The notes beneath the pieces are model-generated. The model saw only the letters and a program-made list of their open reading frames with translations, ran no database searches and was not told where the DNA came from. From Streptomyces sp. NBC_00461 (GTDB taxonomy: Bacteria; Actinomycetota; Actinomycetes; Streptomycetales; Streptomycetaceae), in NCBI RefSeq assembly GCF_036013935.1, contig NZ_CP107902.1:10139001-10203000 (forward strand): DNA of 64,000 nucleotides, in the 5' to 3' direction. This document shows, in pieces, positions 1-64,000 of the stretch. How positions within the stretch are numbered: position 1 is the first letter of the stretch; each line of letters starts with the position of its first letter. The position numbers were made by a program, and so were the translations under genes.

Positions 1-473
1 GCACAGGCGGAGGGCATCGTGCGGGTGTGCGCCGGGCGGACGTGGGGGCGTGCACGATGGACCGGATGAACTGGGACGCGGACTTCGCACGGCCATAGAG
101 ATGGCAGAACAGCCGCTCAGCAGAGCACGGCGCGTCGGAGCGGAGCCACGGCGAGACGTCGACGGCCAGGACCAGCCGCCCATCAGGGAACCGCGGCAGC
201 GGCAGGCTGGCCAGCACAGTCCGCAGCTGCTCGACATCGATGTGACCGTTGTTCAGGCCGCCGTACATCCCGCCGTGACCACGCCGGTGCTCAGGCATCA
301 ACGTCAGATCGACTGGCGACTTCACCGGGCCGTTCGCACACAGCACTGCGTCGGCAAAGCTCGAACCGTTCATCGCGCCGGGCGGTCAGACACACATAAA
401 AGTCGCCCCGGAACCGGGACACGTGGGCCAACGCATCCCGTCCAGGCCCGGACCGGGGCAGAGCCATGTTCAC
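1..473 (-). pseudogene. 5' part of a DDE-type transposase, frameshifted and cut by the window edge
   Basis: Reading leftward from the ATG at 473, the product starts MNMALPRSGPGRDALAHVSR and continues with the 'RFRGDFYVCLTARRDE' block seen in a large Streptomyces putative-transposase family. After a frameshift near 350-370 a second frame carries the next blocks of the same family (PEHRRGHGGMYGGLNNGHID, then LVLAVDVSPWLRSD and FCHLYGRAKSASQFI). Similarity stops at about position 60, so the catalytic C-terminal part is missing or replaced even before the window ends. This is a decayed insertion-sequence remnant. The family is recalled from the motif order, not from a search. Confidence 0.7.
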
Positions 474-559
474 AGCCTTCGCGCTGATCTGATCCCCATG
501 GCCCGCATCACCGCGGCTCGCGCGACGCCGGCCGGTTCCTCGTTGCGGGGGAGGAGTTC

Positions 560-719
560 GAATGCTGCGGGTCCGGACAGGCCCGCCGCGTCTACGTCAC
601 CGAGGTGGCCGGCAGGCGGCGGAACCTGACCCACGAGGAGGAGGCGGCGTTCTGGTCCTGGGCGACGGTGGAGGTGCTGCGGCACACCGGCATCCGGATC
701 GAGGAGATGCTGGAGCTAC
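560..719 (+). pseudogene. Internal fragment of a tyrosine recombinase/integrase
   Basis: The frame through 605 reads VAGRRRNLTHEEEAAFWSWA followed by VEVLRHTGIRIEEMLEL. That is the region around the first catalytic arginine (HTGIRIEE) of phage-type tyrosine recombinases. There is no plausible start, and the frame runs straight into an unrelated SnoaL-like fragment at about 720, so only about 50 residues of the integrase survive. It is probably debris from a site-specific element. Confidence 0.6.
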
Positions 720-723
720 GGGA

Positions 724-1150
724 CATGGACGCCGTCGCGGACCTGTTTCGTGCCCGACGTGCGGGTGGGACGCGACGAATTCGGCCGCGCGGCGCTGCAC
801 CCCTGGTACACCGAGGCCATGCGAGCCTCGAGAACCACGATCCACCAGGTGACCAACCACATCGTGGACTTCGACGACGCGACCGCGCCAGAGGCGTCGT
901 CTACTGCCGGGATCAGCTCGAACGGCTCTCCACCGGTCATTGGGAGGCCGGGTAACTGCAGCACTGGGACGACTACCTGCCCGTGGACGGCGAGTGGTGC
1001 TTCCGGCGGCGGAAGTTTCACCGCTGGTAGCTGGCGGACGCACTGTCCAGACCCGCACACGGCACCGGCGTGAACGACGGCAACGACCTGCTGGGCGCCC
1101 GCCAGCTGCCCGAGTCCTTCCCGACCTGGGCACCGTACTGGGGCTCCGCC
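724..1150 (+). pseudogene. SnoaL/NTF2-like fold protein, broken by frameshifts and a TAG
   Basis: Three successive frames together spell a SnoaL-like small protein of the NTF2 superfamily: MDAVADLF, then VRVGRDEFGRAALHPWYTEA and HQVTNHIVDFDDAT, then GVVYCRDQLE, then DYLPVDGEWCFRRRKFHRW and finally NDLLGARQLPESFPTWAPYW. At 1028-1030 an in-frame TAG stands where the family usually has tyrosine (FHRW-stop-LADAL). Such proteins are cone-shaped cyclases, isomerases or dehydratases, or binding proteins. At least two frameshifts plus the stop make this a pseudogene. Assignment rests on the recalled family pattern. Confidence 0.6.
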
Positions 1151-1262
1151 GACAGCCACTCTCCCCACGCCTGACCGCCCATGCCTCCCGACGCGCGGAT
1201 GACACTGCGCGGACCGCACCCGCCGGGCCGGGTCCGGAGGTGGCCCGGTCAGATCCCGCACC

Positions 1263-1664
1263 TCAACCAGTGCCCGACCCGCACGACCGCCTCAAAGCCC
1301 TGATCGAGGCATGGGAGCGCAGGCGGGCGAGTGCAGATGGGTCGATGCCGGCCAGCAGGCGCCAGGCGGTCGGTGTGGAGGCGACGGGGCCGAACACCGC
1401 CGCCTGGTCACGCAGTAGGGCCAGGGTCGCTATCGCTTCACCGCCGTCGGCGAGCTTGACCGCGAGATCGACCGCGATCCGGCCGGGATCGTGTCCGGTG
1501 CCACGCGGTCGTAGCCGGCGCAGTGCGTCCGTGAAGGCGCTGGTCAGGCCGGTGACATCGGCCAGCAGGCGGGATCACGGCGTGGCTGACCACCCCGTGA
1601 CCGTCGGCCGACACGACGAGCTTGAGGCGCGACCGGGTAGGGGGCAGGCAGAAAGTGCCATCCT
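1263..1664 (-). pseudogene. N-terminal fragment of an IS1380-like transposase
   Basis: On the minus strand one frame gives LKLVVSADGHGVVSHA. After a frameshift near 1570, another gives LLADVTGLTSAFTDALRRLR and RIAVDLAVKLADGGEAIATL, then FGPVASTPTAWRLLAGID. This is the conserved N-terminal order of IS1380-family transposases (GTGVVSHAG, LLADRTGLT, DLAVAIADGA, FGPVASVPTAWR). The DDE catalytic part is absent and the frame ends at a TGA at 1263-1265. It is a decayed IS remnant. Confidence 0.65.
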
Positions 1665-1789
1665 GCTGTGATGACAGAGACTTTCGACAAGCCTCATCTT
1701 CCCAGTTCAGAAGGCACTTTCGCCTTTCCGATCACGACTCGAACACTGCCGCAAGTGAAACGCGCAGGCTAGTGCCTTCGGAGCACCTC

Positions 1790-2446
1790 ATGAGCCAGCC
1801 GCCCCCTCCCGGACAGCGTTTCGACGAACTCGGCAGCCTGCTGCAAGCCTATGCACAGACAGGCTTCACCTTCGCCGACACGGCGGAGACCCCTGGTCCC
1901 GGCCTGGCCTCGTATCTCAGGATCGCCGCGAGGGACCCTGAACGCGCGGCAACGGCGCTCCGTCAAATTGATGACCTACTCTCCGTCGGGCTCTTCTCCG
2001 AAGAGACTGCAGATGAAGTGGAAAACCTGCCGCACATCCGCCCGCCAACGGGGGCGAGCGTGGAGGATTGCCTGCGCATCGTCAGAGGCCATCTCTACCA
2101 GCTCCTGCAAGACCCATCCCGCGTCCCTTATGCGAACCCGCAGAACTCGTGGGAATGGAACAAGCGATTCCCTGCATTGAGTCAGCTGCTCGGAGCCTAC
2201 TTTCATCGGGACTTCTCGTACATCTACGATTCACGCGATGAGGCTCTCGATGAGTACGTCAGCGAAGCCCTACCAGAAGACCGTGCACAGGCAGTGCAGG
2301 AGATGAGTGAACTCCTGGCCATGGCGTCCTCGGATCAGGAACTCGACACGGCAACTGAGGCGCTGGGGCTCGACCTTCTGCCGCCGCAAGGGATGTCACT
2401 CCGGCAATGGCTCGAGATGATCGGCCGCAGGGTCGCTTCGGCGTAG
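1790..2446 (+). CDS. CdiI-like contact-dependent growth inhibition immunity protein, two domains
   Basis: This 218-residue protein starts at the ATG at 1790, preceded by GGAG at about 1780-1783. It appears to hold two copies of a small helical fold. The first runs over residues 1-105 (RFDELGSLLQAYAQTGF onward). The second runs over residues 120-215 and has the typical block FPALSQLLGAYFHRDFSYIY. That second block matches the family of contact-dependent growth inhibition immunity proteins, cytoplasmic proteins that bind and neutralise a cognate toxin domain. No toxin gene is adjacent; the nearest polymorphic-toxin sequence is the broken Rhs/Hint fragment at 5.2-5.8 kb. The fold is recognised with moderate certainty; the target is unknown. 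Confidence 0.65.
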   Translation: MSQPPPPGQRFDELGSLLQAYAQTGFTFADTAETPGPGLASYLRIAARDPERAATALRQIDDLLSVGLFSEETADEVENLPHIRPPTGASVEDCLRIVRGHLYQLLQDPSRVPYANPQNSWEWNKRFPALSQLLGAYFHRDFSYIYDSRDEALDEYVSEALPEDRAQAVQEMSELLAMASSDQELDTATEALGLDLLPPQGMSLRQWLEMIGRRVASA

Positions 2447-2804
2447 CAGCATGTCCCACCAGCCCCCGTAGCCTGCGCGTTCGAATACGCACAACGGTCG
2501 ACGTCATCGCCGCCGCCTTCAACATCACCCAGCGCAAGGGTCGGCGGGCCGGTCTCCGTACATGCCCAGGGCTTCGGCGTAGTCGCGGCTTGAGTGGGTT
2601 TGCCCGATGCGTGCCGACGGTGGCCCGGACGCGGGACAGGCACGAGCTTCCAAGATCATGTGAGTGTCGAGTCCAGTGATCCCTGCGGAAGTCCGTGCCT
2701 CCGCCGTATCCTTTCCCATCCCGCCCGCCGTGGAGCGCGTCATGCCCGGCCCGCCGTTCTGCGACGAGGCGGAGACGGGGCGGCACGCGCAGGGCCGCTC
2801 CTCC
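2447..2804. other. Intergenic stretch without a supportable gene
   Basis: The 358 bases between the immunity gene and the DyP peroxidase pseudogene hold only short overlapping open frames without a recognisable motif, ribosome-binding site or consistent codon use. It may be decayed coding sequence. I see nothing to name. Confidence 0.5.
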
Positions 2805-3878
2805 TCACGCCAGTGCGTCGAGCCAGCCGTCGCCGGGTGGGGGGACGAAGAAGTATCCGCCTCCGACGGTGAGGGTGTATTTGGCCATGGCTTCGTCCTG
2901 CAGCCGGTGTTGGACGGCCTCGAAGCCTTTCTCCAGGTCGCGTTGGAAGCAGGAGAAGATCAGGCCCTGGTCGTCGGGGCTGCGTTGGTAGTTGTAGCCG
3001 CGCCGGACCAGGGGCGGGGGATGGCGTCGGTCGGGTGCTGCCCTGCGGACGTGGGCGTCAAGTGGTGTGATCTTGCCATCGGGGTCTGAGGTGAAAACCG
3101 CGCGCTCGTCGGCGGGGGTGCCATCGAGCCAGCGTCCGTCTCTGCGGCGGCCGATGATGTGTTCCTGGTCGTGGAGCGTGTCCCGGTCCCAGAAGTCGGT
3201 GGCGAGCCGGATGATCCGGATCACTTGGTAACTGCCTCCCACAGCCCAGGCCGGCTCGCCTTGGCCTGCCTGGACGGTGGCTCGTTCGGCGATTTCGGCG
3301 GGGGAGGCGGGATTTCCGTAGCCCTCGGTGAAGTGGAACGGGTTGCGGGCCAATCCTCTGCCACTCTCTGTGCGAATCTCAGGGCGCACGCCTTCCATGC
3401 GCCATCGCACTCGCCACTGGGGCAGCTTGCGCAGCATCTACTTGGCCGCTTCTTGCGCCGCATCGGCCGACGTGGCTGTGATCTGAATCAGAAGGTCGCC
3501 GTGGGACTGGGCCGGATCCAGAACGTCGCCGCCGAACACCGGCATTTGCTTGAGATGGCGGGGTCTGTCCGCAGATGCTGATAGTGCGCTTGCCCCCAGC
3601 GCCAACCAGGCAGCGATCTTGCCGCTGTTGACCGCTGCGACAACCGGGTGCGCAGCGTGCAGTGCCCGACCTCGCTGGTCTTCCCCCATCGCGATGTCGA
3701 GGGCTATCACCTGCGCATGCGGCAGGGGTGCTGCGCCCCGCAGATGGGCTGGCGCCTGGTCGGGATGCGTGGATTCGCTGCGCAGGGGTGCGATGCCGGC
3801 AACGGTGAGGCCGCCGGTACCGACTGCGGCAGCGGCGATCGAGGCGCGCAGCATGCGCCGTCTGCTTGTCGCGGTCAC
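2805..3878 (-). pseudogene. Tat-exported DyP-type haem peroxidase split by an in-frame TAG
   Basis: The minus-strand reading begins at 3878 with a twin-arginine signal (TATSRRRMLRASIAAAAVG) followed by the N-terminal half of a dye-decolourising peroxidase. At 3438-3440 an in-frame TAG follows DAAQEAAK. The same frame continues at once with MLRKLPQWRVRWRMEGVRPE, HFTEGYGNPASPAEIAERA and DAHVRRAAPD, and then RRGYNYQRSPDDQGLIFSCF, to the stop at 2805. DyP proteins oxidise substrates with peroxide using haem; the His of the DAHVRRAAPD block corresponds to the proximal ligand region. With the TAG replaced by a sense codon the protein would be about 357 residues and complete. It is therefore either a recent nonsense pseudogene, a sequencing error, or a readthrough case. 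Confidence 0.75.
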
Positions 3879-3924
3879 CGTTCAGCCTCACCCCGAAGAG
3901 GCCGACCGTCTAATCTCCGCCTGG

Positions 3925-4875
3925 TCAGCTCTGTGGTGACCTCAAGCAAATTACTCCACCCCCGCCATCAGAGCCTGTCGGACAAACCACCGTGTCCAGG
4001 AAGAGGCTGTAGGCCCACATGTCCTGGCTCTCGGGCGCGGCCCCGTCGCCCGAAATGATGCCTCGCAGGAGCCAGCCCGGTCCGTCGCAGCCCAGCATCC
4101 TGACCTTCATACGTCCGGACGGCTTGGCCACCGGGAGGTCGACGCGAAGCTCGACTCCCGCTGGACCGGCCCATTCCTGGGCCTGCCCGCCCGATGCCTT
4201 GATGCTGTCGCCCAACTCGCCGCGTACAGCACCCCAGTTCCGGCTCGCGCTACTCCTGAACGCCTGAAGCTGAAGCGCGGTGCTCCCGTGAACCACCGTC
4301 ACAGCAACCGGCGCTCCACCGCCTCCCGCCTCCATCCGGATTTGGTCATGACTCGACGGCATAGGGATCCTGAGTCCTCCCAGGTCCATCAGGCTGACAC
4401 CGGCCGGACCGACTTCACTCACATCCCACGGTCCCGTAGCTGTTCCTCGCGCTATCGGCATGAGCGGATCTCGAGCCTCCAAGACCTGGACCGACACAGA
4501 CTCGGCATCTTCAAGCAGTTGATCGACTTGAAGATCCGTCAGCCCCGCCCTTTCGATCGCCGCGCGCAAGCAAGCCAGCACCTCCTCCATGGAGAAGCTC
4601 TCCTGCCCCATGGAACGATGGGCCGCCCCTATATCGCCCAGCAGAGCCGCCGTCAGGTTTTGGCTGCCAGGCTCGGCCGCGGTCCGCCTGTTGTGCGCAG
4701 CGGCTTCGAGATGGAGCAGGAGCTGGCACGCGGAGAGGATCACTCGGCCAGGTGTGAGTTCATTGCGGAGCGACAGGTCCGGATGATGCCCGTCGCCGAC
4801 ACGGCCGTCTCGACGGAAGTCCTCGATAGCACGCTTGGCCAGAAGCCGGACGCTATCCTCCATATTTTCTGGCAT
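3925..4875 (-). CDS. DUF3710 domain protein
   Basis: This is a 316-residue protein starting at the ATG at 4875. The C-terminal half carries the DUF3710 signature in order: GPWDVSEVGPAGVSLMDLGG, LRIPMPSSHDQIRME, AVTVVHGSTALQLQAF and MLGCDGPGWLLRGIISGDGA. DUF3710 proteins are common in actinobacteria and have no established biochemical role. The N-terminal half (residues 1-130) is a helical segment without a recognised domain. No signal peptide or membrane helix is visible, so the protein is probably cytoplasmic. It lies between two pseudogenes and appears intact. A glycine-rich stretch near residue 180 is probably a linker. Confidence 0.75.
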   Translation of the reverse strand: MPENMEDSVRLLAKRAIEDFRRDGRVGDGHHPDLSLRNELTPGRVILSACQLLLHLEAAAHNRRTAAEPGSQNLTAALLGDIGAAHRSMGQESFSMEEVLACLRAAIERAGLTDLQVDQLLEDAESVSVQVLEARDPLMPIARGTATGPWDVSEVGPAGVSLMDLGGLRIPMPSSHDQIRMEAGGGGAPVAVTVVHGSTALQLQAFRSSASRNWGAVRGELGDSIKASGGQAQEWAGPAGVELRVDLPVAKPSGRMKVRMLGCDGPGWLLRGIISGDGAAPESQDMWAYSLFLDTVVCPTGSDGGGGVICLRSPQS

Positions 4876-5195
4876 TCTGAATAATCCTCGCGATCACAAT
4901 TGCTGCGGCGATGGCTACTTCTGCCGGTCCGTGTGCACAAGGAGCCACCGCTCCGTCGATCATCTTCTGACCCACCCCGGGACCCCGGGAGACGGTACTG
5001 GAACGTGTCCGCGCTTCGTCGATCATTTCCTCCGCAGCCTGCTGAGTCTTCCCGCCCTCCACGGAGCTGGGCTGGCGTCCGGTCGCGGGTGGAGGTGTCG
5101 CGCTGAAAGGCGACACCCGTGGTGGCCAGGACACCGGTACCCAGGGCAGCGGCGGCGATCGCGCCGCCGATAACTCTCCGTGTGCTGACCTGCTT
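4876..5195 (-). pseudogene. Remnant beginning with a Tat-like signal peptide
   Basis: Immediately after the Hint fragment, the minus strand encodes QVSTRRVIGGAIAAAALGTG and further hydrophobic residues, which looks like a twin-arginine export signal. The tail TRDRTPAQLRGG resembles that of the nearby DyP gene (HPDQAPAHLRGA). The frame then loses sense, while another frame carries AAEEMIDEARTRSSTVSRG and AEVAIAAAIVIARIIQNARK up to 4853. I read this as the 5' end of a lost exported protein fused to the Rhs/Hint remnant. The identity of the original protein cannot be told. Confidence 0.4.
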
Positions 5196-5814
5196 CCCAG
5201 AAGGGGTGGCCGTCGGTGGCGGTGATGGTGCCGGTCTTGGTTCCGGCGAGCCCGTCGGTGTCGAGGGTGATGTCGACGAGTTGTTTGTCGCCGTCTCCCT
5301 TGATCAGAGCGGTGACTTTGCGGGGTCCTGTGTCGCCGGTTTCGGGGTCGGTGGCGAGTATGGTGTCGCCGACTTCGACGTCCTTGATGGGTTTGCGGGT
5401 GCCGTCAGCCATCAGCACGGGGGTGTCGCCGGTGAAGCTGTTCGGCAGAGAGCAGCTGCCGAGCTTGGAACCGAGTCTGCCCTCGAACATGGCGCCGAGG
5501 CCTTCGCCGAGCATGCCGGACAGGCAGCCGATGGCGGCGGATTGGCCGACCTGGCCCCAGTTGACCTTGCGGCCCGACAGGCGCTGGGTGAGCCAGTCCA
5601 GGCCGCCGTCCATGAGGCCGCCGGCGACGCAGCCGGCGATCATGGGGTTGTTGCCGGTCGGGTCGGTGTAGGTGGTGGGGGAGGCGAGGGCGTACTGGAC
5701 TGCCATCAGCCGGGTGCGGTCCGCGTTCGCGGCCACCGGCACACTGCGGCGCGCATGCCGGAGCTCGCCGGGGGTGGCGGGCCTGGCCAGAATGATCTCG
5801 ACCGCGTGCGGCAT
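5196..5814 (-). pseudogene. Chimera: start of a small conserved gene joined to an Rhs C-terminus with a Hint (intein-like) domain
   Basis: The frame starts at the ATG at 5814, overlapping the stop of the upstream gene. It gives about 40 residues (PHAVEIILARPATPGELRHA and on) that are not Rhs-like. From about 5700 it becomes the end of an Rhs/YD-repeat core (YALASPTTYTDPTGNN), a glycine-rich hydrophobic segment, and then a Hint domain (SFTGDTPVLMADGTRKPIKD, VGDTILATDPETGDTG, TATDGHPFWE). Rhs-Hint modules occur in polymorphic toxins, where the Hint domain releases the C-terminal toxin. The Rhs barrel, the end of the Hint domain and any toxin are missing, so this is a pseudogene. Confidence 0.6.
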
Positions 5815-6086
5815 CACCGTCGACCCCCCTGTCGTGCACGGTTTGCAGGCCCGGGACGTCGGCCGGGGGCGGGCAGGCGGGCGTGGATGTATTCGTGGTG
5901 GCGCAGCGGGTCGAAGGGCTCCCACTCGGCCACCGCCAGGTCAGCGGCCGTGGGCGGAGCCGCATGCTGCGGGCAGCGCTGGGCACGCCAGCGCAGCTGC
6001 TCGGCGTAGGGGAGGGGGCCGAGGTCGTAGACGGCCATGACGTCAGCGGGCAGGGCCAGTTGACCGTTTTCCGCGGTGGCCGGCAT
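5814..6086 (-). CDS. Small conserved hypothetical protein (90 residues)
   Basis: I do not recognise a function. The frame from the ATG at 6086 gives MPATAENGQLALPADVMAVY and ends GPANRARQGGRR. It is rich in charged and aromatic residues (AEWEPFDPLRHHEYIHARLP) and has no membrane segment. Its TGA overlaps the ATG of the next frame (GTGATG), indicating a former two-gene operon whose second gene was replaced by Rhs sequence. The upstream frame is open to 6683 but that part overlaps an IS630 fragment on the other strand, so the shorter start is preferred. Confidence 0.45.
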   Translation of the reverse strand: MPATAENGQLALPADVMAVYDLGPLPYAEQLRWRAQRCPQHAAPPTAADLAVAEWEPFDPLRHHEYIHARLPAPGRRPGPANRARQGGRR

Positions 6087-6133
6087 GAGCGTCCAGGTGC
6101 CGCCCGGGGTGCCGGGGGTGAGCAGCCTGGAAA

Positions 6134-6575
6134 GAATCACCCAACCCCGACCCCGACCCCGACCGCGAGGCGAAGCTGGACCGGATAGAGGAGGTCCTGC
6201 ACCGTTTCCCGGACCGGGTGTTCGCCTTCGACGAAGTTCGGCCCGCTCGGAATCCGGCCGACCGCAGGCTCGTGCTGGGCCAAACGCAAACACCCTGACC
6301 GGCAGCCGGCCACCTACCACCGCACCCACGGGGTGCGCTACTTCCACGGCTACTACTCGGTCGGCGACGACCGCCTGCGGGGCGTCAACCACCGCAAGAA
6401 AGGTGCCGCGAACACGCTGGCCGCGCTGAAGCCGATCCGCGCCGCCCGGCCCGACGGCGCACCTATCTACGTGATCATGGACAACCTGTCTGCCCACAAG
6501 GGCACCGACATCCGTCGCTGGGCGAAGAAACACAAGGTCGAGTTGTGCTTCACCCCGACCTACGCCTCGTTGGGC
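6134..6575 (+). pseudogene. IS630-family transposase fragment
   Basis: Read across one frameshift, the sequence gives PDREAKLDRIEEVLHRFPDR, FAFDE, then YHRTHGVRYFHGYYSVGDDR, NHRKKGAANTLAALK and IYVIMDNLSAHKGTDIRRWA, ending KHKVELCFTPTYAS. These are the catalytic-core blocks of IS630 transposases, with the first Asp in FAFDE and the second in MDNLSAHKG. The last part carrying the final acidic residue is gone; sequence after 6575 is unrelated. It is an IS remnant with no mobility. Confidence 0.75.
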
Positions 6576-6731
6576 GGCGGTCAGGGAGTGTGGGTATGCG
6601 TCTTTCTGCATGAAGTTCCGGAATGCTGCCGGTGGGTCGCTCAGTGCGGGGGCGGGTGTCCGGTCAGGCTTTCTGGTGTGCAAGATCCTTTCGATTGGGC
6701 TGTCTTCTCCTGGCCGGGGCCGTTTCTGCCT

Positions 6732-8090
6732 CTAGGGGTGGAGGTCGGTGGCTTGGGTGAGGAGGTGGGCGGCGGTGTGGTGGCGGCTGTGGGGGCGCAG
6801 GAGTTGGCGCATGGTGTCCAGGTGCCGGGTGGCGCGGGCGGAGTGCAGCAGGGGGTAGGTGTCGAGGAAGGCTTGCCAGTGCACGGTGGCGGCGTCGAGG
6901 TGGCCTTGGGCGAGGAGGGTTTCGGCGAGGCGGGCTCTGGTGAGGGTGGTGGCGCGGCGTTCGTCGGGGGTGCGGTGTCTCAGTGAGGCGGTCAGGGCCT
7001 GGACGGCCTCCCTGTGGTCGCCGAGTGTGGTGAGGATCTGGGCGCGCTGGTAGTGCAGGGCCCCGGTGGAGTAGGTGGTGAAGGGGCCGGGCGTGGCGTG
7101 TGTCTTGTCGTGGAGGCGTTCGGCGATGGTGAGCGTGTTCAGGGCGGCGTAGCGGTCGTGGTGGGCGCGTGTGACGGCGAGGTGGGTGTGGGTGTAGGCG
7201 CGCACCGCCGCGGGTGCGTGGCGGGTGGCGTCGGCGGCGCGTTCGGCGACGTGGTGCACGGCTGGGGTGTGGTGGCCGAGCTCGTGGGCGTGCGCGGACA
7301 AGGCGCGCAGGGCGATGGCGAAGGCGGTCATGTCGTCGGCGTCGGCGGCCAGGTGGGCGGCGGTGCGGTAGCAGTGCTGGGCGAGCGCGTCGGCGCCGCA
7401 GTCGGCGCCCATCAGGCCGAGGAGTGTCGTTAACTGCGATGCCTGGGTGAGTAGTTGGCGGTGGATGGTGTCGGTTGCGGGGGCATGGACCCAGCCGGTG
7501 ACGCTGTGGCTGAGGTAGTAGTTCAGGACGGGCTGGACGTGGCCCGCGCCGTGGTCCTCGGCCGCTTGCGCGAAGAGGCGGGCCATGGTCTGCATGTGGT
7601 CGACCTCCGCACGCCCGACACGGCCATTGCGGCCGGTGCTCGACGAGGGGCCATGCCGCGTGGCTGCCTTGGGGCGGGCGAGGTCTGCCGCCTCCGGGAC
7701 GGCGAGAGCGGTCAGGGTGAAGACGCCGGCGGCCAGGTGATGGCGTCGGCTGGGGCCGGTGTCCGTGCTGGTGAGGATGGCGAGTTTGCGTAGCGGGTCG
7801 GCCTCCCAGGAAAGGCCGCTCATGGCGGTACGGGCTGGGGCGGAGGTCAGACCGGCGTCGTATGCGGTGATGGGCCTGCCCAGCCTTCGGGCCAGCGCTT
7901 CGAGCAGGAAGGCCGGTACGGGCGGCCGGGGTGTGGTGCCCGACAGCCAGCGGGAGACCGTCGACCGGTCGCAGGCCAGCTGCTGTCCGTGTTCGGCGGC
8001 TACCACCTTGACGGCCGCGGCGAGCTGAGCCGGACTCCAGTCGGCTTCCTCCATGAGGTGACGCAGACGGGTGTTGGGTGTTCTGGGCAC
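6732..8090 (-). CDS. XRE-type helix-turn-helix regulator with TPR-like C-terminal region
   Basis: This 452-residue protein starts at GTG 8090, with AGGA five bases upstream. Residues 1-65 form a Cro/C1-type helix-turn-helix (LRHLMEEADWSPAQLAAAVK, DRSTVSRWLSGTTPRPPVPA). The remaining part is alanine- and histidine-rich helical repeat sequence typical of the large Streptomyces XRE/TPR regulators (for example HYQRAQILTTLGDHREAVQA and RARLAETLLAQGHLDAATVH). Such proteins are often pathway-linked regulators that sense a ligand through the repeat domain. It is transcribed away from the terpenoid operon that begins at 8315 and is the natural candidate to control it. A perfect 11-bp hairpin lies directly upstream of its ribosome-binding site. 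Confidence 0.8.
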   Translation of the reverse strand: MPRTPNTRLRHLMEEADWSPAQLAAAVKVVAAEHGQQLACDRSTVSRWLSGTTPRPPVPAFLLEALARRLGRPITAYDAGLTSAPARTAMSGLSWEADPLRKLAILTSTDTGPSRRHHLAAGVFTLTALAVPEAADLARPKAATRHGPSSSTGRNGRVGRAEVDHMQTMARLFAQAAEDHGAGHVQPVLNYYLSHSVTGWVHAPATDTIHRQLLTQASQLTTLLGLMGADCGADALAQHCYRTAAHLAADADDMTAFAIALRALSAHAHELGHHTPAVHHVAERAADATRHAPAAVRAYTHTHLAVTRAHHDRYAALNTLTIAERLHDKTHATPGPFTTYSTGALHYQRAQILTTLGDHREAVQALTASLRHRTPDERRATTLTRARLAETLLAQGHLDAATVHWQAFLDTYPLLHSARATRHLDTMRQLLRPHSRHHTAAHLLTQATDLHP

Positions 8091-8095
8091 GTCCT

Positions 8096-8125
8096 GCCTC
8101 TCTGGCTCCGGTCGGCCAGAGAGGC
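8096..8125 (-). promoter_or_regulatory. 11-bp inverted repeat in the leader of the XRE regulator
   Basis: GCCTCTCTGGC (8096-8106) and GCCAGAGAGGC (8115-8125) pair perfectly around an 8-base loop. The repeat ends five bases before the GTG start, so its proximal arm touches the ribosome-binding site. It could be an operator for autoregulation or an RNA hairpin that hides the Shine-Dalgarno sequence. The pairing is seen; the function is inferred. Confidence 0.5.
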
Positions 8126-8314
8126 CCCCGTTTTCACAAAGGTTCAAAGTTGCACTGGTTGCAGCGGATCCACCGCCTCGCCCCCCTGTGCGGCCCAAGC
8201 CCGGGTGACTGTACTGGATGTACCCGGCAGCCAAGCGCCCCCAACAACGGGGTGTGGCTTGCTGGGTTCGTTCTGGCCGTACCTGACCTGGACCCGGCGA
8301 TAGGGAGGTGCCCG

Positions 8315-9459
8315 ATGGGCGCTCCGGCACGTGACCGCTTGGGCGTCACGGATCTGGCCGGCCTGTACGGCCCGGACGCGGTCCGGGACACACCAGCCGC
8401 AGAGCTCCCCGCTCTGGCCGCGCGGATCCGCCGGTTTCTGATCGAGAAGGTGTGTGCGTCGGGCGGGCATCTGGGCCCGAACTGGGGGTGGTGGAGCTGA
8501 CCCTCGCCCTGCACCGGGTGTTCGACGCGCCCCGGGACACGCTCGTCTTCGATACCGGGCACCAGGCGTACGTACACAAGCTGCCGACCGGCCGCGCCAA
8601 GGAGTTCGACGGTTTACGCCGGTCTGGCGGGCTATCCGGATCCCCGTCCCGAAGTGAATCGGTGCATGACCTGGTGGAGAACTCCCATGCCTCCACCGCC
8701 CTTTCCTACGCCGACGGCCTGGCCAAGGCGCGCGCCCTGAACGGCCAGAGGGAGCGGGCGGTCGTGGCGGTCATCGGCGATGGGGCGATGACCGGCGGCA
8801 TGGTGTGGGAGGCACTGAACAACATCGGCGGCGCTCCCGACCGGCCGGTGATCGTGGTCCTCAACGACAACGGCTGTTCCTACGCCCCCACCACCGGGGC
8901 CCTGGCCCAGCACCTCACCGCCCTGAAGCAGAGCGGAGGAGCCGAGGCGTGCCAGAACCTGTTCACCGAGCTCGGCTTCACCTACTTCGGGCCCATCGAC
9001 GGGCACAACACCAGCCAGATCGAGGCCGTTCTGCGGCGGGCGCGCGCCATGCGCCGTCACGTGGTGGTGCATGTGATGACCGTCAAGGGCAAGGGCTACG
9101 ATCCGGCCGAGCACGATGAGGCGGACTGCCTGCACGGGGTGGGCACCGTCGATCCGGCCACCGGTCGCCCCGCCGCCCTGAGTTCCGCCGAGCCACGGTC
9201 GTGGACGAGTGTGTTCGGCGAGGCTCTCGTGGAGGCGGCGGCCGAGCGTGAGGAAATCGTCGCGATCACCGCTGCGATGCTGCGGCCCACCGGCCTGCAC
9301 CCGATGGCCGAACGCTTCCCCGACCGGGTCTTCGATGTCGGCATCGCCGAACAGCACGCGGTCACCTCCGCGGCCGGTCTGGCGATGGGCGGCTTCCACC
9401 CCCGCTTCGCCTTACCCCGGCAACTGACCGCCCCCGACGGCCAGACGGGCACCACGTGA
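8315..9459 (+). pseudogene. dxs: 1-deoxy-D-xylulose-5-phosphate synthase, frameshifted and C-terminally truncated
   Basis: The start at ATG 8315 has GGGAGG six bases upstream. After SGGHLGPN (near 8480) one base is missing compared with the usual GGHLGPNLGVVELT, so the first frame ends at 8500. The rest is in another frame: [40 protein letters not shown] (thiamine diphosphate site), YFGPIDGHN and [20 protein letters not shown] (catalytic Glu). It stops after [11 protein letters not shown], about 60 percent of the normal 640 residues, so most of the second transketolase domain and the C-terminal domain are gone. DXS makes the first MEP-pathway intermediate from pyruvate and glyceraldehyde 3-phosphate. 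Its end overlaps the GTG of the next gene, showing the operon join was kept. As written it should be inactive. Confidence 0.85.
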
Positions 9460-10601
9460 ACGGCCGGGACAAGGCCGAAGAGGCAATCGAGCGGGGGCTG
9501 AGCTACCTCTCCCACCAGGTCGAAGGCAGGGGTATGCCGGCTGCCCAGCTTGCCACCGACCGTCTCTTTCATCATTGCTGCTCAGGCACCGAGGCCCGCG
9601 CGCGCGTGCTGCGACAGTTCGGCATCGACCTCGGGTTCAATCCGGCAGACGAGGCGTTCTCGGCCATGCTCGCCTTGTCAGTGCTGCCGGCACCTTGCCT
9701 GAGTCCCACGGCTGGTGCTGCGCTGGTCCGGCAGGTCGACAGCAGCCGCTGGCAGCACAGGTTCCGGTTCTTCCCGGCCGTCGGCCAATTCGCCGCCGAT
9801 ACCGACTGTACGGCTCACGCCGCCAGCGGCCTGTCCGCGCATGGCGCCATGCCCCGGCACAGGCTGCATGCCGTTGTGCGGGAACTGGGCGACGCAGCCG
9901 CCCCGCCCGCAACGGGATCCACCGAAAGGGGCCGTCGCCCCGGCCTGCATCCCGGGGTTGTGATGGTCTACTGGGACGATGGGGCCGAGCCGGGCGCCAC
10001 ACCCAGGGGACGCAAGCACGACCCCGTCGTCTGCGCCAATGCCCTGCACACCATGAGCCTGGCCACACCATCAGCGCTCACCGAGAATTGCCACCGGACC
10101 ATGGCAGCCACCCTGGACTACGTCAGAGAGCATCTCGACTCCGGACGCTACCGGCACGGAACGCGCTACTACCCCTCACCCGACGCCTTCCTCCACGCGG
10201 CATCGCGCCTGTGCCTGCACACCACCGCACACATCGCCCCACTCACCGACGCCTTGCGGACCGCCCTCGTCCAGCGTGAGGCATACCTCACCACCCAGGA
10301 GGCAGCGGATGATCCACTCCAGTTGGCCCTGCGAACCATCGCGGCCAACAACCTTGCCCACACACACGCACAAGACGAACGGCGCGCCGCTCTCGTACGC
10401 CACCAACGACCCGATGGCTCCTGGCCCGCCCGCCCCTACTACCGCCTCGGTCGTGTGCCCCTGTACTTCGGCTCGCCACAGCTGACCACTCTCTTCGCCC
10501 TCGCAGCCCTGCACCCCCACAACCCACCACGCCGTGCCGCCGCCCTTCCACACACCGGCCAGACCAGTAAGGCACTGACACAATCTGAGGAGCCGCGATG
10601 A
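9456..10601 (+). CDS. Squalene-cyclase-like (class II terpene cyclase fold) protein with a DTDC motif
   Basis: This is a 381-residue protein starting at GTG 9456, which overlaps the end of the dxs remnant. The sequence resembles the alpha-alpha barrel of prenyltransferase/squalene-oxidase-repeat proteins: [13 protein letters not shown] is barrel-like, and the C-terminus carries a typical QW-like repeat, [18 protein letters not shown] followed by [18 protein letters not shown]. Residues 115-119 read DTDCT at the position where class II cyclases have the proton-donating DXDD motif, so the last Asp is Cys. A second acidic patch, [10 protein letters not shown], lies near residue 170. It is shorter than two-domain class II cyclases. 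It ends by overlapping the next gene (ATGA type). It may be a cyclase acting by protonation or a partner of the class I synthase. The activity is not established. Confidence 0.6.
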
Positions 10602-11494
10602 GTACCGATCTGCTCGCCCCGTACCGCATGATCAATCAGCGGCACCGTGACCTCACTCGGGAACTGCTCGCCTGGTCCCTCCGGCTGTGCTCTTGCGGGC
10701 AAGGCGCCGCCTGGCATGCCCAGACGGCCTACGTTGCGGCCACCTTCGAGACTTGTGGCGCACCATCCGATGCGACCCTGGACGAGAGCCTGCTCGGCGG
10801 GAAGTACATCGTCTTCTTCCTGTGCCTGGATGACGGTCCGACGGACCAACTGGCCAATCTGGAGCAGGAGCTGCGCAGTGGTCGCCCGGCGGCGAGTGGT
10901 GAGTGCGGCGTCCTGTGTCATGCGCTGCTGGACGAGATGAACAAGCGGGCCCTGGACACCCAGCAGTTCACGACTGAGCTTGCGGACTTCTGCTCCGCCA
11001 TGGCCACGGAAGCCCAGCACGATGTCCGCACCATGACCGAGGAGCAATTCCATGCCCTGCGGCGGCAGACCATCGGCAACCAGCCGTACATCACCTGCTG
11101 GCGGGCTATCCGCGGCTTGCCCGTTCCCACCCCCGGGTCCGAAGCACAGGAGTTCAACGAGCTCGCGGTGGAGGCGGTCTACCTGGTCAACGATCTGGCG
11201 TCGATCACCAAGGATGAGGAGGAAGTACTGAAAGGAGCCGCTAACGCCTACGTGACATCCAACTGGGTCCTCTTCCACGCCCGGTCTCCAGGCGAACTGC
11301 ATACCGCAATTGACACGGCCATCACGCGATACAGCCGCATCGTCGACACATTCGTCCACGCACCCCAAACGCCATTCGCATCCCTCTTGTCCAGCATCGT
11401 GGACGGCAACCTGGACGCACACCTCAGTCTGACCAGCATGCGCTACCCCGGATCGGCGCAAATCTTACGCGTACTCCCACATATCGGATCCTGA
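10598..11494 (+). CDS. Class I terpene synthase
   Basis: This is a 298-residue protein starting at ATG 10598, overlapping the upstream stop. It has the single alpha-domain layout of bacterial terpene synthases. The acidic motif is FLCLDDGPTD (D78, D79, D83). An Arg-containing block, LRRQTIGNQP (residues 154-163), sits where the pyrophosphate sensor is found. The NSE-type motif is VNDLASITKDEE (N198, S202, and D206 or E207 for the third ligand). These residues bind Mg2+ and the diphosphate of the substrate and start cyclisation. It is slightly shorter than most family members. Genomic pairing with a class-II-like protein suggests a two-step cyclisation, possibly of geranylgeranyl diphosphate; substrate and product cannot be read from sequence. 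Confidence 0.8.
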   Translation: MSTDLLAPYRMINQRHRDLTRELLAWSLRLCSCGQGAAWHAQTAYVAATFETCGAPSDATLDESLLGGKYIVFFLCLDDGPTDQLANLEQELRSGRPAASGECGVLCHALLDEMNKRALDTQQFTTELADFCSAMATEAQHDVRTMTEEQFHALRRQTIGNQPYITCWRAIRGLPVPTPGSEAQEFNELAVEAVYLVNDLASITKDEEEVLKGAANAYVTSNWVLFHARSPGELHTAIDTAITRYSRIVDTFVHAPQTPFASLLSSIVDGNLDAHLSLTSMRYPGSAQILRVLPHIGS

Positions 11495-12373
11495 AGGCAC
11501 CTCAGGAGCCCCGCCGAAGCGCGCCGGGAAGGCAAGAGGGGCTTGCGCACCGCTCACGACGAAGCACGTGCAGGACGGGCGTCTGCCATCGCCCAGGAAC
11601 AGCGGGCTGAGGGCTCACCTCCGGCTCATCCACGTGAAAGTGCAGTTCAGTGCCATGCTGCGACCCGATGGGGGCGCCCTCTCAAGACGCGGCCGGCCGT
11701 CCGCCGAGTGGCGGCAGGGTAGCAATACATCCCAGGTCTTAGGGAGGAGCGGAACCAGCCGTACGTCGGAAAGGCTCACGTCGATTCGATGTAACCGCAG
11801 ATAATCTCTCTGATGGAGATCCTTGCTGTGTGAAGTATGGACAACGCCGCCTGCGCACCCTATAAATACATCCCATGTTCCAGGTCCTTGTTGTTACAGG
11901 CCGGACATCTCCTCGACGCTTCAAGGCAGGGGCTGACATGGCCATGACGGATCAACGTGGCTTCGCAAGCAGAAAGCGCGGGGCGGGATGGCCGAGTTGA
12001 CGACTGCTGGAGACGTGGGCGACCAGGACGGCGATGCCTGGCCGTACTTGAGTGAGCGGGAACTCGCAGCCGGGGAGGCTTCGATGTCGAACTCGGCGAT
12101 CGCCCGAGTCCGAGTATTCCAGCGCCGCGAATCGGCCCTGGGCACTCCTTCCGGGCGCAAGCCAATTGACTCAAAGGCGGCGTAACCAGGCCTAACCGGA
12201 CGCGCCTTGCTCCCCGTGGTGGCGAACGTGCCGGCACATGTGGGCGAGCTTACTTTCATCGCCGGCTCATTTAGTGACGACATGAACTGCCAGGTGTCCG
12301 GACGGAAGCAAGTCGGTCGTCGATCGCATTCGCCACTCCAGCGTGCACAACCAGGCCTTGCCCGGCCGGCGGA
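11495..12373. other. Long intergenic region without a recognisable gene
   Basis: About 880 bases separate the terpene synthase from the secreted GH2 gene. Short open frames on both strands show no known motif or convincing ribosome-binding site. The words AATACATCCCA near 11725 and 11873 recur, each followed by a GGTC-containing stretch, but no clear function follows. GC is somewhat lower around 11800-11900 (for example TATAAATACATCCC). I see nothing else to annotate. Confidence 0.5.
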
Positions 12374-12387
12374 TGGGAGCGCTCTCA
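12374..12387 (+). promoter_or_regulatory. CebR-like operator (TGGGAGCGCTCTCA)
   Basis: The 14-base site differs at one position from TGGGAGCGCTCCCA, the palindrome bound by the LacI-family regulator CebR and relatives in Streptomyces. It lies 29 bases upstream of the GH2 start codon, a position suited to blocking transcription. Sugar-dependent repression is the likely role. The match is seen; the regulator identity is inferred. Confidence 0.6.
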
Positions 12388-12415
12388 TTTTCAGATCCGA
12401 CACCGAGAGGTACTC

Positions 12416-15400
12416 ATGCACGAGCACAGGCCACCACCGCGCCGGAGACGGTTCGCGCAATTGTTCGCATCTGTCGTAGCGCTGCTCGCCGCGGCCCTTG
12501 CGGCGCCGCAATCGGCGTCCGCCACGACGGTGTCGGACATCAACGGGTCTACCGCGGGCAACGCCGCGATCAGGTCGGTCGACCTGGCCGGAACGTGGAG
12601 CTTCACGCCGAAGGGCCGCGCGGCGACGTCGATCACCGTGCCCGGCGGCGGTTGGTACAAGCAGGGCTTCACCGACGTGAACGAGGCGACGTACTCGCGC
12701 ACCGTGACCGTGCCGGACACGGGGCAGCCGCAGTCGGTGTGGATCGAGTTCGGCGCGGTGAACCATCAGGCGACGCTGTCGGTGGACGGGCAGGTGGTCG
12801 CCACCCAGACCACCTCCTTCACGCAGTCGAACTTCGACATATCCGCCTTCGCCGCCCCTGGCACCACCCACACGATCAGCGTGAACGTCAAGGGCCGCTA
12901 TGCCCTGATGAACGGGAGCCGGACCCTGGTTCCCGACGCCGCCCAGTGGTCCGAGGCGATCCCCCAGGGCATCTACCGCTCGGCGTTCCTGCGCGTGTAT
13001 CCGGCGGTGTACGTCAGCGACGCGTTCGTGCGCACCTCCGTGGCCAACCAGACCCTCAGCTACGACGTGTCCGTGACGAACAGCTCCGGCAGTTCGCGGT
13101 CGGTGACGCTGACCGGCACGCTGGCCTCGGACAACAGCACGTCGTTCAACTACCCGTCGCTGCCCAGCAAGACGGTCACCGTGGCCGCCCACTCGACCGC
13201 CAAGGTGACGGTCGGCCCGGTGGCGTGGAACCTCGGCTCCTCCTCCTACTGGTGGCCGAACGTGCCCTACCGCTCCGGGTACCGCGCCCAGCTGCACCAG
13301 CTGTCGGTGCACGCGTCCACCGACGACGGCCGCACCAGCGACGCCTCCTACCGGTTCGGGTTCCGGGAGACCACCCAGAACGGCGAGTACTACTACCTCA
13401 ACGGCGTGCGCGTGAACTTCCGCGGTGACAGCCTGCAGGGCGCGGACTACGACCGGATCGACAACGGCGGCAAGGGCGACGCCTATGACACGCTGCCCGG
13501 CTTCCTCCCGCCGTCCACGGGCAACGGCGGCTGGCCGCAGGCGGTCGACAACTATCAGCGGCTCAACTACAACGTGGTCCGCATCCACCAGGAGCCGGCC
13601 AGCCCGTACATGCTCGACGTGGCCGACGAGATGGGCCTGATGGTCATCGACGAGACCGCGATCCGCGGCACCTGCAGCTGCCAGGACTTCGTCGCAGGGC
13701 ACGACAACATGGTCAACCACGCCCGGGCGCTGACGCTGCGTGACCGCAACCACCCGGCGATCATCCGCTGGAGCCAGAGCAACGAGGCGGACTACAGCAG
13801 CTTCGACTCCGAGTCGTTCGAAAAGGACCTGTACGCGGCGATGAACGGCAACGACGGCACCCGGCCGATCAGCGTCGACACCGGCTCGGCAACCAACCCG
13901 TACCCCAACATGCTGAACGGCAACTTCGCCGTCTACTCCCACTACATCGACGGCATCGGCAAGTACGGCGAGGCGCGCGCCAACCTGACCGGCCGGCCCG
14001 ACGGTGAGGGCGAGTACGTCTGGGACAAGTCCAACACCAAGCAGGGCTTCGAATGGTTCGCCACCGCGACGATCGCCAAGCGCGCCAAGGACGCCAGCGA
14101 CCTGCGCCCCTACACCCTGCTGTCCGGCTGGGCCAGTTTCGTGCCCGGCGTGAAGAGCACCGACTTCGTCCCCGAAGAGGGCGGCCATCCCGTCTACGGC
14201 GCGGACAACCTGTCCGACCCGTGGAGCAACCCGCAGATCCAGCGGATCCAGGCCGCGTTCAACCCGGTCGCCGCCGTCGACCTGCCGTACTGGTCGGCCT
14301 CCGGCCAGTCGGACACCAACGGCACCTTCCCGCTCCCGCAGGCGGTGGACACCTACTCCTTCAACAAGACCGTCACCCGGAACATCACCGTCTTCAACGA
14401 CGATCTCAGCGGTACCTCCGTCGGCCTCAACTGGAAGGCGCGACTCGACAAGCCCGACGGCACGGTCATCGCGTCCGGAAGCGAACCCCTCACCATCCCG
14501 CTCGGCTCCCGGGTCAGCCAGCCGATCTCGTTCACCACGCCCGCCAGCGGTAACCGCGTCTACCTGGAGCTGTCGACCACGAAGTCGGGCAGCACCACGT
14601 TCACCGACTCGGTCGAGTACCTCAACCTGGGCAACCCGACGACCAGTGTGGACGACGCCGCCACCGCGGTGACCTACACCGGCAGTTGGAGTCACGCGAG
14701 CGACGAGAGCGGCCCGTACGCCGGCACGAACTCCTACAGTGACGTCACGGGCGACAAGTCGACGCTGAGCTTCGTCGGTACCGGCGTCACGCTGCACGCC
14801 GTGACCGCGCCCAGCCACGGCATCGTGGGCATCTCCATCGACGGCGGGGCGGAGACGCTGGTCGACGAGTACTCGGCGGACCGTACCGGCGACGTCGCGG
14901 TGTGGACCAGCCCCCGGCTCGCCTCCGGCACGCACACGATCAGCGTGCGTGTCACTGGCACCCAGCGGGCCGCTGCGACGCACGACTGGGCCACCGTTGA
15001 CCGCTTCGAGATCGCCAACCAACCCAAGGAGGGCACGAACTACCGCATCGTCAACCGCAACAGCGGCAAGCCGCTCGCCGTGGCCGGCGGGTCGACCGCG
15101 GACGGCGCGCTGGTCGTCCAGACGGCAAATGGCGGCGCCTGGACCATCGACGCCGCTCCCGGGGGCGCGTACACACTGAAGTACGTCAGTAGCGGCAAGG
15201 CGCTCGATGTCGACGGCTACTCCTCGACCGTCGGGCTCCAGCTCCAGCAGTGGACACCCACCGGCGGCACCAACCAGCAGTGGTACCTGCGGCCCACGGG
15301 CGACGGGTACTTCACCGTCGTCAGCCACGACAGCGGGCTGGTGGCGGACGTGTACGGCTGGGACACCGGCGACGGCGCCAAGGTCGTGCAGTACACATCC

Positions 15401-15442
15401 GGCGGCGGCGCCAACCAGCAATGGAAGCTGATACCGGCGTGA
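12416..15442 (+). CDS. Secreted GH2-family glycosidase with C-terminal ricin-type lectin domain
   Basis: This 1008-residue protein starts at ATG 12416 with GAGAGG five bases upstream. Residues 1-36 are a Sec signal (RRRRFAQLF, hydrophobic core, cleavage after SASA). It then has the GH2 order: a jelly-roll sugar-binding domain (VDLAGTWSF onward), an immunoglobulin-like domain and a TIM barrel. The barrel has the acid/base Glu in IIRWSQSNEADY (about E457) and a likely nucleophile in EGEYVW (E531 or E533). An accessory beta-sandwich follows at about residues 740-870. Residues 875-1008 form a ricin-B/CBM13 lectin with QQW repeats (TNQQWYLRPTG, ANQQWKLIPA). It probably removes beta-linked galactosyl or related sugars from extracellular polysaccharide; exact specificity is open. 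An operator-like site precedes it. Confidence 0.85.
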   Translation: MHEHRPPPRRRRFAQLFASVVALLAAALAAPQSASATTVSDINGSTAGNAAIRSVDLAGTWSFTPKGRAATSITVPGGGWYKQGFTDVNEATYSRTVTVPDTGQPQSVWIEFGAVNHQATLSVDGQVVATQTTSFTQSNFDISAFAAPGTTHTISVNVKGRYALMNGSRTLVPDAAQWSEAIPQGIYRSAFLRVYPAVYVSDAFVRTSVANQTLSYDVSVTNSSGSSRSVTLTGTLASDNSTSFNYPSLPSKTVTVAAHSTAKVTVGPVAWNLGSSSYWWPNVPYRSGYRAQLHQLSVHASTDDGRTSDASYRFGFRETTQNGEYYYLNGVRVNFRGDSLQGADYDRIDNGGKGDAYDTLPGFLPPSTGNGGWPQAVDNYQRLNYNVVRIHQEPASPYMLDVADEMGLMVIDETAIRGTCSCQDFVAGHDNMVNHARALTLRDRNHPAIIRWSQSNEADYSSFDSESFEKDLYAAMNGNDGTRPISVDTGSATNPYPNMLNGNFAVYSHYIDGIGKYGEARANLTGRPDGEGEYVWDKSNTKQGFEWFATATIAKRAKDASDLRPYTLLSGWASFVPGVKSTDFVPEEGGHPVYGADNLSDPWSNPQIQRIQAAFNPVAAVDLPYWSASGQSDTNGTFPLPQAVDTYSFNKTVTRNITVFNDDLSGTSVGLNWKARLDKPDGTVIASGSEPLTIPLGSRVSQPISFTTPASGNRVYLELSTTKSGSTTFTDSVEYLNLGNPTTSVDDAATAVTYTGSWSHASDESGPYAGTNSYSDVTGDKSTLSFVGTGVTLHAVTAPSHGIVGISIDGGAETLVDEYSADRTGDVAVWTSPRLASGTHTISVRVTGTQRAAATHDWATVDRFEIANQPKEGTNYRIVNRNSGKPLAVAGGSTADGALVVQTANGGAWTIDAAPGGAYTLKYVSSGKALDVDGYSSTVGLQLQQWTPTGGTNQQWYLRPTGDGYFTVVSHDSGLVADVYGWDTGDGAKVVQYTSGGGANQQWKLIPA

Positions 15443-15579
15443 TCCTTTCACGACCATCACCCGCATCCTGACGGCTGCGGAACCCGACGTGCGGTCGGCC
15501 GGGCACCCGGCCGACCGCACGCCTCTGTCCCCGTGGACATACAGCAACGACCCGAACAGTGTGGGGCGGCCCCAGGGCC

Positions 15580-16905
15580 AGGGGTGTTGCAAAGTCCGGT
15601 GATCTTGTAGTTGCGCTGGTCAGGCGATGCCCAGGAGGGCGAGCGGGCGGGTGAACGGCTCGTAGGAGACGTGCCGGATGCCAGCGGCGATGTTGCGGTG
15701 TCCAGCGGCGCGGAGGGTGTTGATCGCCAGGTTGCGCAGGGCCGCCATGTTCTCGGGTCCATGGCCGGTGCGGATCTTCGAGGCGTCCTCGGCGAAGGTG
15801 GTGTCGCGGACGAAGTGCAGCCGGTTCTCGATGGTCCACTGCGACCTGGCGAGTTGGCCCAGGCGCTGGGGCGAGGCCTGATGCGAGGTCAGGTCCGTGA
15901 TCGCGTAGACGGCCTGGCGGCTGATGACACCGGTCGTGAGATTCGTGCGGTAACGCAGGATGCGCACGGCCTGGGCGGCGTGCGGGAAGTCCAGGCCGAG
16001 GTCGGTCACGGTGAGGGCTCTGGTCGCCCGGGTTTCCCGGCGGCCGTGGCCGATCTCGCGGTCGTAGCGGCGGGCGGTGACGTCCTTCCACGGCAGCGAT
16101 CGCAGCCGGCGGTGCAGCTCGGGCTGGTTGGCCTTGACCACCAGCAGGTAGTGCGCCTTCTTCTCCTCCACCAGGAAGCACGCGTGGGCGCGCTGGGTGT
16201 GCAGGGCAACGGCCGTGACCGTGACCCCCGTCAGGTCGAAGGGCGCCAGTAGCGCGGCGAAGCAGGTGATCTCATTAGTCTTGTCAGGCACCCGCAGTTG
16301 GGTCACGGTCCGGCCGTCGCCGGTCATCGCGGCCAGCAGGTGGGCCGCGGGCGTCTGGCCGCGTCGGGAGCCGCGGGCGGTCTTGCCGTCGATCGCCACC
16401 GAGTCCGAGCCGGCAGGGGCAGCGCCGGTCAGATCGGCCAGACCACCGGGGCACACCAGACCGACAACCCTCCGAATCGTGGCGGCACTCGGCGCGACGC
16501 GTACGCTCAACGCCCCCGCGACCCGGGCACCCAGGCGGGCCAGGGCATGCTGCGGCGCGTTCGCGGACCACTGGCCGATGGCCGTATATGAGCGTGCTCC
16601 GGCGACCACTGCCGAGGCGGCAACCAGCAGCACCGCCACGAACGGGTGACGCACCCCTCGGCGCCGACGCGGATCCGGCAGCAGCCGCAACCGCTCCACC
16701 AGCGACAACCCCGCCATGCCCTCCAGGGTGGGCGACTTGACCAGACAGACGGTGGCAGACTGACGACACATCGAAGCTCCGGCGGTACGAGGCGACTTGG
16801 GAAGGTCACCCCGTTCAACCGGAGCTTCGTTGCGTTTGTGACGGCCTGGCCCGCCCCCCCCTTGGACCGCCGCGACCTACTGACTCACGTGATCACCGGA
16901 CTTTG
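15580..16905 (-). mobile_element. ISAs1-family insertion sequence
   Basis: The element contains one transposase gene. Its left end has CAAAGTCCGGTGATC (15590-15604 region) and the matching inverse GATCACCGGACTTTG lies near 16890-16905. Homology between the two ends weakens outside that 15-base core (TTGC against ATTT), so the right end may be partly degraded. A second copy of the left end exists at 19321-19384. Confidence 0.75.
15620..16771 (-). CDS. ISAs1-family DDE transposase
   Basis: This 383-residue frame looks intact. Recognisable blocks are ERLRLLPDPRRRRGVRHPF at the N-terminus, VAIDGKTARGSRR (first catalytic Asp), YLLVVKANQPELHRRL, and RSQWTIENRLHFVRDTTFAED with the last acidic residue, followed by NIAAGIRHVSYEPFTRPLAL. 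It cuts and joins the IS ends. The ATG at 16771 is upstream of the usual start of the family (MAGLSLVERLRLLPDP at residue 18), so the true start may be internal. It is carried on the minus strand with its 3' end at the outer boundary of the composite element. Confidence 0.85.
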   Translation of the reverse strand: MCRQSATVCLVKSPTLEGMAGLSLVERLRLLPDPRRRRGVRHPFVAVLLVAASAVVAGARSYTAIGQWSANAPQHALARLGARVAGALSVRVAPSAATIRRVVGLVCPGGLADLTGAAPAGSDSVAIDGKTARGSRRGQTPAAHLLAAMTGDGRTVTQLRVPDKTNEITCFAALLAPFDLTGVTVTAVALHTQRAHACFLVEEKKAHYLLVVKANQPELHRRLRSLPWKDVTARRYDREIGHGRRETRATRALTVTDLGLDFPHAAQAVRILRYRTNLTTGVISRQAVYAITDLTSHQASPQRLGQLARSQWTIENRLHFVRDTTFAEDASKIRTGHGPENMAALRNLAINTLRAAGHRNIAAGIRHVSYEPFTRPLALLGIA

Positions 16906-16985
16906 AAATGCCGCTCGGTTGACAATTGGCGAGAGCCGGGATGCATCCGAGCGATCGGCTCCGCGGTCAGTCCGTGACCGCTCGG

Positions 16986-17561
16986 TCAGGTTTCGGTGGG
17001 TCGCGCGTCACTCGGCGTCGGGCCCGGCGAGGGGTGGACGGCTTCACGCTCGGTGGCGGCCTGGTGGAGGAGCATCACCTGGTAGCCGCCGACCCGCTCG
17101 GGTTCCTGGCCGGTGAACCGTGCGACCACGGTGCCGTCGGGTGTGGTGAGGGTGCGGCTCGTTCCCGATTGGCGGTACTCGCCGCTCCCCGACTCCCAGG
17201 CCTCGCTGGTGATGGTGATGTCCGACCAGCGGATGGGGCGCATGGTGTGGCTACTGCCGATCACGAGGCCGTCTTCGAAGCAGTAGAGGCGCTCCAGGCG
17301 GCCTCCTCGGCGTCGCTCGAAGCGGGGCCACAGGGCGAGGCCGGCCATGCCCAATCCCATGAACAGCCCACCGGTGATGAGTACCTCGTCGGGCCAGAGC
17401 GGGGCACCGAGGACCAGCAGGTAGCTGGAGGCTCCGAGGAACAACAGGCCCATCGTCATGAAGAACCCGTCGCCGACTGTGGACTTCGGGACCGCGAAGC
17501 CCTGGTAACGGCCCAGGGCGCCGGCGGCTCCCACCGCCAGCGCCGCCTCGTGTTCGCTCAT
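16986..17561 (-). CDS. Membrane protein, DUF6585-like
   Basis: This is a 191-residue protein starting at ATG 17561 with GGGGAGGGGC upstream. It begins SEHEAALAVGAAGALGRYQG, then has two hydrophobic segments (about residues 33-52 and 57-78). A soluble part follows with LYCFEDGLVIGSSHTMRPIR and WSDITITSE. That last pattern (a 'tuned' strand domain after two membrane helices) matches DUF6585 proteins of Streptomyces, which have no assigned function and resemble plextrin-like YcxB/PH-type membrane proteins. It is a passenger of the composite element and is divergent from the helical-repeat gene. Confidence 0.65.
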   Translation of the reverse strand: MSEHEAALAVGAAGALGRYQGFAVPKSTVGDGFFMTMGLLFLGASSYLLVLGAPLWPDEVLITGGLFMGLGMAGLALWPRFERRRGGRLERLYCFEDGLVIGSSHTMRPIRWSDITITSEAWESGSGEYRQSGTSRTLTTPDGTVVARFTGQEPERVGGYQVMLLHQAATEREAVHPSPGPTPSDARPTET

Positions 17562-17768
17562 GTGCCCCTCCCCGCCTCCACGGCCCGCCCCCGTCGTGCG
17601 GGGTCCCGCCCTTTCCTGGGGAGACGATGGGGAACGCGTGGGGGTTCCGCGACCAACGTGGCACGCCCCGCCGCGGAGGTGGATGCCTCCACCGCCATGT
17701 TCCCCGGCCCGGGGGCGCGCAGCAGGCCCTACGCTACGGGACAGCAGCAGGACGCGACCGGGGGCGAC

Positions 17769-19256
17769 GTGAGGAGTACGCAGAAGGGCATGGCCGAGTG
17801 GGGCTATGAGCTGTTCATGGAGCGGTACCGCGAGCGGCGCTACGGCCTCGCTCGGGAGGGTGATGCCGGAAAGGGCGTCCTCCCGGGCGGATTCGCACCG
17901 TGTTTGGTAACCCTGTTCCGGTTGCTGGCGTCACGGGACGCGGATGGTGCCCGCGAGCCCGTTCCGTTGTGGCATCTCAGGGCACTCGCCCGGACCGGTC
18001 ACCTCGCGCGTGCGGCCGAGCTGGCGTTCACGATCAGCGACGAGCCCAAGCAGGGCGAAGCGCTGCTGGCGCTGGTGGAGGAGGCGGCCGGCGCGGGAGA
18101 CCTGCTCGGGGCCCAGGCGCTGGTCGACTCGATCCGTGTGAGGGACTGCCACGATCGTGCCCTGGTCGCGCTGGTGCCGGCGTGGGCCAGGGCCGGTGAA
18201 CTCGACCGAGCCCTCGCGCTGGCGGAGCGGGTCCGCTATCCGCACAACTGGAGCATCACCTGGGCCCTCCTGGCGAAAGCACTGGCGGACACCGGGGACT
18301 TCCGCCGCGCGCTCGACTTCGCCGACCGCGCCGCGGGCAGTGCGTCCTCACGGGTGCTCACCCTCCTTCTCGACGTGGCCACCGCGGCCGGCGACCACGT
18401 CCGGGCCGGTGACCTCGTCGACCGTCTGGAGGACCTCGCCCGGGGACCCGACGCTCGGGGGTACGACCGGGGCGGGCCGCGGCCGCTGACGGCGATCCTG
18501 GTCCCCGAGGTCGGCCGCGGCGACCTGGACCGGCTCGACGCCCTCCTGCGCCGTCCGGGCATATCGCCCCTCTACCCCGCAGTCATGGTCGACGTGCTGG
18601 AGGCGGCTTCTGAGACCGCCGAAGTGGACGTGGTCCTTGCGCTGGTGGAGCGGACGCAGACACTGCTCGACGCCTGCAGCCCCACCTCCTGGCACGCCGA
18701 CGACCTGCGGACGGCGGCGGCGCTGATGCTGGCCCGGCACGGTCGGGTCGAGTGGGCCATGGCCTTCGCCGACGCGATGAACGCCCCCCACCGCCGTGCG
18801 GGTTGGCAGGCGGAGATCGTCGGGGAGCTGGCCCGCGGCGGGGACACGGGCCGGGCCGAGACGCTCGCCCACGCGATCACTGACCGACGGGCACGAGCCA
18901 GAGCACTGATCGCCGTGGTCGAGGAGTTGGCCCGGCGCGGGGAGACGGACCGAGCCCAGGCGCTCACCCGGGCGATCCCCGACCTCTGGGCGCGGGGGCA
19001 CGCACTGGTCCCCGTGGTCGAGGAGTTGGCCCGGCGCGGGGAGACGGAGCGGGCCGAGGCGCTCGCCGACACGATCGCCTTCCGCGAGACACGGGACCGC
19101 GCCCTGTTCGTCGTCGCGGGGCTGGCCGCGCCGTCCGACGCCCGCAGGCTCGCCGCACGACTCGCCGCGCTCGGCGGCTGGTACGGGATCACCGGTCTCC
19201 TGGAACAGTTGGCACCCCAGGGGATAACAGCGGTCACCGATGCCTTGACCGCGTGA
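17769..19256 (+). CDS. Alpha-helical (TPR-like) repeat protein, passenger of the composite element
   Basis: The function is not recognised. The frame gives about 495 residues from GTG 17769 (GGGGG just upstream) or 488 from ATG 17790 (MAEWGYELFMERYRERRYGL). Nearly the whole length is a series of 33-36 residue helical pairs of the type ALVEEAAGAGDLLGAQALV and VVEELARRGETDRAQALTRA, like the TPR/SEL1-type arrays that bind proteins. Two neighbouring units are identical over 37 bases at the DNA level (18913-18949 and 19012-19048), indicating recent repeat expansion or slippage. There is no signal peptide or membrane helix. The frame is open far upstream, but that part overlaps the DUF6585 gene and is not coding. 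Confidence 0.65.
   Translation: MRSTQKGMAEWGYELFMERYRERRYGLAREGDAGKGVLPGGFAPCLVTLFRLLASRDADGAREPVPLWHLRALARTGHLARAAELAFTISDEPKQGEALLALVEEAAGAGDLLGAQALVDSIRVRDCHDRALVALVPAWARAGELDRALALAERVRYPHNWSITWALLAKALADTGDFRRALDFADRAAGSASSRVLTLLLDVATAAGDHVRAGDLVDRLEDLARGPDARGYDRGGPRPLTAILVPEVGRGDLDRLDALLRRPGISPLYPAVMVDVLEAASETAEVDVVLALVERTQTLLDACSPTSWHADDLRTAAALMLARHGRVEWAMAFADAMNAPHRRAGWQAEIVGELARGGDTGRAETLAHAITDRRARARALIAVVEELARRGETDRAQALTRAIPDLWARGHALVPVVEELARRGETERAEALADTIAFRETRDRALFVVAGLAAPSDARRLAARLAALGGWYGITGLLEQLAPQGITAVTDALTA
18913..19048 (+). repeat. 37-bp exact direct repeat, 99 bases apart, inside the helical-repeat gene
   Basis: The two copies (18913-18949 and 19012-19048) both encode VVEELARRGET. 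The 99-base period is exactly 33 codons, so the repeat reflects duplication of one helical-pair unit. Confidence 0.9.
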
Positions 19257-19271
19257 CCCGTGACGGCGTAA

Positions 19272-22577
<3,306 letters not shown>

Positions 22578-22618
22578 AACCGAGAACAGTACGCCGTACC
22601 TGCTCACCAACGACTCAA

Positions 22619-22666
22619 GATCACGATCTACGGCTGGAGTACTTACTCCAGCCGTAGATCGTGATC
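22619..22666. terminator. 48-bp near-perfect palindrome between convergent genes
   Basis: Two 23-base arms (22619-22641 and 22644-22666) are exact reverse complements separated by CT. The inner part of the arm reads CTACGGCTGGAGTA. It lies between the stop of the beta-galactosidase and the stop of the response regulator, so a bidirectional terminator is the simplest reading. No T-tract follows. A diverged copy of one arm is present upstream of the kinase (24637-24655), so a protein-binding role is also possible. Confidence 0.6.
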
Positions 22667-22679
22667 ACGGATGGGAAGG

Positions 22680-23330
22680 TCAGGCCCGGGACGCTCCGAG
22701 GAACCGCAGCACGGCCAGGACGCGGCGGTGGTCCGCGTCGACCACGGGCAGGTCAAGCTTGGCGAAGATGTTGTTGATGTGCTTGGCCACGGCGCTTTCG
22801 CTGACCACCAGCGCCTGCGCGATGCCGGCATTGGAGCGCCCCTCGGCCATCAGGCCGAGCACCTCCCGTTCGCGGGGGGTCAGCCGCGCGAGCGGGTCGC
22901 TGTCGCGCCGCAGCAGTAACTGGGCGACGACCTGCGGGTCCAGGGCCGTGCCCCCGTCCGCCACTCGCCGGACAGCCGCCACGAAGTCGGCCACATCGGC
23001 TACCCGCTGCTTGAGCAGGTAGCCCACACCGCTGGTGTTCGCAGACAGCAGGTCAGCCGCGTACCGTTCCTCCACGTACTGCGAAAGCAGCACCACCGGC
23101 GTCCCCGGCCAGCGCCGACGGATCTCCATCGCCGCCCGCACCCCCTCGTCGGTGAAGCCGGGCGGCATCCGGACGTCGATCAAGGCGAGTTCGGGCCGGT
23201 GCTCCGCCACTGCCGCCAACAGCCCCTCCGCGTCGCCGGCTTCCGCGGCGACCTGGAACCCGCCCATCTCCAGCACCTTGATCAGGCCGACCCGCAACAA
23301 CACCGAATCCTCGGCGATCACCGCGCGCAC
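22680..23330 (-). CDS. NarL/LuxR-type response regulator
   Basis: This is a 216-residue protein starting at 23330. Residues 1-120 form a receiver domain with acidic pocket E7-D8, phosphoacceptor D52 (ALIDVRMPPG) and Lys in YLLKQRVADV. Residues 150-210 form a LuxR helix-turn-helix (LTPREREVLGLMAEGRSNAG, VSESAVAKHINNIFAKLDLP). It would activate or repress target promoters after phosphorylation by the kinase encoded just upstream, with which it overlaps by 13 bases. In this subgroup the motif at the third conserved position reads LSQY rather than LTAY. The target is unknown; the flanking palindromic arms are candidate sites. Confidence 0.9.
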   Translation of the reverse strand: MRAVIAEDSVLLRVGLIKVLEMGGFQVAAEAGDAEGLLAAVAEHRPELALIDVRMPPGFTDEGVRAAMEIRRRWPGTPVVLLSQYVEERYAADLLSANTSGVGYLLKQRVADVADFVAAVRRVADGGTALDPQVVAQLLLRRDSDPLARLTPREREVLGLMAEGRSNAGIAQALVVSESAVAKHINNIFAKLDLPVVDADHRRVLAVLRFLGASRA

Positions 23331-24565
23331 GGCAGCTCCGCGGTGATGGTGGTGGGCCCGCCAACGGGGCTGCTGACGTGGAAGGCCCCGTCGAGGGAGC
23401 CGACCCGCTTGGCCAGCCCGGTCAGCCCCGTGCCGGCGGCGGCGTCGGCACCGCCCAGCCCGTCGTCGGTAACGCGCACTCGCAGCACCTCGCCGACCTG
23501 ACGGACTATCACCTCTGCACGCATCGCGTTGGCGTGCTTCGTTGCATTGGTCAGCGCCTCAGAGATCACGAAGTACGCGACTGACTCCACGTTGGGCGCC
23601 ACCCGCTCCTCCAGATTGACCCGCAGCCGCACCGGCAGGGGCGTGCGGGCGGCCAGCCCGGACAACGCCGCGTCCAGACCTCGGTCTTCGAGCACGGCCG
23701 GGTGCAGCCCCCGCACCAGGTCATTGAGTTCGGCGATCGCCTCCTTCGCCTCCAGGTGCGCTCTCGCGATCACCTCGCGGGCATCACTCGGCAGGTCCGG
23801 GCGGGTGGCAATGGCCAGACCCAGGTTGACCGCGAGAGACACCAACCGCTGCTGGGTGCCGTCGTGCAGGTCGCGCTCGATCCGGCGGCGCTCCGCGTCG
23901 ACGGCCTCGATCAAGTCGGTCCGGCTCACGGCCAGCTGATCGACCCGCTCCTGGAGCCGCTGCGCCCGGCTGGGCCCGAGCAGGCCCAACGCCAGCCGCG
24001 CCTCGGCCCGGGCTACTGCCCGCGCGGTCCAGGGCAGGGCGCACAGGAGGAGGAGTCCAGCCGCTGTGTAAGCCGGCAGCTGGGTCAGGTAGCCGAACCA
24101 GTCCTGGCGGATTGCGGTTGGCAGCGCCCATGACCAGGCGTAGGCGATGACGCCCGCCAGGCACGCCGCTGCCACCGCGAGCACCAGCAGCTCCAGCAGC
24201 GCGAGCAGCGGGCCCAGCAGGAGGTGGTAGCCGATCTTGCGCCAAGGCCGCGTCGCCGCGAGCCACCGGGCGGTCGAGGCCCACGTCCATTGTTCCGGCG
24301 CGGTGGGGGTGAGCCGGGGGACGTCCACACCGATGAGTACCCGGTGGCGAGCCCGCTGAACGGCCGTCAGCACCGGGGTGCCGAGCAGGACCAGGGCGGC
24401 CGACATGGAAACCGTAAAGAGCCAGTTCCCCGTCCTGGCGGTAGTCGCCGCCGCCCAGGCCCACACGGGCACCAGCGCCAGGTGCGGCAGCACACCAGCG
24501 GCAAGAAAGCCGGTGTCCCGCTGCGCCCGGAGGACCGTGCGTCTCAGTCCAGCTGGAATCGTCAC
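23318..24565 (-). CDS. DesK-type sensor histidine kinase
   Basis: This is a 415-residue protein starting at 24565. The N-terminal half holds several hydrophobic segments (about residues 20-65, 125-160 and 170-190), interrupted by a soluble loop that includes PEQWTWASTARWLA. The HisKA_3 dimerisation motif is AERRRIERDLHDGTQQRLVS, with the phosphorylated His in LHDG. The HATPase_c domain shows SEALTNATKHANA and VTDDGLGGADAAAGTGLTGL. It autophosphorylates in response to a membrane or extracellular signal and passes the phosphate to the overlapping response regulator. The start codon region is followed by a clear membrane segment, supporting this start. Confidence 0.9.
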   Translation of the reverse strand: MTIPAGLRRTVLRAQRDTGFLAAGVLPHLALVPVWAWAAATTARTGNWLFTVSMSAALVLLGTPVLTAVQRARHRVLIGVDVPRLTPTAPEQWTWASTARWLAATRPWRKIGYHLLLGPLLALLELLVLAVAAACLAGVIAYAWSWALPTAIRQDWFGYLTQLPAYTAAGLLLLCALPWTARAVARAEARLALGLLGPSRAQRLQERVDQLAVSRTDLIEAVDAERRRIERDLHDGTQQRLVSLAVNLGLAIATRPDLPSDAREVIARAHLEAKEAIAELNDLVRGLHPAVLEDRGLDAALSGLAARTPLPVRLRVNLEERVAPNVESVAYFVISEALTNATKHANAMRAEVIVRQVGEVLRVRVTDDGLGGADAAAGTGLTGLAKRVGSLDGAFHVSSPVGGPTTITAELPCAR

Positions 24566-24636
24566 GGCACGACGCTAGGGCACCGCAGGAGGACGGTGCC
24601 ATGAAACCTGTACCCGATCTCATGGTGAACCTAGTA

Positions 24637-24655
24637 CCAGCTGTAGATCTTGATC
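24637..24655 (+). repeat. Diverged copy of the 22.6-kb palindrome arm
   Basis: CCAGCTGTAGATCTTGATC here matches CCAGCCGTAGATCGTGATC (22648-22666) at 17 of 19 positions. It lies about 70 bases upstream of the kinase start, so the two-component genes are bracketed by related sequences. Confidence 0.55.
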
Positions 24656-24751
24656 TTGGCCTGTGGGCGGACAGCATCTCGGGTCGGTAGGTCGGCTTCT
24701 GCCGGCCGCTGGCAGGTGGACCGGGCCCGGTGGAACAGGCACTATGCCCCG

Positions 24752-25189
24752 GTGAGCATCGTCATCAAGTTCTTCGTGGCACCGGACGCCGAAGCTGCCG
24801 CTGCTGTCGCGGAGGGTGGTCCCGACGGGGTCTTCGAGTCCCTGACCTTCGGCAACTTCGATGTCGAGGAGGCTCTGATCGAGTGGGAGGGCATCTTCAC
24901 CGGTCGGGGCTTTGAGGAAGTCCTTGACGACGATGTTCCCGAGACTGGTGTCGACCCGGACGACGGCGAGGGTCCGCTCGTCCTTGCCGTCTCCGGCACC
25001 CTTCGAGATGCCCTGTGCACTGCCGTCGAGCACCGGCTCGCTGAAGTCAGCCGGCTGTGGGTGGCCGAGCGGGCGGCAGACGGCGAGGTCTTCGACCCCG
25101 AGATCGCCGTGTGGATCCTGAGCGGCGTGGCCGACCTGGCCCGTGCCGTCCGCGAGGGAGACGAGAACCTGTACTGCTGGGTGGCGTAG
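24752..25189 (+). CDS. Conserved hypothetical protein, acidic, 145 residues
   Basis: I do not recognise a named domain. The frame starts at GTG 24752 (SIVIKFFVAPDAEAAAAVAE) and ends DENLYCWVA. It is strongly acidic, with LIEWEGIFTGRGFEEVLDDD, and has a beta-alpha character without signal or membrane segments. The opening strand followed by a helix and the late CWVA resemble small Streptomyces proteins of unknown role. The gene is intact and stands alone between the two-component system and a decayed region. An upstream in-frame extension to 24650 exists but lacks a ribosome-binding site. Confidence 0.6.
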   Translation: MSIVIKFFVAPDAEAAAAVAEGGPDGVFESLTFGNFDVEEALIEWEGIFTGRGFEEVLDDDVPETGVDPDDGEGPLVLAVSGTLRDALCTAVEHRLAEVSRLWVAERAADGEVFDPEIAVWILSGVADLARAVREGDENLYCWVA

Positions 25190-25244
25190 AAAGGGCACGG
25201 CCACCGTTGATCATCGTCGGTTGTGTGGACAGACGAAGATCAGC

Positions 25245-25400
25245 CGATGGCCGTGGGCCACAACGCAGACCCTGCCCGGTGGCAGCCGGTGTTCGACGAC
25301 CTGATGGCGGGTGTCGGCGTACACCTGAACGTCCCCACCCGCGTACGGATGAACGCGGCCGTTCCTGAGACGGTGAGGAACGCTGGCGGGCACTCTGCTG
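25245..25400 (+). pseudogene. Possible N-terminal scrap of an IS701-type transposase
   Basis: The frame reads NADPARWQPVFDDLMAGVGV, similar to the start of IS701-family transposases (ARW..VFDELM.RI). It then loses similarity and ends at 25405. The match covers only about 20 residues, so this is tentative. Confidence 0.3.
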
Positions 25401-25438
25401 CGTAGTCGGTGTGTGGCGGCAGGGGGTGGTCGGCGGTG

Positions 25439-25615
25439 GTCTTGGATCCGCGTCGCTGGTCGGAACTACGACGGTTTCGGGGGTTGTTGGAGTCCGGGGC
25501 GGCGATGAGTCCGTCGGAGATCGCCCGGGAGACGGGGCTGGACCGCAAGACGGTCCGCAAGTACCTCGCGGGTCCGGCGACCCCGCCGCGTCGCTCGCCC
25601 AGCGGCCAGGTGGTG
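25439..25615 (+). pseudogene. N-terminal helix-turn-helix fragment of an IS21-type transposase
   Basis: The sequence LDPRRWSELRRFRGLLESGA followed by MSPSEIARETGLDRKTVRKY and LAGPATPPRR is the start of an IstA-like transposase with its helix-turn-helix. The DDE core is missing. The same frame runs directly into a different gene fragment at about 25640. Confidence 0.6.
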
Positions 25616-25639
25616 CCCAGGAACAGCGCCCGCGCCCGC

Positions 25640-26106
25640 GCTTTCGGCAAGATGCAGGACGTACAGGGGAAGTTGACTGCCGTCGGCGCGGCCGATGACG
25701 CCTTTGCTCGCTCGAACCCGGCCGAGGACCCCGCCTGGATGCACTACTACGACGACGCCCAGCACCACGGCGACACGGCGCATGCGCTGTTCGATCTTTC
25801 CATCCACGCTGACCAGGACCCACGGCGGGCCGCGCAAGGCTTCGCAACGGCGGTGGCGGGCACGGCGACGACTATGCGCGCTCGCGCGGCATTTCCCGTA
25901 CAAAGCTGGCGTCGCTGGTCATGGCCAAAGGTGACCCAGTGCAGGCGGCCACCATCGGGCACCAGGCACTCGACGACGTTGGCCGACTCACCTCGCAAAG
26001 GGCGGCCGACGACCTTCGGGAACTCCGCCGATTCGCCGGGCAGCACCGCACTCTGGAAGAGGCCGTGCACCTGCGTCAGCGGATCACCGCTACCTTGCAG
26101 GCATGA
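25640..26106 (+). pseudogene. C-terminal part of an XRE/TPR-type regulator, frameshifted
   Basis: In the first frame: DPAWMHYYDDAQHHGDTAHA and DQDPRRAAQGFATAV. After a shift near 25860 the second frame has DDYARSRGISRTKLASLVMA, GDPVQAATIGHQALDDVGRL and TSQRAADDLRELRRFAGQH. This is the typical end of the large Streptomyces helix-turn-helix regulators with helical repeats. The DNA-binding N-terminus is replaced by the transposase fragment. It is not functional. Confidence 0.65.
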
Positions 26107-26966
26107 CGATCTCGGCCGTCCCTGAGGCCTGCGCCCTCGCAGGCTTCGACCCAGCATGCGCTGAGCCCGTTCGGATCGCCGAGAACGAGATATGGCGTCT
26201 TCCCGGCGAGGTGATCGTCCGCATAGCGCGCGGCGGCCAGTGAAAGGCGGCTGTGCGTGAGGTCCGCGTGGCCCGTTGGCTCGCCGAGAACGAAGTGCCG
26301 GCCGTCCGCACGTTGCCGGTCGAGCAGCCGGTCGAGGCTGCGGGCCGCCCGGTGACGTTCTGGGTCGAGCTCTCGCCGCACGGGATCGGCACAGTTCGGG
26401 ATGTCGTCACACTGCCGAAGATGCTCCACCCGTTGCCCGTGCCGGACTTCTCGCTCGACCGGCTCGACCCGTTCGTACGGGTCTCCGAGCGGATCGACGC
26501 GGCAACCTCCCTGTCCGAGGATGACCGCGGGTGGCTGCGTCATCGGCATGCGGAACTCCGCGAGTTGTGGGAGCACGGGCCCGTCGGTCTACCCGAGTGC
26601 GTCGTGCACGGTGATGCCTGGGTCGGCAACGTCGCCCGCACGACATCCGGGCCGCTGCTGATGGACTTCGAACGGGTCTCCGTCGGCCCGCCGGAGTGGG
26701 ATCTCGTTTCCACAGCGCTCAAGCTGACGACGACTGGTGCGGTCTCCGAGGACGAGTACGCCGAGTTTTGCGAGGCGCACGGAACGGATGTCATTGAGTG
26801 GGAGGGGTACGAACTCCTCGCTGGGGCCCGCGAGTTGCGCATGACGACCTACGCGGCCCAGCACGCGGCGAGGCGCCCCAAGTGGCGGGCGGAGGCTCAA
26901 TACCGCGTCGACTGCCTACGCGGGCGTGCAGAACCTCGCCCCTGGCACTGGAAAGGGATCATGTAG
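26103..26966 (+). pseudogene. Aminoglycoside phosphotransferase-family kinase with an in-frame TGA
   Basis: From ATG 26103 the frame gives TISAVPEACALAGFDPACAE and then VIVRIARGGQ. A TGA follows at 26241-26243, and the same frame continues with KAAVREVRVARWLAENEVPA to the stop at 26966. The kinase core is present: CVVHGDAWVGNVA (catalytic HxD...N loop) and LLMDFERVSVGPPEWDL (metal-binding Asp-Phe). APH-family enzymes phosphorylate small molecules such as aminoglycosides, hydroxyurea or sugars, so the natural substrate is unknown. The N-terminal 46 residues carry part of the nucleotide lobe, so restart at GTG 26253 would probably be inactive. The end overlaps the next start by one base, marking an old operon. 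Confidence 0.7.
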
Positions 26967-27405
26967 TGGACAGACTGGCGCGACGCCCCGACCTGCTGTT
27001 CTGCTATGACACGCTGCAGTTCGACGCTGTCATCGAGGCTCTCCTGGGGCGGATACCTGAACGCATCCCGGCGTCCGCACCTGGCTACCGTGCGGCCGCA
27101 CTCGCAGCGCGTGTCTCTCCGGGCCTCATCCGCGCCTCCGGCAGCTCGGCGGTCGGCATGCTGCTCACCGACCTCAGCTATCAGGAGTGGGAGATCCTCG
27201 ATGCGTTTGAGTATGTCCGCCACGACCTGCGGGAGGTCACGTTCTCCATGGGCAAGTCGGGATGGGCGTAGGTCTGGCCAGGCGACGACGTCCAGGAAGA
27301 CGACTGGGACGCCGAGGGGTTCCAGGCCCGGCATCTCGCGGAGTACGCGGCACGCTGTGCGCGAATCGGTCCGCGCCTCGCCGCAGGAGCCCAAACGGCA
27401 TCCGA
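26966..27405 (+). pseudogene. Gamma-glutamylcyclotransferase (AIG2)-like protein with an in-frame TAG
   Basis: The GTG at 26966 shares its first base with the upstream stop. The product reads RRPDLLFCYDTLQFDAVIEA, GYRAAALAARVSPGLI and MLLTDLSYQEWEILDAFEYV. The TAG at 27269-27271 interrupts GWA-stop-VWPGDDVQEDDW, where the family has tyrosine (WAYVWPG). The frame then stays open through QARHLAEYAARCARIGPRLA. Proteins of this fold form 5-oxoproline from gamma-glutamyl compounds or act as small cyclotransferase-like proteins. The missing C-terminal portion makes this a pseudogene unless the TAG is read. Confidence 0.65.
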
Positions 27406-27514
27406 GGGCCCCCGGATGCCGCGTCAGGCCTACGCCGCAGCGGGGTTGTGCACGGGAATCCTGGCGAACGGCTCGTTCCCCACCTCGGGCCATGGCCGTC
27501 TTCCCCTGAGTCTC

Positions 27515-28009
27515 CGCAGAGGCCACCTTGCTGCTCCGGAGAACGTGCCGGAATACCGGCCCTGTGGTGATGCCCTGGTCGGCCATGTAGTCGAGCCAGC
27601 GGGTGAGCCGCGGGACGAGCTGGATGTCCGGCCGGTCCAGGAGCACGAGGTTCTGCTCCTCGTCGTGCGTCTTGTCTTCGGGGAGCCAGACCAGGAGGCC
27701 GCCGTTGATGGAGGTCAGGTCCTCGATCTCGAGGTTGGCGTCTTCGACGCTTCGGCCCAGGAAGCGGTACCCGAAGGCGAGCATCGCCGAGTCGCGTTAG
27801 CCGATCGGCCGGCTGTCGGCCTCCGCCTTCTCCATCATCGGGATCAGGTAGGGCAGCGTGATCGGGAATGCCCGCCGAGTGCGCAGCGCGTGCTTGTTGT
27901 TCTTCCGGTAGTTCTCCAAAAGCCGCAGGTAGAGGCTGTTATCGGGCTTCTTCCCTGGGGGCATGGCGGTCTTGATCAGCGACATGTACGTCATCTGGTC
28001 GACCACCAC
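27515..28009 (-). pseudogene. Tyrosine recombinase fragment with in-frame TAA
   Basis: On the minus strand, YMSLIKTAMPPGKKPDNSLY, LRLLENYRKNNKHALRTRRA and MMEKAEADSRPIG precede a TAA at 27797-27799. The same frame continues RDSAMLAFGYRFLGRSVEDA, LLVWLPEDKTHDEEQNLVLL and QLVPRLTRWLDYMADQGITT, then PVFRHVL. These are the core-binding domain and the start of the catalytic domain of an integrase, including the first-Arg region (GYRFLGRS). The His-x-x-Arg and Tyr motifs are missing because sequence after about 27515 is unrelated. It is an element remnant. Confidence 0.65.
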
Positions 28010-28434
28010 TCGGAAGGTGGGGCGTCCGTCCGCTGGTCGTCGTGATCTCCCTGAGCCAGGTGCAACAGCCGGATCGGGTGCATTGCCTTCGCAGGAAGGT
28101 GGCCTGGGCGGGGCAGCTCGCTGCGCAGGTCGTCCGGGACCCGCTCACTTCACACCGCAGACCCGGTGAGAAATTGCGGATGAACCGGGAACGGACAGCG
28201 AGCAGGGGCCGGGCGGTGCAAGGATGCGGTGCGGCAGCCTCGTGGCGCACCTGGGGATACCGCTCGCTGATGTTCGATGTCGGCGGCCAGGCGGAATTCC
28301 CCACGGACGGCCAGTTGCGATGTAACGGTCCGTGACGAACATCGGGGCCGAGGCGCCCGCCGGCCGTCTAGTTCGGTCTGTACTGAGGTGGTCGCTCAAT
28401 GGGCAGCCGCATGAGGTGTGCCTGGCGGTCGGGT

Positions 28435-28854
28435 CTACGTGTCTCGTTCTGCGGTGAGGCGCTGAAGTAGGTCGAGCAGGGTTGCGCGGTCCGCGTCGGG
28501 CAAGGCGGAGAAGCAGGCGGCGAGCACCTCGTCAGCAACCTTGTGGCCGGCTGCCAGGACCTGCTCACCGACGGGCGTGAGATGGTGCTCGATGCGCCGG
28601 CCGCGTCCCGGTCGGCGCTCCGCGAGGTCCTGGGCCGTGAGGCGGCCGACGAGCGTTCCGAAGGCTTGCTCGGTCTGAAACGTCGCTGCGGCCAACTCGC
28701 GGGCCGATGCCCCGGGTGAGCGGCTGATCGCACGCAGGGCGTCCCACTGGGCCAGCGTCGTGCCGATGGCCGAGAGCGCGCTGTCGAGCGCCCGGTGCTG
28801 TCGATACTGGGCTTGTTTGACCGCTCTGCCGAGTTCTTGCAGCTCACCATGCAT
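28435..28854 (-). CDS. MarR-family transcriptional regulator
   Basis: This is a 139-residue protein starting at ATG 28854. It has the winged helix-turn-helix of MarR proteins: TTLAQWDALRAISRSPGASA, RELAAATFQTEQAFGTLVGR, and the wing with ERRPGRGRRIEHHLTPVGEQ, between dimerisation helices at both ends. MarR proteins usually repress a divergent gene until a small aromatic or oxidant ligand binds. Here the divergent gene encodes an alpha/beta hydrolase and the space between contains inverted repeats, so mutual control is likely. Confidence 0.9.
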   Translation of the reverse strand: MHGELQELGRAVKQAQYRQHRALDSALSAIGTTLAQWDALRAISRSPGASARELAAATFQTEQAFGTLVGRLTAQDLAERRPGRGRRIEHHLTPVGEQVLAAGHKVADEVLAACFSALPDADRATLLDLLQRLTAERDT

Positions 28855-28870
28855 GGAGCGAGTCTACGTC

Positions 28871-28906
28871 ATAACCAAGCTAGCTTATATAAAGATGTTT
28901 AGTTAT
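28871..28906. promoter_or_regulatory. MarR operator candidates between divergent genes
   Basis: The 50-base AT-rich gap contains ATAACCAA (28871-28878) facing TTTAGTTAT (28898-28906), and within it the perfect palindrome AAGCTAGCTT (28877-28886). Low GC compared with the surroundings and the overlap with both start regions make these the likely binding sites of the MarR protein. Confidence 0.55.
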
Positions 28907-29723
28907 GCTGGAGGGCATGCTCACAGACGCATCAGCCGTGTACGCCGACCTGTCCCTCACTCTGTCCGAGGCCGGAGCCGGCAGGCCGGTCCTCATCCTT
29001 CACGGCGGCGGAGGCCCCGCCACAGTCGCCGGCCTCGCCCAGCACCTCTCCCGCGTCGCACACGCCATCACGCCCGTGCACCCCGGCTGGGACGGCACCC
29101 AGCGCCCCGCGTGGCTCACCGGCATCGACGACCTTGCCCTCGCCTACCTGCACCACCTGTGCGACCGTCGGCTGCGCGATGTTCTCGTCATCGGCTCCTC
29201 GCTCGGGGGCTGGACAGCCGCCGAGATGGCCGTACGCGACAGCGCAGGAATCATCACCGGCCTTGTCCTGATCGATGCCGTCGGCGTGCAAGTCGAGACG
29301 GAACCGATCACTGACTTCTTCGCCCTTGACGCCCGCGGCGTCGCAGAGCACTCCTGGCACGACTCAGACCGGTACTACCTCGACCCAGCCGACGTCCCAG
29401 CCGAAGAACTCGCGCGCAGACAAACCAACATGGCCACCATGCGCATCCTCGCCGGCGACCCCTACATGCACGACCCCAAGCTGCTGCGCCGGCTCGGACG
29501 CATCCAGGCACCCGCCCTCCTGCTCTGGGGCGAGAGCGACCGCATCGTCACCCCCGCCTATGGCGCGGCGTACGCCGACGCATTCGGCAACGGCCGACTC
29601 GAGGTCATCCCCAAGGCCGGCCACCTTCCGCAGATCGAACAACCGGAAGCCACCTTCTCCCTGATCGACGCCCACCTGCGCCAGACTGCCGTTGTGGACG
29701 GGTACGCCGGGTCAACGCCCTGA
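28905..29723 (+). CDS. Alpha/beta-hydrolase
   Basis: This protein is 272 residues if started at ATG 28905 and 268 from ATG 28917. A GGAGGG lies between the two ATGs, too close to serve the second, so the first start may be leaderless. Motifs: oxyanion-hole region VLILHGGGGPATVAG, nucleophile elbow VIGSSLGGWTAAEMA (Ser), acid LLWGESDRIVTP (Asp), and base PKAGHLPQIEQPE (His). It belongs to the large family of esterases, lactonases and C-C hydrolases. It is divergent from the MarR gene, which suggests induction by a substrate or stress compound. The C-terminal end overlaps the start of the decayed zinc-finger gene. Confidence 0.85.
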   Translation: MLEGMLTDASAVYADLSLTLSEAGAGRPVLILHGGGGPATVAGLAQHLSRVAHAITPVHPGWDGTQRPAWLTGIDDLALAYLHHLCDRRLRDVLVIGSSLGGWTAAEMAVRDSAGIITGLVLIDAVGVQVETEPITDFFALDARGVAEHSWHDSDRYYLDPADVPAEELARRQTNMATMRILAGDPYMHDPKLLRRLGRIQAPALLLWGESDRIVTPAYGAAYADAFGNGRLEVIPKAGHLPQIEQPEATFSLIDAHLRQTAVVDGYAGSTP

Positions 29724-31393
29724 CCTCTGACGGGCCGGTCTGCGGCGGTTGCTACTCCAGCCCTGCCCGCCTGTGCGGTGTCTGCGGGCAGATCGTTCCC
29801 ATCGTGGCGCGGGCCGACGGCTCCAGGCCGGACACCTGCGACCGGTGCTACAAGCGACACGAAAAGACCTGCGCCATCTGCGACAGGGTCCGCCCAGGCC
29901 ACCACGTCAACGGCGGCCTGGGACCGTTCCACTGCGACACGTGCCGCCCTCGCGAAGAGTGCGCATGTGCCCTGTGCGGGCACGTCGCGAAGATCAAGGT
30001 CTTCTGGCCGCGAGGGCCGGTGTGCAACTCCTGCTACAGAACAGCCCTGTCGACCCCTGCACCGTGCGCCTCGTGCAACCGGCAGCGCATCCTGATCGGT
30101 CAGACGGCCGAGGGAACCCTCCTGTGCAAGGCGTGCTCGTTCCCCGACGAACCGGTCGAGCGGTGTTCGGCCTGCGATGAGCCGGCGGACCTCTACTCCG
30201 GCCGCCGCTGTCCCCGCTGCACCCTGGCCGCCCGCGTGACCGATCTGCTCTCCGCGGACGGCGCAAGCCTGGCCCAGCTACTCCACCCCCTCGCCGCGGT
30301 ACTGACCGGAGCGGATAACCCCTACCGCGTCCTGCAGTGGCTGCGCCGAAGCCCTGCCGCCCATCTGCTGGGCCGCTTGGCACTCGATCCCGAAGCGCTG
30401 AACCACAAATCCCTCGACACGCTGCCGCAGCGGGCTGCCGCCGCCTAGGTGTGTGGGCTACTCGTCACCGCCGGCATCCTGCCGCCACGCGATGAGAATC
30501 TCGCCCTCCTCACCAACTGGGTCGCACGGACCGTGGCCGAACTGCCAACGCGGCACGCCAACCTCATCCGTCCGTTCGCCGAGTGGCACATCATCCGCGA
30601 CGCCCGCCGACGCTCATCCCGCGGCCGTTACACCTACGCCGCACACAAGGGTGACTGCGGCAACGTCCTCGCCGCCATCAACTTCCTGAACTGGTTCGGC
30701 ACCCAGCACCTGAGTCTCTCCCAGCTCCAGCAGCGGCATCTGGACACCTGGGCGATCGAGCGGCCAACCCTGCGCTCCCGTTCCATCCCCTTCCTCCGCT
30801 GGAGCACTGCACGACGCCTCTGCCCGCCCGATCTGGTCATCGAGCGCTCAGCCGCCCAACTCCCGGGCCACTTCCAGGCAGAGTAGGAGCACCGAAAAGA
30901 GCTGCTGCGCTGCTTGAACGACACGGCGTTGCCCCTGGATGTCCGCGTCGCGGCTGCTCTCGTCCGCCTCTACGCCCTCCCCCTGACCCGCATCGTCGAA
31001 CTCACCGAAGACCACATTCGCCGCGATCAGGGGCATACCTACCTGACGGTCAATAACCACCCCTTCGTGCTCCCGCCGAAGCTCGCCCGTCTCATCGACG
31101 ATCAGCTGCAGTACAGCCCCCGGCACAGCAACGCGGCCGGGTGCAGATACCTCTTGCCCGGTCACAGCCCTGGACGCCCGCGCAACCCCCTCGGCCTCGC
31201 CGACGCCTTGAGACACCACGGTCTGCCCGCCCGCGTTGCACGGAACACCGCCCTGATGGACGCCCTAGTAGACCTGCCGCCCATGGTCGTCGCCGCCCTG
31301 CTCGGTATCCACCCCAAGACAGCCGAACGCTGGGCCACCTTCGTCGGCGGGAACTGGTCCGAATAGTTGGCAGCGCGACGGGCCGACCCGTAG
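29702..31393 (+). pseudogene. Large recombinase-like protein with N-terminal zinc fingers, split by three in-frame TAG codons
   Basis: One frame runs through stops at 30446-30448, 30884-30886 and 31364-31366 without any frameshift. The first part (to about residue 170) is built of CxxC pairs: VCGGCY, LCGVCGQ, TCDRCYKRHEKTCAICD, FHCDTCR, CALCGH, PVCNSCY, PCASCN, LCKACS, RCSACDE and RCPRC. The second part has a core-binding-like helical domain (TYAAHKGDCGNVLAAINFLN). The third resembles a degenerate tyrosine-recombinase catalytic domain (RVAAALVRLYALPLTRIVEL, PMVVAALLGIHPKTAERWA). The expected nucleophilic Tyr is not seen. Each TAG sits where a Tyr or Gln codon is plausible. I read it as one original gene of about 560 residues. 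The start is unclear and may lie inside the hydrolase gene. Confidence 0.55.
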
Positions 31394-31431
31394 GGCTAGG
31401 CAGTTGAGCAGGGCAGTGTTCCGAGTCTGCG

Positions 31432-32086
31432 CTATTGGGGGAGGGTGACCAGGATGCGGCTGTGGACACCGTCGGCGTCGACGTGGTCGTGGGCCTTGGC
31501 GATGTCGTCCAGCGGGTGACGGTCGCCGACGGCGACGGTGAGGGCGCCGACGGCGGCGGCGGAGGTGAGGTCGCGGGCGGCTTGGCGTTTGGCCTCGGCG
31601 GGGAAGTCGTCGCTGCCGAGCAGCCGCAGGGTGACGTTGTTGAACAGCAGCGGCCAGAAGGGGATTTCGGTGCGGTCCGAGCGGGTGGCGTAGGCGGCGA
31701 TGACGGCGTTGTTGGCGGCGACGGCGTTGTCGAGATCGGCGTTGTCGGACAGCGCGACCTCGATGATCCGGTCGACGCCCCGCGGCGCGTGCGAGCGAAT
31801 GGCCGCGGCGGGGTCGCCGGTGTCCAGGGCGACGGCGTGGGCGACGGCCGGGTCGACGCGGTCGAGGTCCGCGGTGCGGCGGACGGTGGCGATCACGGTG
31901 GCGCCGGCCCAGTGGGCGAGCTGGGCGGCCAGGGAGCCGACGCCGCCGAGAACTCCGTGGACCAGGACCAGTCGGCCGTCGACCGGGACGTCGGCGAAGA
32001 CGGCGCGGTGGGCGGTGATGCCGGGGATGCCGAGGCTCGCGCCCAGCTCGTCACTGAGGTGGTCGGGCAGGGGTGCGGCCTGTCGC
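31432..32086 (-). pseudogene. Zinc-type alcohol dehydrogenase/quinone oxidoreductase, N-terminally truncated
   Basis: From about 32086 down to 31432 the minus strand encodes the nucleotide-binding and C-terminal parts of a medium-chain reductase: LSDELGASLGIPGITAHRAV, LVHGVLGGVGSLAAQLAHWA (glycine-rich Rossmann turn), GVDRIIEVALSDNADLDNAV and HPLDDIAKAHDHVDADGVHS. The first roughly 100 residues, which form the substrate domain, are missing; the sequence beyond 32086 belongs to another gene on the opposite strand. No start codon with a ribosome-binding site is visible. NADPH-dependent quinone or enone reduction was the likely activity. Confidence 0.7.
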
Positions 32087-32087
32087 G

Positions 32088-32307
32088 CTCACTGGCTTGG
32101 CGGGCGCTCTGGGCGGTGGCCTACTCGGCGTTGCTGGCACTCTCATAACCACAAGAGGAACCCGTAAGGCTGCTCGTGAGGCTGCGTGAACCGAGCATGA
32201 GAAGTGGCTTCGGGATCGTCGAGTCGATGTATTTAAAGAGGTGAGCCGTCATGCGCAACAGTTGGCGACCTCAATGGAAGTCGGTGAGCCCTTCGCTTCT
32301 CTTGCTA
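32088..32307 (+). pseudogene. Small membrane-anchored hypothetical protein, with a TGA, cut by the IS5 element
   Basis: The frame reads LTGLAGALGGGLLGVAGTLI and TTRGTRKAAREAA, then a TGA (32187-32189), then TEHEKWLRDRRVDVFKEVSR and HAQQLATSM, ending at the IS boundary. A single hydrophobic helix followed by a charged helix with WLRDRR is the same layout as the intact gene at 38071. The IS5 insertion removed the C-terminal part. Confidence 0.4.
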
Positions 32308-33195
32308 ACTGGCTCTAACAAAAGCGGGTTGATCATGTGACTGTCCGCTTGATCGCTCGTTGATGTGGGCATGGGGAAGCGTCAGTCGCGGCCGTGGATC
32401 GTGTCGGACGAACTGTGGTCGCTCATTGAACCGTTGCTGCCCAAGCCGCCGCCGAAGCAGGTCGAGGGACGGCCACGTGTGCCCGACCGGCAGGCCCTGT
32501 GCGGCATCTTGTTCGTACTGCACACCGGGATCCAGTGGGAGTACCTGCCCCAGGAGCTGGGCTTCGGCTCGGGCATGACGTGCTGGCGCCGTCTTGCGGC
32601 CTGGAACGAGGCCGGCGTGTGGGGCCGGTTGCACCAGCTGCTGCTGAACAAGCTGCGCTCGAAGAACCAGCTGGGCTGGTCGCGGGCGGTGATCGACTCC
32701 TCCCACGTCCGGGCCGCACGCCGGGGCCCAAAAGCGGACCCAGCCCGGTCGACCGCGCACGCCCGGGCAGCAAGCACCACATCATCACCGACGGCCAAGG
32801 GATCCCGCTCGCGGTGTCGCTGACCGGCGGAAACCGCAACGACGTCACCCAACTGCTGCCGCTGTTGGACAAGATCCCGGCAGTGGCCGGAGTCGTCGGC
32901 CGGCCGCGCAGGCGGCCCGACATGCTCTTCGCCGACCGCGGCTACGACCACGACAAGTACCGCCGGCTCCTGCGCGAGCGCGGCATCCGGCCCGCGATCG
33001 CCGAACGCGGCCAGCCTCACGGCACCGGCCTGGGCACGTTCCGGTGGGTTGTCGAGCGGACCATCTCCTGGCTGCACGGCTTCCGCCGCCTGCGGATCCG
33101 ATGGGAACGACGCGACGACATCCACGAAGCCGTCCTCGGACTCGCCGTCTGCCTCATCACCCACCGCCACGTCCAGAGGCTTTGTTAGGGCCAGT
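32308..33195 (+). mobile_element. IS5-family (IS427-group-like) insertion sequence
   Basis: Terminal inverted repeats ACTGGCTCTAACAAA (from 32308) and TTTGTTAGGGCCAGT (to 33195) match at 14 of 15 positions. The 888-bp element contains one transposase split over two overlapping frames. No obvious target duplication is seen next to the ends. It truncates the small membrane-protein gene on its left. Confidence 0.8.
32371..33188 (+). CDS. IS5-family transposase made by -1 ribosomal frameshifting
   Basis: The first frame starts at ATG 32371 (MGKRQSRPWIVSDELWSLIE, the DUF4096 region) and ends at 32823. The second carries the DDE core GSKHHIITDGQGIPLAVSLT, MLFADRGYDHDKYRRLL and RWVVERTISWLHGFRRLRIR to 33188. 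The two overlap at CCCAAAAG, near 32729. The heptamer C CCA AAA fits the X XXY YYZ slippery rule and gives exactly the shift needed (from ARRGPKADP to RGPKSGPSPVDRA). Programmed frameshifting is established for this IS group, so I call it one functional product of about 272 residues and not a mutation. Confidence 0.75.
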
Positions 33196-33491
33196 GAGAG
33201 CGGCAGGTAGGGACGGACGCCGCGAGGATCCGGTCGAGGTGCGTTGCTCTGGAAGTTGGCCACCATCCCGTGCAGGCCACAGACCCCGCTGATGGTTGCG
33301 AAGTCAGGGAGGTGACCACGCCGTGCGTGCTCTTCAGCGGTGTGGGTCGTTGGACGGATCATGCAGACCAAATGGGTGACGCGGCCAGTCAGCGGCCTCA
33401 GTTGTCGTCAGAGCCGTGAGCCAGGGGGCAGCTATCGCGCATTCTCGTCCGTCCCCATGAGACTGGCTCCCCTGGTGGGGAGTGGTGAGTC
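33196..33491. other. Gap between IS5 and the first polyprenyl synthase gene
   Basis: A minus-strand frame (about 33200-33371: RPTTHTAEEHARRGHLPDFA and more) is open but matches nothing I know and has no clear start signal. The last 20 bases hold the ribosome-binding region (GGGGAG at 33477-33482) of the next gene. Nothing else is supportable. Confidence 0.45.
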
Positions 33492-34568
33492 GTGACGTCG
33501 GGTGTGATCGACGCGCGAGCTATCGATCTGCCTGCGGTGAAGTGCCAAGTTGATGCGGTTCTTGAGAACTTCTTGGCCGAGAAGGCTCGTGCGGGGGCTG
33601 GCCGGGGGCATCCGCCGGAGGTGGTGCAGACCGTACGCGACTTCCTGACAGCTGGCGGGAAACGGATCCGGGCGCTTTTGTGCGTAGTGGGCTGGCATGC
33701 CGCCGGTGGCCGTGGTGATGCGGCGTCGGCGGTGCGGGTGGCGGCGTCGCTGGAGTTGTTCGTGGCCTTCGCGCTCATCCACGACGACATCATGGACGAC
33801 TCGGTCAGTCGCCGCGGTCGGCCCGCGGTCCATCGTGTGATGCGTGCCCGGCTGGGAGCTGGCGAGCGGGCCGAGCGGCTGGGTGCGGGCGGCGCGTTGC
33901 TGGTGGGCAACCTGGCCCTGATGTGGGCGCAGGAGCTGCTGCACACTGCCCCGATCGAGTCCGGCCGGCAGCGGCTGGTCCATGGGCTGTATGACGCGAT
34001 GCTGGAAGAGGTGATGTACGGGCAGTACCTGGACGTCATGGGCACGGGCCGTGGCGCCGATGACGTCGAGGCGGCCTTGCGGATCATCCGGTACAAGACC
34101 GCCACGGCAACCATCGAGCGGCCGCTGCAATTGGGGGCTGCGGTCGCCGGGGCCGATGGGGCCACGATGGAGGTTTTCACCGGGCTGGGCTTGCCGCTGG
34201 GGGAGGCGTTCCAGCTGCGGGATGACCTGCTGGACGTATTCGGCAGCCCGGACGGCGCGTGCGCTCCGGGCCTGAGCGACCTGCGGGAGGGCAAGCGGAC
34301 CGTTCTGCTGGCCCTGGGCCTGCAGAAGGCTGACTTGGTCCAGCGGGAGCGGCTTGGCCGGCTGGTGGGCCGGGCCGCCCTGGAGGAGCGCGAAGCCGAG
34401 GAGATCCGGGGCATCCTGCTCGCGACAGGGGCACGCAAGGAGACCGAGCGGATGATTACTTCCCGCTACGACCACGTCTTGCGCGTCCTGGACGGGGCCG
34501 GCTTCCCGCCGTCTGCGGATCGTGCTCTGCGTGGGCTGGCGGTCAAGGCCACCCAGTACACGTCCTGA
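33492..34568 (+). CDS. Polyprenyl (probably geranylgeranyl) diphosphate synthase 1
   Basis: This is a 358-residue protein starting at GTG 33492, with GGGGAG nine bases upstream. All trans-prenyltransferase motifs are present: TAGGKRIRALLC (substrate-binding Lys/Arg), the first aspartate-rich motif LIHDDIMDDSVSRRGRP (D98, D99, D102, D103), KTATATIERPLQLG, and the second motif FQLRDDLLDVFG (D244, D245, D248). It condenses isopentenyl diphosphate with an allylic diphosphate in the cytosol. Chain length is set by residues before the first motif (LELFVAFAL). The Phe/Ala pattern is compatible with C20, but this is inference. It is followed 89 bases later by a second synthase in the same direction. 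Confidence 0.9.
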   Translation: MTSGVIDARAIDLPAVKCQVDAVLENFLAEKARAGAGRGHPPEVVQTVRDFLTAGGKRIRALLCVVGWHAAGGRGDAASAVRVAASLELFVAFALIHDDIMDDSVSRRGRPAVHRVMRARLGAGERAERLGAGGALLVGNLALMWAQELLHTAPIESGRQRLVHGLYDAMLEEVMYGQYLDVMGTGRGADDVEAALRIIRYKTATATIERPLQLGAAVAGADGATMEVFTGLGLPLGEAFQLRDDLLDVFGSPDGACAPGLSDLREGKRTVLLALGLQKADLVQRERLGRLVGRAALEEREAEEIRGILLATGARKETERMITSRYDHVLRVLDGAGFPPSADRALRGLAVKATQYTS

Positions 34569-34657
34569 CCCCTGCGGCCGCGACCCTAGGGCACCAAACG
34601 TCAACCGTGGCGCGTCTACAGCGGTGTCACCGGACCCCCGAGCAGGAAGAACTCGTG

Positions 34658-35728
34658 ATGACCGAGCAGGTTCCCGATCGTGTCGCCGGATATGAGCGCC
34701 GGTTCAACACGCTCTTCGAGGAGTACTTCCACGCGTTGAGCGCCGGGCTGGATGCGCCGTCGTTCAGCCGTTTCACTCCGGAGTGCCTGCGGTTGCTGCG
34801 GGAGTTGTCCTTGCGGGGCGGGAAGCGGATGCGGGTCGTTTTGCTGCATGAGGCGGCGCGTCTGGTGACGGACGAGCCGGTCGAGGGGCTGGAGGCTGCG
34901 GCGCTGAGTATCGAGCTGCTGCAGACCCACGGCCTGGTGCACGACGATCTCATCGACGACAGCCCCACCCGCCGCGGCGGCCCGTCCACCTACTACGCCT
35001 ACCGTGAGCGGTTTCCCGGCCATCCGCAGGCGGCCCTTGGTCTGACCGTGCTCGCGGGGGACCTCGCCCTCGCCCTGTCGCTGCAGGTGCTGCTGGAGGC
35101 GAAAGTGCCTGTGGCGGTGCGGCAGGCCATGGTCGAGGTGCAGACGCGGGCGGCGGCCGACACGTTCGTGGGCCAGATCGTCGACCTGGAACGCGACTTC
35201 GCCGCCGCGCCGGGAGAGGAGGTCCTGCACTGCGTGGCCGACTACAAGTCCGCCCGCTACTCGGTTCTCGCGCCAATGCAACTTGGGCTCCTGGCCGCAG
35301 GCGAGAAGCCGGCGCTCTTCGGGAAGGAGCTGCGGGAGTATGCGCGGCTGGTGGGGATCGGCGGGCAGATGCGCGACGACTACCTGGATCTGTTCGGGGA
35401 CGCGTCCGTCATGGGCAAGCCGACCGGCACCGACATCCGCGACGGCAAACACAGCTACACGGTCAGCGCCTTGCTGGCGGCCGTCGACGACGCCGAGCGT
35501 CGCGTGGTGGAGGCCGCGCTCGGCGACGCGTCCTGTCCGGCGGAGACCATCGCCGCCGTCCGGGAGATCGGGGAGCACTGTGGTGTGCCGGACAGGATGG
35601 AGGCGGACATGCACCGCTGCGCGGCGCAGGCCACCGAGGTGGCCGCCGGCTGGCGGTCACGGTGGCGGGAAGAGGCGGTCACCTTCTTCGAGCAGGTGCC
35701 GCTGTGGAGCGTCAACCGCACCTGGTGA
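34658..35728 (+). CDS. Polyprenyl diphosphate synthase 2
   Basis: This is a 356-residue protein. ATG 34658 is preferred because AGGAAG lies eight bases upstream; the frame is open to 34607. Motifs: SLRGGKRMRVVLL, first aspartate-rich motif LVHDDLIDDSPTRRGGPS (D96, D97, D100, D101), KSARYSVLAPMQLGL, and second motif GGQMRDDYLDLFGD. The first motif tolerates RRGGPS, where the family has RRGxP. It is diverged from synthase 1 (the first-motif flanks differ), so it is not a recent duplicate. Two adjacent synthases may differ in chain length or act as a heteromer. The gene converges on the PAP2 phosphatase gene. Confidence 0.9.
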   Translation: MTEQVPDRVAGYERRFNTLFEEYFHALSAGLDAPSFSRFTPECLRLLRELSLRGGKRMRVVLLHEAARLVTDEPVEGLEAAALSIELLQTHGLVHDDLIDDSPTRRGGPSTYYAYRERFPGHPQAALGLTVLAGDLALALSLQVLLEAKVPVAVRQAMVEVQTRAAADTFVGQIVDLERDFAAAPGEEVLHCVADYKSARYSVLAPMQLGLLAAGEKPALFGKELREYARLVGIGGQMRDDYLDLFGDASVMGKPTGTDIRDGKHSYTVSALLAAVDDAERRVVEAALGDASCPAETIAAVREIGEHCGVPDRMEADMHRCAAQATEVAAGWRSRWREEAVTFFEQVPLWSVNRTW

Positions 35729-35864
35729 CCGGCCCGTTCGGGCGCCTACGGGGTGCTGACCTGGGATGGTGGGGCCGCGCGTCAGCTCCGTTCGGATGCT
35801 CCGCACGCTGCCTTGACCAGGACGAGATCGGCGGGGCTGGGAGCCAGGAATGGGTTCATGCCCA

Positions 35865-36536
35865 TCACCTCATGAGGTCGAAGACGGGTGAGCTGACGGC
35901 CGCGCCGATGAGGAACCCGACGCTGACCTGGCCGGCGGTGTGGCAACGCAGCCGGATGCGGGAGCAGCCGATCAGCACCACCAAGGGAGCCAGTACGAGC
36001 AGCCAGGGGCCGAAGACCATTGCGAGAATGGTGAAGGCGCCGGAGGCGACGGCGGAGTGCACCGACACCTTCCAGAAGAAGGTGATCACCAGGAGGGCGA
36101 GCAGAACGGCGACCATCGCCGTCACCAGGGCCGTCACCTCGACGGGAGCATCGAACCTGTGCAGCAGTGCGGTGCCGGTGATGACCGAGGCCATCACCCC
36201 TGGGGCCGCCACAATGCGGTCTTGCCGCCGCCGCACATGCCGGTCTCCCCAGTACTGGCGGTGCTCGCCGAACCGAAGAATCAACGTGGGCAGCACCGCC
36301 GTGAACACCGCCGCGACCATGCCCCAGCCGATGCCGGCCCAGCCGTCGGTGTGCCAGCCCAGCAGCGGGGCCAGGAGCAACATCCAGTTCCGGGGCTCGC
36401 CGCCGTCGCTAAGCAGCCACGCCCAGCGCGCCTCCGTTCGAGGCACCACGACCTGCACCGCCAGGCGCCCCTGGCCGGGCGGCGCGGCTGATGCGACCGG
36501 TGAAGCAGCCGAAGCCGCAGCCTCGTCGTCCGGCAC
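35865..36536 (-). CDS. PAP2-superfamily membrane phosphatase
   Basis: This is a 223-residue protein starting at GTG 36536. After an Ala-rich N-terminal tail it has five or six hydrophobic segments. The PAP2 active-site parts are visible: WKVSVHSAVASGAF (second motif, His of SVHS) and IGCSRIRLRCHTAGQVSVG (third motif, S-R-five residues-H). The first motif is less clear and may be the KX6RP-like stretch around RHVRRRQDR. Such enzymes remove phosphate from lipid or prenyl diphosphates in the membrane. Next to two prenyl diphosphate synthases, a role in converting their product to the alcohol is reasonable but unproven. Confidence 0.75.
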   Translation of the reverse strand: MPDDEAAASAASPVASAAPPGQGRLAVQVVVPRTEARWAWLLSDGGEPRNWMLLLAPLLGWHTDGWAGIGWGMVAAVFTAVLPTLILRFGEHRQYWGDRHVRRRQDRIVAAPGVMASVITGTALLHRFDAPVEVTALVTAMVAVLLALLVITFFWKVSVHSAVASGAFTILAMVFGPWLLVLAPLVVLIGCSRIRLRCHTAGQVSVGFLIGAAVSSPVFDLMR

Positions 36537-36884
36537 CCTGAAAGCCCCCGTCCCTCACACGATCACGCTCTCGCCGTGCGCGGCGTTCACCGTCCAAACG
36601 ACACTCGCACCGGGCCGGTCACGACACCGGTACAGCGTGCTCGACACCCGTCGACGCTGCCTTGGCCCCCGCGCGCGGGAGGCGGTCCGGGCGGCGAAGG
36701 CGGTAATGCCCAGCGCCGCCAGGCCCACCGCCCAGCAGCAGGCAACTGGCTGGCATCACCTGCAGAGCGACGCGTCACCACCCAACGGGATTCGCAGCTT
36801 CTCGACCTGGGGCTTGCCTCTCACTCAACGTCCGATGAGAAAGCTCAACCTTCACTGCGCAAGGTCACAGACCTCGACTGTCCC
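36537..36884. other. Non-coding gap after the PAP2 gene
   Basis: About 350 bases separate the PAP2 start from the tandem repeats. The long plus-strand frame crossing this area is the shadow of the PAP2 gene. No independent gene, hairpin or motif stands out. Confidence 0.45.
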
Positions 36885-36922
36885 GTGTCATCGATGTTTG
36901 ATCGTGTGTCATCGATGTTTGA
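36885..36922 (+). repeat. Tandem 21-bp repeat (GTGTCATCGATGTTTGA twice)
   Basis: Two identical 17-base words at 36885-36901 and 36906-36922 are 21 bases apart, two helical turns. They lie just before plasmid-type gene remnants, so they could be iterons or an attachment or regulatory site. A resemblance to IS481-type terminal sequences is the other possibility. Confidence 0.5.
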
Positions 36923-36944
36923 GCGGCTTCGATGACGCGCCGTC

Positions 36945-37318
36945 ACTGAAGCAGTCCCCTACCTGCAGGCCGTCGACGAAGCGCTCACCGGGCGGGGCAT
37001 CCCGCCGGGCACCGTCCGCGCGGACTGCACCCATCCCCAGCGCGGGCGCACGATGTACCTCGTACTCGTGTGGGACATCAGCCGCACCGCCGGAGTGGGC
37101 GGTCTACGGTTCAACTGGGAGGAAGAGACCGGCTGGGCCTATGCCCTGCGCCGGACGACGTTGCCCAGGTGGCTGAGGACTACGTGTGCACCTGGCGTAC
37201 GCCCACCGGCGAGTACGGTGCGGAGTGGGACGGGGCACCACACGTGCGGGACACGATCGAACGGTTCCGCGCCACCCTCAACGAACCCGGTGGTGTCTGG
37301 ACGGGCACGGGTGAATGA
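36945..37318 (+). pseudogene. DUF6292 protein, frameshifted
   Basis: The first frame gives VPYLQAVDEALTGRGIPPGT, VRADCTHPQRGRTMYLVLVW and GGLRFNWEEETGWAYALR. Near 37158 the reading moves to another frame with PDDVAQVAEDYVCTWRTPTG and EYGAEWDGAPHVRDTIERFR, ending at TGA 37318. DUF6292 proteins are frequent in Streptomyces integrative elements and plasmids and have no known activity. Only one frameshift separates this from an intact gene of about 125 residues. Confidence 0.65.
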
Positions 37319-37777
37319 GTCCAAGAGGGGCAGCAGCACGGCGGTACTGCGCCGCGGCCGCGACGCGATCCGGGCATCGTCGGCGTGACGACGATGAGAT
37401 GGATGTTGGCCAGGCGGCTGGCAAGACCGGCCTGCGCAAGGCCGATTGCGCAGGCGAGCGCATCCAGCCTTGCGCATTGGGCAAGCCTCCGAACCCCTTA
37501 CCGGCCCCGCTACCGTCATCCCTACCAACTCCCCTACCGGCAGCCGCTGTAGGCTATGCAAGGTTCCCCTGGTCAGACCCCGTAGAAAGGCCCGACCGCA
37601 CACCCCGACAACCCTCTTTCTCTCTCTGTCGCCCCACTTGAATGTCTGTGGAAGGTGGTAGATGTGGGGCGGACGTCGAGATCATCGGGTGAGGGTCTGC
37701 GCGGCTTCTGGCGGGCCCCGCGTCGCCGGGCCCGCAGCGGCGCGGCCAGGGGGCCGCGCCGGGAGCAAGGAGGGATG
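37319..37777. other. Gap between element remnants
   Basis: Short proline-rich frames on the plus strand carry no recognisable domain. A CCCCTACCGGC... series of short pyrimidine-rich repeats at 37495-37545 is visible. A GC-rich hairpin-like stretch (GGCGGGCCCCGCGTCGCC and neighbours, near 37710-37730) is also present. I see no gene. Confidence 0.4.
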
Positions 37778-37965
37778 GACGGTGGGGCGGCTCGAAGATC
37801 TACCCGTACGGATCCACGGGTGCGGTGCGCGCGCACGTTCTGGCTGCGCTGGGTGTGCTCAAGGTCGCCAGCCCCGACCAGATCCACCGGCTGACGTGTC
37901 CCGGGCAGCGACGCCTTCCGCCTCGCCCAGACCGGGCCAGGGCTGAGCAGGCGCACAACGGCTGA
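37778..37965 (+). pseudogene. N-terminal fragment of a replication-relaxation family protein
   Basis: The frame reads WGGSKIYPYGSTGAVRAHVL, AALGVLKVASPDQIHRLTCP and GQ, then loses sense. GSTGAVRAHVLAALGVLKVA and the following 'DQIHRL..P' are the start of the winged-helix domain of replication-relaxation proteins found on actinobacterial plasmids and integrative elements. The rest is missing. Together with the DUF6292 remnant it marks an old mobile element. Confidence 0.6.
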
Positions 37966-38070
37966 CCGCAGCAGTCTGAACCGCCCGAAGGCTGATCATT
38001 GTCGCCGAGGAGTGATGATCAGTATGTTCGTCTCACCGAAGGTTGGGACTGCGGGGCCTCAGGGGGTTTG

Positions 38071-38550
38071 ATGCTGGACTCGCTGGTGACAACGGCCGCT
38101 GGTGCGCTTTCCGCCACAGCGGGTGTGCTGGTCGGCGGTATCGTCACGCGCCGGGCTCAAGATCGTCAGTGGACCCGTGATCAGCAACTTGCCGCCTACC
38201 AGGAGCTGTTCAGTCACTACGCCAAGTTCACGATGGAACTCAGGCGAGCGCATGGTGACCGACGCGGGTGGGATTACGACTGGGGCGAGTGGAGCGCGGC
38301 CTTGATACGCGTAAGCCTGGTCGCTCCCACGGAAGTTGCGACGGAAGTCGACAATTTCGGCCGTGCTATCAACTCCTTCCTGGACCAGGTGGAGCGAGGC
38401 GAACGCACCCCACTGCGTGACCCGCTGAGTCCGGAGGAGTTCGAACAGGCCAGACAAGCATCCGCCCAAGCGCAGGTGAAGCTGGTCAACGTCATACGAC
38501 GTTCACTGAGCAAGCATCACAAGGGGCTGCCCTTTGGGATCGGCGGGTAA
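38071..38550 (+). CDS. Small membrane-anchored hypothetical protein
   Basis: This is a 159-residue protein starting at ATG 38071 with AGGGGG five bases upstream. Residues 1-25 form one hydrophobic helix (LVTTAAGALSATAGVLVGGI). It is followed by a charged helical domain (RRAQDRQWTRDQQLAAYQEL, FLDQVERGERTPLRDPLSPE, QVKLVNVIRRSLSKHHKGLP). The layout is that of many small Streptomyces proteins with an N-terminal anchor and a cytoplasmic coiled region with a WxRDxQ motif. No function is known. A truncated relative lies at 32088. The frame is open upstream to 37999 but without a ribosome-binding site. Confidence 0.65.
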   Translation: MLDSLVTTAAGALSATAGVLVGGIVTRRAQDRQWTRDQQLAAYQELFSHYAKFTMELRRAHGDRRGWDYDWGEWSAALIRVSLVAPTEVATEVDNFGRAINSFLDQVERGERTPLRDPLSPEEFEQARQASAQAQVKLVNVIRRSLSKHHKGLPFGIGG

Positions 38551-38687
38551 GGCAACGACCCCAGCATGCCGGGGTGCTTGTTGATGTGCGGAATTCCTGT
38601 TGGCCGCTGCCAGGTGCTGCCAAAACTCACCAACATTTCTAACCCCACTGATGGCGAAGTGGTGTCGAGACTCACCGACATGCGCTG

Positions 38688-38825
38688 TCATCCGACATCG
38701 ACAAAGCCGGAGCCCCGCACAAACCGTGCCAGACAGAGGAGCCCGACAACCGCCATCACCGCGAACGCCAGCCACCTGACCTCGGCGGAAGCCCGCATAC
38801 GCACCTCCAGCGGCTGTCCCGGCAT
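38688..38825 (-). CDS. Possible 45-residue single-pass membrane peptide
   Basis: From the ATG at 38825 the minus strand gives MPGQPLEVRMRASAEVRWLA, then a hydrophobic stretch FAVMAVVGLLCLARFVRG and the end SGFVDVG. It has one predicted membrane helix and charged flanks. No ribosome-binding site is obvious and I know no family, so it may be chance. Confidence 0.25.
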   Translation of the reverse strand: MPGQPLEVRMRASAEVRWLAFAVMAVVGLLCLARFVRGSGFVDVG

Positions 38826-38960
38826 GCTCCTGTCGCCATGATGACCAGGCCCCGCGCGACAAGGGCAGGGCGCGTGGAGGGCGCAGAACGGCACTACGCC
38901 CTCCGAGTCGCGCCTCTGGCCTTGTCGCCTAGCAGCTCCGCATCACACGGGGCGGAACGG

Positions 38961-39581
38961 TCAGTCGTACCCCTCGGCCACCGGAACGGCGTGCTCGGCC
39001 TCGTCCAGCCAGCCGATCAGGGAGGTACGGGCCCGGGCGACCCGGGAGCGCACCGTGCCGATCGGGCAGTCGCTGACGAGGGCCGCCTCCGCGTAGGGAA
39101 GTCCCAGCATCTGGGTGAGCACGAACGCCTCGCGGCGGTCGTCGGGGAGCGTGTTCAGCAACTCCGCGAGCGCGACGCCGTCGTCGAAGCCGGGCAGGCC
39201 GCGCGGCCGGGTACGTTCGACGAACGACTCCCACTCGCCCGTGTCCGACAGGCGGGGGCGGGAGGAGTTGTGGCGGATGCTGTCGATGACCGCGCGGCGG
39301 GCGATGGAGAACAGCCAGGTGCGGGCCGAGGAGCGGCCTTCGAACCGGTGCAGGCTGCCCAGGGCGCGCAGGAAGGTCTCCTGGGTCAGGTCGTCGGCGC
39401 TCTCGGGGTCGGCACCGAGGTACGTCACGTAGTGGCGGACGTCTCGGTGCAAGGCGCGGACGAAGTGGTCGATGGCGTCGGGATCACCGCTGCGCGCGGC
39501 AAGCGCCCACGCCGTGATCGGGTCTTGTCTCGGGTTCGTCGTCGTCTGTTCACGCGAGGGAGGCAGGGCAGGAGTGATCAC
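38961..39581 (-). CDS. ECF-type RNA polymerase sigma factor
   Basis: This is a 206-residue protein starting at ATG 39581. Region 2 is clear: FVRALHRDVRHYVTYLGADP, SADDLTQETFLRALGSLHRF and RTWLFSIARRAVIDSIRHN. Region 4 has LPDDRREAFVLTQMLGLPYA, EAALVSDCPIGTVRSRVARA and RTSLIGWL. It directs RNA polymerase to a small set of promoters. There is no adjacent anti-sigma gene. Its position after YcnI and CopCD genes in the same direction suggests control of the copper-type locus or of a stress response, similar to SigC-type factors. The gap to YcnI is about 290 bases with a hairpin, so it has its own promoter. Confidence 0.85.
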   Translation of the reverse strand: MITPALPPSREQTTTNPRQDPITAWALAARSGDPDAIDHFVRALHRDVRHYVTYLGADPESADDLTQETFLRALGSLHRFEGRSSARTWLFSIARRAVIDSIRHNSSRPRLSDTGEWESFVERTRPRGLPGFDDGVALAELLNTLPDDRREAFVLTQMLGLPYAEAALVSDCPIGTVRSRVARARTSLIGWLDEAEHAVPVAEGYD

Positions 39582-39827
39582 CTGGTGTCTGTCCTTCTCT
39601 GTGCCAAGGATCCGGTTTCCGGGCAGGCAGGCGCATCAGGGCAGCAGGCAGCCCGGCACCGGTGAGGGGGTGTCGGCCGGGCGCGGGCGCACGGCCGGCC
39701 CGAGGCGGGCAACCGACAGCTCGATGACTGCGGACGGGCGACTGCCTGGACGAGCGAGGACCTGCCGGATATGGGCACCGCGGCAGCACCGTTCCTCTGC
39801 TGCGCCGGCAGTGGGGCCTTGTGGTGC

Positions 39828-39860
39828 GGGGTGGTATAGGCGGCCGTCCTGTACCACCCC
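39828..39860 (-). terminator. Hairpin after the YcnI gene
   Basis: GGGGTGGTA (39828-39836) pairs with TACCACCCC (39852-39860), with further AGG/CCT pairing inside. It is placed 12 bases after the YcnI stop in the direction of transcription. A factor-independent terminator without T-run is common in this genus. Confidence 0.6.
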
Positions 39861-39871
39861 TTCGTGCGCCG

Positions 39872-40582
39872 CTACCGCCGGGCGGCCCGTGCGCGGGTGA
39901 CGGCGAGGCCGCCCGCGAGGAGGCCGAGGACACCGACGACGAGACCCGCGATGCCCAGGCCGCGGGCGGTGTTGTCGCTTGCCTTGGCCGACGACGAGAC
40001 CGCGCTGACGTTGGCGGCGTCGGAGCCGGCCGCGGTCAGTTTCAGCACGGGTGCGAGGTTCTCGGGTTCGGCCTGGCCGGGCTGTTGCTGCTCGATCCAA
40101 CGGACGATCTTGCCGTCGGAGTAGCTCTGCAGGGCCTTGAAGACCAGTTGCGCGGCGCCGGTCGGGAGCTGGCCGAAGGCCACGGTGAAGTCCTGGTACT
40201 GGCCCGGCGCGATCCTGCCGCCGGTCCAGACGATTTCGGAGACGGCGGTGGTGATGTCGCCGTCGTCGGTCTTGATGGGGGTGCGGAGTCTGGCGGTCTT
40301 CGTCTGGGCTGTCCAGCCGGTGACGGGCTGGACGAGGACGGAGGGGATCGGGTGGTCGGTGGGGAAGACGACGTCGAGCTTGACCGTGCCCGCGGTGTCC
40401 TCCTCGTTGGGAACGCGGAAGGTGATCGTGCCGTCCGTGGCGCCCTGCGGGTAGCTGTCGGGATGGACGGTGACGTGGGCGAACGCTGCGCCGGCGCTGC
40501 CGATCAGGCCGGCTGCGGTGAGCGCGGTGACCGTCAGGGCACGGCGGACCGCACGGGAGGACACGGTGGGTGTCGCGTACAT
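39872..40582 (-). CDS. YcnI-family copper-binding protein (DUF1775)
   Basis: This is a 236-residue protein starting at ATG 40582, with GGAG seven bases upstream. Residues 1-33 are an export signal (RRALTVTALTAAGLIGSAGA, cleavage before HVTVHP). The mature N-terminal His and the following beta-sandwich (TVHPDSYPQGATDGTITFRV, NEEDTAGTVKLDVVFPTDHP, SEIVWTGGRIAPGQYQDFTV) are the YcnI domain, in which the N-terminal His helps bind copper. A linker and one C-terminal membrane helix (GLGIAGLVVGVLGLLAGGLA) anchor it. It would act at the cell surface in copper delivery or buffering together with the upstream CopC-CopD gene. Confidence 0.9.
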   Translation of the reverse strand: MYATPTVSSRAVRRALTVTALTAAGLIGSAGAAFAHVTVHPDSYPQGATDGTITFRVPNEEDTAGTVKLDVVFPTDHPIPSVLVQPVTGWTAQTKTARLRTPIKTDDGDITTAVSEIVWTGGRIAPGQYQDFTVAFGQLPTGAAQLVFKALQSYSDGKIVRWIEQQQPGQAEPENLAPVLKLTAAGSDAANVSAVSSSAKASDNTARGLGIAGLVVGVLGLLAGGLAVTRARAARR

Positions 40583-41232
40583 GAGGGACTCCATCGGGGG
40601 ACGTGGGAGGCCATCGCGGCTGCGGTGTGCGGCGGCGACGCGGATGGCAGGGCGCGTGCAGCCATGCGGGTGCGGTTTCGGGGCGCGGGGGTGGCAGGCC
40701 CCCGGTCCGCGGGAGGCCCGCGGCGGCTCACCGTGTGCCGCAGCAGCAGTCGCCGCGTCGACTTCTCGTGCCCTTCGCGGCGCCGGCGGCACGCCTGCGG
40801 CGGCTGTCCCTCCGGTGCTGTGGCCTCCGGCCACCGGAGCCTGGGCCTCGGGAGCAACGTGGCAGCTTGTCGCAGAAGCGACCACACGGCCGCCTCACCG
40901 CACCGTAGCCACCAGGCGGCCACCATGGCTGCCGCGAGATGAGCAGCGAACATCCGCGTGACGTCCCGGTGGTCCGTCATCACGGCCATAGACGTTCGTG
41001 GAGTCGACGCGTCGAAGTACAGGTGGAGTCCGAGCTGCGTCACGGCCATGGCGCCGCAGATCTCAGGCAGCGAGCGTTCCCTGCCGCACAGCGGCACGGT
41101 CAGAGCGAGCACCACGGCGAAGCCGGCCCCCACCGACCAGCCGGCAGGCGGCGGATGTCCCGCCATGCGGTGGCCGGCGGCCGCCAGTGTCACGCACAGC
41201 GCCGCGAAGACGGCGGCCCGCAGAAAGCTCAC
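40534..41232 (-). CDS. Multi-pass membrane protein of the copper-type locus
   Basis: This is a 232-residue protein starting at ATG 41232, directly after the CopC-CopD stop. The first 130 residues hold four hydrophobic segments (LRAAVFAALCVTLAAAGHRM, GAGFAVVLALTVPLCG, AMAVTQLGLHLYF, MFAAHLAAAMVAAWWL) with scattered His residues. The rest is an Arg/Pro-rich cytoplasmic tail. Similar proteins occur between CopD and YcnI genes in Streptomyces but have no assigned role. The end overlaps the YcnI start by 49 bases, which is long for translational coupling. The true stop could be affected by decay of the tail, or YcnI may have its own start signal. Confidence 0.65.
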   Translation of the reverse strand: MSFLRAAVFAALCVTLAAAGHRMAGHPPPAGWSVGAGFAVVLALTVPLCGRERSLPEICGAMAVTQLGLHLYFDASTPRTSMAVMTDHRDVTRMFAAHLAAAMVAAWWLRCGEAAVWSLLRQAATLLPRPRLRWPEATAPEGQPPQACRRRREGHEKSTRRLLLRHTVSRRGPPADRGPATPAPRNRTRMAARALPSASPPHTAAAMASHVPRWSPSCTRHPPCPPVRSAVP

Positions 41233-41233
41233 G

Positions 41234-43159
41234 CTACTGCCCTCCCGCGGCGACCCGTACGGTCCGGGTCTCCGTCACCTCGTCGACGGCCGACGTCCGT
41301 ACCGTGACGGAGAGCTGCCACGCCCCCTGCATGGGGATCTGGAACCCCTTCGCCACCCATCGGCTTCCGGACTTCACGAGGGCGGCTTTGAGCGGGCCGA
41401 TGCCTCTGCTCGGCAGCGTGAGCGCGACATCCAGTTCGGGAACGCGCTCGGGTGTGCGGCGGGGGCCCAGAACGACGGCCCGCAGGGTGTTGCCGCCCGG
41501 CCGGCCCGGCGTCAGGGTGAGGTCGACGGTGCCTCGGCCGGCGCCCCCCAACTGGCCGGTGTCGAAGGGCACGGCGAGGCTCGTCGTCCGTGCCGTCGAC
41601 CTCGGCGCTGCCTCGGTGTGGGCCTCGGCGCGCGGGGGCTGGGTGTTGGTGAGGACGGTGGTCACCGCCAGCACCAGGATCCCGACGGCCGCTTCCATCG
41701 CTGCCGTTCGCCGCAGGGCCCGCCGGTAGACGTCGCCGTCGTACGGCACTTCGCCATACGGCACTTCGTCGTCGCCGCCCGTTCGCGGGGGCGGTTCGCC
41801 GTGGGCCTCCCGCAGCGAACCGCCCGCGTGCCCGACCGCCCCGACCGGTACCGGCACAGGCACGCAGGTACGCTGCGTCGTCGATCGCGCCCGGTGTCGC
41901 AGTTGGGCCGCCCATCGGCGCGAGTAGAAGGCGGCCGTCAGCATCACCAAGACGCCGTAGACCTTGAGCAGCAGCCACCTCCCATAGGCCGTCGCCACCA
42001 GCGCGTCCCAGGAGCCGGTCTGACGCCACGTCTGGTAGACCCCGGTGAGTACCAGGACCGCGACGGAGGCCAGGGCGACCGCGGAGAAACGGCTCACGGC
42101 CCGGGTGTCGGCCCGTTCCTCGGCTGGGGCGCGCCACAGCATGGTCACCAGCGCCGACAGGCCGCCCAGCCAGCAGGCCATGGCCACCAGATGCAGGATG
42201 TCGAACGGGATGGCGGCCGCCACCTGGATGCCGACCGAGGCGTGCTCGGCCAGGGACCAGGTCGAGGCCAGGCCCACTGCCAGCACCACCGTGGCGCCCG
42301 ACAGACCTGCTTCTCCCCTACGGATCCCACGCCCCGCCCGTCCCGCGGAACCCGGGCCGCAGCCTCGGGTCAGCAGCCGGAGCAGCGGATACGCCGCCGC
42401 CAAGAGCAACAGCCGTATCAGCAGGGCGATTCCCGCGGTGGTCCCGAGCGTGCCGCGGAGCACGGAGACGCTCAGCGCACGGCCGGGGCCCTGCTCCGAC
42501 GCGTACGGGCCGCGGAGCGTCAGCAGAGCGACCGTGGCGAGGGCCATGGACCACCACCCGACCCGCAACAGGGGCAGCAAGGACCTGCGGGCGGCGGCGC
42601 CGGGCCGGCACAGCAGCACGAAGGCACTCACCCCGACGAGCACCGCGTAGCCCGTGTAGTCGAGGTACCGGCCGCACCCGTACAGGATGCCGGCCGCGCT
42701 CGCGTTGGGTGAGGCTGCGGTGGGAGCGGCGGCATGACGGGAGGCGCTGCCGACCGAGAAGACGAACGCTCCGGCGACGGGGTGGGTGTCAGCAGAGATC
42801 ACGTGCCACGCCACTGTGTAGGTGCCGTGCGGCAGGGCGCCCGTCAGCAGCACGCCCACCTCGGCCGCGTTGCCTCCCACGCGCAGCGGACGACCGTCGT
42901 CCACCCGCTCGCCGGCCGGGCCGAAGACCCGCACCGAGTCGTCGAGAAGCCCGACGCCTTCACCGAAGTCGAGGACGACCTGCCGCGGCGCGCTCGCCAC
43001 CACCGCGTTCGCAGCCGGGTTCGTGGCCATGAGGGCGGCGTGAGCCGAGGCTCTGCCAGCAGTGACCAGCGCCAGTCCGAGCGCCGCGACGCAGAACGCC
43101 AGCGCCGCGACCAGCGCTCTCAGGCCCTGCTTCGCCCTGTGCGGCGAACGCGTCGTCAT
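41234..43159 (-). CDS. CopC-CopD fusion copper-resistance protein
   Basis: This is a 641-residue protein starting at ATG 43159. Residues 1-40 are a signal (ending GRASAHAAL), so the mature protein starts with the His that ligates copper in CopC. The CopC beta-barrel follows (ATNPAANAVVASAPRQVVLD, WHVISADTHPVAGAFVFSVG). Then comes CopD with eight or so membrane helices, including FDILHLVAMACWLGGLSAL and LVLTGVYQTWRQTGSWDALV with its conserved aromatic and His residues. A third, C-terminal extracellular domain of the FixH/YtkA type ends with QGAWQLSVTVRTSAVDE. It probably imports copper or protects against it. It begins the operon with the membrane protein and YcnI genes. Confidence 0.9.
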   Translation of the reverse strand: MTTRSPHRAKQGLRALVAALAFCVAALGLALVTAGRASAHAALMATNPAANAVVASAPRQVVLDFGEGVGLLDDSVRVFGPAGERVDDGRPLRVGGNAAEVGVLLTGALPHGTYTVAWHVISADTHPVAGAFVFSVGSASRHAAAPTAASPNASAAGILYGCGRYLDYTGYAVLVGVSAFVLLCRPGAAARRSLLPLLRVGWWSMALATVALLTLRGPYASEQGPGRALSVSVLRGTLGTTAGIALLIRLLLLAAAYPLLRLLTRGCGPGSAGRAGRGIRRGEAGLSGATVVLAVGLASTWSLAEHASVGIQVAAAIPFDILHLVAMACWLGGLSALVTMLWRAPAEERADTRAVSRFSAVALASVAVLVLTGVYQTWRQTGSWDALVATAYGRWLLLKVYGVLVMLTAAFYSRRWAAQLRHRARSTTQRTCVPVPVPVGAVGHAGGSLREAHGEPPPRTGGDDEVPYGEVPYDGDVYRRALRRTAAMEAAVGILVLAVTTVLTNTQPPRAEAHTEAAPRSTARTTSLAVPFDTGQLGGAGRGTVDLTLTPGRPGGNTLRAVVLGPRRTPERVPELDVALTLPSRGIGPLKAALVKSGSRWVAKGFQIPMQGAWQLSVTVRTSAVDEVTETRTVRVAAGGQ

Positions 43160-43319
43160 GCCCAGGAACGATGACCATGGGGCTTTGCGATCGCATCGCC
43201 GTACCGTTGGCCCGCCGTAAAGTCGCCCTCATTCCGGGCTGTGCGTCAGGGTGAGCGATGGGGAGATCCTGTGCGCGGGACCACTCACTACGGACCGGCA
43301 AGGCTCGCCCGGCGGGTCG

Positions 43320-43583
43320 TCAGCGTGCCGCAGCCACGCCCCGGGTTCGGTGCGGGCGGCGCGGCACCACCGCCACAGCCAGGGCCGGGACGGCGGCGAG
43401 GACGAGCCAGACAACGGCGGCCGGGAGACGGAGGTCGAGCAGGGAGCCGGTGGCCACGCTGCCGATGAGGACGATCAGGCCGGAGATGGAGGACAGCGCG
43501 CCGATGGAGAGGCCGATCCGGCCGTCCTCCGCGAGGTCGGGCACCCATGCACGGGCCGCTGGGACGACCAGCATCTGCCCCAC
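43320..43583 (-). pseudogene. C-terminal fragment of an MFS transporter
   Basis: The minus-strand frame GQMLVVPAARAWVPDLAEDG, IGLSIGALSSISGLIVLIGS and LLDLRLPAAVVWLVLAAVPA is the last two membrane helices of a major-facilitator transporter. The preceding ten helices are missing. Sequence on its upstream side belongs to another remnant. It is not functional. Confidence 0.6.
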
Positions 43584-43776
43584 TGAAGGTCACCGTCGAC
43601 AACGTGGTGACCACGGATCTGCAGGAGAACCTTCGCGGCATCGAGCGGCAGATCGAGCAGGTCCGCCAGGCCGCCGCCCCCGACGAACCTTCGGACGACG
43701 ACGAGAGGGGCGAGGCCCTGGCGGTCACGTGGCTGGTGCCGGCGCGCCACTATCGGTAGGTCATGCTGCGAGCGTC

Positions 43777-44202
43777 TCACCGATGCGGCCCGGTCCAGCA
43801 GAACCGCTCCAGGCACCGAGCCGCCGAAGGCGCGAAGGAAGCGTGCAAGTCAGGCGGTCCGTGCAGCACCCTGCGGCCACACCACATCGACGGGGAGGCC
43901 AGCGTCGCGCGCCTCCAGGACGGTGTCCGCGGTGCCTCCCACGCCTGACGGCGGTTCGCCGTTCCACACGGCGACCGGGAGGCTTGAACGAGCCGAACCT
44001 GGTGCTCGCGCAGCAGCGGCAGCACGTACTGAGCGGTGTGGGCGCGGGTGGCCGGCCACTGGCTCCCGGTGAGCTGGTGCAACACCGTGGTGCGGGCCGG
44101 ATCGACTCCGTGGGCAGCCGGGTCCTCCAGCATCTTCACCAAGTACGCGGTCGAGTCGACGGCGCAAAGGCACGCGACCCGCCAGGGCGTGCCCACTCCC
44201 AT
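43777..44202 (-). pseudogene. Remnant of a large Streptomyces protein of unknown role (PAPS-reductase-like start)
   Basis: The frame reads VACLCAVDSTAYLVKMLEDP, HGVDPARTTVLHQLTGSQWP and YVLPLLREHQVRLVQASRSP, then drifts. The opening resembles proteins that begin with an 'adenine nucleotide alpha hydrolase'-type loop followed by 'TAVLHMLTGSE' and 'LLPRLRERRVRLVQ' blocks. Only the first about 75 residues look conserved. I cannot name the family with confidence. Confidence 0.35.
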
Positions 44203-44218
44203 CGCCTAAACACTGCGG

Positions 44219-44249
44219 GTATACAGGCCGCGTATACATGGTGTGTATA
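44219..44249 (+). promoter_or_regulatory. PadR-type operator upstream of the PadR-ABC operon
   Basis: TATACA (44233-44238) and TGTATA (44244-44249) form a perfect inverted repeat with a 5-base spacer, ten bases before the PadR start. A further GTATACA lies at 44219-44225. The spacing and sequence (ATAC...GTAT) fit sites bound by PadR repressors, so autoregulation of the operon is likely. Confidence 0.65.
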
Positions 44250-44258
44250 GTGCTGGGT

Positions 44259-44783
44259 ATGTCCATCGGTAATACCCTTCTGGGGCTCCTGGAGTCCGGT
44301 CCGCGCCATGGCTACGACCTGAAGCGGGCCTTCGACGAGAAGTTCGGTCATGACCGGCCGCTGCACTACGGCCAGGTCTACGCGACGATGTCCCGGCTGC
44401 TGAAGAACGGCCTCGTCGAAGTCGACGGCGTCGAGGCGGGCAGTGGGCCCGAGCGCAGGCGGTACGCGATCACGGACGCCGGGATCAGCGACGTCGAGCG
44501 CTGGCTCGCGACGCCGGAGAAGCCCGAGCCGTACCTGCAGTCGTTGCTGTACAGCAAGGTCGTCCTCGCGCTGCTGACCCGTCGCAACGCCGCCGACATC
44601 CTCGACACGCAGCGCTCCGAGCACCTGCGCAGCATGCGGATCCTGACCGACCGCAAGCGCAAGGGCGATTTCGCGGACCAGCTGATCTGCGACCACGCCC
44701 TGTTCCACCTCGAAGCGGACCTGCGCTGGCTGGAGCTGACCGCCGCGCGTCTGGACAAGCTCGCCGGGGCGGTGACCGCGTGA
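44259..44783 (+). CDS. PadR-family transcriptional regulator
   Basis: This is a 174-residue protein. ATG 44259 is chosen because the operator lies just before it and MSIGNTLLGLLESGPRHGYD is the usual family start. The N-terminal winged helix (DLKRAFDEKFGHDRPLHYGQ, VYATMSRLLKNGLVEVDGVE, RRRYAITDAGISDVERWLAT) is followed by the Vir_Act-alpha-C-type helical domain used for dimerisation. PadR proteins with this layout repress ABC exporter genes until a drug-like ligand binds. The stop overlaps the start of the ABC ATPase gene (GTGA), so the three genes form one transcript. Confidence 0.9.
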   Translation: MSIGNTLLGLLESGPRHGYDLKRAFDEKFGHDRPLHYGQVYATMSRLLKNGLVEVDGVEAGSGPERRRYAITDAGISDVERWLATPEKPEPYLQSLLYSKVVLALLTRRNAADILDTQRSEHLRSMRILTDRKRKGDFADQLICDHALFHLEADLRWLELTAARLDKLAGAVTA

Positions 44784-45475
44784 CCCGTGTTGATCCTCCC
44801 GGTTCCCTGCTCGCCGCCCAGGACCTGCGCAAGGCGTACGGGCCGACCACCGCGCTCGACGGCGCCGACTTCTCCATCCACCCCGGCGAGGTCGTCGCCG
44901 TGATGGGCCCCTCCGGCTCGGGCAAGTCGACGCTGCTGCACTGCCTCGCCGGGATCGTGCCGCCCGACTCCGGGTCCATCACCTACAACGGGCGTGAGCT
45001 GGCCACCATGAACGACGCCCAGCGCAGCGCGCTCAGGCGCTGCGAGTTCGGCTTCGTCTTCCAGTTCGGTCAGCTGGTGCCCGAGCTGACCTGTGTGGAG
45101 AACGTGGCGTTGCCGCTGCGGCTGAACGGCACTTCCCGCAAGGAGGCCGAGAAGGCGGCCCTGACCTGGATGGAGCGGCTGGAGGTCGACGACCTGCGCA
45201 AGAAGCGGCCCGGCGAGGTCTCCGGCGGTCAGGGGCAGCGGGTGGCCGTGGCCCGGGCGCTGGTCACGAGCCCCCGGGTGCTGTTCGCCGACGAGCCGAC
45301 CGGCGCACTCGACTCCCTCAACGGCGAGCGTGTGATGGGGCTGCTCACCGAGGCGGCTCGCTCCACCAACGCCGCCGTCGTGCTCGTCACGCACGAGGCA
45401 CGGGTCGCCGCCTACTCCGACCGCGAGGTCGTCGTACGGGACGGCAAGTCCCGGGACATGGAGCGGGTCATATGA
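44780..45475 (+). CDS. MacB/LolD-type ABC transporter ATPase
   Basis: This is a 231-residue protein starting at GTG 44780. It has Walker A MGPSGSGKST (about residues 42-51), Q-loop VFQFGQLVPELT, signature SGGQGQRVAVARAL, Walker B VLFADEPTGALD and H-loop VLVTHEARVAAYSD. It powers the FtsX-type permease encoded next, with which it overlaps in ATGA fashion. Such transporters act as mechanotransducers or exporters of lipids, peptides or antibiotics in Gram-positive bacteria. It is controlled by the PadR gene in front. Confidence 0.92.
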   Translation: MTRVDPPGSLLAAQDLRKAYGPTTALDGADFSIHPGEVVAVMGPSGSGKSTLLHCLAGIVPPDSGSITYNGRELATMNDAQRSALRRCEFGFVFQFGQLVPELTCVENVALPLRLNGTSRKEAEKAALTWMERLEVDDLRKKRPGEVSGGQGQRVAVARALVTSPRVLFADEPTGALDSLNGERVMGLLTEAARSTNAAVVLVTHEARVAAYSDREVVVRDGKSRDMERVI

Positions 45476-47817
45476 AGACGCGCCAGTGGTCCAGGGACCT
45501 GAGTATGGGGGTCAGATTCGCTGTCGCCGGCGGGCGGGAGGGGTGGGCGCGGATGCTGCTCACCGCCGTCGGCGTGGGGCTCGGTGTGGCACTGCTGCTG
45601 CTCGCCACCGCGGTGCCGAACGCGCTGGCCGTCCGGCACGACCGGGAGGAGGCGCGTAGCGACCTCACGTACGCGTTCAGCGAGTCGCCGATGCGGAAGG
45701 CGGACAACACACTGCTGGTCCGCAACGCCGGGACGGTTTTCCGTGACAAGGAGGTGCGGGGGCGGGCGTTGCAGCCCGAGGGGCCCAAGGCGCCCCTGCC
45801 GCCGGGGGTCTCGAGGTTTCCGGGGGCGGGCGAGATGGTGGTCTCCCCCGCGCTGAAGCGGCTGTTGGAGTCTGGCGAGGGGAAGATGCTGCGGGAGCGG
45901 CTGCCGGGGCGGATCGTCGGCACGATCGCCGAGCCCGGGCTGATCGGTGCCCAGGAGCTCGCCTTCTACCGCGGCGCCGACGATCTCGTGTTCAAGCAGT
46001 ACAGCGGCGGGGTCGAACGCATCGACCGATTCGGCGCAGGCTTCAAGACCCCGGAGCGGAAGGACCCCGTCCTCGTCCTGCTCTCCCTCGTCGTGTTCCT
46101 GGTGCTGCTGTTGCCGGTCGGCGTCTTCATCGCCGCGGCCGTGCGGTTCGGCGGCGAGCGCCGCGACCGGCGACTCGCGGCCTTGCGGCTGGTGGGTTCG
46201 GACAGCCGGATGACCCGGCGGATCGCCGCCGGCGAGGCCTTCGCCGGCTCCGTGGCCGGCCTGGCCTTCGGCGCGGTCTTCTTCCTGCTCGTCCGGGAGT
46301 TCTCCGGGTCCGTGGACCTGTTCGACGTGAGCGTGTTCCCCAGCTATCTGGTCCCCTCCCTCCTGCTCGCCCTGCTGGTCGTGGTCGCGGTCCCGGCGGC
46401 CGCCGTGCTGGTCACCCTGTTCGCGCTGCGGGGCGTGGTGATCGAGCCGCTCGGCGTGGTGCGCGCCGCGAAGCCCCCGCGGCGCCGGCTGTGGTGGCGG
46501 ATACTGCTGCCCGTGGGCGGGCTCGGCATGCTCTACCCGATGATCGGCAAGGACCGGTACAGCAAAGACTTCAACCAGTACCAGGTCACCGGCGGCGTCC
46601 TGCTGCTGCTCGTCGGGGTGACCGCGCTGCTGCCGTGGGCCGTGGAGACGGTCGTCGCCCGGCTCGGCTCCGGCGCAGTCGCCTGGCAACTGGCCATCCG
46701 CCGGCTTCAGTTGAGCAGCGGAACGGCCGCCCGCACGGTCAACGGCATCGCGGTCGCCGTGGCGGGCGCCATCGCCCTGCAGATGCTGTTCACCGGGGTG
46801 CAGGGCCAGTACACCAAGCACACCGCCAACGACCTCACCCGGGCCCAGATGCACGTGGACCTAGGAGACCAGGTCCCGCTCGCCCGGGCGGCGGCCGACT
46901 TCAAGGCGACCAAGGGTGTCGCGAAGGTCTACGCCTTCGACGAGGGCTCCGTCGGCGAACGGCGCGAGGCCGCCGACGACCAGGACTACGCCCAGGTCGC
47001 CATCGCCGACTGTGCGTCCCTGCGCGCGGTGGCTTCCCTCCCCTCCTGCAAGGACGGTGACTCCTTCGTCGTCCAGGGTGGCGCATACGGGGAGGCGACG
47101 CCCGGCATGTCCAAGCCCGGCAGCACGCTCTGGTTCGACTCCCGCGACGAATCCGGTGCTGCGCGGACGCGGACGCCCTGGACCGTGCCGGCGGACGTGA
47201 AACAGGCGAGGTCGATCACGGACCCGGCAGGGAACAAGCGTGGCGGCCTGCTGCTGACGCCGGGCGCGCTGCCCTCAGGCGCCGTACATGGTCTTCGCGG
47301 CCAGATCTACCTCGCGCTCGACCAGGGGCTGGCAGACGCGCCCGACCATGCGCGGAACACGGCCCACCGTCTCGGCCTACCCGCCGACCCGGTGATGCTG
47401 GTGTCCAGCAAGAGCGACGACACCTACGCCTCCATCCGCACCTTCCTGTTCGTCGGCGCCACCTGCGTACTGGCGCTGATCGGCGCGAGTCTGCTGGTGT
47501 CGCAGCTGGAGCAGCTGCGCGAGCGCCGCAAGCTGCTGTCGTCGCTGATCGCCTTCGGCACCCGGCGCCGCACACTGACCCTGTCCGTGCTGTGGCAGAC
47601 CGCGATCCCGATCGGGCTCGGCCTGGCGCTGGCCACGGCGGTCGGGCTGACGCTGGGCGCGGTACTGCTGAAGATGACGCACAAGGCGGTGGACGTCGAC
47701 TGGGCGAGCGTACTGTCCATGACCGGTATCGGCGCCGCCGTCACCGTGCTGGTGACCGTGCTCAGCCTGCCACCACTGCTCCGGCTGATGCGCCCGGACG
47801 GCCTGCGCACCGAGTGA
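45472..47817 (+). CDS. FtsX-family ABC transporter permease
   Basis: This is a 781-residue protein starting at ATG 45472. It has the two-module FtsX layout. A first membrane helix (LLTAVGVGLGVALLLLATAV) and an extracellular domain are followed by three helices around residues 200-330 (VLVLLSLVVFLVLLLPVGVF; LVPSLLLALLVVVAVPAAAV). Then come two central helices, a second extracellular domain (about residues 455-640), and three final helices (FLFVGATCVLALIGASLLVS, with ERRKLLSSLIAFGTRRRTL between). It works with the preceding ATPase. The permease and the PadR gene belong to the common Streptomyces drug-response type. Confidence 0.9.
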   Translation: MKTRQWSRDLSMGVRFAVAGGREGWARMLLTAVGVGLGVALLLLATAVPNALAVRHDREEARSDLTYAFSESPMRKADNTLLVRNAGTVFRDKEVRGRALQPEGPKAPLPPGVSRFPGAGEMVVSPALKRLLESGEGKMLRERLPGRIVGTIAEPGLIGAQELAFYRGADDLVFKQYSGGVERIDRFGAGFKTPERKDPVLVLLSLVVFLVLLLPVGVFIAAAVRFGGERRDRRLAALRLVGSDSRMTRRIAAGEAFAGSVAGLAFGAVFFLLVREFSGSVDLFDVSVFPSYLVPSLLLALLVVVAVPAAAVLVTLFALRGVVIEPLGVVRAAKPPRRRLWWRILLPVGGLGMLYPMIGKDRYSKDFNQYQVTGGVLLLLVGVTALLPWAVETVVARLGSGAVAWQLAIRRLQLSSGTAARTVNGIAVAVAGAIALQMLFTGVQGQYTKHTANDLTRAQMHVDLGDQVPLARAAADFKATKGVAKVYAFDEGSVGERREAADDQDYAQVAIADCASLRAVASLPSCKDGDSFVVQGGAYGEATPGMSKPGSTLWFDSRDESGAARTRTPWTVPADVKQARSITDPAGNKRGGLLLTPGALPSGAVHGLRGQIYLALDQGLADAPDHARNTAHRLGLPADPVMLVSSKSDDTYASIRTFLFVGATCVLALIGASLLVSQLEQLRERRKLLSSLIAFGTRRRTLTLSVLWQTAIPIGLGLALATAVGLTLGAVLLKMTHKAVDVDWASVLSMTGIGAAVTVLVTVLSLPPLLRLMRPDGLRTE

Positions 47818-48079
47818 GCCATACGGCCCGAAGGCCCCTCTCCACCAGAACCGCCGGCCAGTGTGCTGGATCGTTCAGGCGGAGGGGGGCCTCGGGTTGC
47901 TCGTCGTACGGGCCTCGACCCGGAATCTTGGACACGGGCTGTGCGGCTTGGGCCAGGGTGGTTGATGTTGTGTCGACTGCTGTCTCGTCAGCAATGGGAC
48001 TGCGTTGTCCGGGGGGGTGCCTCTATGTCCTTCGTCAAGGCACCCCTGTCGGGTTTGGGGTGATTCGGTCTTGCTGGGG
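47818..48079. other. Gap before the IS110 element
   Basis: No gene is visible in these 262 bases. A CACCCCTGTCGGG word near 48042-48056 roughly mirrors CGACAGGGGGACAC at 49488-49501 on the other side of the IS110 gene. The two may mark the outer limits of that element. Confidence 0.4.
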
Positions 48080-49297
48080 TCATGCGGCGAGCTCGACGTC
48101 CGCGGGCGTGCGGGATTCGTAGAAGGTGCCGTCTCGGAGCATGGCGAACAGGACGCTGATGCGTTGGCGGGCGAGGCGGAGGAGGGCCTGGGTGTGGGTT
48201 TTGCCGCGGGCGCGTTGCTTGTCGTAGTAGGCGCGGGAGGCGGGATCGGCGTTCATGCAGGCGAAGGCGGAAAGGAACATGGCGCGTTTGAGCTGGCGGT
48301 TGCCGCCTCGGGGCGCGTGTTCGCCGTGGATCGAGGTCCCCGACGACTTCGTGGTCGGGGCGAGTCCGGCGTAGGAGGCCAGGTGGGCGGCGTTCGGGAA
48401 GCTGGTGCCGTCGCCGACGGTGACCAGCAGGACGGCGGCGGTCCTGACGCCGACGCCGGGCATCGACGTCAGGACCGGGGAAAGAGGGTGGGCCTCCAGC
48501 AGGGCGTTGATCTGGGCTTCCAGGGCCCGGCGCTGTTCGTGGACAGCGGCGAGCGAGCGGGCCAGGGAGGGCACGACGATGTCGAGGGTGCCGGTCCCCG
48601 GGACCACGACGGTCTGCTCGTCCAGCGCCTCGAAGACATCGTCGATCAGCCGCTGGGCCATGCGCGGGGCCTTGGGCCGGATGAGCTCGACGAGCCTGCG
48701 GCGGCCGGCTTTGCGCAGTGCGGCGGGGGAGCCGTAGCGCTCCACCAGCCAGGTGACGGCCTGGTGGTCGAGGCGGGGGCCCAGAACCCGCTCCAGCGAC
48801 GGGTGGAACTGGGTGAGCAGGCCGCGTATCCGGTTGGAGGTGCGGGTGGCCTCGGCCGCGAGGTCCTGGTCGAAGCCGACGAGGACCGTGAGTTCGGCGG
48901 TGATCTCGTCGGTGAGTTCCAGCGAGCGCAGGGTGTGCGGCATGGTGCGGGCCGCGTCCGCGATGACCGCAGCGTCCTTCGCATCGGTCTTGGCCTCGCC
49001 CGGATACAGGTCGGCGATCCGCCGCATCGCGAGTCCGGGCAGGTAGGCGACCTTGCAGCCGGTGTCCCGGGCGACCGCGAGCGGGAGGGCTCCGATGGAG
49101 GCGGGCTGGTCCACGATCACCAGCACGGTGCCGAACTTCGCGGCCAGTGTGTCGAACACGGCCCGCAGTTTCGGCTCGCTGTTGGGCAGCTGCTTGTCGA
49201 AGACCTTCTTGCCGGCCGGAGTCAGCCCGTGCCCGTGATGAGAGCTCTTGCCGACGTCCAGGCCGAGGAACACGCCCACGTCTTCGGTGTCGAACAT
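48080..49297 (-). CDS. IS110-family transposase (DEDD recombinase)
   Basis: This is a 405-residue protein starting at ATG 49297 with GGAAGG six bases upstream. The N-terminal RuvC-like domain shows GVFLGLDVGKSSHHGHGL (first Asp), VIVDQPASIGALPLAVARDT and KTDAKDAAVIADAARTM. The C-terminal transposase-20 domain has LTSMPGVGVRTAAVLLVTVG, AAHLASYAGLAPTTKSSGTS and HAPRGGNRQLKRAMFLSAFA, with the nucleophilic Ser region. IS110 elements insert without typical inverted repeats and use a structured bridge RNA made from their non-coding end. The 470 bases after 49297 are the likely place for it. It appears intact. Confidence 0.9.
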   Translation of the reverse strand: MFDTEDVGVFLGLDVGKSSHHGHGLTPAGKKVFDKQLPNSEPKLRAVFDTLAAKFGTVLVIVDQPASIGALPLAVARDTGCKVAYLPGLAMRRIADLYPGEAKTDAKDAAVIADAARTMPHTLRSLELTDEITAELTVLVGFDQDLAAEATRTSNRIRGLLTQFHPSLERVLGPRLDHQAVTWLVERYGSPAALRKAGRRRLVELIRPKAPRMAQRLIDDVFEALDEQTVVVPGTGTLDIVVPSLARSLAAVHEQRRALEAQINALLEAHPLSPVLTSMPGVGVRTAAVLLVTVGDGTSFPNAAHLASYAGLAPTTKSSGTSIHGEHAPRGGNRQLKRAMFLSAFACMNADPASRAYYDKQRARGKTHTQALLRLARQRISVLFAMLRDGTFYESRTPADVELAA

Positions 49298-49610
49298 CGC
49301 GCCCTTCCAGGGGAGTTGATCGTGCCGGCCTCGGCAGTGGTGTCGTACGCGCGCATCCACGTTATGCAGACCTGCCGCCCGCGAGCTGTCCGGCGTTGCG
49401 CCGGACCGGGTGGTGGCCGGACCTCTGATCAGCGTCTCCGACGGCACCTCCCGGGCCCGGTGACACCACCCCCCAGGTCATCCGTTCGACAGGGGGACAC
49501 AGTCATGCCGGGCCCGGAGGCCAGCGGCCCTCTTGCAGGACCGCGGAAAACATAACGGGGGGGCAACCCCCGCTACCGCAGGTCAAGGTCGCCCTCAACG
49601 AGCTCGCCGG
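49298..49610. other. Upstream non-coding region of the IS110 element
   Basis: No coding frame is convincing here. A CGGGGG...CCCCCG hairpin (49557-49575, near the word ACATAACGGGGGGGCAACCC) is visible. In IS110 elements the non-coding end upstream of the recombinase can encode the bridge RNA. I cannot see its loops with certainty. Confidence 0.35.
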
Positions 49611-49647
49611 CCCCGCCACCCTTCATGTCTTCGGGTGGCGGGGGCGT
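49611..49647. terminator. Strong GC-rich hairpin
   Basis: CCCCGCCACCC pairs with GGGTGGCGGGG over a short loop (CTTCATGTCTTC region). It is followed by GCGTTGACCGG. No gene ends immediately before it, so it may belong to the end of a deleted transcript or to an IS boundary. Confidence 0.5.
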
Positions 49648-49864
49648 TGACCGGAGCCCCCACCTCCGGTCAACGCCGCCCCACCAGTCCTTCACTTGAG
49701 CACAACACGCCGACAGCGGGCACCCGAGGAGGCGTAGCGCTCACATCGGACACTCCACTGAGTGGACGGTTCGTGAGTCTATGAGTGGTTCTGGTGTCAC
49801 CTGATGGTGTGGGCGAAGCCGGAACGTGCCGGTCCGATGCCGGTGGCCTGCTGGGATCGGTGGG

Positions 49865-50713
49865 GTGAGTGAACGCAAGCCGTACCAGAGCGACTTGACG
49901 GACGAGCAATGGGCGTTGATCGAGCCGGTGCTCACGGCCTGGAAGAACCGGCACCGTTCCGTCAGCGGCCACGAGGGCCGCTACTCGATGCGGGAGATCG
50001 TGAACTCGATCCTCTACCAGTCCCGGACCGGCTGTCAGTGGGCTCTCCTGCCGAACGACCTGCCGCCGAAGAGCGCGACGTACTACTACTTCGCCGCCTG
50101 GCGGGACGACGGCACCGACCGGCAGATCCATGAACTCCTGCGCTGCCAAGTGCGGGAGAGGAACCGGCGATTAGAGGACCCGACCCTGGTGATCCTGGAC
50201 ACCCAGAGTGTCCGGGCGGCCACCGGGGTCCCTGCGGCCACGACGGGCAAAGACGCCGCGAAACGGGTACCGGGCCGCAAGCGGGGACTGGCCGTGGACG
50301 TCCTCGGCCTGGTCATCGCCGTCACCGTGCCGGCCGCGAGCGTCCACGACAACGCCGCCGGCATCACTCTGCCCGACCAGGTCGCCGTCGCGGCCGGCGG
50401 CTCGGTCAGCAAAGCCCTGGTCGACCAGGGCTTCAAGAACCAGGTCGTCACGCACGGGGCCGCCCTGGGTATCGACGTCGAGATCGTCCAGCGGAACCCT
50501 GAGGAGCAGGGATTCGTTCCGCAGCCGAAACGGTGGCGGGTGGAGCAGACGTTCGGGATCTTGATACTGCACCGGCGGCTGGTCCGCGACTACGAACACC
50601 GCCCGGCCTCCTCCGCCTCACGCGTCTACTGGGCCATGACCCACGTCATGGCCCGTCGGCTCACCGACACGAACACGCTCACCTGGCGCGATCCGCGGAT
50701 GGCCGGCGCGTGA
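49865..50713 (+). CDS. IS5-family transposase
   Basis: This is a 282-residue protein starting at GTG 49865 (SERKPYQSDLTDEQWALIEP, the DUF4096 start). Further blocks are RYSMREIVNSILYQSRTGCQ and WALLPNDLPPKSATYYYFAA. The catalytic Asp region is PTLVILDTQSVRAATG and GRKRGLAVDVLGLVIAVTVP; then VSKALVDQGFKNQVVTHGA with the second acidic site and RWRVEQTFGILILHRRLVRD with the Glu. It is a complete single-frame IS5-type enzyme, unlike the frameshifted one at 32.4 kb. The upstream extension to 49826 is not needed. Confidence 0.85.
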   Translation: MSERKPYQSDLTDEQWALIEPVLTAWKNRHRSVSGHEGRYSMREIVNSILYQSRTGCQWALLPNDLPPKSATYYYFAAWRDDGTDRQIHELLRCQVRERNRRLEDPTLVILDTQSVRAATGVPAATTGKDAAKRVPGRKRGLAVDVLGLVIAVTVPAASVHDNAAGITLPDQVAVAAGGSVSKALVDQGFKNQVVTHGAALGIDVEIVQRNPEEQGFVPQPKRWRVEQTFGILILHRRLVRDYEHRPASSASRVYWAMTHVMARRLTDTNTLTWRDPRMAGA

Positions 50714-51126
50714 ACCTGAACCCTCTCCTCCAGGCACTCGACCTTCAGGAAGACGCCGCCCGGGCCCTGGCCGACGATCTCCGCACCCAGATCGACGCCC
50801 TGCAGACCCAACTCCGTGAGGCCGAACTACGTCTGGAACACCTCGCCATCACCCGCACGACCATCATCGGCCTCGCCGACCGAATCCCGGCCCAGACGGT
50901 CGCCCCAGCAGGAAGTCTGGAGCTGCCCGAGCACCCGGACTACCCCCGCATCCTCGCCGTCTTCAACGACACCACCGGTCCGCTGAGGGCCCGAGACATC
51001 TGTCAGGCCCTCGACTTCGAGCTGCTGCCGAAACACGTCGAACGCACCCGCGCCAAGATGAAACGCCTGGTCACACTGGGAATCCTCACCGAGGCCGAGC
51101 CCGGCACCTTCAGCAAGAAGCCGTAA
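50710..51126 (+). CDS. Coiled-coil plus winged-helix accessory protein of the IS
   Basis: This is a 138-residue protein starting at GTG 50710, which overlaps the transposase stop (GTGA). Residues 1-50 form a coiled coil (ALDLQEDAARALADDLRTQI, DALQTQLREAELRLEHLAI). Residues 75-138 look like a winged helix (PDYPRILAVFNDTTGPLRAR, DICQALDFELLPKHVERTRA, MKRLVTLGILTEAEPGTFSK). It lies inside the inverted repeats, so it moves with the element and is translated after the transposase. It could help bind the IS ends or regulate transposition. I know of no assigned function. Confidence 0.65.
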   Translation: MNLNPLLQALDLQEDAARALADDLRTQIDALQTQLREAELRLEHLAITRTTIIGLADRIPAQTVAPAGSLELPEHPDYPRILAVFNDTTGPLRARDICQALDFELLPKHVERTRAKMKRLVTLGILTEAEPGTFSKKP

Positions 51127-51418
51127 CCAAGTCCGGAACGGACATCAACTCACGAACCGCCCGCTCACTCCGGCCTGGGCGTCCGGCTTTCGCGTGTTGC
51201 GCGCCCTCGGCCCATGGCGGCACGGCCGGACCGGACACGGCACCATGCGCCGGGCGGCACCGCGGGCGTGGGCCTTGTGGGAAGCTAACGGCAGGTCGCC
51301 CTCGTTCTGTGGGCTGAATGCCACCGGTGACGGGCCGAGTTGGTCGGGGAACGACAGGGCCCCCACGCCACCGCCGAGTGGTTGACACACCACGACACGC
51401 AGGCGTGCTCGACCGTGA

Positions 51419-52402
<984 letters not shown>

Positions 52403-52406
<4 letters not shown>

Positions 52407-53689
52407 TGCGCCGCCGCCGCGGAGACAGGCGCCTGCGTTCCCGGCCGCAACGAGCGGGCGGGGACGGTGGCCCGGATCCGCGTGCCCTGCCCCGGGGCGC
52501 TGTCGACTTCCAGATCGCCGCCGTCCTGGCGTAGCCGGGCCCGGGCCGAGGGCAGGCCGAAGCCCCGGCCCGACCGGACCGATCCGCCGATGCGGGCGGT
52601 GTCGAAGCCGACTCCGTTGTCGCACACGTCCAGTTCGACCCGGTCCGTGAGATGGCGCAGTGTCACTGACACGTGGGTGGCCTGCGCGTGTTCGCGGACG
52701 TTCGCCAGCGTGCTCTGCGCCACGCGGAACAAGGTGGTGGCGCTCCGTTCGTCCGGGCCGAGGGCCGGGGTGCCGACCGAGCGGAACCGCACCCGCCCGG
52801 CGCCACCCGGCTGCTGAGCCCGGGCGCACAGCAGCTGCAAAGCCCCCTCCAGCCCGGCCTCGGCGACCGTGGGCGGGGTGAGGTCCTGGATGATCCTCCG
52901 GGTCTCGGCGAGCCCCGCGTCCAGGCCTTCGGCGACCGCGCGGACCCGCGTCCGGGCCATGTGGGGCCGTTCCTCCCACTCCTGGTCGGCCGCCTGCAGC
53001 AGCATGAGGTTGCCGGACAGTTCCTGGGCGAGGGTGTCGTGCAGGTCACGGGCGATGCGCGCGCGTTCCTCGAGCGTGCCGTGGCGGTGCCGTTCGTCCG
53101 CCAGTACGTCGCGGGTGCTGCGCAGTTCCTCGACCAGCCGCTGGCGTTCCGTGACGTTCCGTTGCTGGGCCCGGTACAGCGCCACGGTTCCCCAGACGGC
53201 CGCCACCGGGATCAGTACCATCTCGAGGTCGAACCCGCCTGCGGTCCGGGTGAGTTGACCGACGAGCAGGCCGGTGACGGCGCTCAGTGCCACGCCGGTG
53301 GCACGGCGGCCGAGGGTGTCCAGGACCACGCAGGCCAAGGGCACGGCGCACCAGATGTAGGCGCCGGTCAGGGGCGGCGGAGTCAGGAGGACGAGGATCG
53401 CCCACAGCAGGAGGAGGGCAGCGATCCAGGTGTGCCGGACGAGCCTGCCCAGCCTCGCCCACAGTGCCAGCCCGGCGGCGTACGTCATGGCGAGCAGCCC
53501 GCTGACGGTCACGATGTCCCAGCACAACGGGATGTTCAGCCGGACGAGGCGGACCAGCGCGGCACCGACGACGAGGAAGAACAGCAGGTGCGGCAGCTGC
53601 CTCGGGTCGAACCGTCTGCGGCTGGCCGGCGCGGAAGCGTGGACGAGGCCGGGGTCGGTCACGACAAACCCCCTGGATGAATGATCCAT
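52403..53689 (-). CDS. DesK-type sensor histidine kinase
   Basis: This is a 428-residue protein. ATG 53689 opens with a short cytoplasmic tail, then five or six membrane helices (LLFFLVVGAALVRLVRLNIP; WIAALLLLWAILVLLTPPPL; VLIPVAAVWGTVALY). The HisKA_3 motif is ARIARDLHDTLAQELSGNLM, with the phosphorylated His. The ATPase domain includes STLANVREHAQATHVSVTL and DVCDNGVGFDTARIGGSVRS, then GRGFGLPSARARL. It forms a pair with the overlapping regulator. The membrane part is short, as in DesK relatives that sense the membrane or small molecules. Confidence 0.92.
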
Positions 53690-53797
53690 TGGGACAAGGG
53701 GGCCGAGTCTATCCGCCGTCTGTATGACCCATGTGAAGGGTGAGGCCGCCGTTCCGCCGGTGGGAGAGCCGGGAGAGTACGGCAGCCCCGCTGGCGG

Positions 53798-54943
53798 TTA
53801 GGCCCCCGGGTGCAGTCCGAGCCAGCCCGGCGTGGGGTCGCCCTTGACCTCGCCGAAGTACAGGGCGAAGGTCTGCCTCCAGCGCTCCACCTCGGCGCGG
53901 TCGGCCATGAAGCGGGGGAAGCCGTCCACATGGGCGTTGGGGTACTCCCACATCTGCTTCAGGCCGGCCGGGGGAGTGACGTCGGTGCGCACGGACCAGC
54001 CGTTGAAGGACTGCTGCTGGTGCTCGGTGGACAGCTGCCAGTTGAGGAAGAGCTTGGCGGCCGTGGAGTTCTTGGCCCGCTTGAGGATCGCGGTGCGCTG
54101 GCCCCAGGCCATGAACGGGTGTCGCGGGTCGATGACGAACTTCACCGGGGAGGACGTCGACGGGACCGCCGAGCCGGCGGTGCCGATACCGATCGGCTTC
54201 TGCCCGCCGAAGACGGCGTCGCCGGGGGAGTTGCTGCCCCGCGCGAACTGCACGTCCTGCGCGGCAAGCCTGGCCACCCACTCCCAGCCGTACTTCTGGG
54301 CGTACAGCGTGTAGAGGTAGAGGACGGCGTCGTCGTCGTGCGGGTAGGACGAGGCGATCTTGCCCTTCCATTTCGGGTCGACCAGGTCGCGCGGCGTGAG
54401 CCGCACGCCCGAGCCGACCGCCGTCGTGCTGTACACGAGGCTGAAGGCGATCGCTCCCGTGGCCACCCACGCGCCCTGCGGGTCCTTGAACTTGTCGTAG
54501 ACCTTCGAGAACCCGGCGGGCTTGTAGGGCAGCAGGCGGTCCTGCTGCTTCCAGCGGTCGAAGTCCTGGACGGTCTGGAACTGCACGACGTCCGGCACGA
54601 GGGTGTCGGTGGCGAACTGGTTGTCGACGCGCACGTCGTGGTACTTGCTGTAGTCGACGATCAGCGTCAGGTCGATGTCCGGGAAGCGGTCCTTGAAGGC
54701 GGCCTTGGTGCCGTCCTGCTGCGTCGGCGTGTCACCGCCGGCGTAGACGACGAGCTTCCCGCCCTCCGCGAGGGCGGCCTGGTAGAGCTCGTCGAGCGAC
54801 CTGGTCTCCTCGCGCCCGGCCGAGCGCCCCGACAGTGCGGGAGAGGCCGAGGCCGGGAGCGCCGAGGCACCGAAGGCGCCGGCACCGAGGGCGACGCCGG
54901 CACCGGCGGTGAGGACACGTCGTCTGCTGGGGAAACTGGGCAT
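53798..54943 (-). CDS. Tat-exported extracellular solute-binding protein
   Basis: This is a 381-residue protein starting at ATG 54943. Residues 1-34 are a twin-arginine signal (SFPSRRRVLTAGAGVALGAG, cleavage near ASA). The mature part has the two-lobe type II layout of iron/putrescine-type binding proteins: GGKLVVYAGGDTPTQQDGTK, AFKDRFPDIDLTLIVDYSKY, VPDVVQFQTVQDFDRWKQQD, LLPYKPAGFSKVYDKFKDPQ and WKGKIASSYPHDDDAVLYLY. There is no lipobox, so it is soluble or loosely held. No ABC permease or ATPase gene is next to it, so the transporter partner is elsewhere or the protein is a sensor-type binding protein. A palindrome lies 128 bases upstream of its start. Confidence 0.85.
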   Translation of the reverse strand: MPSFPSRRRVLTAGAGVALGAGAFGASALPASASPALSGRSAGREETRSLDELYQAALAEGGKLVVYAGGDTPTQQDGTKAAFKDRFPDIDLTLIVDYSKYHDVRVDNQFATDTLVPDVVQFQTVQDFDRWKQQDRLLPYKPAGFSKVYDKFKDPQGAWVATGAIAFSLVYSTTAVGSGVRLTPRDLVDPKWKGKIASSYPHDDDAVLYLYTLYAQKYGWEWVARLAAQDVQFARGSNSPGDAVFGGQKPIGIGTAGSAVPSTSSPVKFVIDPRHPFMAWGQRTAILKRAKNSTAAKLFLNWQLSTEHQQQSFNGWSVRTDVTPPAGLKQMWEYPNAHVDGFPRFMADRAEVERWRQTFALYFGEVKGDPTPGWLGLHPGA

Positions 54944-55070
54944 GCGAAGAGACCTCTCTCAGGGGGGTGGCACACAAGACCCGGCGCGCGCCATGGGCGA
55001 TGGTCATCCTGCTGCGGCCCACCGCGACTTCGCGTCGTCCGTACGGAGAAAAGAGACCTCCATGAGGTGG

Positions 55071-55104
55071 AAGCCGCGTTCAACCGATCGGTTGAACGCG
55101 GCTT
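55071..55104. promoter_or_regulatory. 34-bp perfect palindrome
   Basis: The arms AAGCCGCGTTCAACCG and CGGTTGAACGCGGCTT flank a central AT. It lies between the end of the LacI-family fragment and the start of the solute-binding gene, both read leftward. It could be the operator of the LacI-type regulator (GTTCAACCGATCGGTTGAAC core) or a terminator. No T-run follows. Confidence 0.55.
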
Positions 55105-55126
55105 GTCAGGCCCTGGTGTCGTCGGT

Positions 55127-55557
55127 CTACCGCGCAGGAGGGGCGGTGCTCCGACGCGGGATGAGCGTGGGAGAGAGCGTGACCTGTACCGATGCCTTGT
55201 TCCGGGCGGTGATCCGCTCGAGGAGGAGACGCGCGGCGTTCGCGCCGATCTCCGGCCCGCCTGGTCGACGCTCGTGAGCACGATCGGGCCGAAGGAGGCG
55301 AAGGTCGTGTTGTCGTAGCCGGCCACCGAGATGTCGCCGGGAACCGACAGCCCGGCTTCGGCGCAGGCCTCCAGCACCCCCATGGCAACGATGTCCGCAC
55401 CGGCGAAGACGGCCATGGGCCGGCGCGGACGCGCCAGCAGTTCCCTGGCACCGTCGTACCCGCCCCGCTGGGTGTAGCCGGTGGAGACGATGTCGATCTC
55501 CTCCGCGAGGCCAAGGGAGCGCATGGCGTGCCGATATACGCCGCGCGCACTCGGCAC
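55127..55557 (-). pseudogene. C-terminal part of a LacI-family regulator, frameshifted
   Basis: The minus strand reads RGVYRHAMRSLGLAEEIDIV, GYTQRGGYDGARELLARPRR, FAGADIVAMGVLEACAEAGL and SVPGDISVAGYDNTTFASFG, then VDQAG. After a shift near 55260 it continues GPEIGANAARLLLERITARN and VTLSPTLIPRRSTAPP to 55127. This is the sugar-binding domain of a LacI repressor. The helix-turn-helix half is missing (other sequence lies upstream of 55557) and the frame is broken, so it is inactive. The nearby palindrome may be its former operator. Confidence 0.75.
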
Positions 55558-55849
55558 CAGGACGACGAAGGCGAACAGCAGCAGAGCCGGCAGCGCGAAC
55601 CACCAGGGCGGGGTGATGCGGCGATGGTGCGCCTTCGCCGCCGGCTCCGGGCAGGGTATGCGGTCGTCGTGGTCCGGGAGCGGAGTGGCAGACGGAAGCA
55701 GACTCCCTGCTGGCCTCAGTGTTCCTGGACAGGACTGCCGCTGCGGCGCGCTCGCGGATCATCGCATCGGGCCGAAGCCTGCGGCTGCGTGTCGAGGCCG
55801 CATCGTTGCTGGACGACCTGGGCCACACGGTGCGCACCCGGCCCGACCG

Positions 55850-56322
55850 CACTGGACACCCTCGACATGATCTGGGAGCACCCTCCGCACAGCATCGAGC
55901 GCAAGCTCCTCATCGCCCGCGACTACGTCACCCGCCACGGACACCTCGCCCCCCGGTGGGCCGAACACCACCAAGGCCTGCACCTGGGCCGCTGGCTCGC
56001 CGAGCGCCGAAAGGATGCCAACACCCGCCGCCTGCCCCACTGCTACCAACGGGCCCTGAACGAGATCTACCCCTGGTGGAACGCCAAAGGCAAGGCCGAA
56101 TGGAAGCGCACCTACGCCTGCGCCCGCGCCGCCGCGCGCGACAACACCCTGATCTTCCCCAGCCCGCACCAACTCACCGGTACCGTCCCTCCGCTCACCC
56201 AATGGCTGACCCAGCAGATCGACAACCTCGACAGACTTGAGCCCTGCCAGCACCACCTCCTGGGCGACCTCCCCATGGGCCTTGACCCCGGATTTTGGAC
56301 GCCGGAGACACTTGGATCTTGA
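55850..56322 (+). pseudogene. Helicase-associated (HA) domain fragment
   Basis: The frame reads LDMIWEHPPHSIERKLLIAR, YVTRHGHLAPRWAEHHQGLH, LGRWLAERRKDANTRRLPHC, then EIYPWWN and a tail to TGA 56322. A repeat with 'RxYxxxHGHL..p......LG.WL..rR' and a trailing aromatic is the helicase-associated domain found at the C-terminus of large Streptomyces helicases. The helicase part is missing. The end of the frame runs into the left end of an IS3 element, so the original stop is also lost. Confidence 0.55.
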
Positions 56323-56351
56323 TGGTCCGGGTGGTCAGGAGTCCTGCACAG

Positions 56352-56663
56352 ATGGCAATGAAGCACTATCCGTCGGTGTTCAAGGCGGACGCGGTCGCGC
56401 TGTACCGGTCGAGGCCGGGAGCGACGATCAAGTCGGTCGCCGAGGACCTTGGGGTCAACACCGAGACCTTGCGGAACTGGATCCGGGCCGACGACGGCCG
56501 GCGCCAGGGTGCCCACTCGACGCCTCCGGCGGCGTCGGCCCAGGCCCGGAACCCGGTGGAGGCCGAACTCGCCGCCGCGCGGAAGCGGATCCGCGAGCTG
56601 GAGGAAGAACGCGACATCCTCCGCAAGGCGGCCCGGTATTTCGCCGGGGAGACGCGCTGGTGA
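56352..56663 (+). CDS. IS3-family OrfA
   Basis: This is a 103-residue protein starting at ATG 56352. Its helix-turn-helix is YPSVFKADAVALYRSRPGAT, IKSVAEDLGVNTETLRNWIR, followed by a leucine zipper (NPVEAELAAARKRIRELEEE and RDILRKAARYFAGETRW). It binds the IS ends. Its stop overlaps the GTG of OrfB. A closely related OrfA is at 63640. The element is truncated in OrfB, so OrfA is probably idle. Confidence 0.85.
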   Translation: MAMKHYPSVFKADAVALYRSRPGATIKSVAEDLGVNTETLRNWIRADDGRRQGAHSTPPAASAQARNPVEAELAAARKRIRELEEERDILRKAARYFAGETRW

Positions 56664-57301
56664 CCCGCTTCCAGTTCGTTGCCGATCACCAGCGCCGTCA
56701 CGGCGTGAAGCGGCTGTGCGCCATCCTCGGGATCGCCCGTTCCAGCTTCTACTACTGGCGCCGCACCGCACCCAAGCGGGCCGCTCGCCAGGCTGCGGAC
56801 GCCCAACTCGCGGCCCGGATACGTCAAGTGCACCGGGACTCGGACGGTACCTACGGCGTCCCGCGGATCACTGCCGAACTCCGCGACGACGGCCGGGCGG
56901 TGAACCACAAGCGCGTCGCCCGTGTCATGCGGACCATCGGGCTCACCGGAGTTCGCCTGCGCCGCAGGCATCGCATGACGGTCCCGGCCCCGTCCGCGGC
57001 CAAGGCCCCCGACCTGATCGGCCGCGACTTCACCGCGGCGGCGCCGAACACCAAGTACGTCGGTGACATCACCTACTTGTCGACGGACCAGGACCGCATC
57101 CGGCACCTGACCGTCGCCCTGCCGCCCCACTACGCCGCCCGCCTCTTCGACGCCCAGGAAGCCGGTGCCACCGAGCAGCAGCTGAACGAGATCGCCGCCG
57201 AAGCCCTCAAGGAGGTGTACTTCCAGGACAACGGCCGCCGCGCTGGACGTCTGGAGGAAGTGCGCTTCACCGACATCGAGCACCTGGAGTTCGACCTGTA
57301 G
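56660..57301 (+). pseudogene. IS3-family OrfB, cut and fused to another coding sequence
   Basis: GTG 56660 overlaps the OrfA stop. The first 140 residues are typical OrfB: TRFQFVADHQRRHGVKRLCA, FYYWRRTAPKRAARQAADAQ, YGVPRITAELRDDGRAVNHK, RVARVMRTIGLTGVRLRRRH and TKYVGDITYL with the first catalytic Asp. From about 57080 the frame changes to SSTDQDRIRHLTVALPPHYA-like sequence and then RLFDAQEAGATEQQLNEIAA, EALKEVYF and FTDIEHLEFDL, which is not OrfB. The second part could be a small host gene that originally started at the TTG near 57078. The remaining DDE residues are gone. Confidence 0.7.
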
Positions 57302-57626
57302 AGGCCTCGGCCGATGGCACCGATCGCTGCTCAGGTGTGGTCGGGTAGTGGATTGCGACGGCTGCGGAGGACTGCCGTCACGCCGGTCAGCGGGCCTAAC
57401 CGTTGGAACCGAGTCATCGCCCAGGCGATTTGGGGCGCAGTTCCCTGAACTGCATTAGTAATGACTTGGTAAAATAGCGGCTCGTTGCTTGGTGATCCGG
57501 GTCGCTCGCTGCGTGGTACAGAGTGCGAGGGGTATTGCCCTCGCAGAGGTGGGTGCAGTCCACGTTGGGCTCCGGGCAAAAGAGTCGCCGACGACCGGAC
57601 TGCCGGACAACCACCCCGCAGCCAAG
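57302..57626. other. Gap after the truncated IS3
   Basis: A minus-strand frame at 57354-57470 (NAVQGTAPQIAWAMTRFQRL and GPLTGVTAVLRSRRN) has coding-like composition but no start and no family that I know. Otherwise there is nothing to annotate. Confidence 0.35.
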
Positions 57627-57663
57627 CGCACTTGCCAGCCCGCGAAAGCTTCTGGCAAGTGCG
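57627..57663 (+). terminator. Hairpin, 12-bp perfect stem
   Basis: CGCACTTGCCAG (57627-57638) pairs with CTGGCAAGTGCG (57652-57663), and flanking AA/TT bases extend the stem. A TTTGGCATGCCCCTTTTG stretch follows. It looks like a transcription terminator isolating the downstream sigma-factor operon from the IS region. Confidence 0.6.
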
Positions 57664-57829
57664 TTTGGCATGCCCCTTTTGTTACATCGTCACAAACATC
57701 ATGCGTCGGTTGCGTCACTCCCTGTGACTGTGGTTTTTCTGTACGCGGACCCTCGTCGGCGACCTGCCCGGAGCCCGGGGGCCACTTCGGTTGTCTGACC
57801 CATCCACCTTTTGTGAGGTTTACGCAAAA

Positions 57830-58192
57830 ATGACCGAAAATAACAGTGCGCAGCAGGGCGGCGTGTTCCGTCGCGCTGGCAGGTGGTCCACGGCGTCGGC
57901 CGTGGTGATCACCGAGGTCGCGCAGCACTACGCGGTTCCCGGGTCCGCGCTGGAGACGGTCGTCCATCACGCGCACACCGGCGCGGTCTGGGGGTTGGGC
58001 TTCCAACTCGCAGCCATGCTGGGTACAGCGGTGTACAAGGCCCTGCCGTCCGACGGCTCGTTCACCGTGTCGTGGCGCGTCAACAACAGGGGTGACGGTG
58101 ACGCTTCGACGAAGGCAGACACCGTCCCCCCGGCGGCGCAGGTAGCGTGCGCGACGGAGACGGTTCCCGAGATCGAGAAGCATGGCGTCTGA
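57830..58192 (+). CDS. Conserved hypothetical protein, 120 residues, in operon with the sigma-like gene
   Basis: Starts at ATG 57830; GTGAGG lies 11 bases upstream, slightly far. The sequence TENNSAQQGGVFRRAGRWST and AVVITEVAQHYAVPGSALET has no domain I recognise. Around residues 50-70 there is a mildly hydrophobic stretch (HTGAVWGLGFQLAAMLGTAV) that could be a buried or membrane helix. The C-terminal part is Thr/Ala-rich. Its stop overlaps the start of the double-sigma gene by 11 bases, so the two are translated together, and a regulatory role such as a sigma partner is possible. Confidence 0.55.
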   Translation: MTENNSAQQGGVFRRAGRWSTASAVVITEVAQHYAVPGSALETVVHHAHTGAVWGLGFQLAAMLGTAVYKALPSDGSFTVSWRVNNRGDGDASTKADTVPPAAQVACATETVPEIEKHGV

Positions 58193-59279
58193 GGACTTGG
58201 ACGCTCGCCACGGGACCCCGCCGTCAGGTGGGGCCCCGTGGTCGGAGTTCGAGCAGCTCTACCGCGCCAACCATGGCAAGCTGACCGCCTATGTGACACG
58301 GCGGGGCCTTTCGCCAGCGGACGCCAGCGACATCGTGTCGGTGTCGTTCGCGGACCTGTGGAAGTCCTGGCAGAAGAGGGAGCGCCCGCAGGATCCGACG
58401 CCCTACCTATACAAGATCGTGCAGATGCGGACGATCGATCATAGGAGGCGGGAAAGGCAAGCGGCCCGGGCCGTGGACTTCAACGCATCAGACGCCGAGA
58501 CAGACGCTGTGGGACCTATTGAGGACGTCGCCGCTTCGGTCGAGCCGGAGATGGGATACCTGCAGGCCATTGCGACGCTACCGGAGCGCCAGCGTGCGGT
58601 TCTCACCCTCCATGGGATCGGGCTGGAGGACACCGAGATTGCGGCCGCAGTCGGCCATTCGGCAGACCGTTCACGACCGCCTGGTATGGCTTCGGCGCAC
58701 GCTCCAGAGTCGCCGACCGCCGAGGTTCACGCAAACCGCGGCGATGCCCACGAAGCAGCCCCGCCTCCCCAGGACGGCGCGGAGCTGCCGCCAGACTTCG
58801 AGGCCTTCTACCTTGGCCACCAGGAGATATTCCACGAATATGCGGAGGCTCACCTCGGTAGCCGCGCGACCGCCGAAGAAGTTGTGCACACGGCGTTTGT
58901 GAAGCTACTCGCCGACTGGACCGAACTGCTGCGCTCGGAGAATCTCGAACAAGGCGCATGGGCGATCGTACGGCGCACGGTGCACGACCGTCTGAAGCTA
59001 GAGAGTCGGACTACGGCATTCGCCATAAAGGAGCAAATCGCCCAGGCCCTGGTGGCCACCCGGGGCCAGCTACAGATAAGCGGATCCGTGTCTGGTCTGT
59101 ACGAGGCGATTGCGGAACTACCCGACCGACAGTTCGACGCGATCGTGCTGCGCTACGTGCTCGGCTACCCCACCTCCAAAGTCGCCTGGTACATGGGTGT
59201 TGATGAGCGAACTGTCGGATATCACCTGCGCCGCGGTAAGGCGCGCTTGCGCCTCACACTTGACATGCCTGGCCCGTAA
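58182..59279 (+). CDS. Tandem protein with two ECF-sigma-like modules
   Basis: This is a 365-residue protein starting at ATG 58182. Module one has region 2 (EFEQLYRANHGKLTAYVTRR, DIVSVSFADLWKSWQ, YLYKIVQMRTIDHRRRERQA) and the beginning of region 4 (LPERQRAVLTLHGIGLEDTE, IAAAVGHS). Its recognition helix is out of frame: one base away the DNA reads QTVHDRLVWLRRTLQSRR (58661-58714). After a 30-residue linker, module two has region 2 (FEAFYLGHQEIFHEYAEAHL, TAEEVVHTAFVKLLADW, WAIVRRTVHDRLKLESRT) and a full region 4 (LPDRQFDAIVLRYVLGYPTS, VAWYMGVDERTVGYHLRRGK). It may be a natural fusion or two genes joined by indels. It lies upstream of the terpene fusion gene. Confidence 0.65.
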   Translation: MASEDLDARHGTPPSGGAPWSEFEQLYRANHGKLTAYVTRRGLSPADASDIVSVSFADLWKSWQKRERPQDPTPYLYKIVQMRTIDHRRRERQAARAVDFNASDAETDAVGPIEDVAASVEPEMGYLQAIATLPERQRAVLTLHGIGLEDTEIAAAVGHSADRSRPPGMASAHAPESPTAEVHANRGDAHEAAPPPQDGAELPPDFEAFYLGHQEIFHEYAEAHLGSRATAEEVVHTAFVKLLADWTELLRSENLEQGAWAIVRRTVHDRLKLESRTTAFAIKEQIAQALVATRGQLQISGSVSGLYEAIAELPDRQFDAIVLRYVLGYPTSKVAWYMGVDERTVGYHLRRGKARLRLTLDMPGP

Positions 59280-59816
59280 AGGAAACCAAAGGCCAAAGGC
59301 TCACGCCGACGTCGTCGTCGCGAGACGGCCGTCGGCCTGCTGGCCGGCCAGGGCCCCCGCGCGCCACGGGAAGTGGTGCCTGACGTCTCGTCGGCGACTC
59401 GCGGCCGCTGCCCAACATCCCACCGGACTGGCGGACCCAAGCCGCTGCGCCCGCTACGCCCATCGTTCGAGGCTTGCGACTCCCCTTCTCCGGCACCGAG
59501 TTCGATGTCACCAGCAGGGACTTCGAGATCCGCGGCTCACAGGACAGCAGCGGGTTCCACGATCTCTTCAGTGGAGGCGTGTTCGTAGAGTCGGTCGAGG
59601 TGACCGACACCAGCGCGAACGCGCCCCACGCAGAGCAGACAGATCATGCGATTAGGTGGTTTAGCGCAGGAAAAGACGCGTACTGCGACAGTCTCCTGTT
59701 TCCTGGCGGCGAGGCGTGGAGGTGGTCACAACGGGGAGCGGGTACTGCGACGTTCTGCTGCAGTGTGTCGGCTGTCCTCGCGCTCGGTGAACACCGACCA
59801 GTGTCAGGAGCGCACA
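59280..59816. other. Leader region of the terpene fusion gene
   Basis: The 537 bases hold only weak frames, for example a TTG-started frame at 59474 (RLPFSGTEFDVTSRDFEIRG) of unknown nature that runs into the next gene's start. They probably contain the promoter for the fusion gene. An AGGAG ribosome-binding site lies at 59806-59810. No clear operator or promoter consensus could be picked out by eye. Confidence 0.4.
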
Positions 59817-61883
59817 ATGCCACCTTCTGGGATTGACCCTGCTGCTTTTCCGTGTCTGGAGGCGGACTTGGACAGGGTCCGTGACGCTCTGGGACCGGTG
59901 CGTATCCAGGGCAGGCCCGAACTCGACGCGCTCACACAGGAAGGGCCCGGTACGTCCCGTGGCCTGGTCCGTCCCACCCTTGCTCTGCTCTCGTACTACG
60001 TTCTTACGGATCCTTCGGTGCCGGCCGATGACCGGGCAGTGCTCGCCGCCGCAGCCGTCGAGATGCTGCACCTGGGCGCGCTCTACCACGATGACGTCGT
60101 GGACCACGCTCACGAGCGCCGGGGCCGCCCCAGCGCCAACGCGGTATGGGGTGACCACCTGGCCATCCTCGCCGGGGACTGCGTGATGCTCACCGGCCTG
60201 AACATGCTGGCGCAGCTTGGTCAGCGCGAAGTCGTCGAGGGGACGATGGCGAATGAACGCATGTGCGCCGGCATGGTGATGGAGGCGGCCGACCTGTATG
60301 CGGTCTCGCGCAGCGAGCAGGCCTACCTCGACGCGATTGGGGGCAAGACGGCGCATCTGTTCGCCCTGGCCTGTCGGCTGGGGGCGGTGCAGGCAGACAG
60401 GGACGGCGGCCGGCAGGAGAGCCGAGAGGAGGCGCTGGCCGGGTTCGGCTGGCAGTTCGGGTACGCCTATCAGTTACGCGATGACATTCTCGATCTGACG
60501 TCGACCGTTGAGGAGTTGGGTAAGCCCGTCAACACCGATTTGTCCGAGGGTGTCTACACCCTGCCTGTGATCCGTGCGGTTTCCCGCGACCGCGACCTCG
60601 GCCGCCTTTTGGGCAAGGAGATGACACAGGAGGAAGCCGCACGTGCCCGGGACCTCGTTGTCGCCTCCGGGGCCGTGCAGGAGGCGCAGGCGGTGGCCGA
60701 CGCGTACATGACCGAGGCCGCTGATCGGCTTTCCCACCTTACCGATCACTCTTGTGCGCTCGATGGTCTGACAGCCTACGCTCGGGCCGTACTCGACCGG
60801 CCCACTGCTTCCCGTCCCGCGGTTATCCCCCACCAGGTCCGGCAGGCCCCTCAGCCCCAGAACAGCGCGCACGCTGAGCAGGTCACGAGGCGGCTGAAGG
60901 GCTGGCTCGTGGAGACCGGCATCGCCGCCACCCCAGCCGAGGCTGACCATCACCGGCTGTCGGGGGCTCTGTCGATGATTGAGCGGATCATTCCTCGGGT
61001 GGCGGATGAGGCCGGCAACGCCGACAGCAATGACGATGACCTCTTCGAAAGGAAGCAGACCAGCGCAGCGTTGGGCATGCTGTTCGGTATGTGGGACGAC
61101 CTGTTCGAGGATCCACAGCTGACGGACCCGCGCGCTGTTACCGCGCTGAGGGAGGGATTGGTGGCGACATTGCGCCAGTCCCCGGGCGCACCGTGGACGC
61201 ACGGCGCGATCCCGACGTCCTGGGCGCAGTTGTGGCCGCGCCTGTGCAAAGGCAGGACAGTGCGATGGCAGGAGGCATTGCTCGACAACATCGAGGAATG
61301 GCTCCACGCCTGCGAGCGTGAGGCACGCCACCGCATCAGCGGCTACATCCCCTCACCAGCGGACTGGCTGCCGCTGCGGAGGTCGACCGGTGGCTTCGAG
61401 GTCGGCCTGGCGTGCTCGGAGATCGTGCAGGACCGGGAGATGCCGCCGGCGGTGCGCAGCCACCGCCTGGTCCGACGTCTTGAGGATCTCGGCTTCTTCG
61501 TCGTCTTCGCTGAGAACGACCTGGCGGGCGTGGACCAGGACGAGGCTGACCAGGTCCCCTACAACCTGGTCAGGGCGATCCGTCATGAGATGGGGTGCAG
61601 CCGCGCGGAAGCCATCGAGCGGGTGGAGCGCCAAGTGGCGGAGAAACGTGCCCAATTCAACGCGGTATACAAGTACGTGCCCGTGCTCTTCCGCACGTTG
61701 CCCGGCCTCTCCGGTCAGGGTGACCGGTATGCGGCGATCTACGATATGTTGAAACTGTTTTTCGATCTACGGCAGGGCGAGTCCGAGAGGTACCAGCCGA
61801 AGACCACGGCCGTGGGACCGGACCTGGAGCGTCTGCGTCGTGAGATCAGCCGGCCTGCCGCCCCGGCCCCGTCCACGCGGTAG
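59817..61883 (+). CDS. Bifunctional prenyl diphosphate synthase - class I terpene synthase fusion
   Basis: This is a 688-residue protein starting at ATG 59817 with AGGAG six bases upstream. Residues 1-330 form a trans-prenyltransferase. It has GTSRGLVRPTLALLSYY at the substrate site (in place of GGKR), first motif YHDDVVDHAHERRGRP (D92, D93, D96), GGKTAHLFALACRLG, and second motif YQLRDDILDLTST (D222, D223, D226). A Pro/Gln-rich linker (about 330-355) leads to a class I terpene synthase. That domain has GMWDDLFEDP (D427, D428, D432), RRSTGGFEV (sensor Arg 521/522), ENDLAGVDQDE (N567, Gly571 for the usual Ser, D575) and the C-terminal ERY pair (R658, Y659). It could make a C15-C25 diphosphate and cyclise it in one protein. 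The order differs from fungal fusions, where the cyclase comes first. Confidence 0.88.
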   Translation: MPPSGIDPAAFPCLEADLDRVRDALGPVRIQGRPELDALTQEGPGTSRGLVRPTLALLSYYVLTDPSVPADDRAVLAAAAVEMLHLGALYHDDVVDHAHERRGRPSANAVWGDHLAILAGDCVMLTGLNMLAQLGQREVVEGTMANERMCAGMVMEAADLYAVSRSEQAYLDAIGGKTAHLFALACRLGAVQADRDGGRQESREEALAGFGWQFGYAYQLRDDILDLTSTVEELGKPVNTDLSEGVYTLPVIRAVSRDRDLGRLLGKEMTQEEAARARDLVVASGAVQEAQAVADAYMTEAADRLSHLTDHSCALDGLTAYARAVLDRPTASRPAVIPHQVRQAPQPQNSAHAEQVTRRLKGWLVETGIAATPAEADHHRLSGALSMIERIIPRVADEAGNADSNDDDLFERKQTSAALGMLFGMWDDLFEDPQLTDPRAVTALREGLVATLRQSPGAPWTHGAIPTSWAQLWPRLCKGRTVRWQEALLDNIEEWLHACEREARHRISGYIPSPADWLPLRRSTGGFEVGLACSEIVQDREMPPAVRSHRLVRRLEDLGFFVVFAENDLAGVDQDEADQVPYNLVRAIRHEMGCSRAEAIERVERQVAEKRAQFNAVYKYVPVLFRTLPGLSGQGDRYAAIYDMLKLFFDLRQGESERYQPKTTAVGPDLERLRREISRPAAPAPSTR

Positions 61884-61903
61884 TCCCGGGGGCTAGAGAA
61901 AGA

Positions 61904-61939
61904 CGGTGTCCCTGTGCGGCTGTTTGTACAGGGACACCG
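61904..61939. terminator. Bidirectional hairpin between the terpene gene and the ABC permease gene
   Basis: CGGTGTCCCTGT (61904-61915) pairs perfectly with ACAGGGACACCG (61928-61939) over a 12-base loop. It lies between two convergent stops at 61883 and 61943. A bidirectional terminator is the simplest role. Confidence 0.75.
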
Positions 61940-61942
61940 CCC

Positions 61943-62770
61943 TCATCGATTCGCCGCCCTCCCGAACGGCACCGGGCCGTCATCCGCCTGACGGCCGATT
62001 CGCACAGCGGCTGCCAGAGCGGACCGGGTCCGCCGGTAAAAGGCCAGCAGCCCGATGAGGCCGACGGCGGTGAACCAGGCCAGTTGGATGGCGAAGTCCA
62101 CGGCGGACACCGTGGCGGAGAAGCCCGCCGCCGTCGCGGTCTGCATGGCACCGTATGAGGGCAGCCAGCGCACCATGCCGCTGTCCGCCCCGCCACTGGC
62201 GAGGGGATTCTGCAAGCCCAGGTCCACGACGCTGATCATTACAATGGCGAACATGCCCTCCACCTCGCGGCGCAGGAGCGTGCCGAGGGCGACGCCCAGC
62301 GCGCCGTAGGTCATCGCCGTGCCAAACAGCGCCGCGCCGAGCAGCACGGGCTGCCGGGGCGACCAGAAGCAGCAGATGACCGCGGTGGCGTACGAACAGA
62401 CGGCCACCGACGCAATGACCAGGCAGGCGACCTTCGCCAGCCCCAGCGGAACCCGGGGAAACCCGGCCATGGACAGACGGCGGTCGAATGCCCCATTGCT
62501 GAAGGTTGCCGCGAACATCATGAATCCGATGATCAGCGTGACCCCGTTCAGCGCCCCGGTGATCTGGGTGATCTTGTCACCGTCGGCGGTCAACACGTGA
62601 CTGGTGCTGTGCAGCCGGAACTGCACCGGCTCCTTGGTGACAGCCCAGCCCGTCATGATGACCCACACAGGGAGAAACACCGCCACGAGCAGCATGGCGA
62701 ACCGGTTCCTGGCGTGCTCCACCAGGCCATAACGTGTGGCGATCTTGAACAGCCGCAGCCCTCGCCTCAC
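61943..62770 (-). CDS. ABC-2-type transporter permease
   Basis: This is a 275-residue protein starting at GTG 62770, overlapping the ATPase stop. It has six membrane helices: NRFAMLLVAVFLPVWVIMTG; ITGALNGVTLIIGFMMFAAT; KVACLVIASVAVCSYATAVI; LGAALFGTAMTYGALGVALG; EGMFAIVMISVVDLGLQ; and FAIQLAWFTAVGLIGLLAFY. It forms an exporter with the ATPase upstream in the operon. It is convergent with the terpene fusion gene, so co-function (export of the terpenoid or self-protection) is possible but only suggested by position. Confidence 0.85.
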   Translation of the reverse strand: MRRGLRLFKIATRYGLVEHARNRFAMLLVAVFLPVWVIMTGWAVTKEPVQFRLHSTSHVLTADGDKITQITGALNGVTLIIGFMMFAATFSNGAFDRRLSMAGFPRVPLGLAKVACLVIASVAVCSYATAVICCFWSPRQPVLLGAALFGTAMTYGALGVALGTLLRREVEGMFAIVMISVVDLGLQNPLASGGADSGMVRWLPSYGAMQTATAAGFSATVSAVDFAIQLAWFTAVGLIGLLAFYRRTRSALAAAVRIGRQADDGPVPFGRAANR

Positions 62771-63372
62771 CGCACCTCCTCCTGCCGTCCGTGCAGCACA
62801 CCGTCCCGCAACCGCCACACCTGATCGAGCCGATCGGTGTCGTAGGCCAGATGCGAGACGACGAGAACCGATCGGCCGGCCGCACGCAGGTCCCCGACCA
62901 GATCCCAAAAACGCAGGTACGTCTCCCAGTCGAACCCCTGGTACGGCTCATCCAGCAGCAGCACCTGCGGGTCGTGCATCACCGCGAGCGTCAGATTCAG
63001 CTTCTGCCGCGTGCCGCCACTGAGCGTTCCCACCAGGGCCCCGGCGTACTGGGCGAAACCCAGGATCGCCATGACCTCCTCGGCCCGCCGCAGATCCGGA
63101 ACGTCATAAGCCGCAGCGAAGAGCTCTAGATGCTGACGCACCGTGAACACATCGTTCAGCACCACCTGCTGAGGGCAGTACCCGAACCGCCCACCGTGCC
63201 GGACCACGCCCCGCTCCGGCCGGAGCTCCCCCGAAAGGATCTTCAACAGCGTCGACTTGCCCGCCCCGTTCTCGCCGACAATGCCCACCACCGAACCCGC
63301 GGGCAGCGCGACATCGATACCGCGCAATACCTGCCGAACGCCGTAGGAATGATGGACTCCCTCTGCCTCCAT
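62767..63372 (-). CDS. ABC transporter ATP-binding protein
   Basis: This is a 201-residue protein. ATG 63372 is chosen because GGGGGG lies six bases upstream and MEAEGVHHSYGVRQVLRGID is the usual family start; the frame is open further but without support. It has Walker A VGENGAGKST, Q-loop YCPQQVVLNDVFTVRQH, signature LSGGTRQKLNLTLAVM, Walker B VLLLDEPYQGFDW and H-loop VLVVSHLAYDTDRL. It drives the ABC-2 permease encoded next. At 201 residues it is compact, as in drug/lipid exporters of the CcmA type. Confidence 0.88.
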   Translation of the reverse strand: MEAEGVHHSYGVRQVLRGIDVALPAGSVVGIVGENGAGKSTLLKILSGELRPERGVVRHGGRFGYCPQQVVLNDVFTVRQHLELFAAAYDVPDLRRAEEVMAILGFAQYAGALVGTLSGGTRQKLNLTLAVMHDPQVLLLDEPYQGFDWETYLRFWDLVGDLRAAGRSVLVVSHLAYDTDRLDQVWRLRDGVLHGRQEEVR

Positions 63373-63639
63373 CAACGCCCCCCTCTCCCTCACCCCCGAG
63401 GCAGGCCATATGGATGCCCCACAACGGCCAACGAACCAAAGGCCGCATGGAAACGCCACAGCACAGTCGAGCCAGGACAAGCCGTCATCGGGCAGATGCG
63501 TGCGACGACGGGATGGGCGGCACGGAGCGGATTGCCGCCGGAGATCAGGGCGCGCTCACCGGTACTGGGGGCCTCCCCCTGAGTGGTGGACACGCTGATA
63601 CTGGATCTGCTTGATCCGGAGGAAGCGAGAAGACCGCCG

Positions 63640-63984
63640 ATGGCGATGAAGGACTATTCGGACGAGTTCAAGGCCGATGCCGTGGCCCTGTACGAGTCCA
63701 CACCCGGGGCGACCTACAAGAGCATCGCTGCTGACCTGGGCGTCAACCGGGCGACCCTGCGGGAGTGGGTGCTGCGGGACCGCGAACGCCGCGGCGTCAC
63801 GGCCACGGTTGGGAGGCCGGCCGCCCGACCTCGGGAGGCGATGGCGTCCGCTGATCCGGACGAGCGGGTGCGGCAGTTGGAGGCCCGGGTGGCCGAGCTC
63901 GAGGCGAATGAGCGCAAGCTCGCCACCGAGCGGGACATCCTCCGCAAGGCGGCCAAGTATTTCGCCGGGGAGACGAACTGGTGA
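63640..63984 (+). CDS. IS3-family OrfA at the right window edge
   Basis: This is a 114-residue protein starting at ATG 63640. It has the helix-turn-helix YSDEFKADAVALYESTPGAT, KSIAADLGVNRATLREWVLR, a longer linker than its relative at 56352, and the leucine zipper VRQLEARVAELEANERKLAT with DILRKAAKYFAGETNW. The OrfB GTG (63981) overlaps the stop, as expected for IS3. OrfB leaves the window after a few codons (RSRFQ), so completeness cannot be judged. Confidence 0.85.
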   Translation: MAMKDYSDEFKADAVALYESTPGATYKSIAADLGVNRATLREWVLRDRERRGVTATVGRPAARPREAMASADPDERVRQLEARVAELEANERKLATERDILRKAAKYFAGETNW

Positions 63985-64000
63985 GGAGCCGCTTCCAGTT
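63981..64000 (+). CDS. First codons of IS3 OrfB (cut by window end)
   Basis: GTGAGGAGCCGCTTCCAGTT overlaps the OrfA stop and encodes VRSRFQ, equivalent to the TRFQFVADHQ start of the OrfB at 56660. The rest lies outside the window. Confidence 0.6.

Follow-up and report, generated by a model that had tools for sequence, protein, structure and literature searches.

In fungal chimeric terpene synthases (PTTS; PaFS, AcOS, EvVS and TvTS/MpMS), a prenyltransferase (PT) and a class I terpene synthase (TS) share one polypeptide. Bacteria also have bifunctional terpene enzymes; geosmin synthase, for instance, has two cyclase-type domains. Two cyclase-type domains are likewise fused in the bacterial class I/class II bifunctional diterpene synthases (available text of PMC11469919). 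In the fungal enzymes the TS is N-terminal, the PT is C-terminal and, in 2021, the arrangement was called unique to fungi (available text of PMC8307374). A characterised fungal chimera works from IPP and DMAPP, according to the accessible parts of PMC8307374 and PMC7065159. The cargo of family 2 encapsulins comprises polyprenyl transferases and terpene cyclases, so that both enzyme types are tied to one bacterial system, but as separate proteins linked to a capsid shell (excerpts of PMC8346489). We found no description of a bacterial fusion between a PT and a terpene cyclase (TC) in the text available for the best-ranked literature matches, which cover few subscription journals. The same is true of the accessible portions of PMC10509563, PMC7192455, PMC12298776, PMC10563020 and PMC10301674.

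Our window, meaning the whole stretch of DNA analysed, is 64,000 nucleotides long and derives from Streptomyces sp. NBC_00461. It covers positions 10139001-10203000 of a single 10,374,860-bp contig and contains such a fusion, about 174 kb from the contig end. The features of the gene are as follows:

59817 to 61883, plus strand: PT-TC fusion gene, 688 amino acids (frame, Pfam, homologues, family alignment and upstream AGGAG)
59841 to 60800, plus strand: trans-prenyl diphosphate synthase (PT) domain, residues about 9-328
60090 to 60104, plus strand: DDVVD, first Asp-rich motif, residues 92-96 (Asp 92, 93 and 96 in 118/118 relatives)
60480 to 60494, plus strand: DDILD, second Asp-rich motif, residues 222-226 (Asp 222, 223 and 226 in 118/118 relatives)
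60801 to 60896, plus strand: linker, residues 329-360, variable, with 330-348 predicted to be disordered (pLDDT below 50 at 330-348; higher omega)
60897 to 61841, plus strand: class I terpene synthase (TC) domain, residues about 361-675

The original prediction, made from the DNA letters, was of a bacterial protein with the synthase first and the cyclase second. This is borne out. Translation of the open reading frame gives 688 residues with no internal stop codon. Residues 51-273 match PF00348 (E = 1.7e-49; 168.8 bits, cut-off 27) and residues 421-611 match PF19086 (E = 1.2e-31; 110.5 bits, cut-off 23.7). All motifs lie in this one frame and at the predicted positions. These are GTSRGLVRP (45-53), DDVVD and DDILD in the PT, then DDLFED (427-432), RRSTGG (521-526), NDLAGVDQD (567-575) and RY (658-659) in the TC. 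Note that the frame is open in the 5' direction as far as an ATG at 59646. The start at 59817 is nevertheless supported, as the family consensus starts there and AGGAG lies just 5' of it. An AlphaFold model (pLDDT 83.4, pTM 0.78) has two helical domains and a disordered linker. Pairwise comparison with four Streptomyces copies gave omega values of 0.23-0.26 for the PT, 0.23-0.28 for the TC and 0.55-0.66 for the linker. Hence, both domains are constrained and kept, while the linker is freer.

Like the fungal PTTS, the protein joins a PT and a class I TS in one polypeptide. As the original prediction stated, PaFS and AcOS-type enzymes place the cyclase first (available text of PMC8307374), so the order here is reversed. 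The present fusion is also bacterial, the top-listed relatives of both domains are bacterial, and an ABC transporter pair adjoins the gene. Since TS precedes PT in the PTTS, and PT precedes TC here, we do not count the family among the PTTS. Geosmin synthase and the class I/class II diterpene synthases share with it a bacterial source and two functions; only here is a chain-elongating synthase joined to a cyclase. With the encapsulin cargo it shares both enzyme types and, as the top NCBIfam match of its PT, model NF041169 (169.3 bits, far below the cut-off of 450). General inspection of the neighbouring genes revealed no recognisable encapsulin.

A trivial explanation would be that two neighbouring genes were joined, by a sequencing error or a recent accident. 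Relatives with the same architecture, for which the original prediction proposed a search, bear directly on this; they were found in Nocardia, in Streptomyces, in a third genus (g17) and on one plasmid. A search of about 5.8 billion proteins, confined to lengths 0.55-1.75 times that of the query and thus favouring fusions, returned 177 homologues. Both Pfam domains are present in 119 of the 120 matches listed, and the organisms named among these are Nocardia or Streptomyces. At the genome level, full-length matches occur in 3/392 Streptomyces genomes, including our own, and a fourth match covers the PT only. A copy with 90% identity is found on a plasmid of Streptomyces sp. NBC_01483. In Nocardia, the genus of N. 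testacea, 34/148 sampled genomes have matches at E<=1e-100, and as many as four were seen in a single genome (seven candidates at most were scored per genome). Two of the 50 Nocardia matches listed have a stop codon and two are partial. For g17, matches run across both domains in 10/15 genomes, although one of the ten is two pieces of one frame and three end near residue 634. When 394 genomes were sampled evenly across the class, matches at E<=1e-50 came only from our genome and from three of g17. The region does correspond to two frames in Streptomyces sp. ACA25 (L013:9950-12068). However, ACA25 is an exception, also lacks the ABC pair from its 22-kb locus, and looks like a case of decay. Given many independent and unbroken copies, in assemblies from three genera, we rejected the joining artefact, the probability of which is negligible. 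We conclude that the fusion is no isolated oddity. It is a real, conserved and so far uncharacterised bacterial PT-TC protein family, with members in some Nocardia, a small number of Streptomyces and a third genus.

The family also has single-domain entries, namely PT-only fragments and about a dozen TC-only proteins. Those of the latter named from Nocardia are P0242, P0244, P0245 and P0251 (252-345 amino acids). TC-only proteins could be split fusions, fragments or true single-domain genes. Among the matches listed, members and fragments are called polyprenyl synthetase, heptaprenyl or geranylgeranyl diphosphate synthase, terpene synthase, or hypothetical protein.

Separate trees of the two domains were also proposed at the outset. 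The TC tree sampled 26 of the 58 aligned fusions, which form a single clade (SH-aLRT 100) apart from 34 other PF19086 domains, including halves of geosmin-type proteins. The PT tree comprised 24 of the 58 fusions, 52 unfused or presumed unfused synthases and seven sequences from our own genome. Here, the fusions group in one clade with P0131, counted among the 52, whose sequence shows it to be part of a fusion gene. Branching next (support 97) is the unfused PT from Streptomyces genome G299, and then come three stand-alone PTs. Both trees split g17 from Nocardia plus Streptomyces. Note that these were quick maximum likelihood searches, with long-branch warnings, of bacterial sequences only. 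The topologies fit one bacterial fusion event, after which the domains would have been inherited together. Reversal of the domain order, and top relatives that are bacterial, speak against shared ancestry with the fungal fusion and, on these grounds, we infer a probably independent origin. Among 60 PDB matches of the TC at E<=0.01, none is named fusicoccadiene synthase, though several are named only 'terpene synthase'. Similarly, no fungal chimeric enzyme is found in the best 50 Foldseek and best 50 VIA-align matches, but these come mostly from the PT domain and prove nothing in this respect.

Phomopsene synthases have been reported from N. testacea and N. rhamnosiphila (available text of PMC7065159 and PMC10301674), and these known enzymes could have been members of the fusion family. 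Besides its one fusion, each genome has two further PF19086 matches, and one of these lies 2-5 kb from the fusion. In the TC tree, the non-fusion matches of both species fall outside the fusion clade.

Next we consider the residues expected to support catalysis, counted over 118 of the 120 homologues listed (of 177 in all), with two shorter than 600 amino acids excluded. By sequence, the TC is a class I bacterial terpene synthase, with a DDxx(x)D motif, an NSE triad, an RY pair and a PF19086 score above the cut-off. Residues D427, D428, D432, R521, N567, D568, D575 and R658 are present in 118/118 relatives. Position 659, of the RY pair, is Tyr in 97/118 and His in 19/118. With nine g17 proteins added, in a 58-row alignment, D432 is replaced by Glu in eight, and R658 is Arg in 55 with three gaps, which stem from three incomplete g17 rows. 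The remaining listed catalytic residues of both domains are present in 58/58. The triad reads N-D-x-x-G-x-x-x-D and is followed by a Glu in 58/58. Hence, the original prediction was correct that Gly replaces Ser in the triad, but this is not an anomaly; Gly is the commonest residue at position 571 (92/118).

The PT has the signs of a trans-prenyl diphosphate synthase, with two DDxxD motifs and a PF00348 score above the cut-off. Both Asp-rich motifs, together with R101, R102, K177, T178, Q219, K236 and N239, are invariant in 118/118 relatives. The site that departs from expectation is GGKxxRP. The original prediction noted that GTSRGLVRP replaces GGKRxRP here and took this to indicate altered binding. 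The departure is real, but is a trait of the whole family, in which the site reads TSR[R/G/S]LVRP. The Lys position is Arg in 105/118 relatives, Gly in eight, including this protein, and Ser in four. Lys itself is absent from our protein and from 118/118 relatives. Fusions from g17 carry variants such as HRHLIRP in the 58-row alignment. Even so, a Lys, Arg or His at residues 47-49, and the RP, are kept in 58/58 aligned members. The site is GVPKLVRP or DVPKLVRP in three of the nearest stand-alone PTs, and GGRRRRVRP in the unfused sister PT. Since these are altered too, the loss of Lys may be older than the fusion.

Could the PT be noncatalytic? It would then be degenerate and serve in dimerisation or regulation, and the TC would draw diphosphates from the cell pool. 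The missing lysine, Gly in our protein and Lys in 0/118 relatives, is consistent with this, as are several other PT-like frames in the same genome. Conversely, none of the 118 relatives has a change in the metal-binding aspartates or in the other substrate-site residues listed above, PT omega equals TC omega, and the basic residue at 47-49 remains in 58/58. We consider a noncatalytic PT improbable. Because the altered GGKxxRP is family-wide, and a basic residue is retained, the change alone is no argument for lost activity, and the case for such a loss is weakened. IPP binding may nevertheless be weak, given the Gly in this member. The fusion plausibly makes its own substrate.

If so, the length of that substrate matters. 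Short-chain prenyl synthases stop the growing chain by means of an aromatic residue near the first Asp-rich motif. In the fusion family, the residues at -5 and -4 before this motif are small (Gly in 117/118; Ser or Ala in 118/118). Hence, the aromatic stop is absent. By fold, the PT best matches two Rv0562 entries, one titled C45 and the other GGPP synthase, along with solanesyl, polyprenyl, heptaprenyl and decaprenyl synthases; further GGPP synthases rank lower among the matches listed. NCBIfam scores are 155.8 bits for HepT and 93.8 bits for FPPsyn. Note that all listed synthase models score under their cut-offs, so these models assign no length. We conclude that the PT resembles medium- and long-chain synthases, and the intermediate may be C20 or longer.

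For the TC, the closest PDB sequence matches are sesquiterpene synthases, namely pentalenene synthase (the best) and avermitilol synthase, which does not favour a long substrate. Logically, the PT might make FPP and the TC an ordinary sesquiterpene, in effect a pentalenolactone-type pair of FPP synthase and pentalenene synthase fused. Indeed, a Streptomyces plasmid has a pentalenolactone-type cluster (L136) in which a polyprenyl synthetase gene lies right before that for pentalenene synthase, in the same order and on the same strand. Hence, such a neighbourhood exists in Streptomyces. By contrast with the fusion, that cluster encodes two separate proteins, alongside oxygenases, and identity is 26.8%. 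Furthermore, the aromatic residue at -4/-5 is missing from the PT, which matches medium- and long-chain synthases best and scores higher with HepT than with FPPsyn, albeit with both under cut-off. An FPP-based route is unlikely on this evidence, though far from negligible.

We now turn to the transporter genes, a conserved partner of the fusion that is a new observation and absent from the original prediction. They are:

61943 to 62908, minus strand: predicted ABC permease (membrane subunit), facing the fusion in convergent orientation (listed frame, whose true start is probably farther downstream)
62767 to 63480, minus strand: ABC ATPase, best NCBIfam match DrrA (listed frame, start uncertain)

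The ATPase matches PF00005 (E = 4.2e-26) and scores 119.5 bits with TIGR01188, against a cut-off of 312. The permease has no Pfam match, and a g17 homologue matches ABC2_membrane_3 weakly (24.3 bits, below the cut-off of 31.6). The pair is thus a candidate ABC-2 exporter of the DrrAB kind. An ATPase and permease pair adjoins the fusion at 26/28 loci, from three genera (three further loci, L069, L070 and L071, are repeats of L016, L011 and L005 and were counted once). For Streptomyces the count is 5/6, with our locus, L001, L002, L003 and L137 having the pair and L013 lacking it. For Nocardia it is 11/12, the exception being L004, where the contig ends about 2 kb downstream; these 12 are a minority of the Nocardia fusion loci found. 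All ten g17 loci have the pair, with the permease match in two pieces at L010. The layout differs between genera. In g17, ATPase, permease and fusion lie in this order on a single strand; in Nocardia and Streptomyces, the pair and the fusion run towards each other. At three Nocardia loci (L008, L014 and L016), the pair sits between two fusion genes. Terpene synthase genes outside the fusion lie directly beyond the pair in N. testacea (L005:13761-15062) and S. lacrimifluminis (L002:13927-14787).

The same pair is found with unfused enzymes. In G299 (L058:6930-10602), the sister PT is followed by the pair and an MPAB_Lcp gene (rubber-oxygenase-like, PF09995) in an operon-like row, a possible pre-fusion or alternative pathway. 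The permease family occurs in 15/396 genomes of the phylum at E<=1e-8. Away from the fusion, 3/17 loci of the ABC family (L092-L108) adjoin other prenyl-chain enzymes. In our own genome and in G013 this is a fusion of squalene/phytoene synthase and cis-prenyltransferase; in G067 (L094) it is two PT-like genes, one confirmed by Pfam. At the other 14 loci there was no PT or TC profile match and no prenyl enzyme was recognised, with few neighbours (those at L095 and L098) scanned against Pfam. Since the pair lies beside fusions, the unfused sister PT and some other prenyl-chain enzymes, terpenoid-related cargo is likely for the fusion's own pair.

Other features of the window and genome deserve brief mention. 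The squalene/phytoene synthase and cis-prenyltransferase protein of our genome (L093:10778-12610; G000:C1 about 142780-144609, at the other chromosome end) has 610 amino acids, matches PF00494 and PF01255, and has a paralogous copy of this ABC pair beside it. Matches across both of its domains occur in 10/101 sampled Streptomyces genomes. In the window, positions 33492-35728 (plus strand) hold two polyprenyl synthetase genes in tandem, of 358 and 373 amino acids, reminiscent of the two PT-like genes at L094. Positions 8452-11494 (plus strand) hold three frames with 4-base overlaps. The first is DXP-synthase-like (335 amino acids), the second has no Pfam match (381 amino acids) and the third is weakly terpene-synthase-like (298 amino acids; PF19086, 34.2 bits). 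A 365-amino acid frame at 58182-59279 (plus strand) matches ECF sigma-factor families twice (about residues 22-160 and 205-360), as if two were fused. Finally, at 56237-57301 (plus strand), an IS3-type transposase region, below the model cut-off, is joined to the C-terminal part of the telomere protein Tpg, perhaps because an element inserted within or close to a tpg gene.

Presence of the pair at 26/28 fusion loci, and beside the unfused sister PT, suggests that the terpene synthase is self-sufficient and has a dedicated exporter. Briefly, the N-terminal PT would add isopentenyl diphosphate to an allylic diphosphate and so build an all-trans polyprenyl diphosphate, the chain of which is most likely C20 or longer. 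From its place on a flexible linker, the class I domain at the C-terminus would ionise and cyclise this product. The adjoining ABC pair would then move, or dispose of, the terpene or a derivative. We judge this self-sufficient, exporter-linked synthase to be probable overall, with the activities, chain length, cyclisation and transport all inferred from sequence, constraint and gene context. Several points count against it. These are the Gly at the GGKxxRP lysine, the sesquiterpene synthase matches of the TC, the PT fold match titled GGPP synthase, the two fusion loci without the pair and the existence of TC-only family proteins. In addition, 14/17 ABC loci away from the fusion, with few neighbours scanned against Pfam, had no recognised prenyl enzyme, which bears on the proposed cargo.

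A bolder version can be proposed, tentatively, and is rather doubtful. The family would be an independent, PT-first and substrate-channelling bacterial invention, in which C25-C35 polyprenyl diphosphates are cyclised, by class I chemistry, to sester-, non-squalene tri- or sesquarterpenes. The ABC exporter would have co-evolved and would also serve prenyl-chain enzymes that are unfused or fused in other ways.

A bacterial family with the reverse domain order would be a convergent solution to chimeric terpene synthesis. As such, it would allow an independent test of whether any gain in flux from precursor to cyclised product comes from fusing the domains at all or from one particular geometry. 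The family also offers compact, single-gene terpene synthases for work in E. coli, with multiple copies per genome in some Nocardia, and a candidate family of terpenoid transporters.
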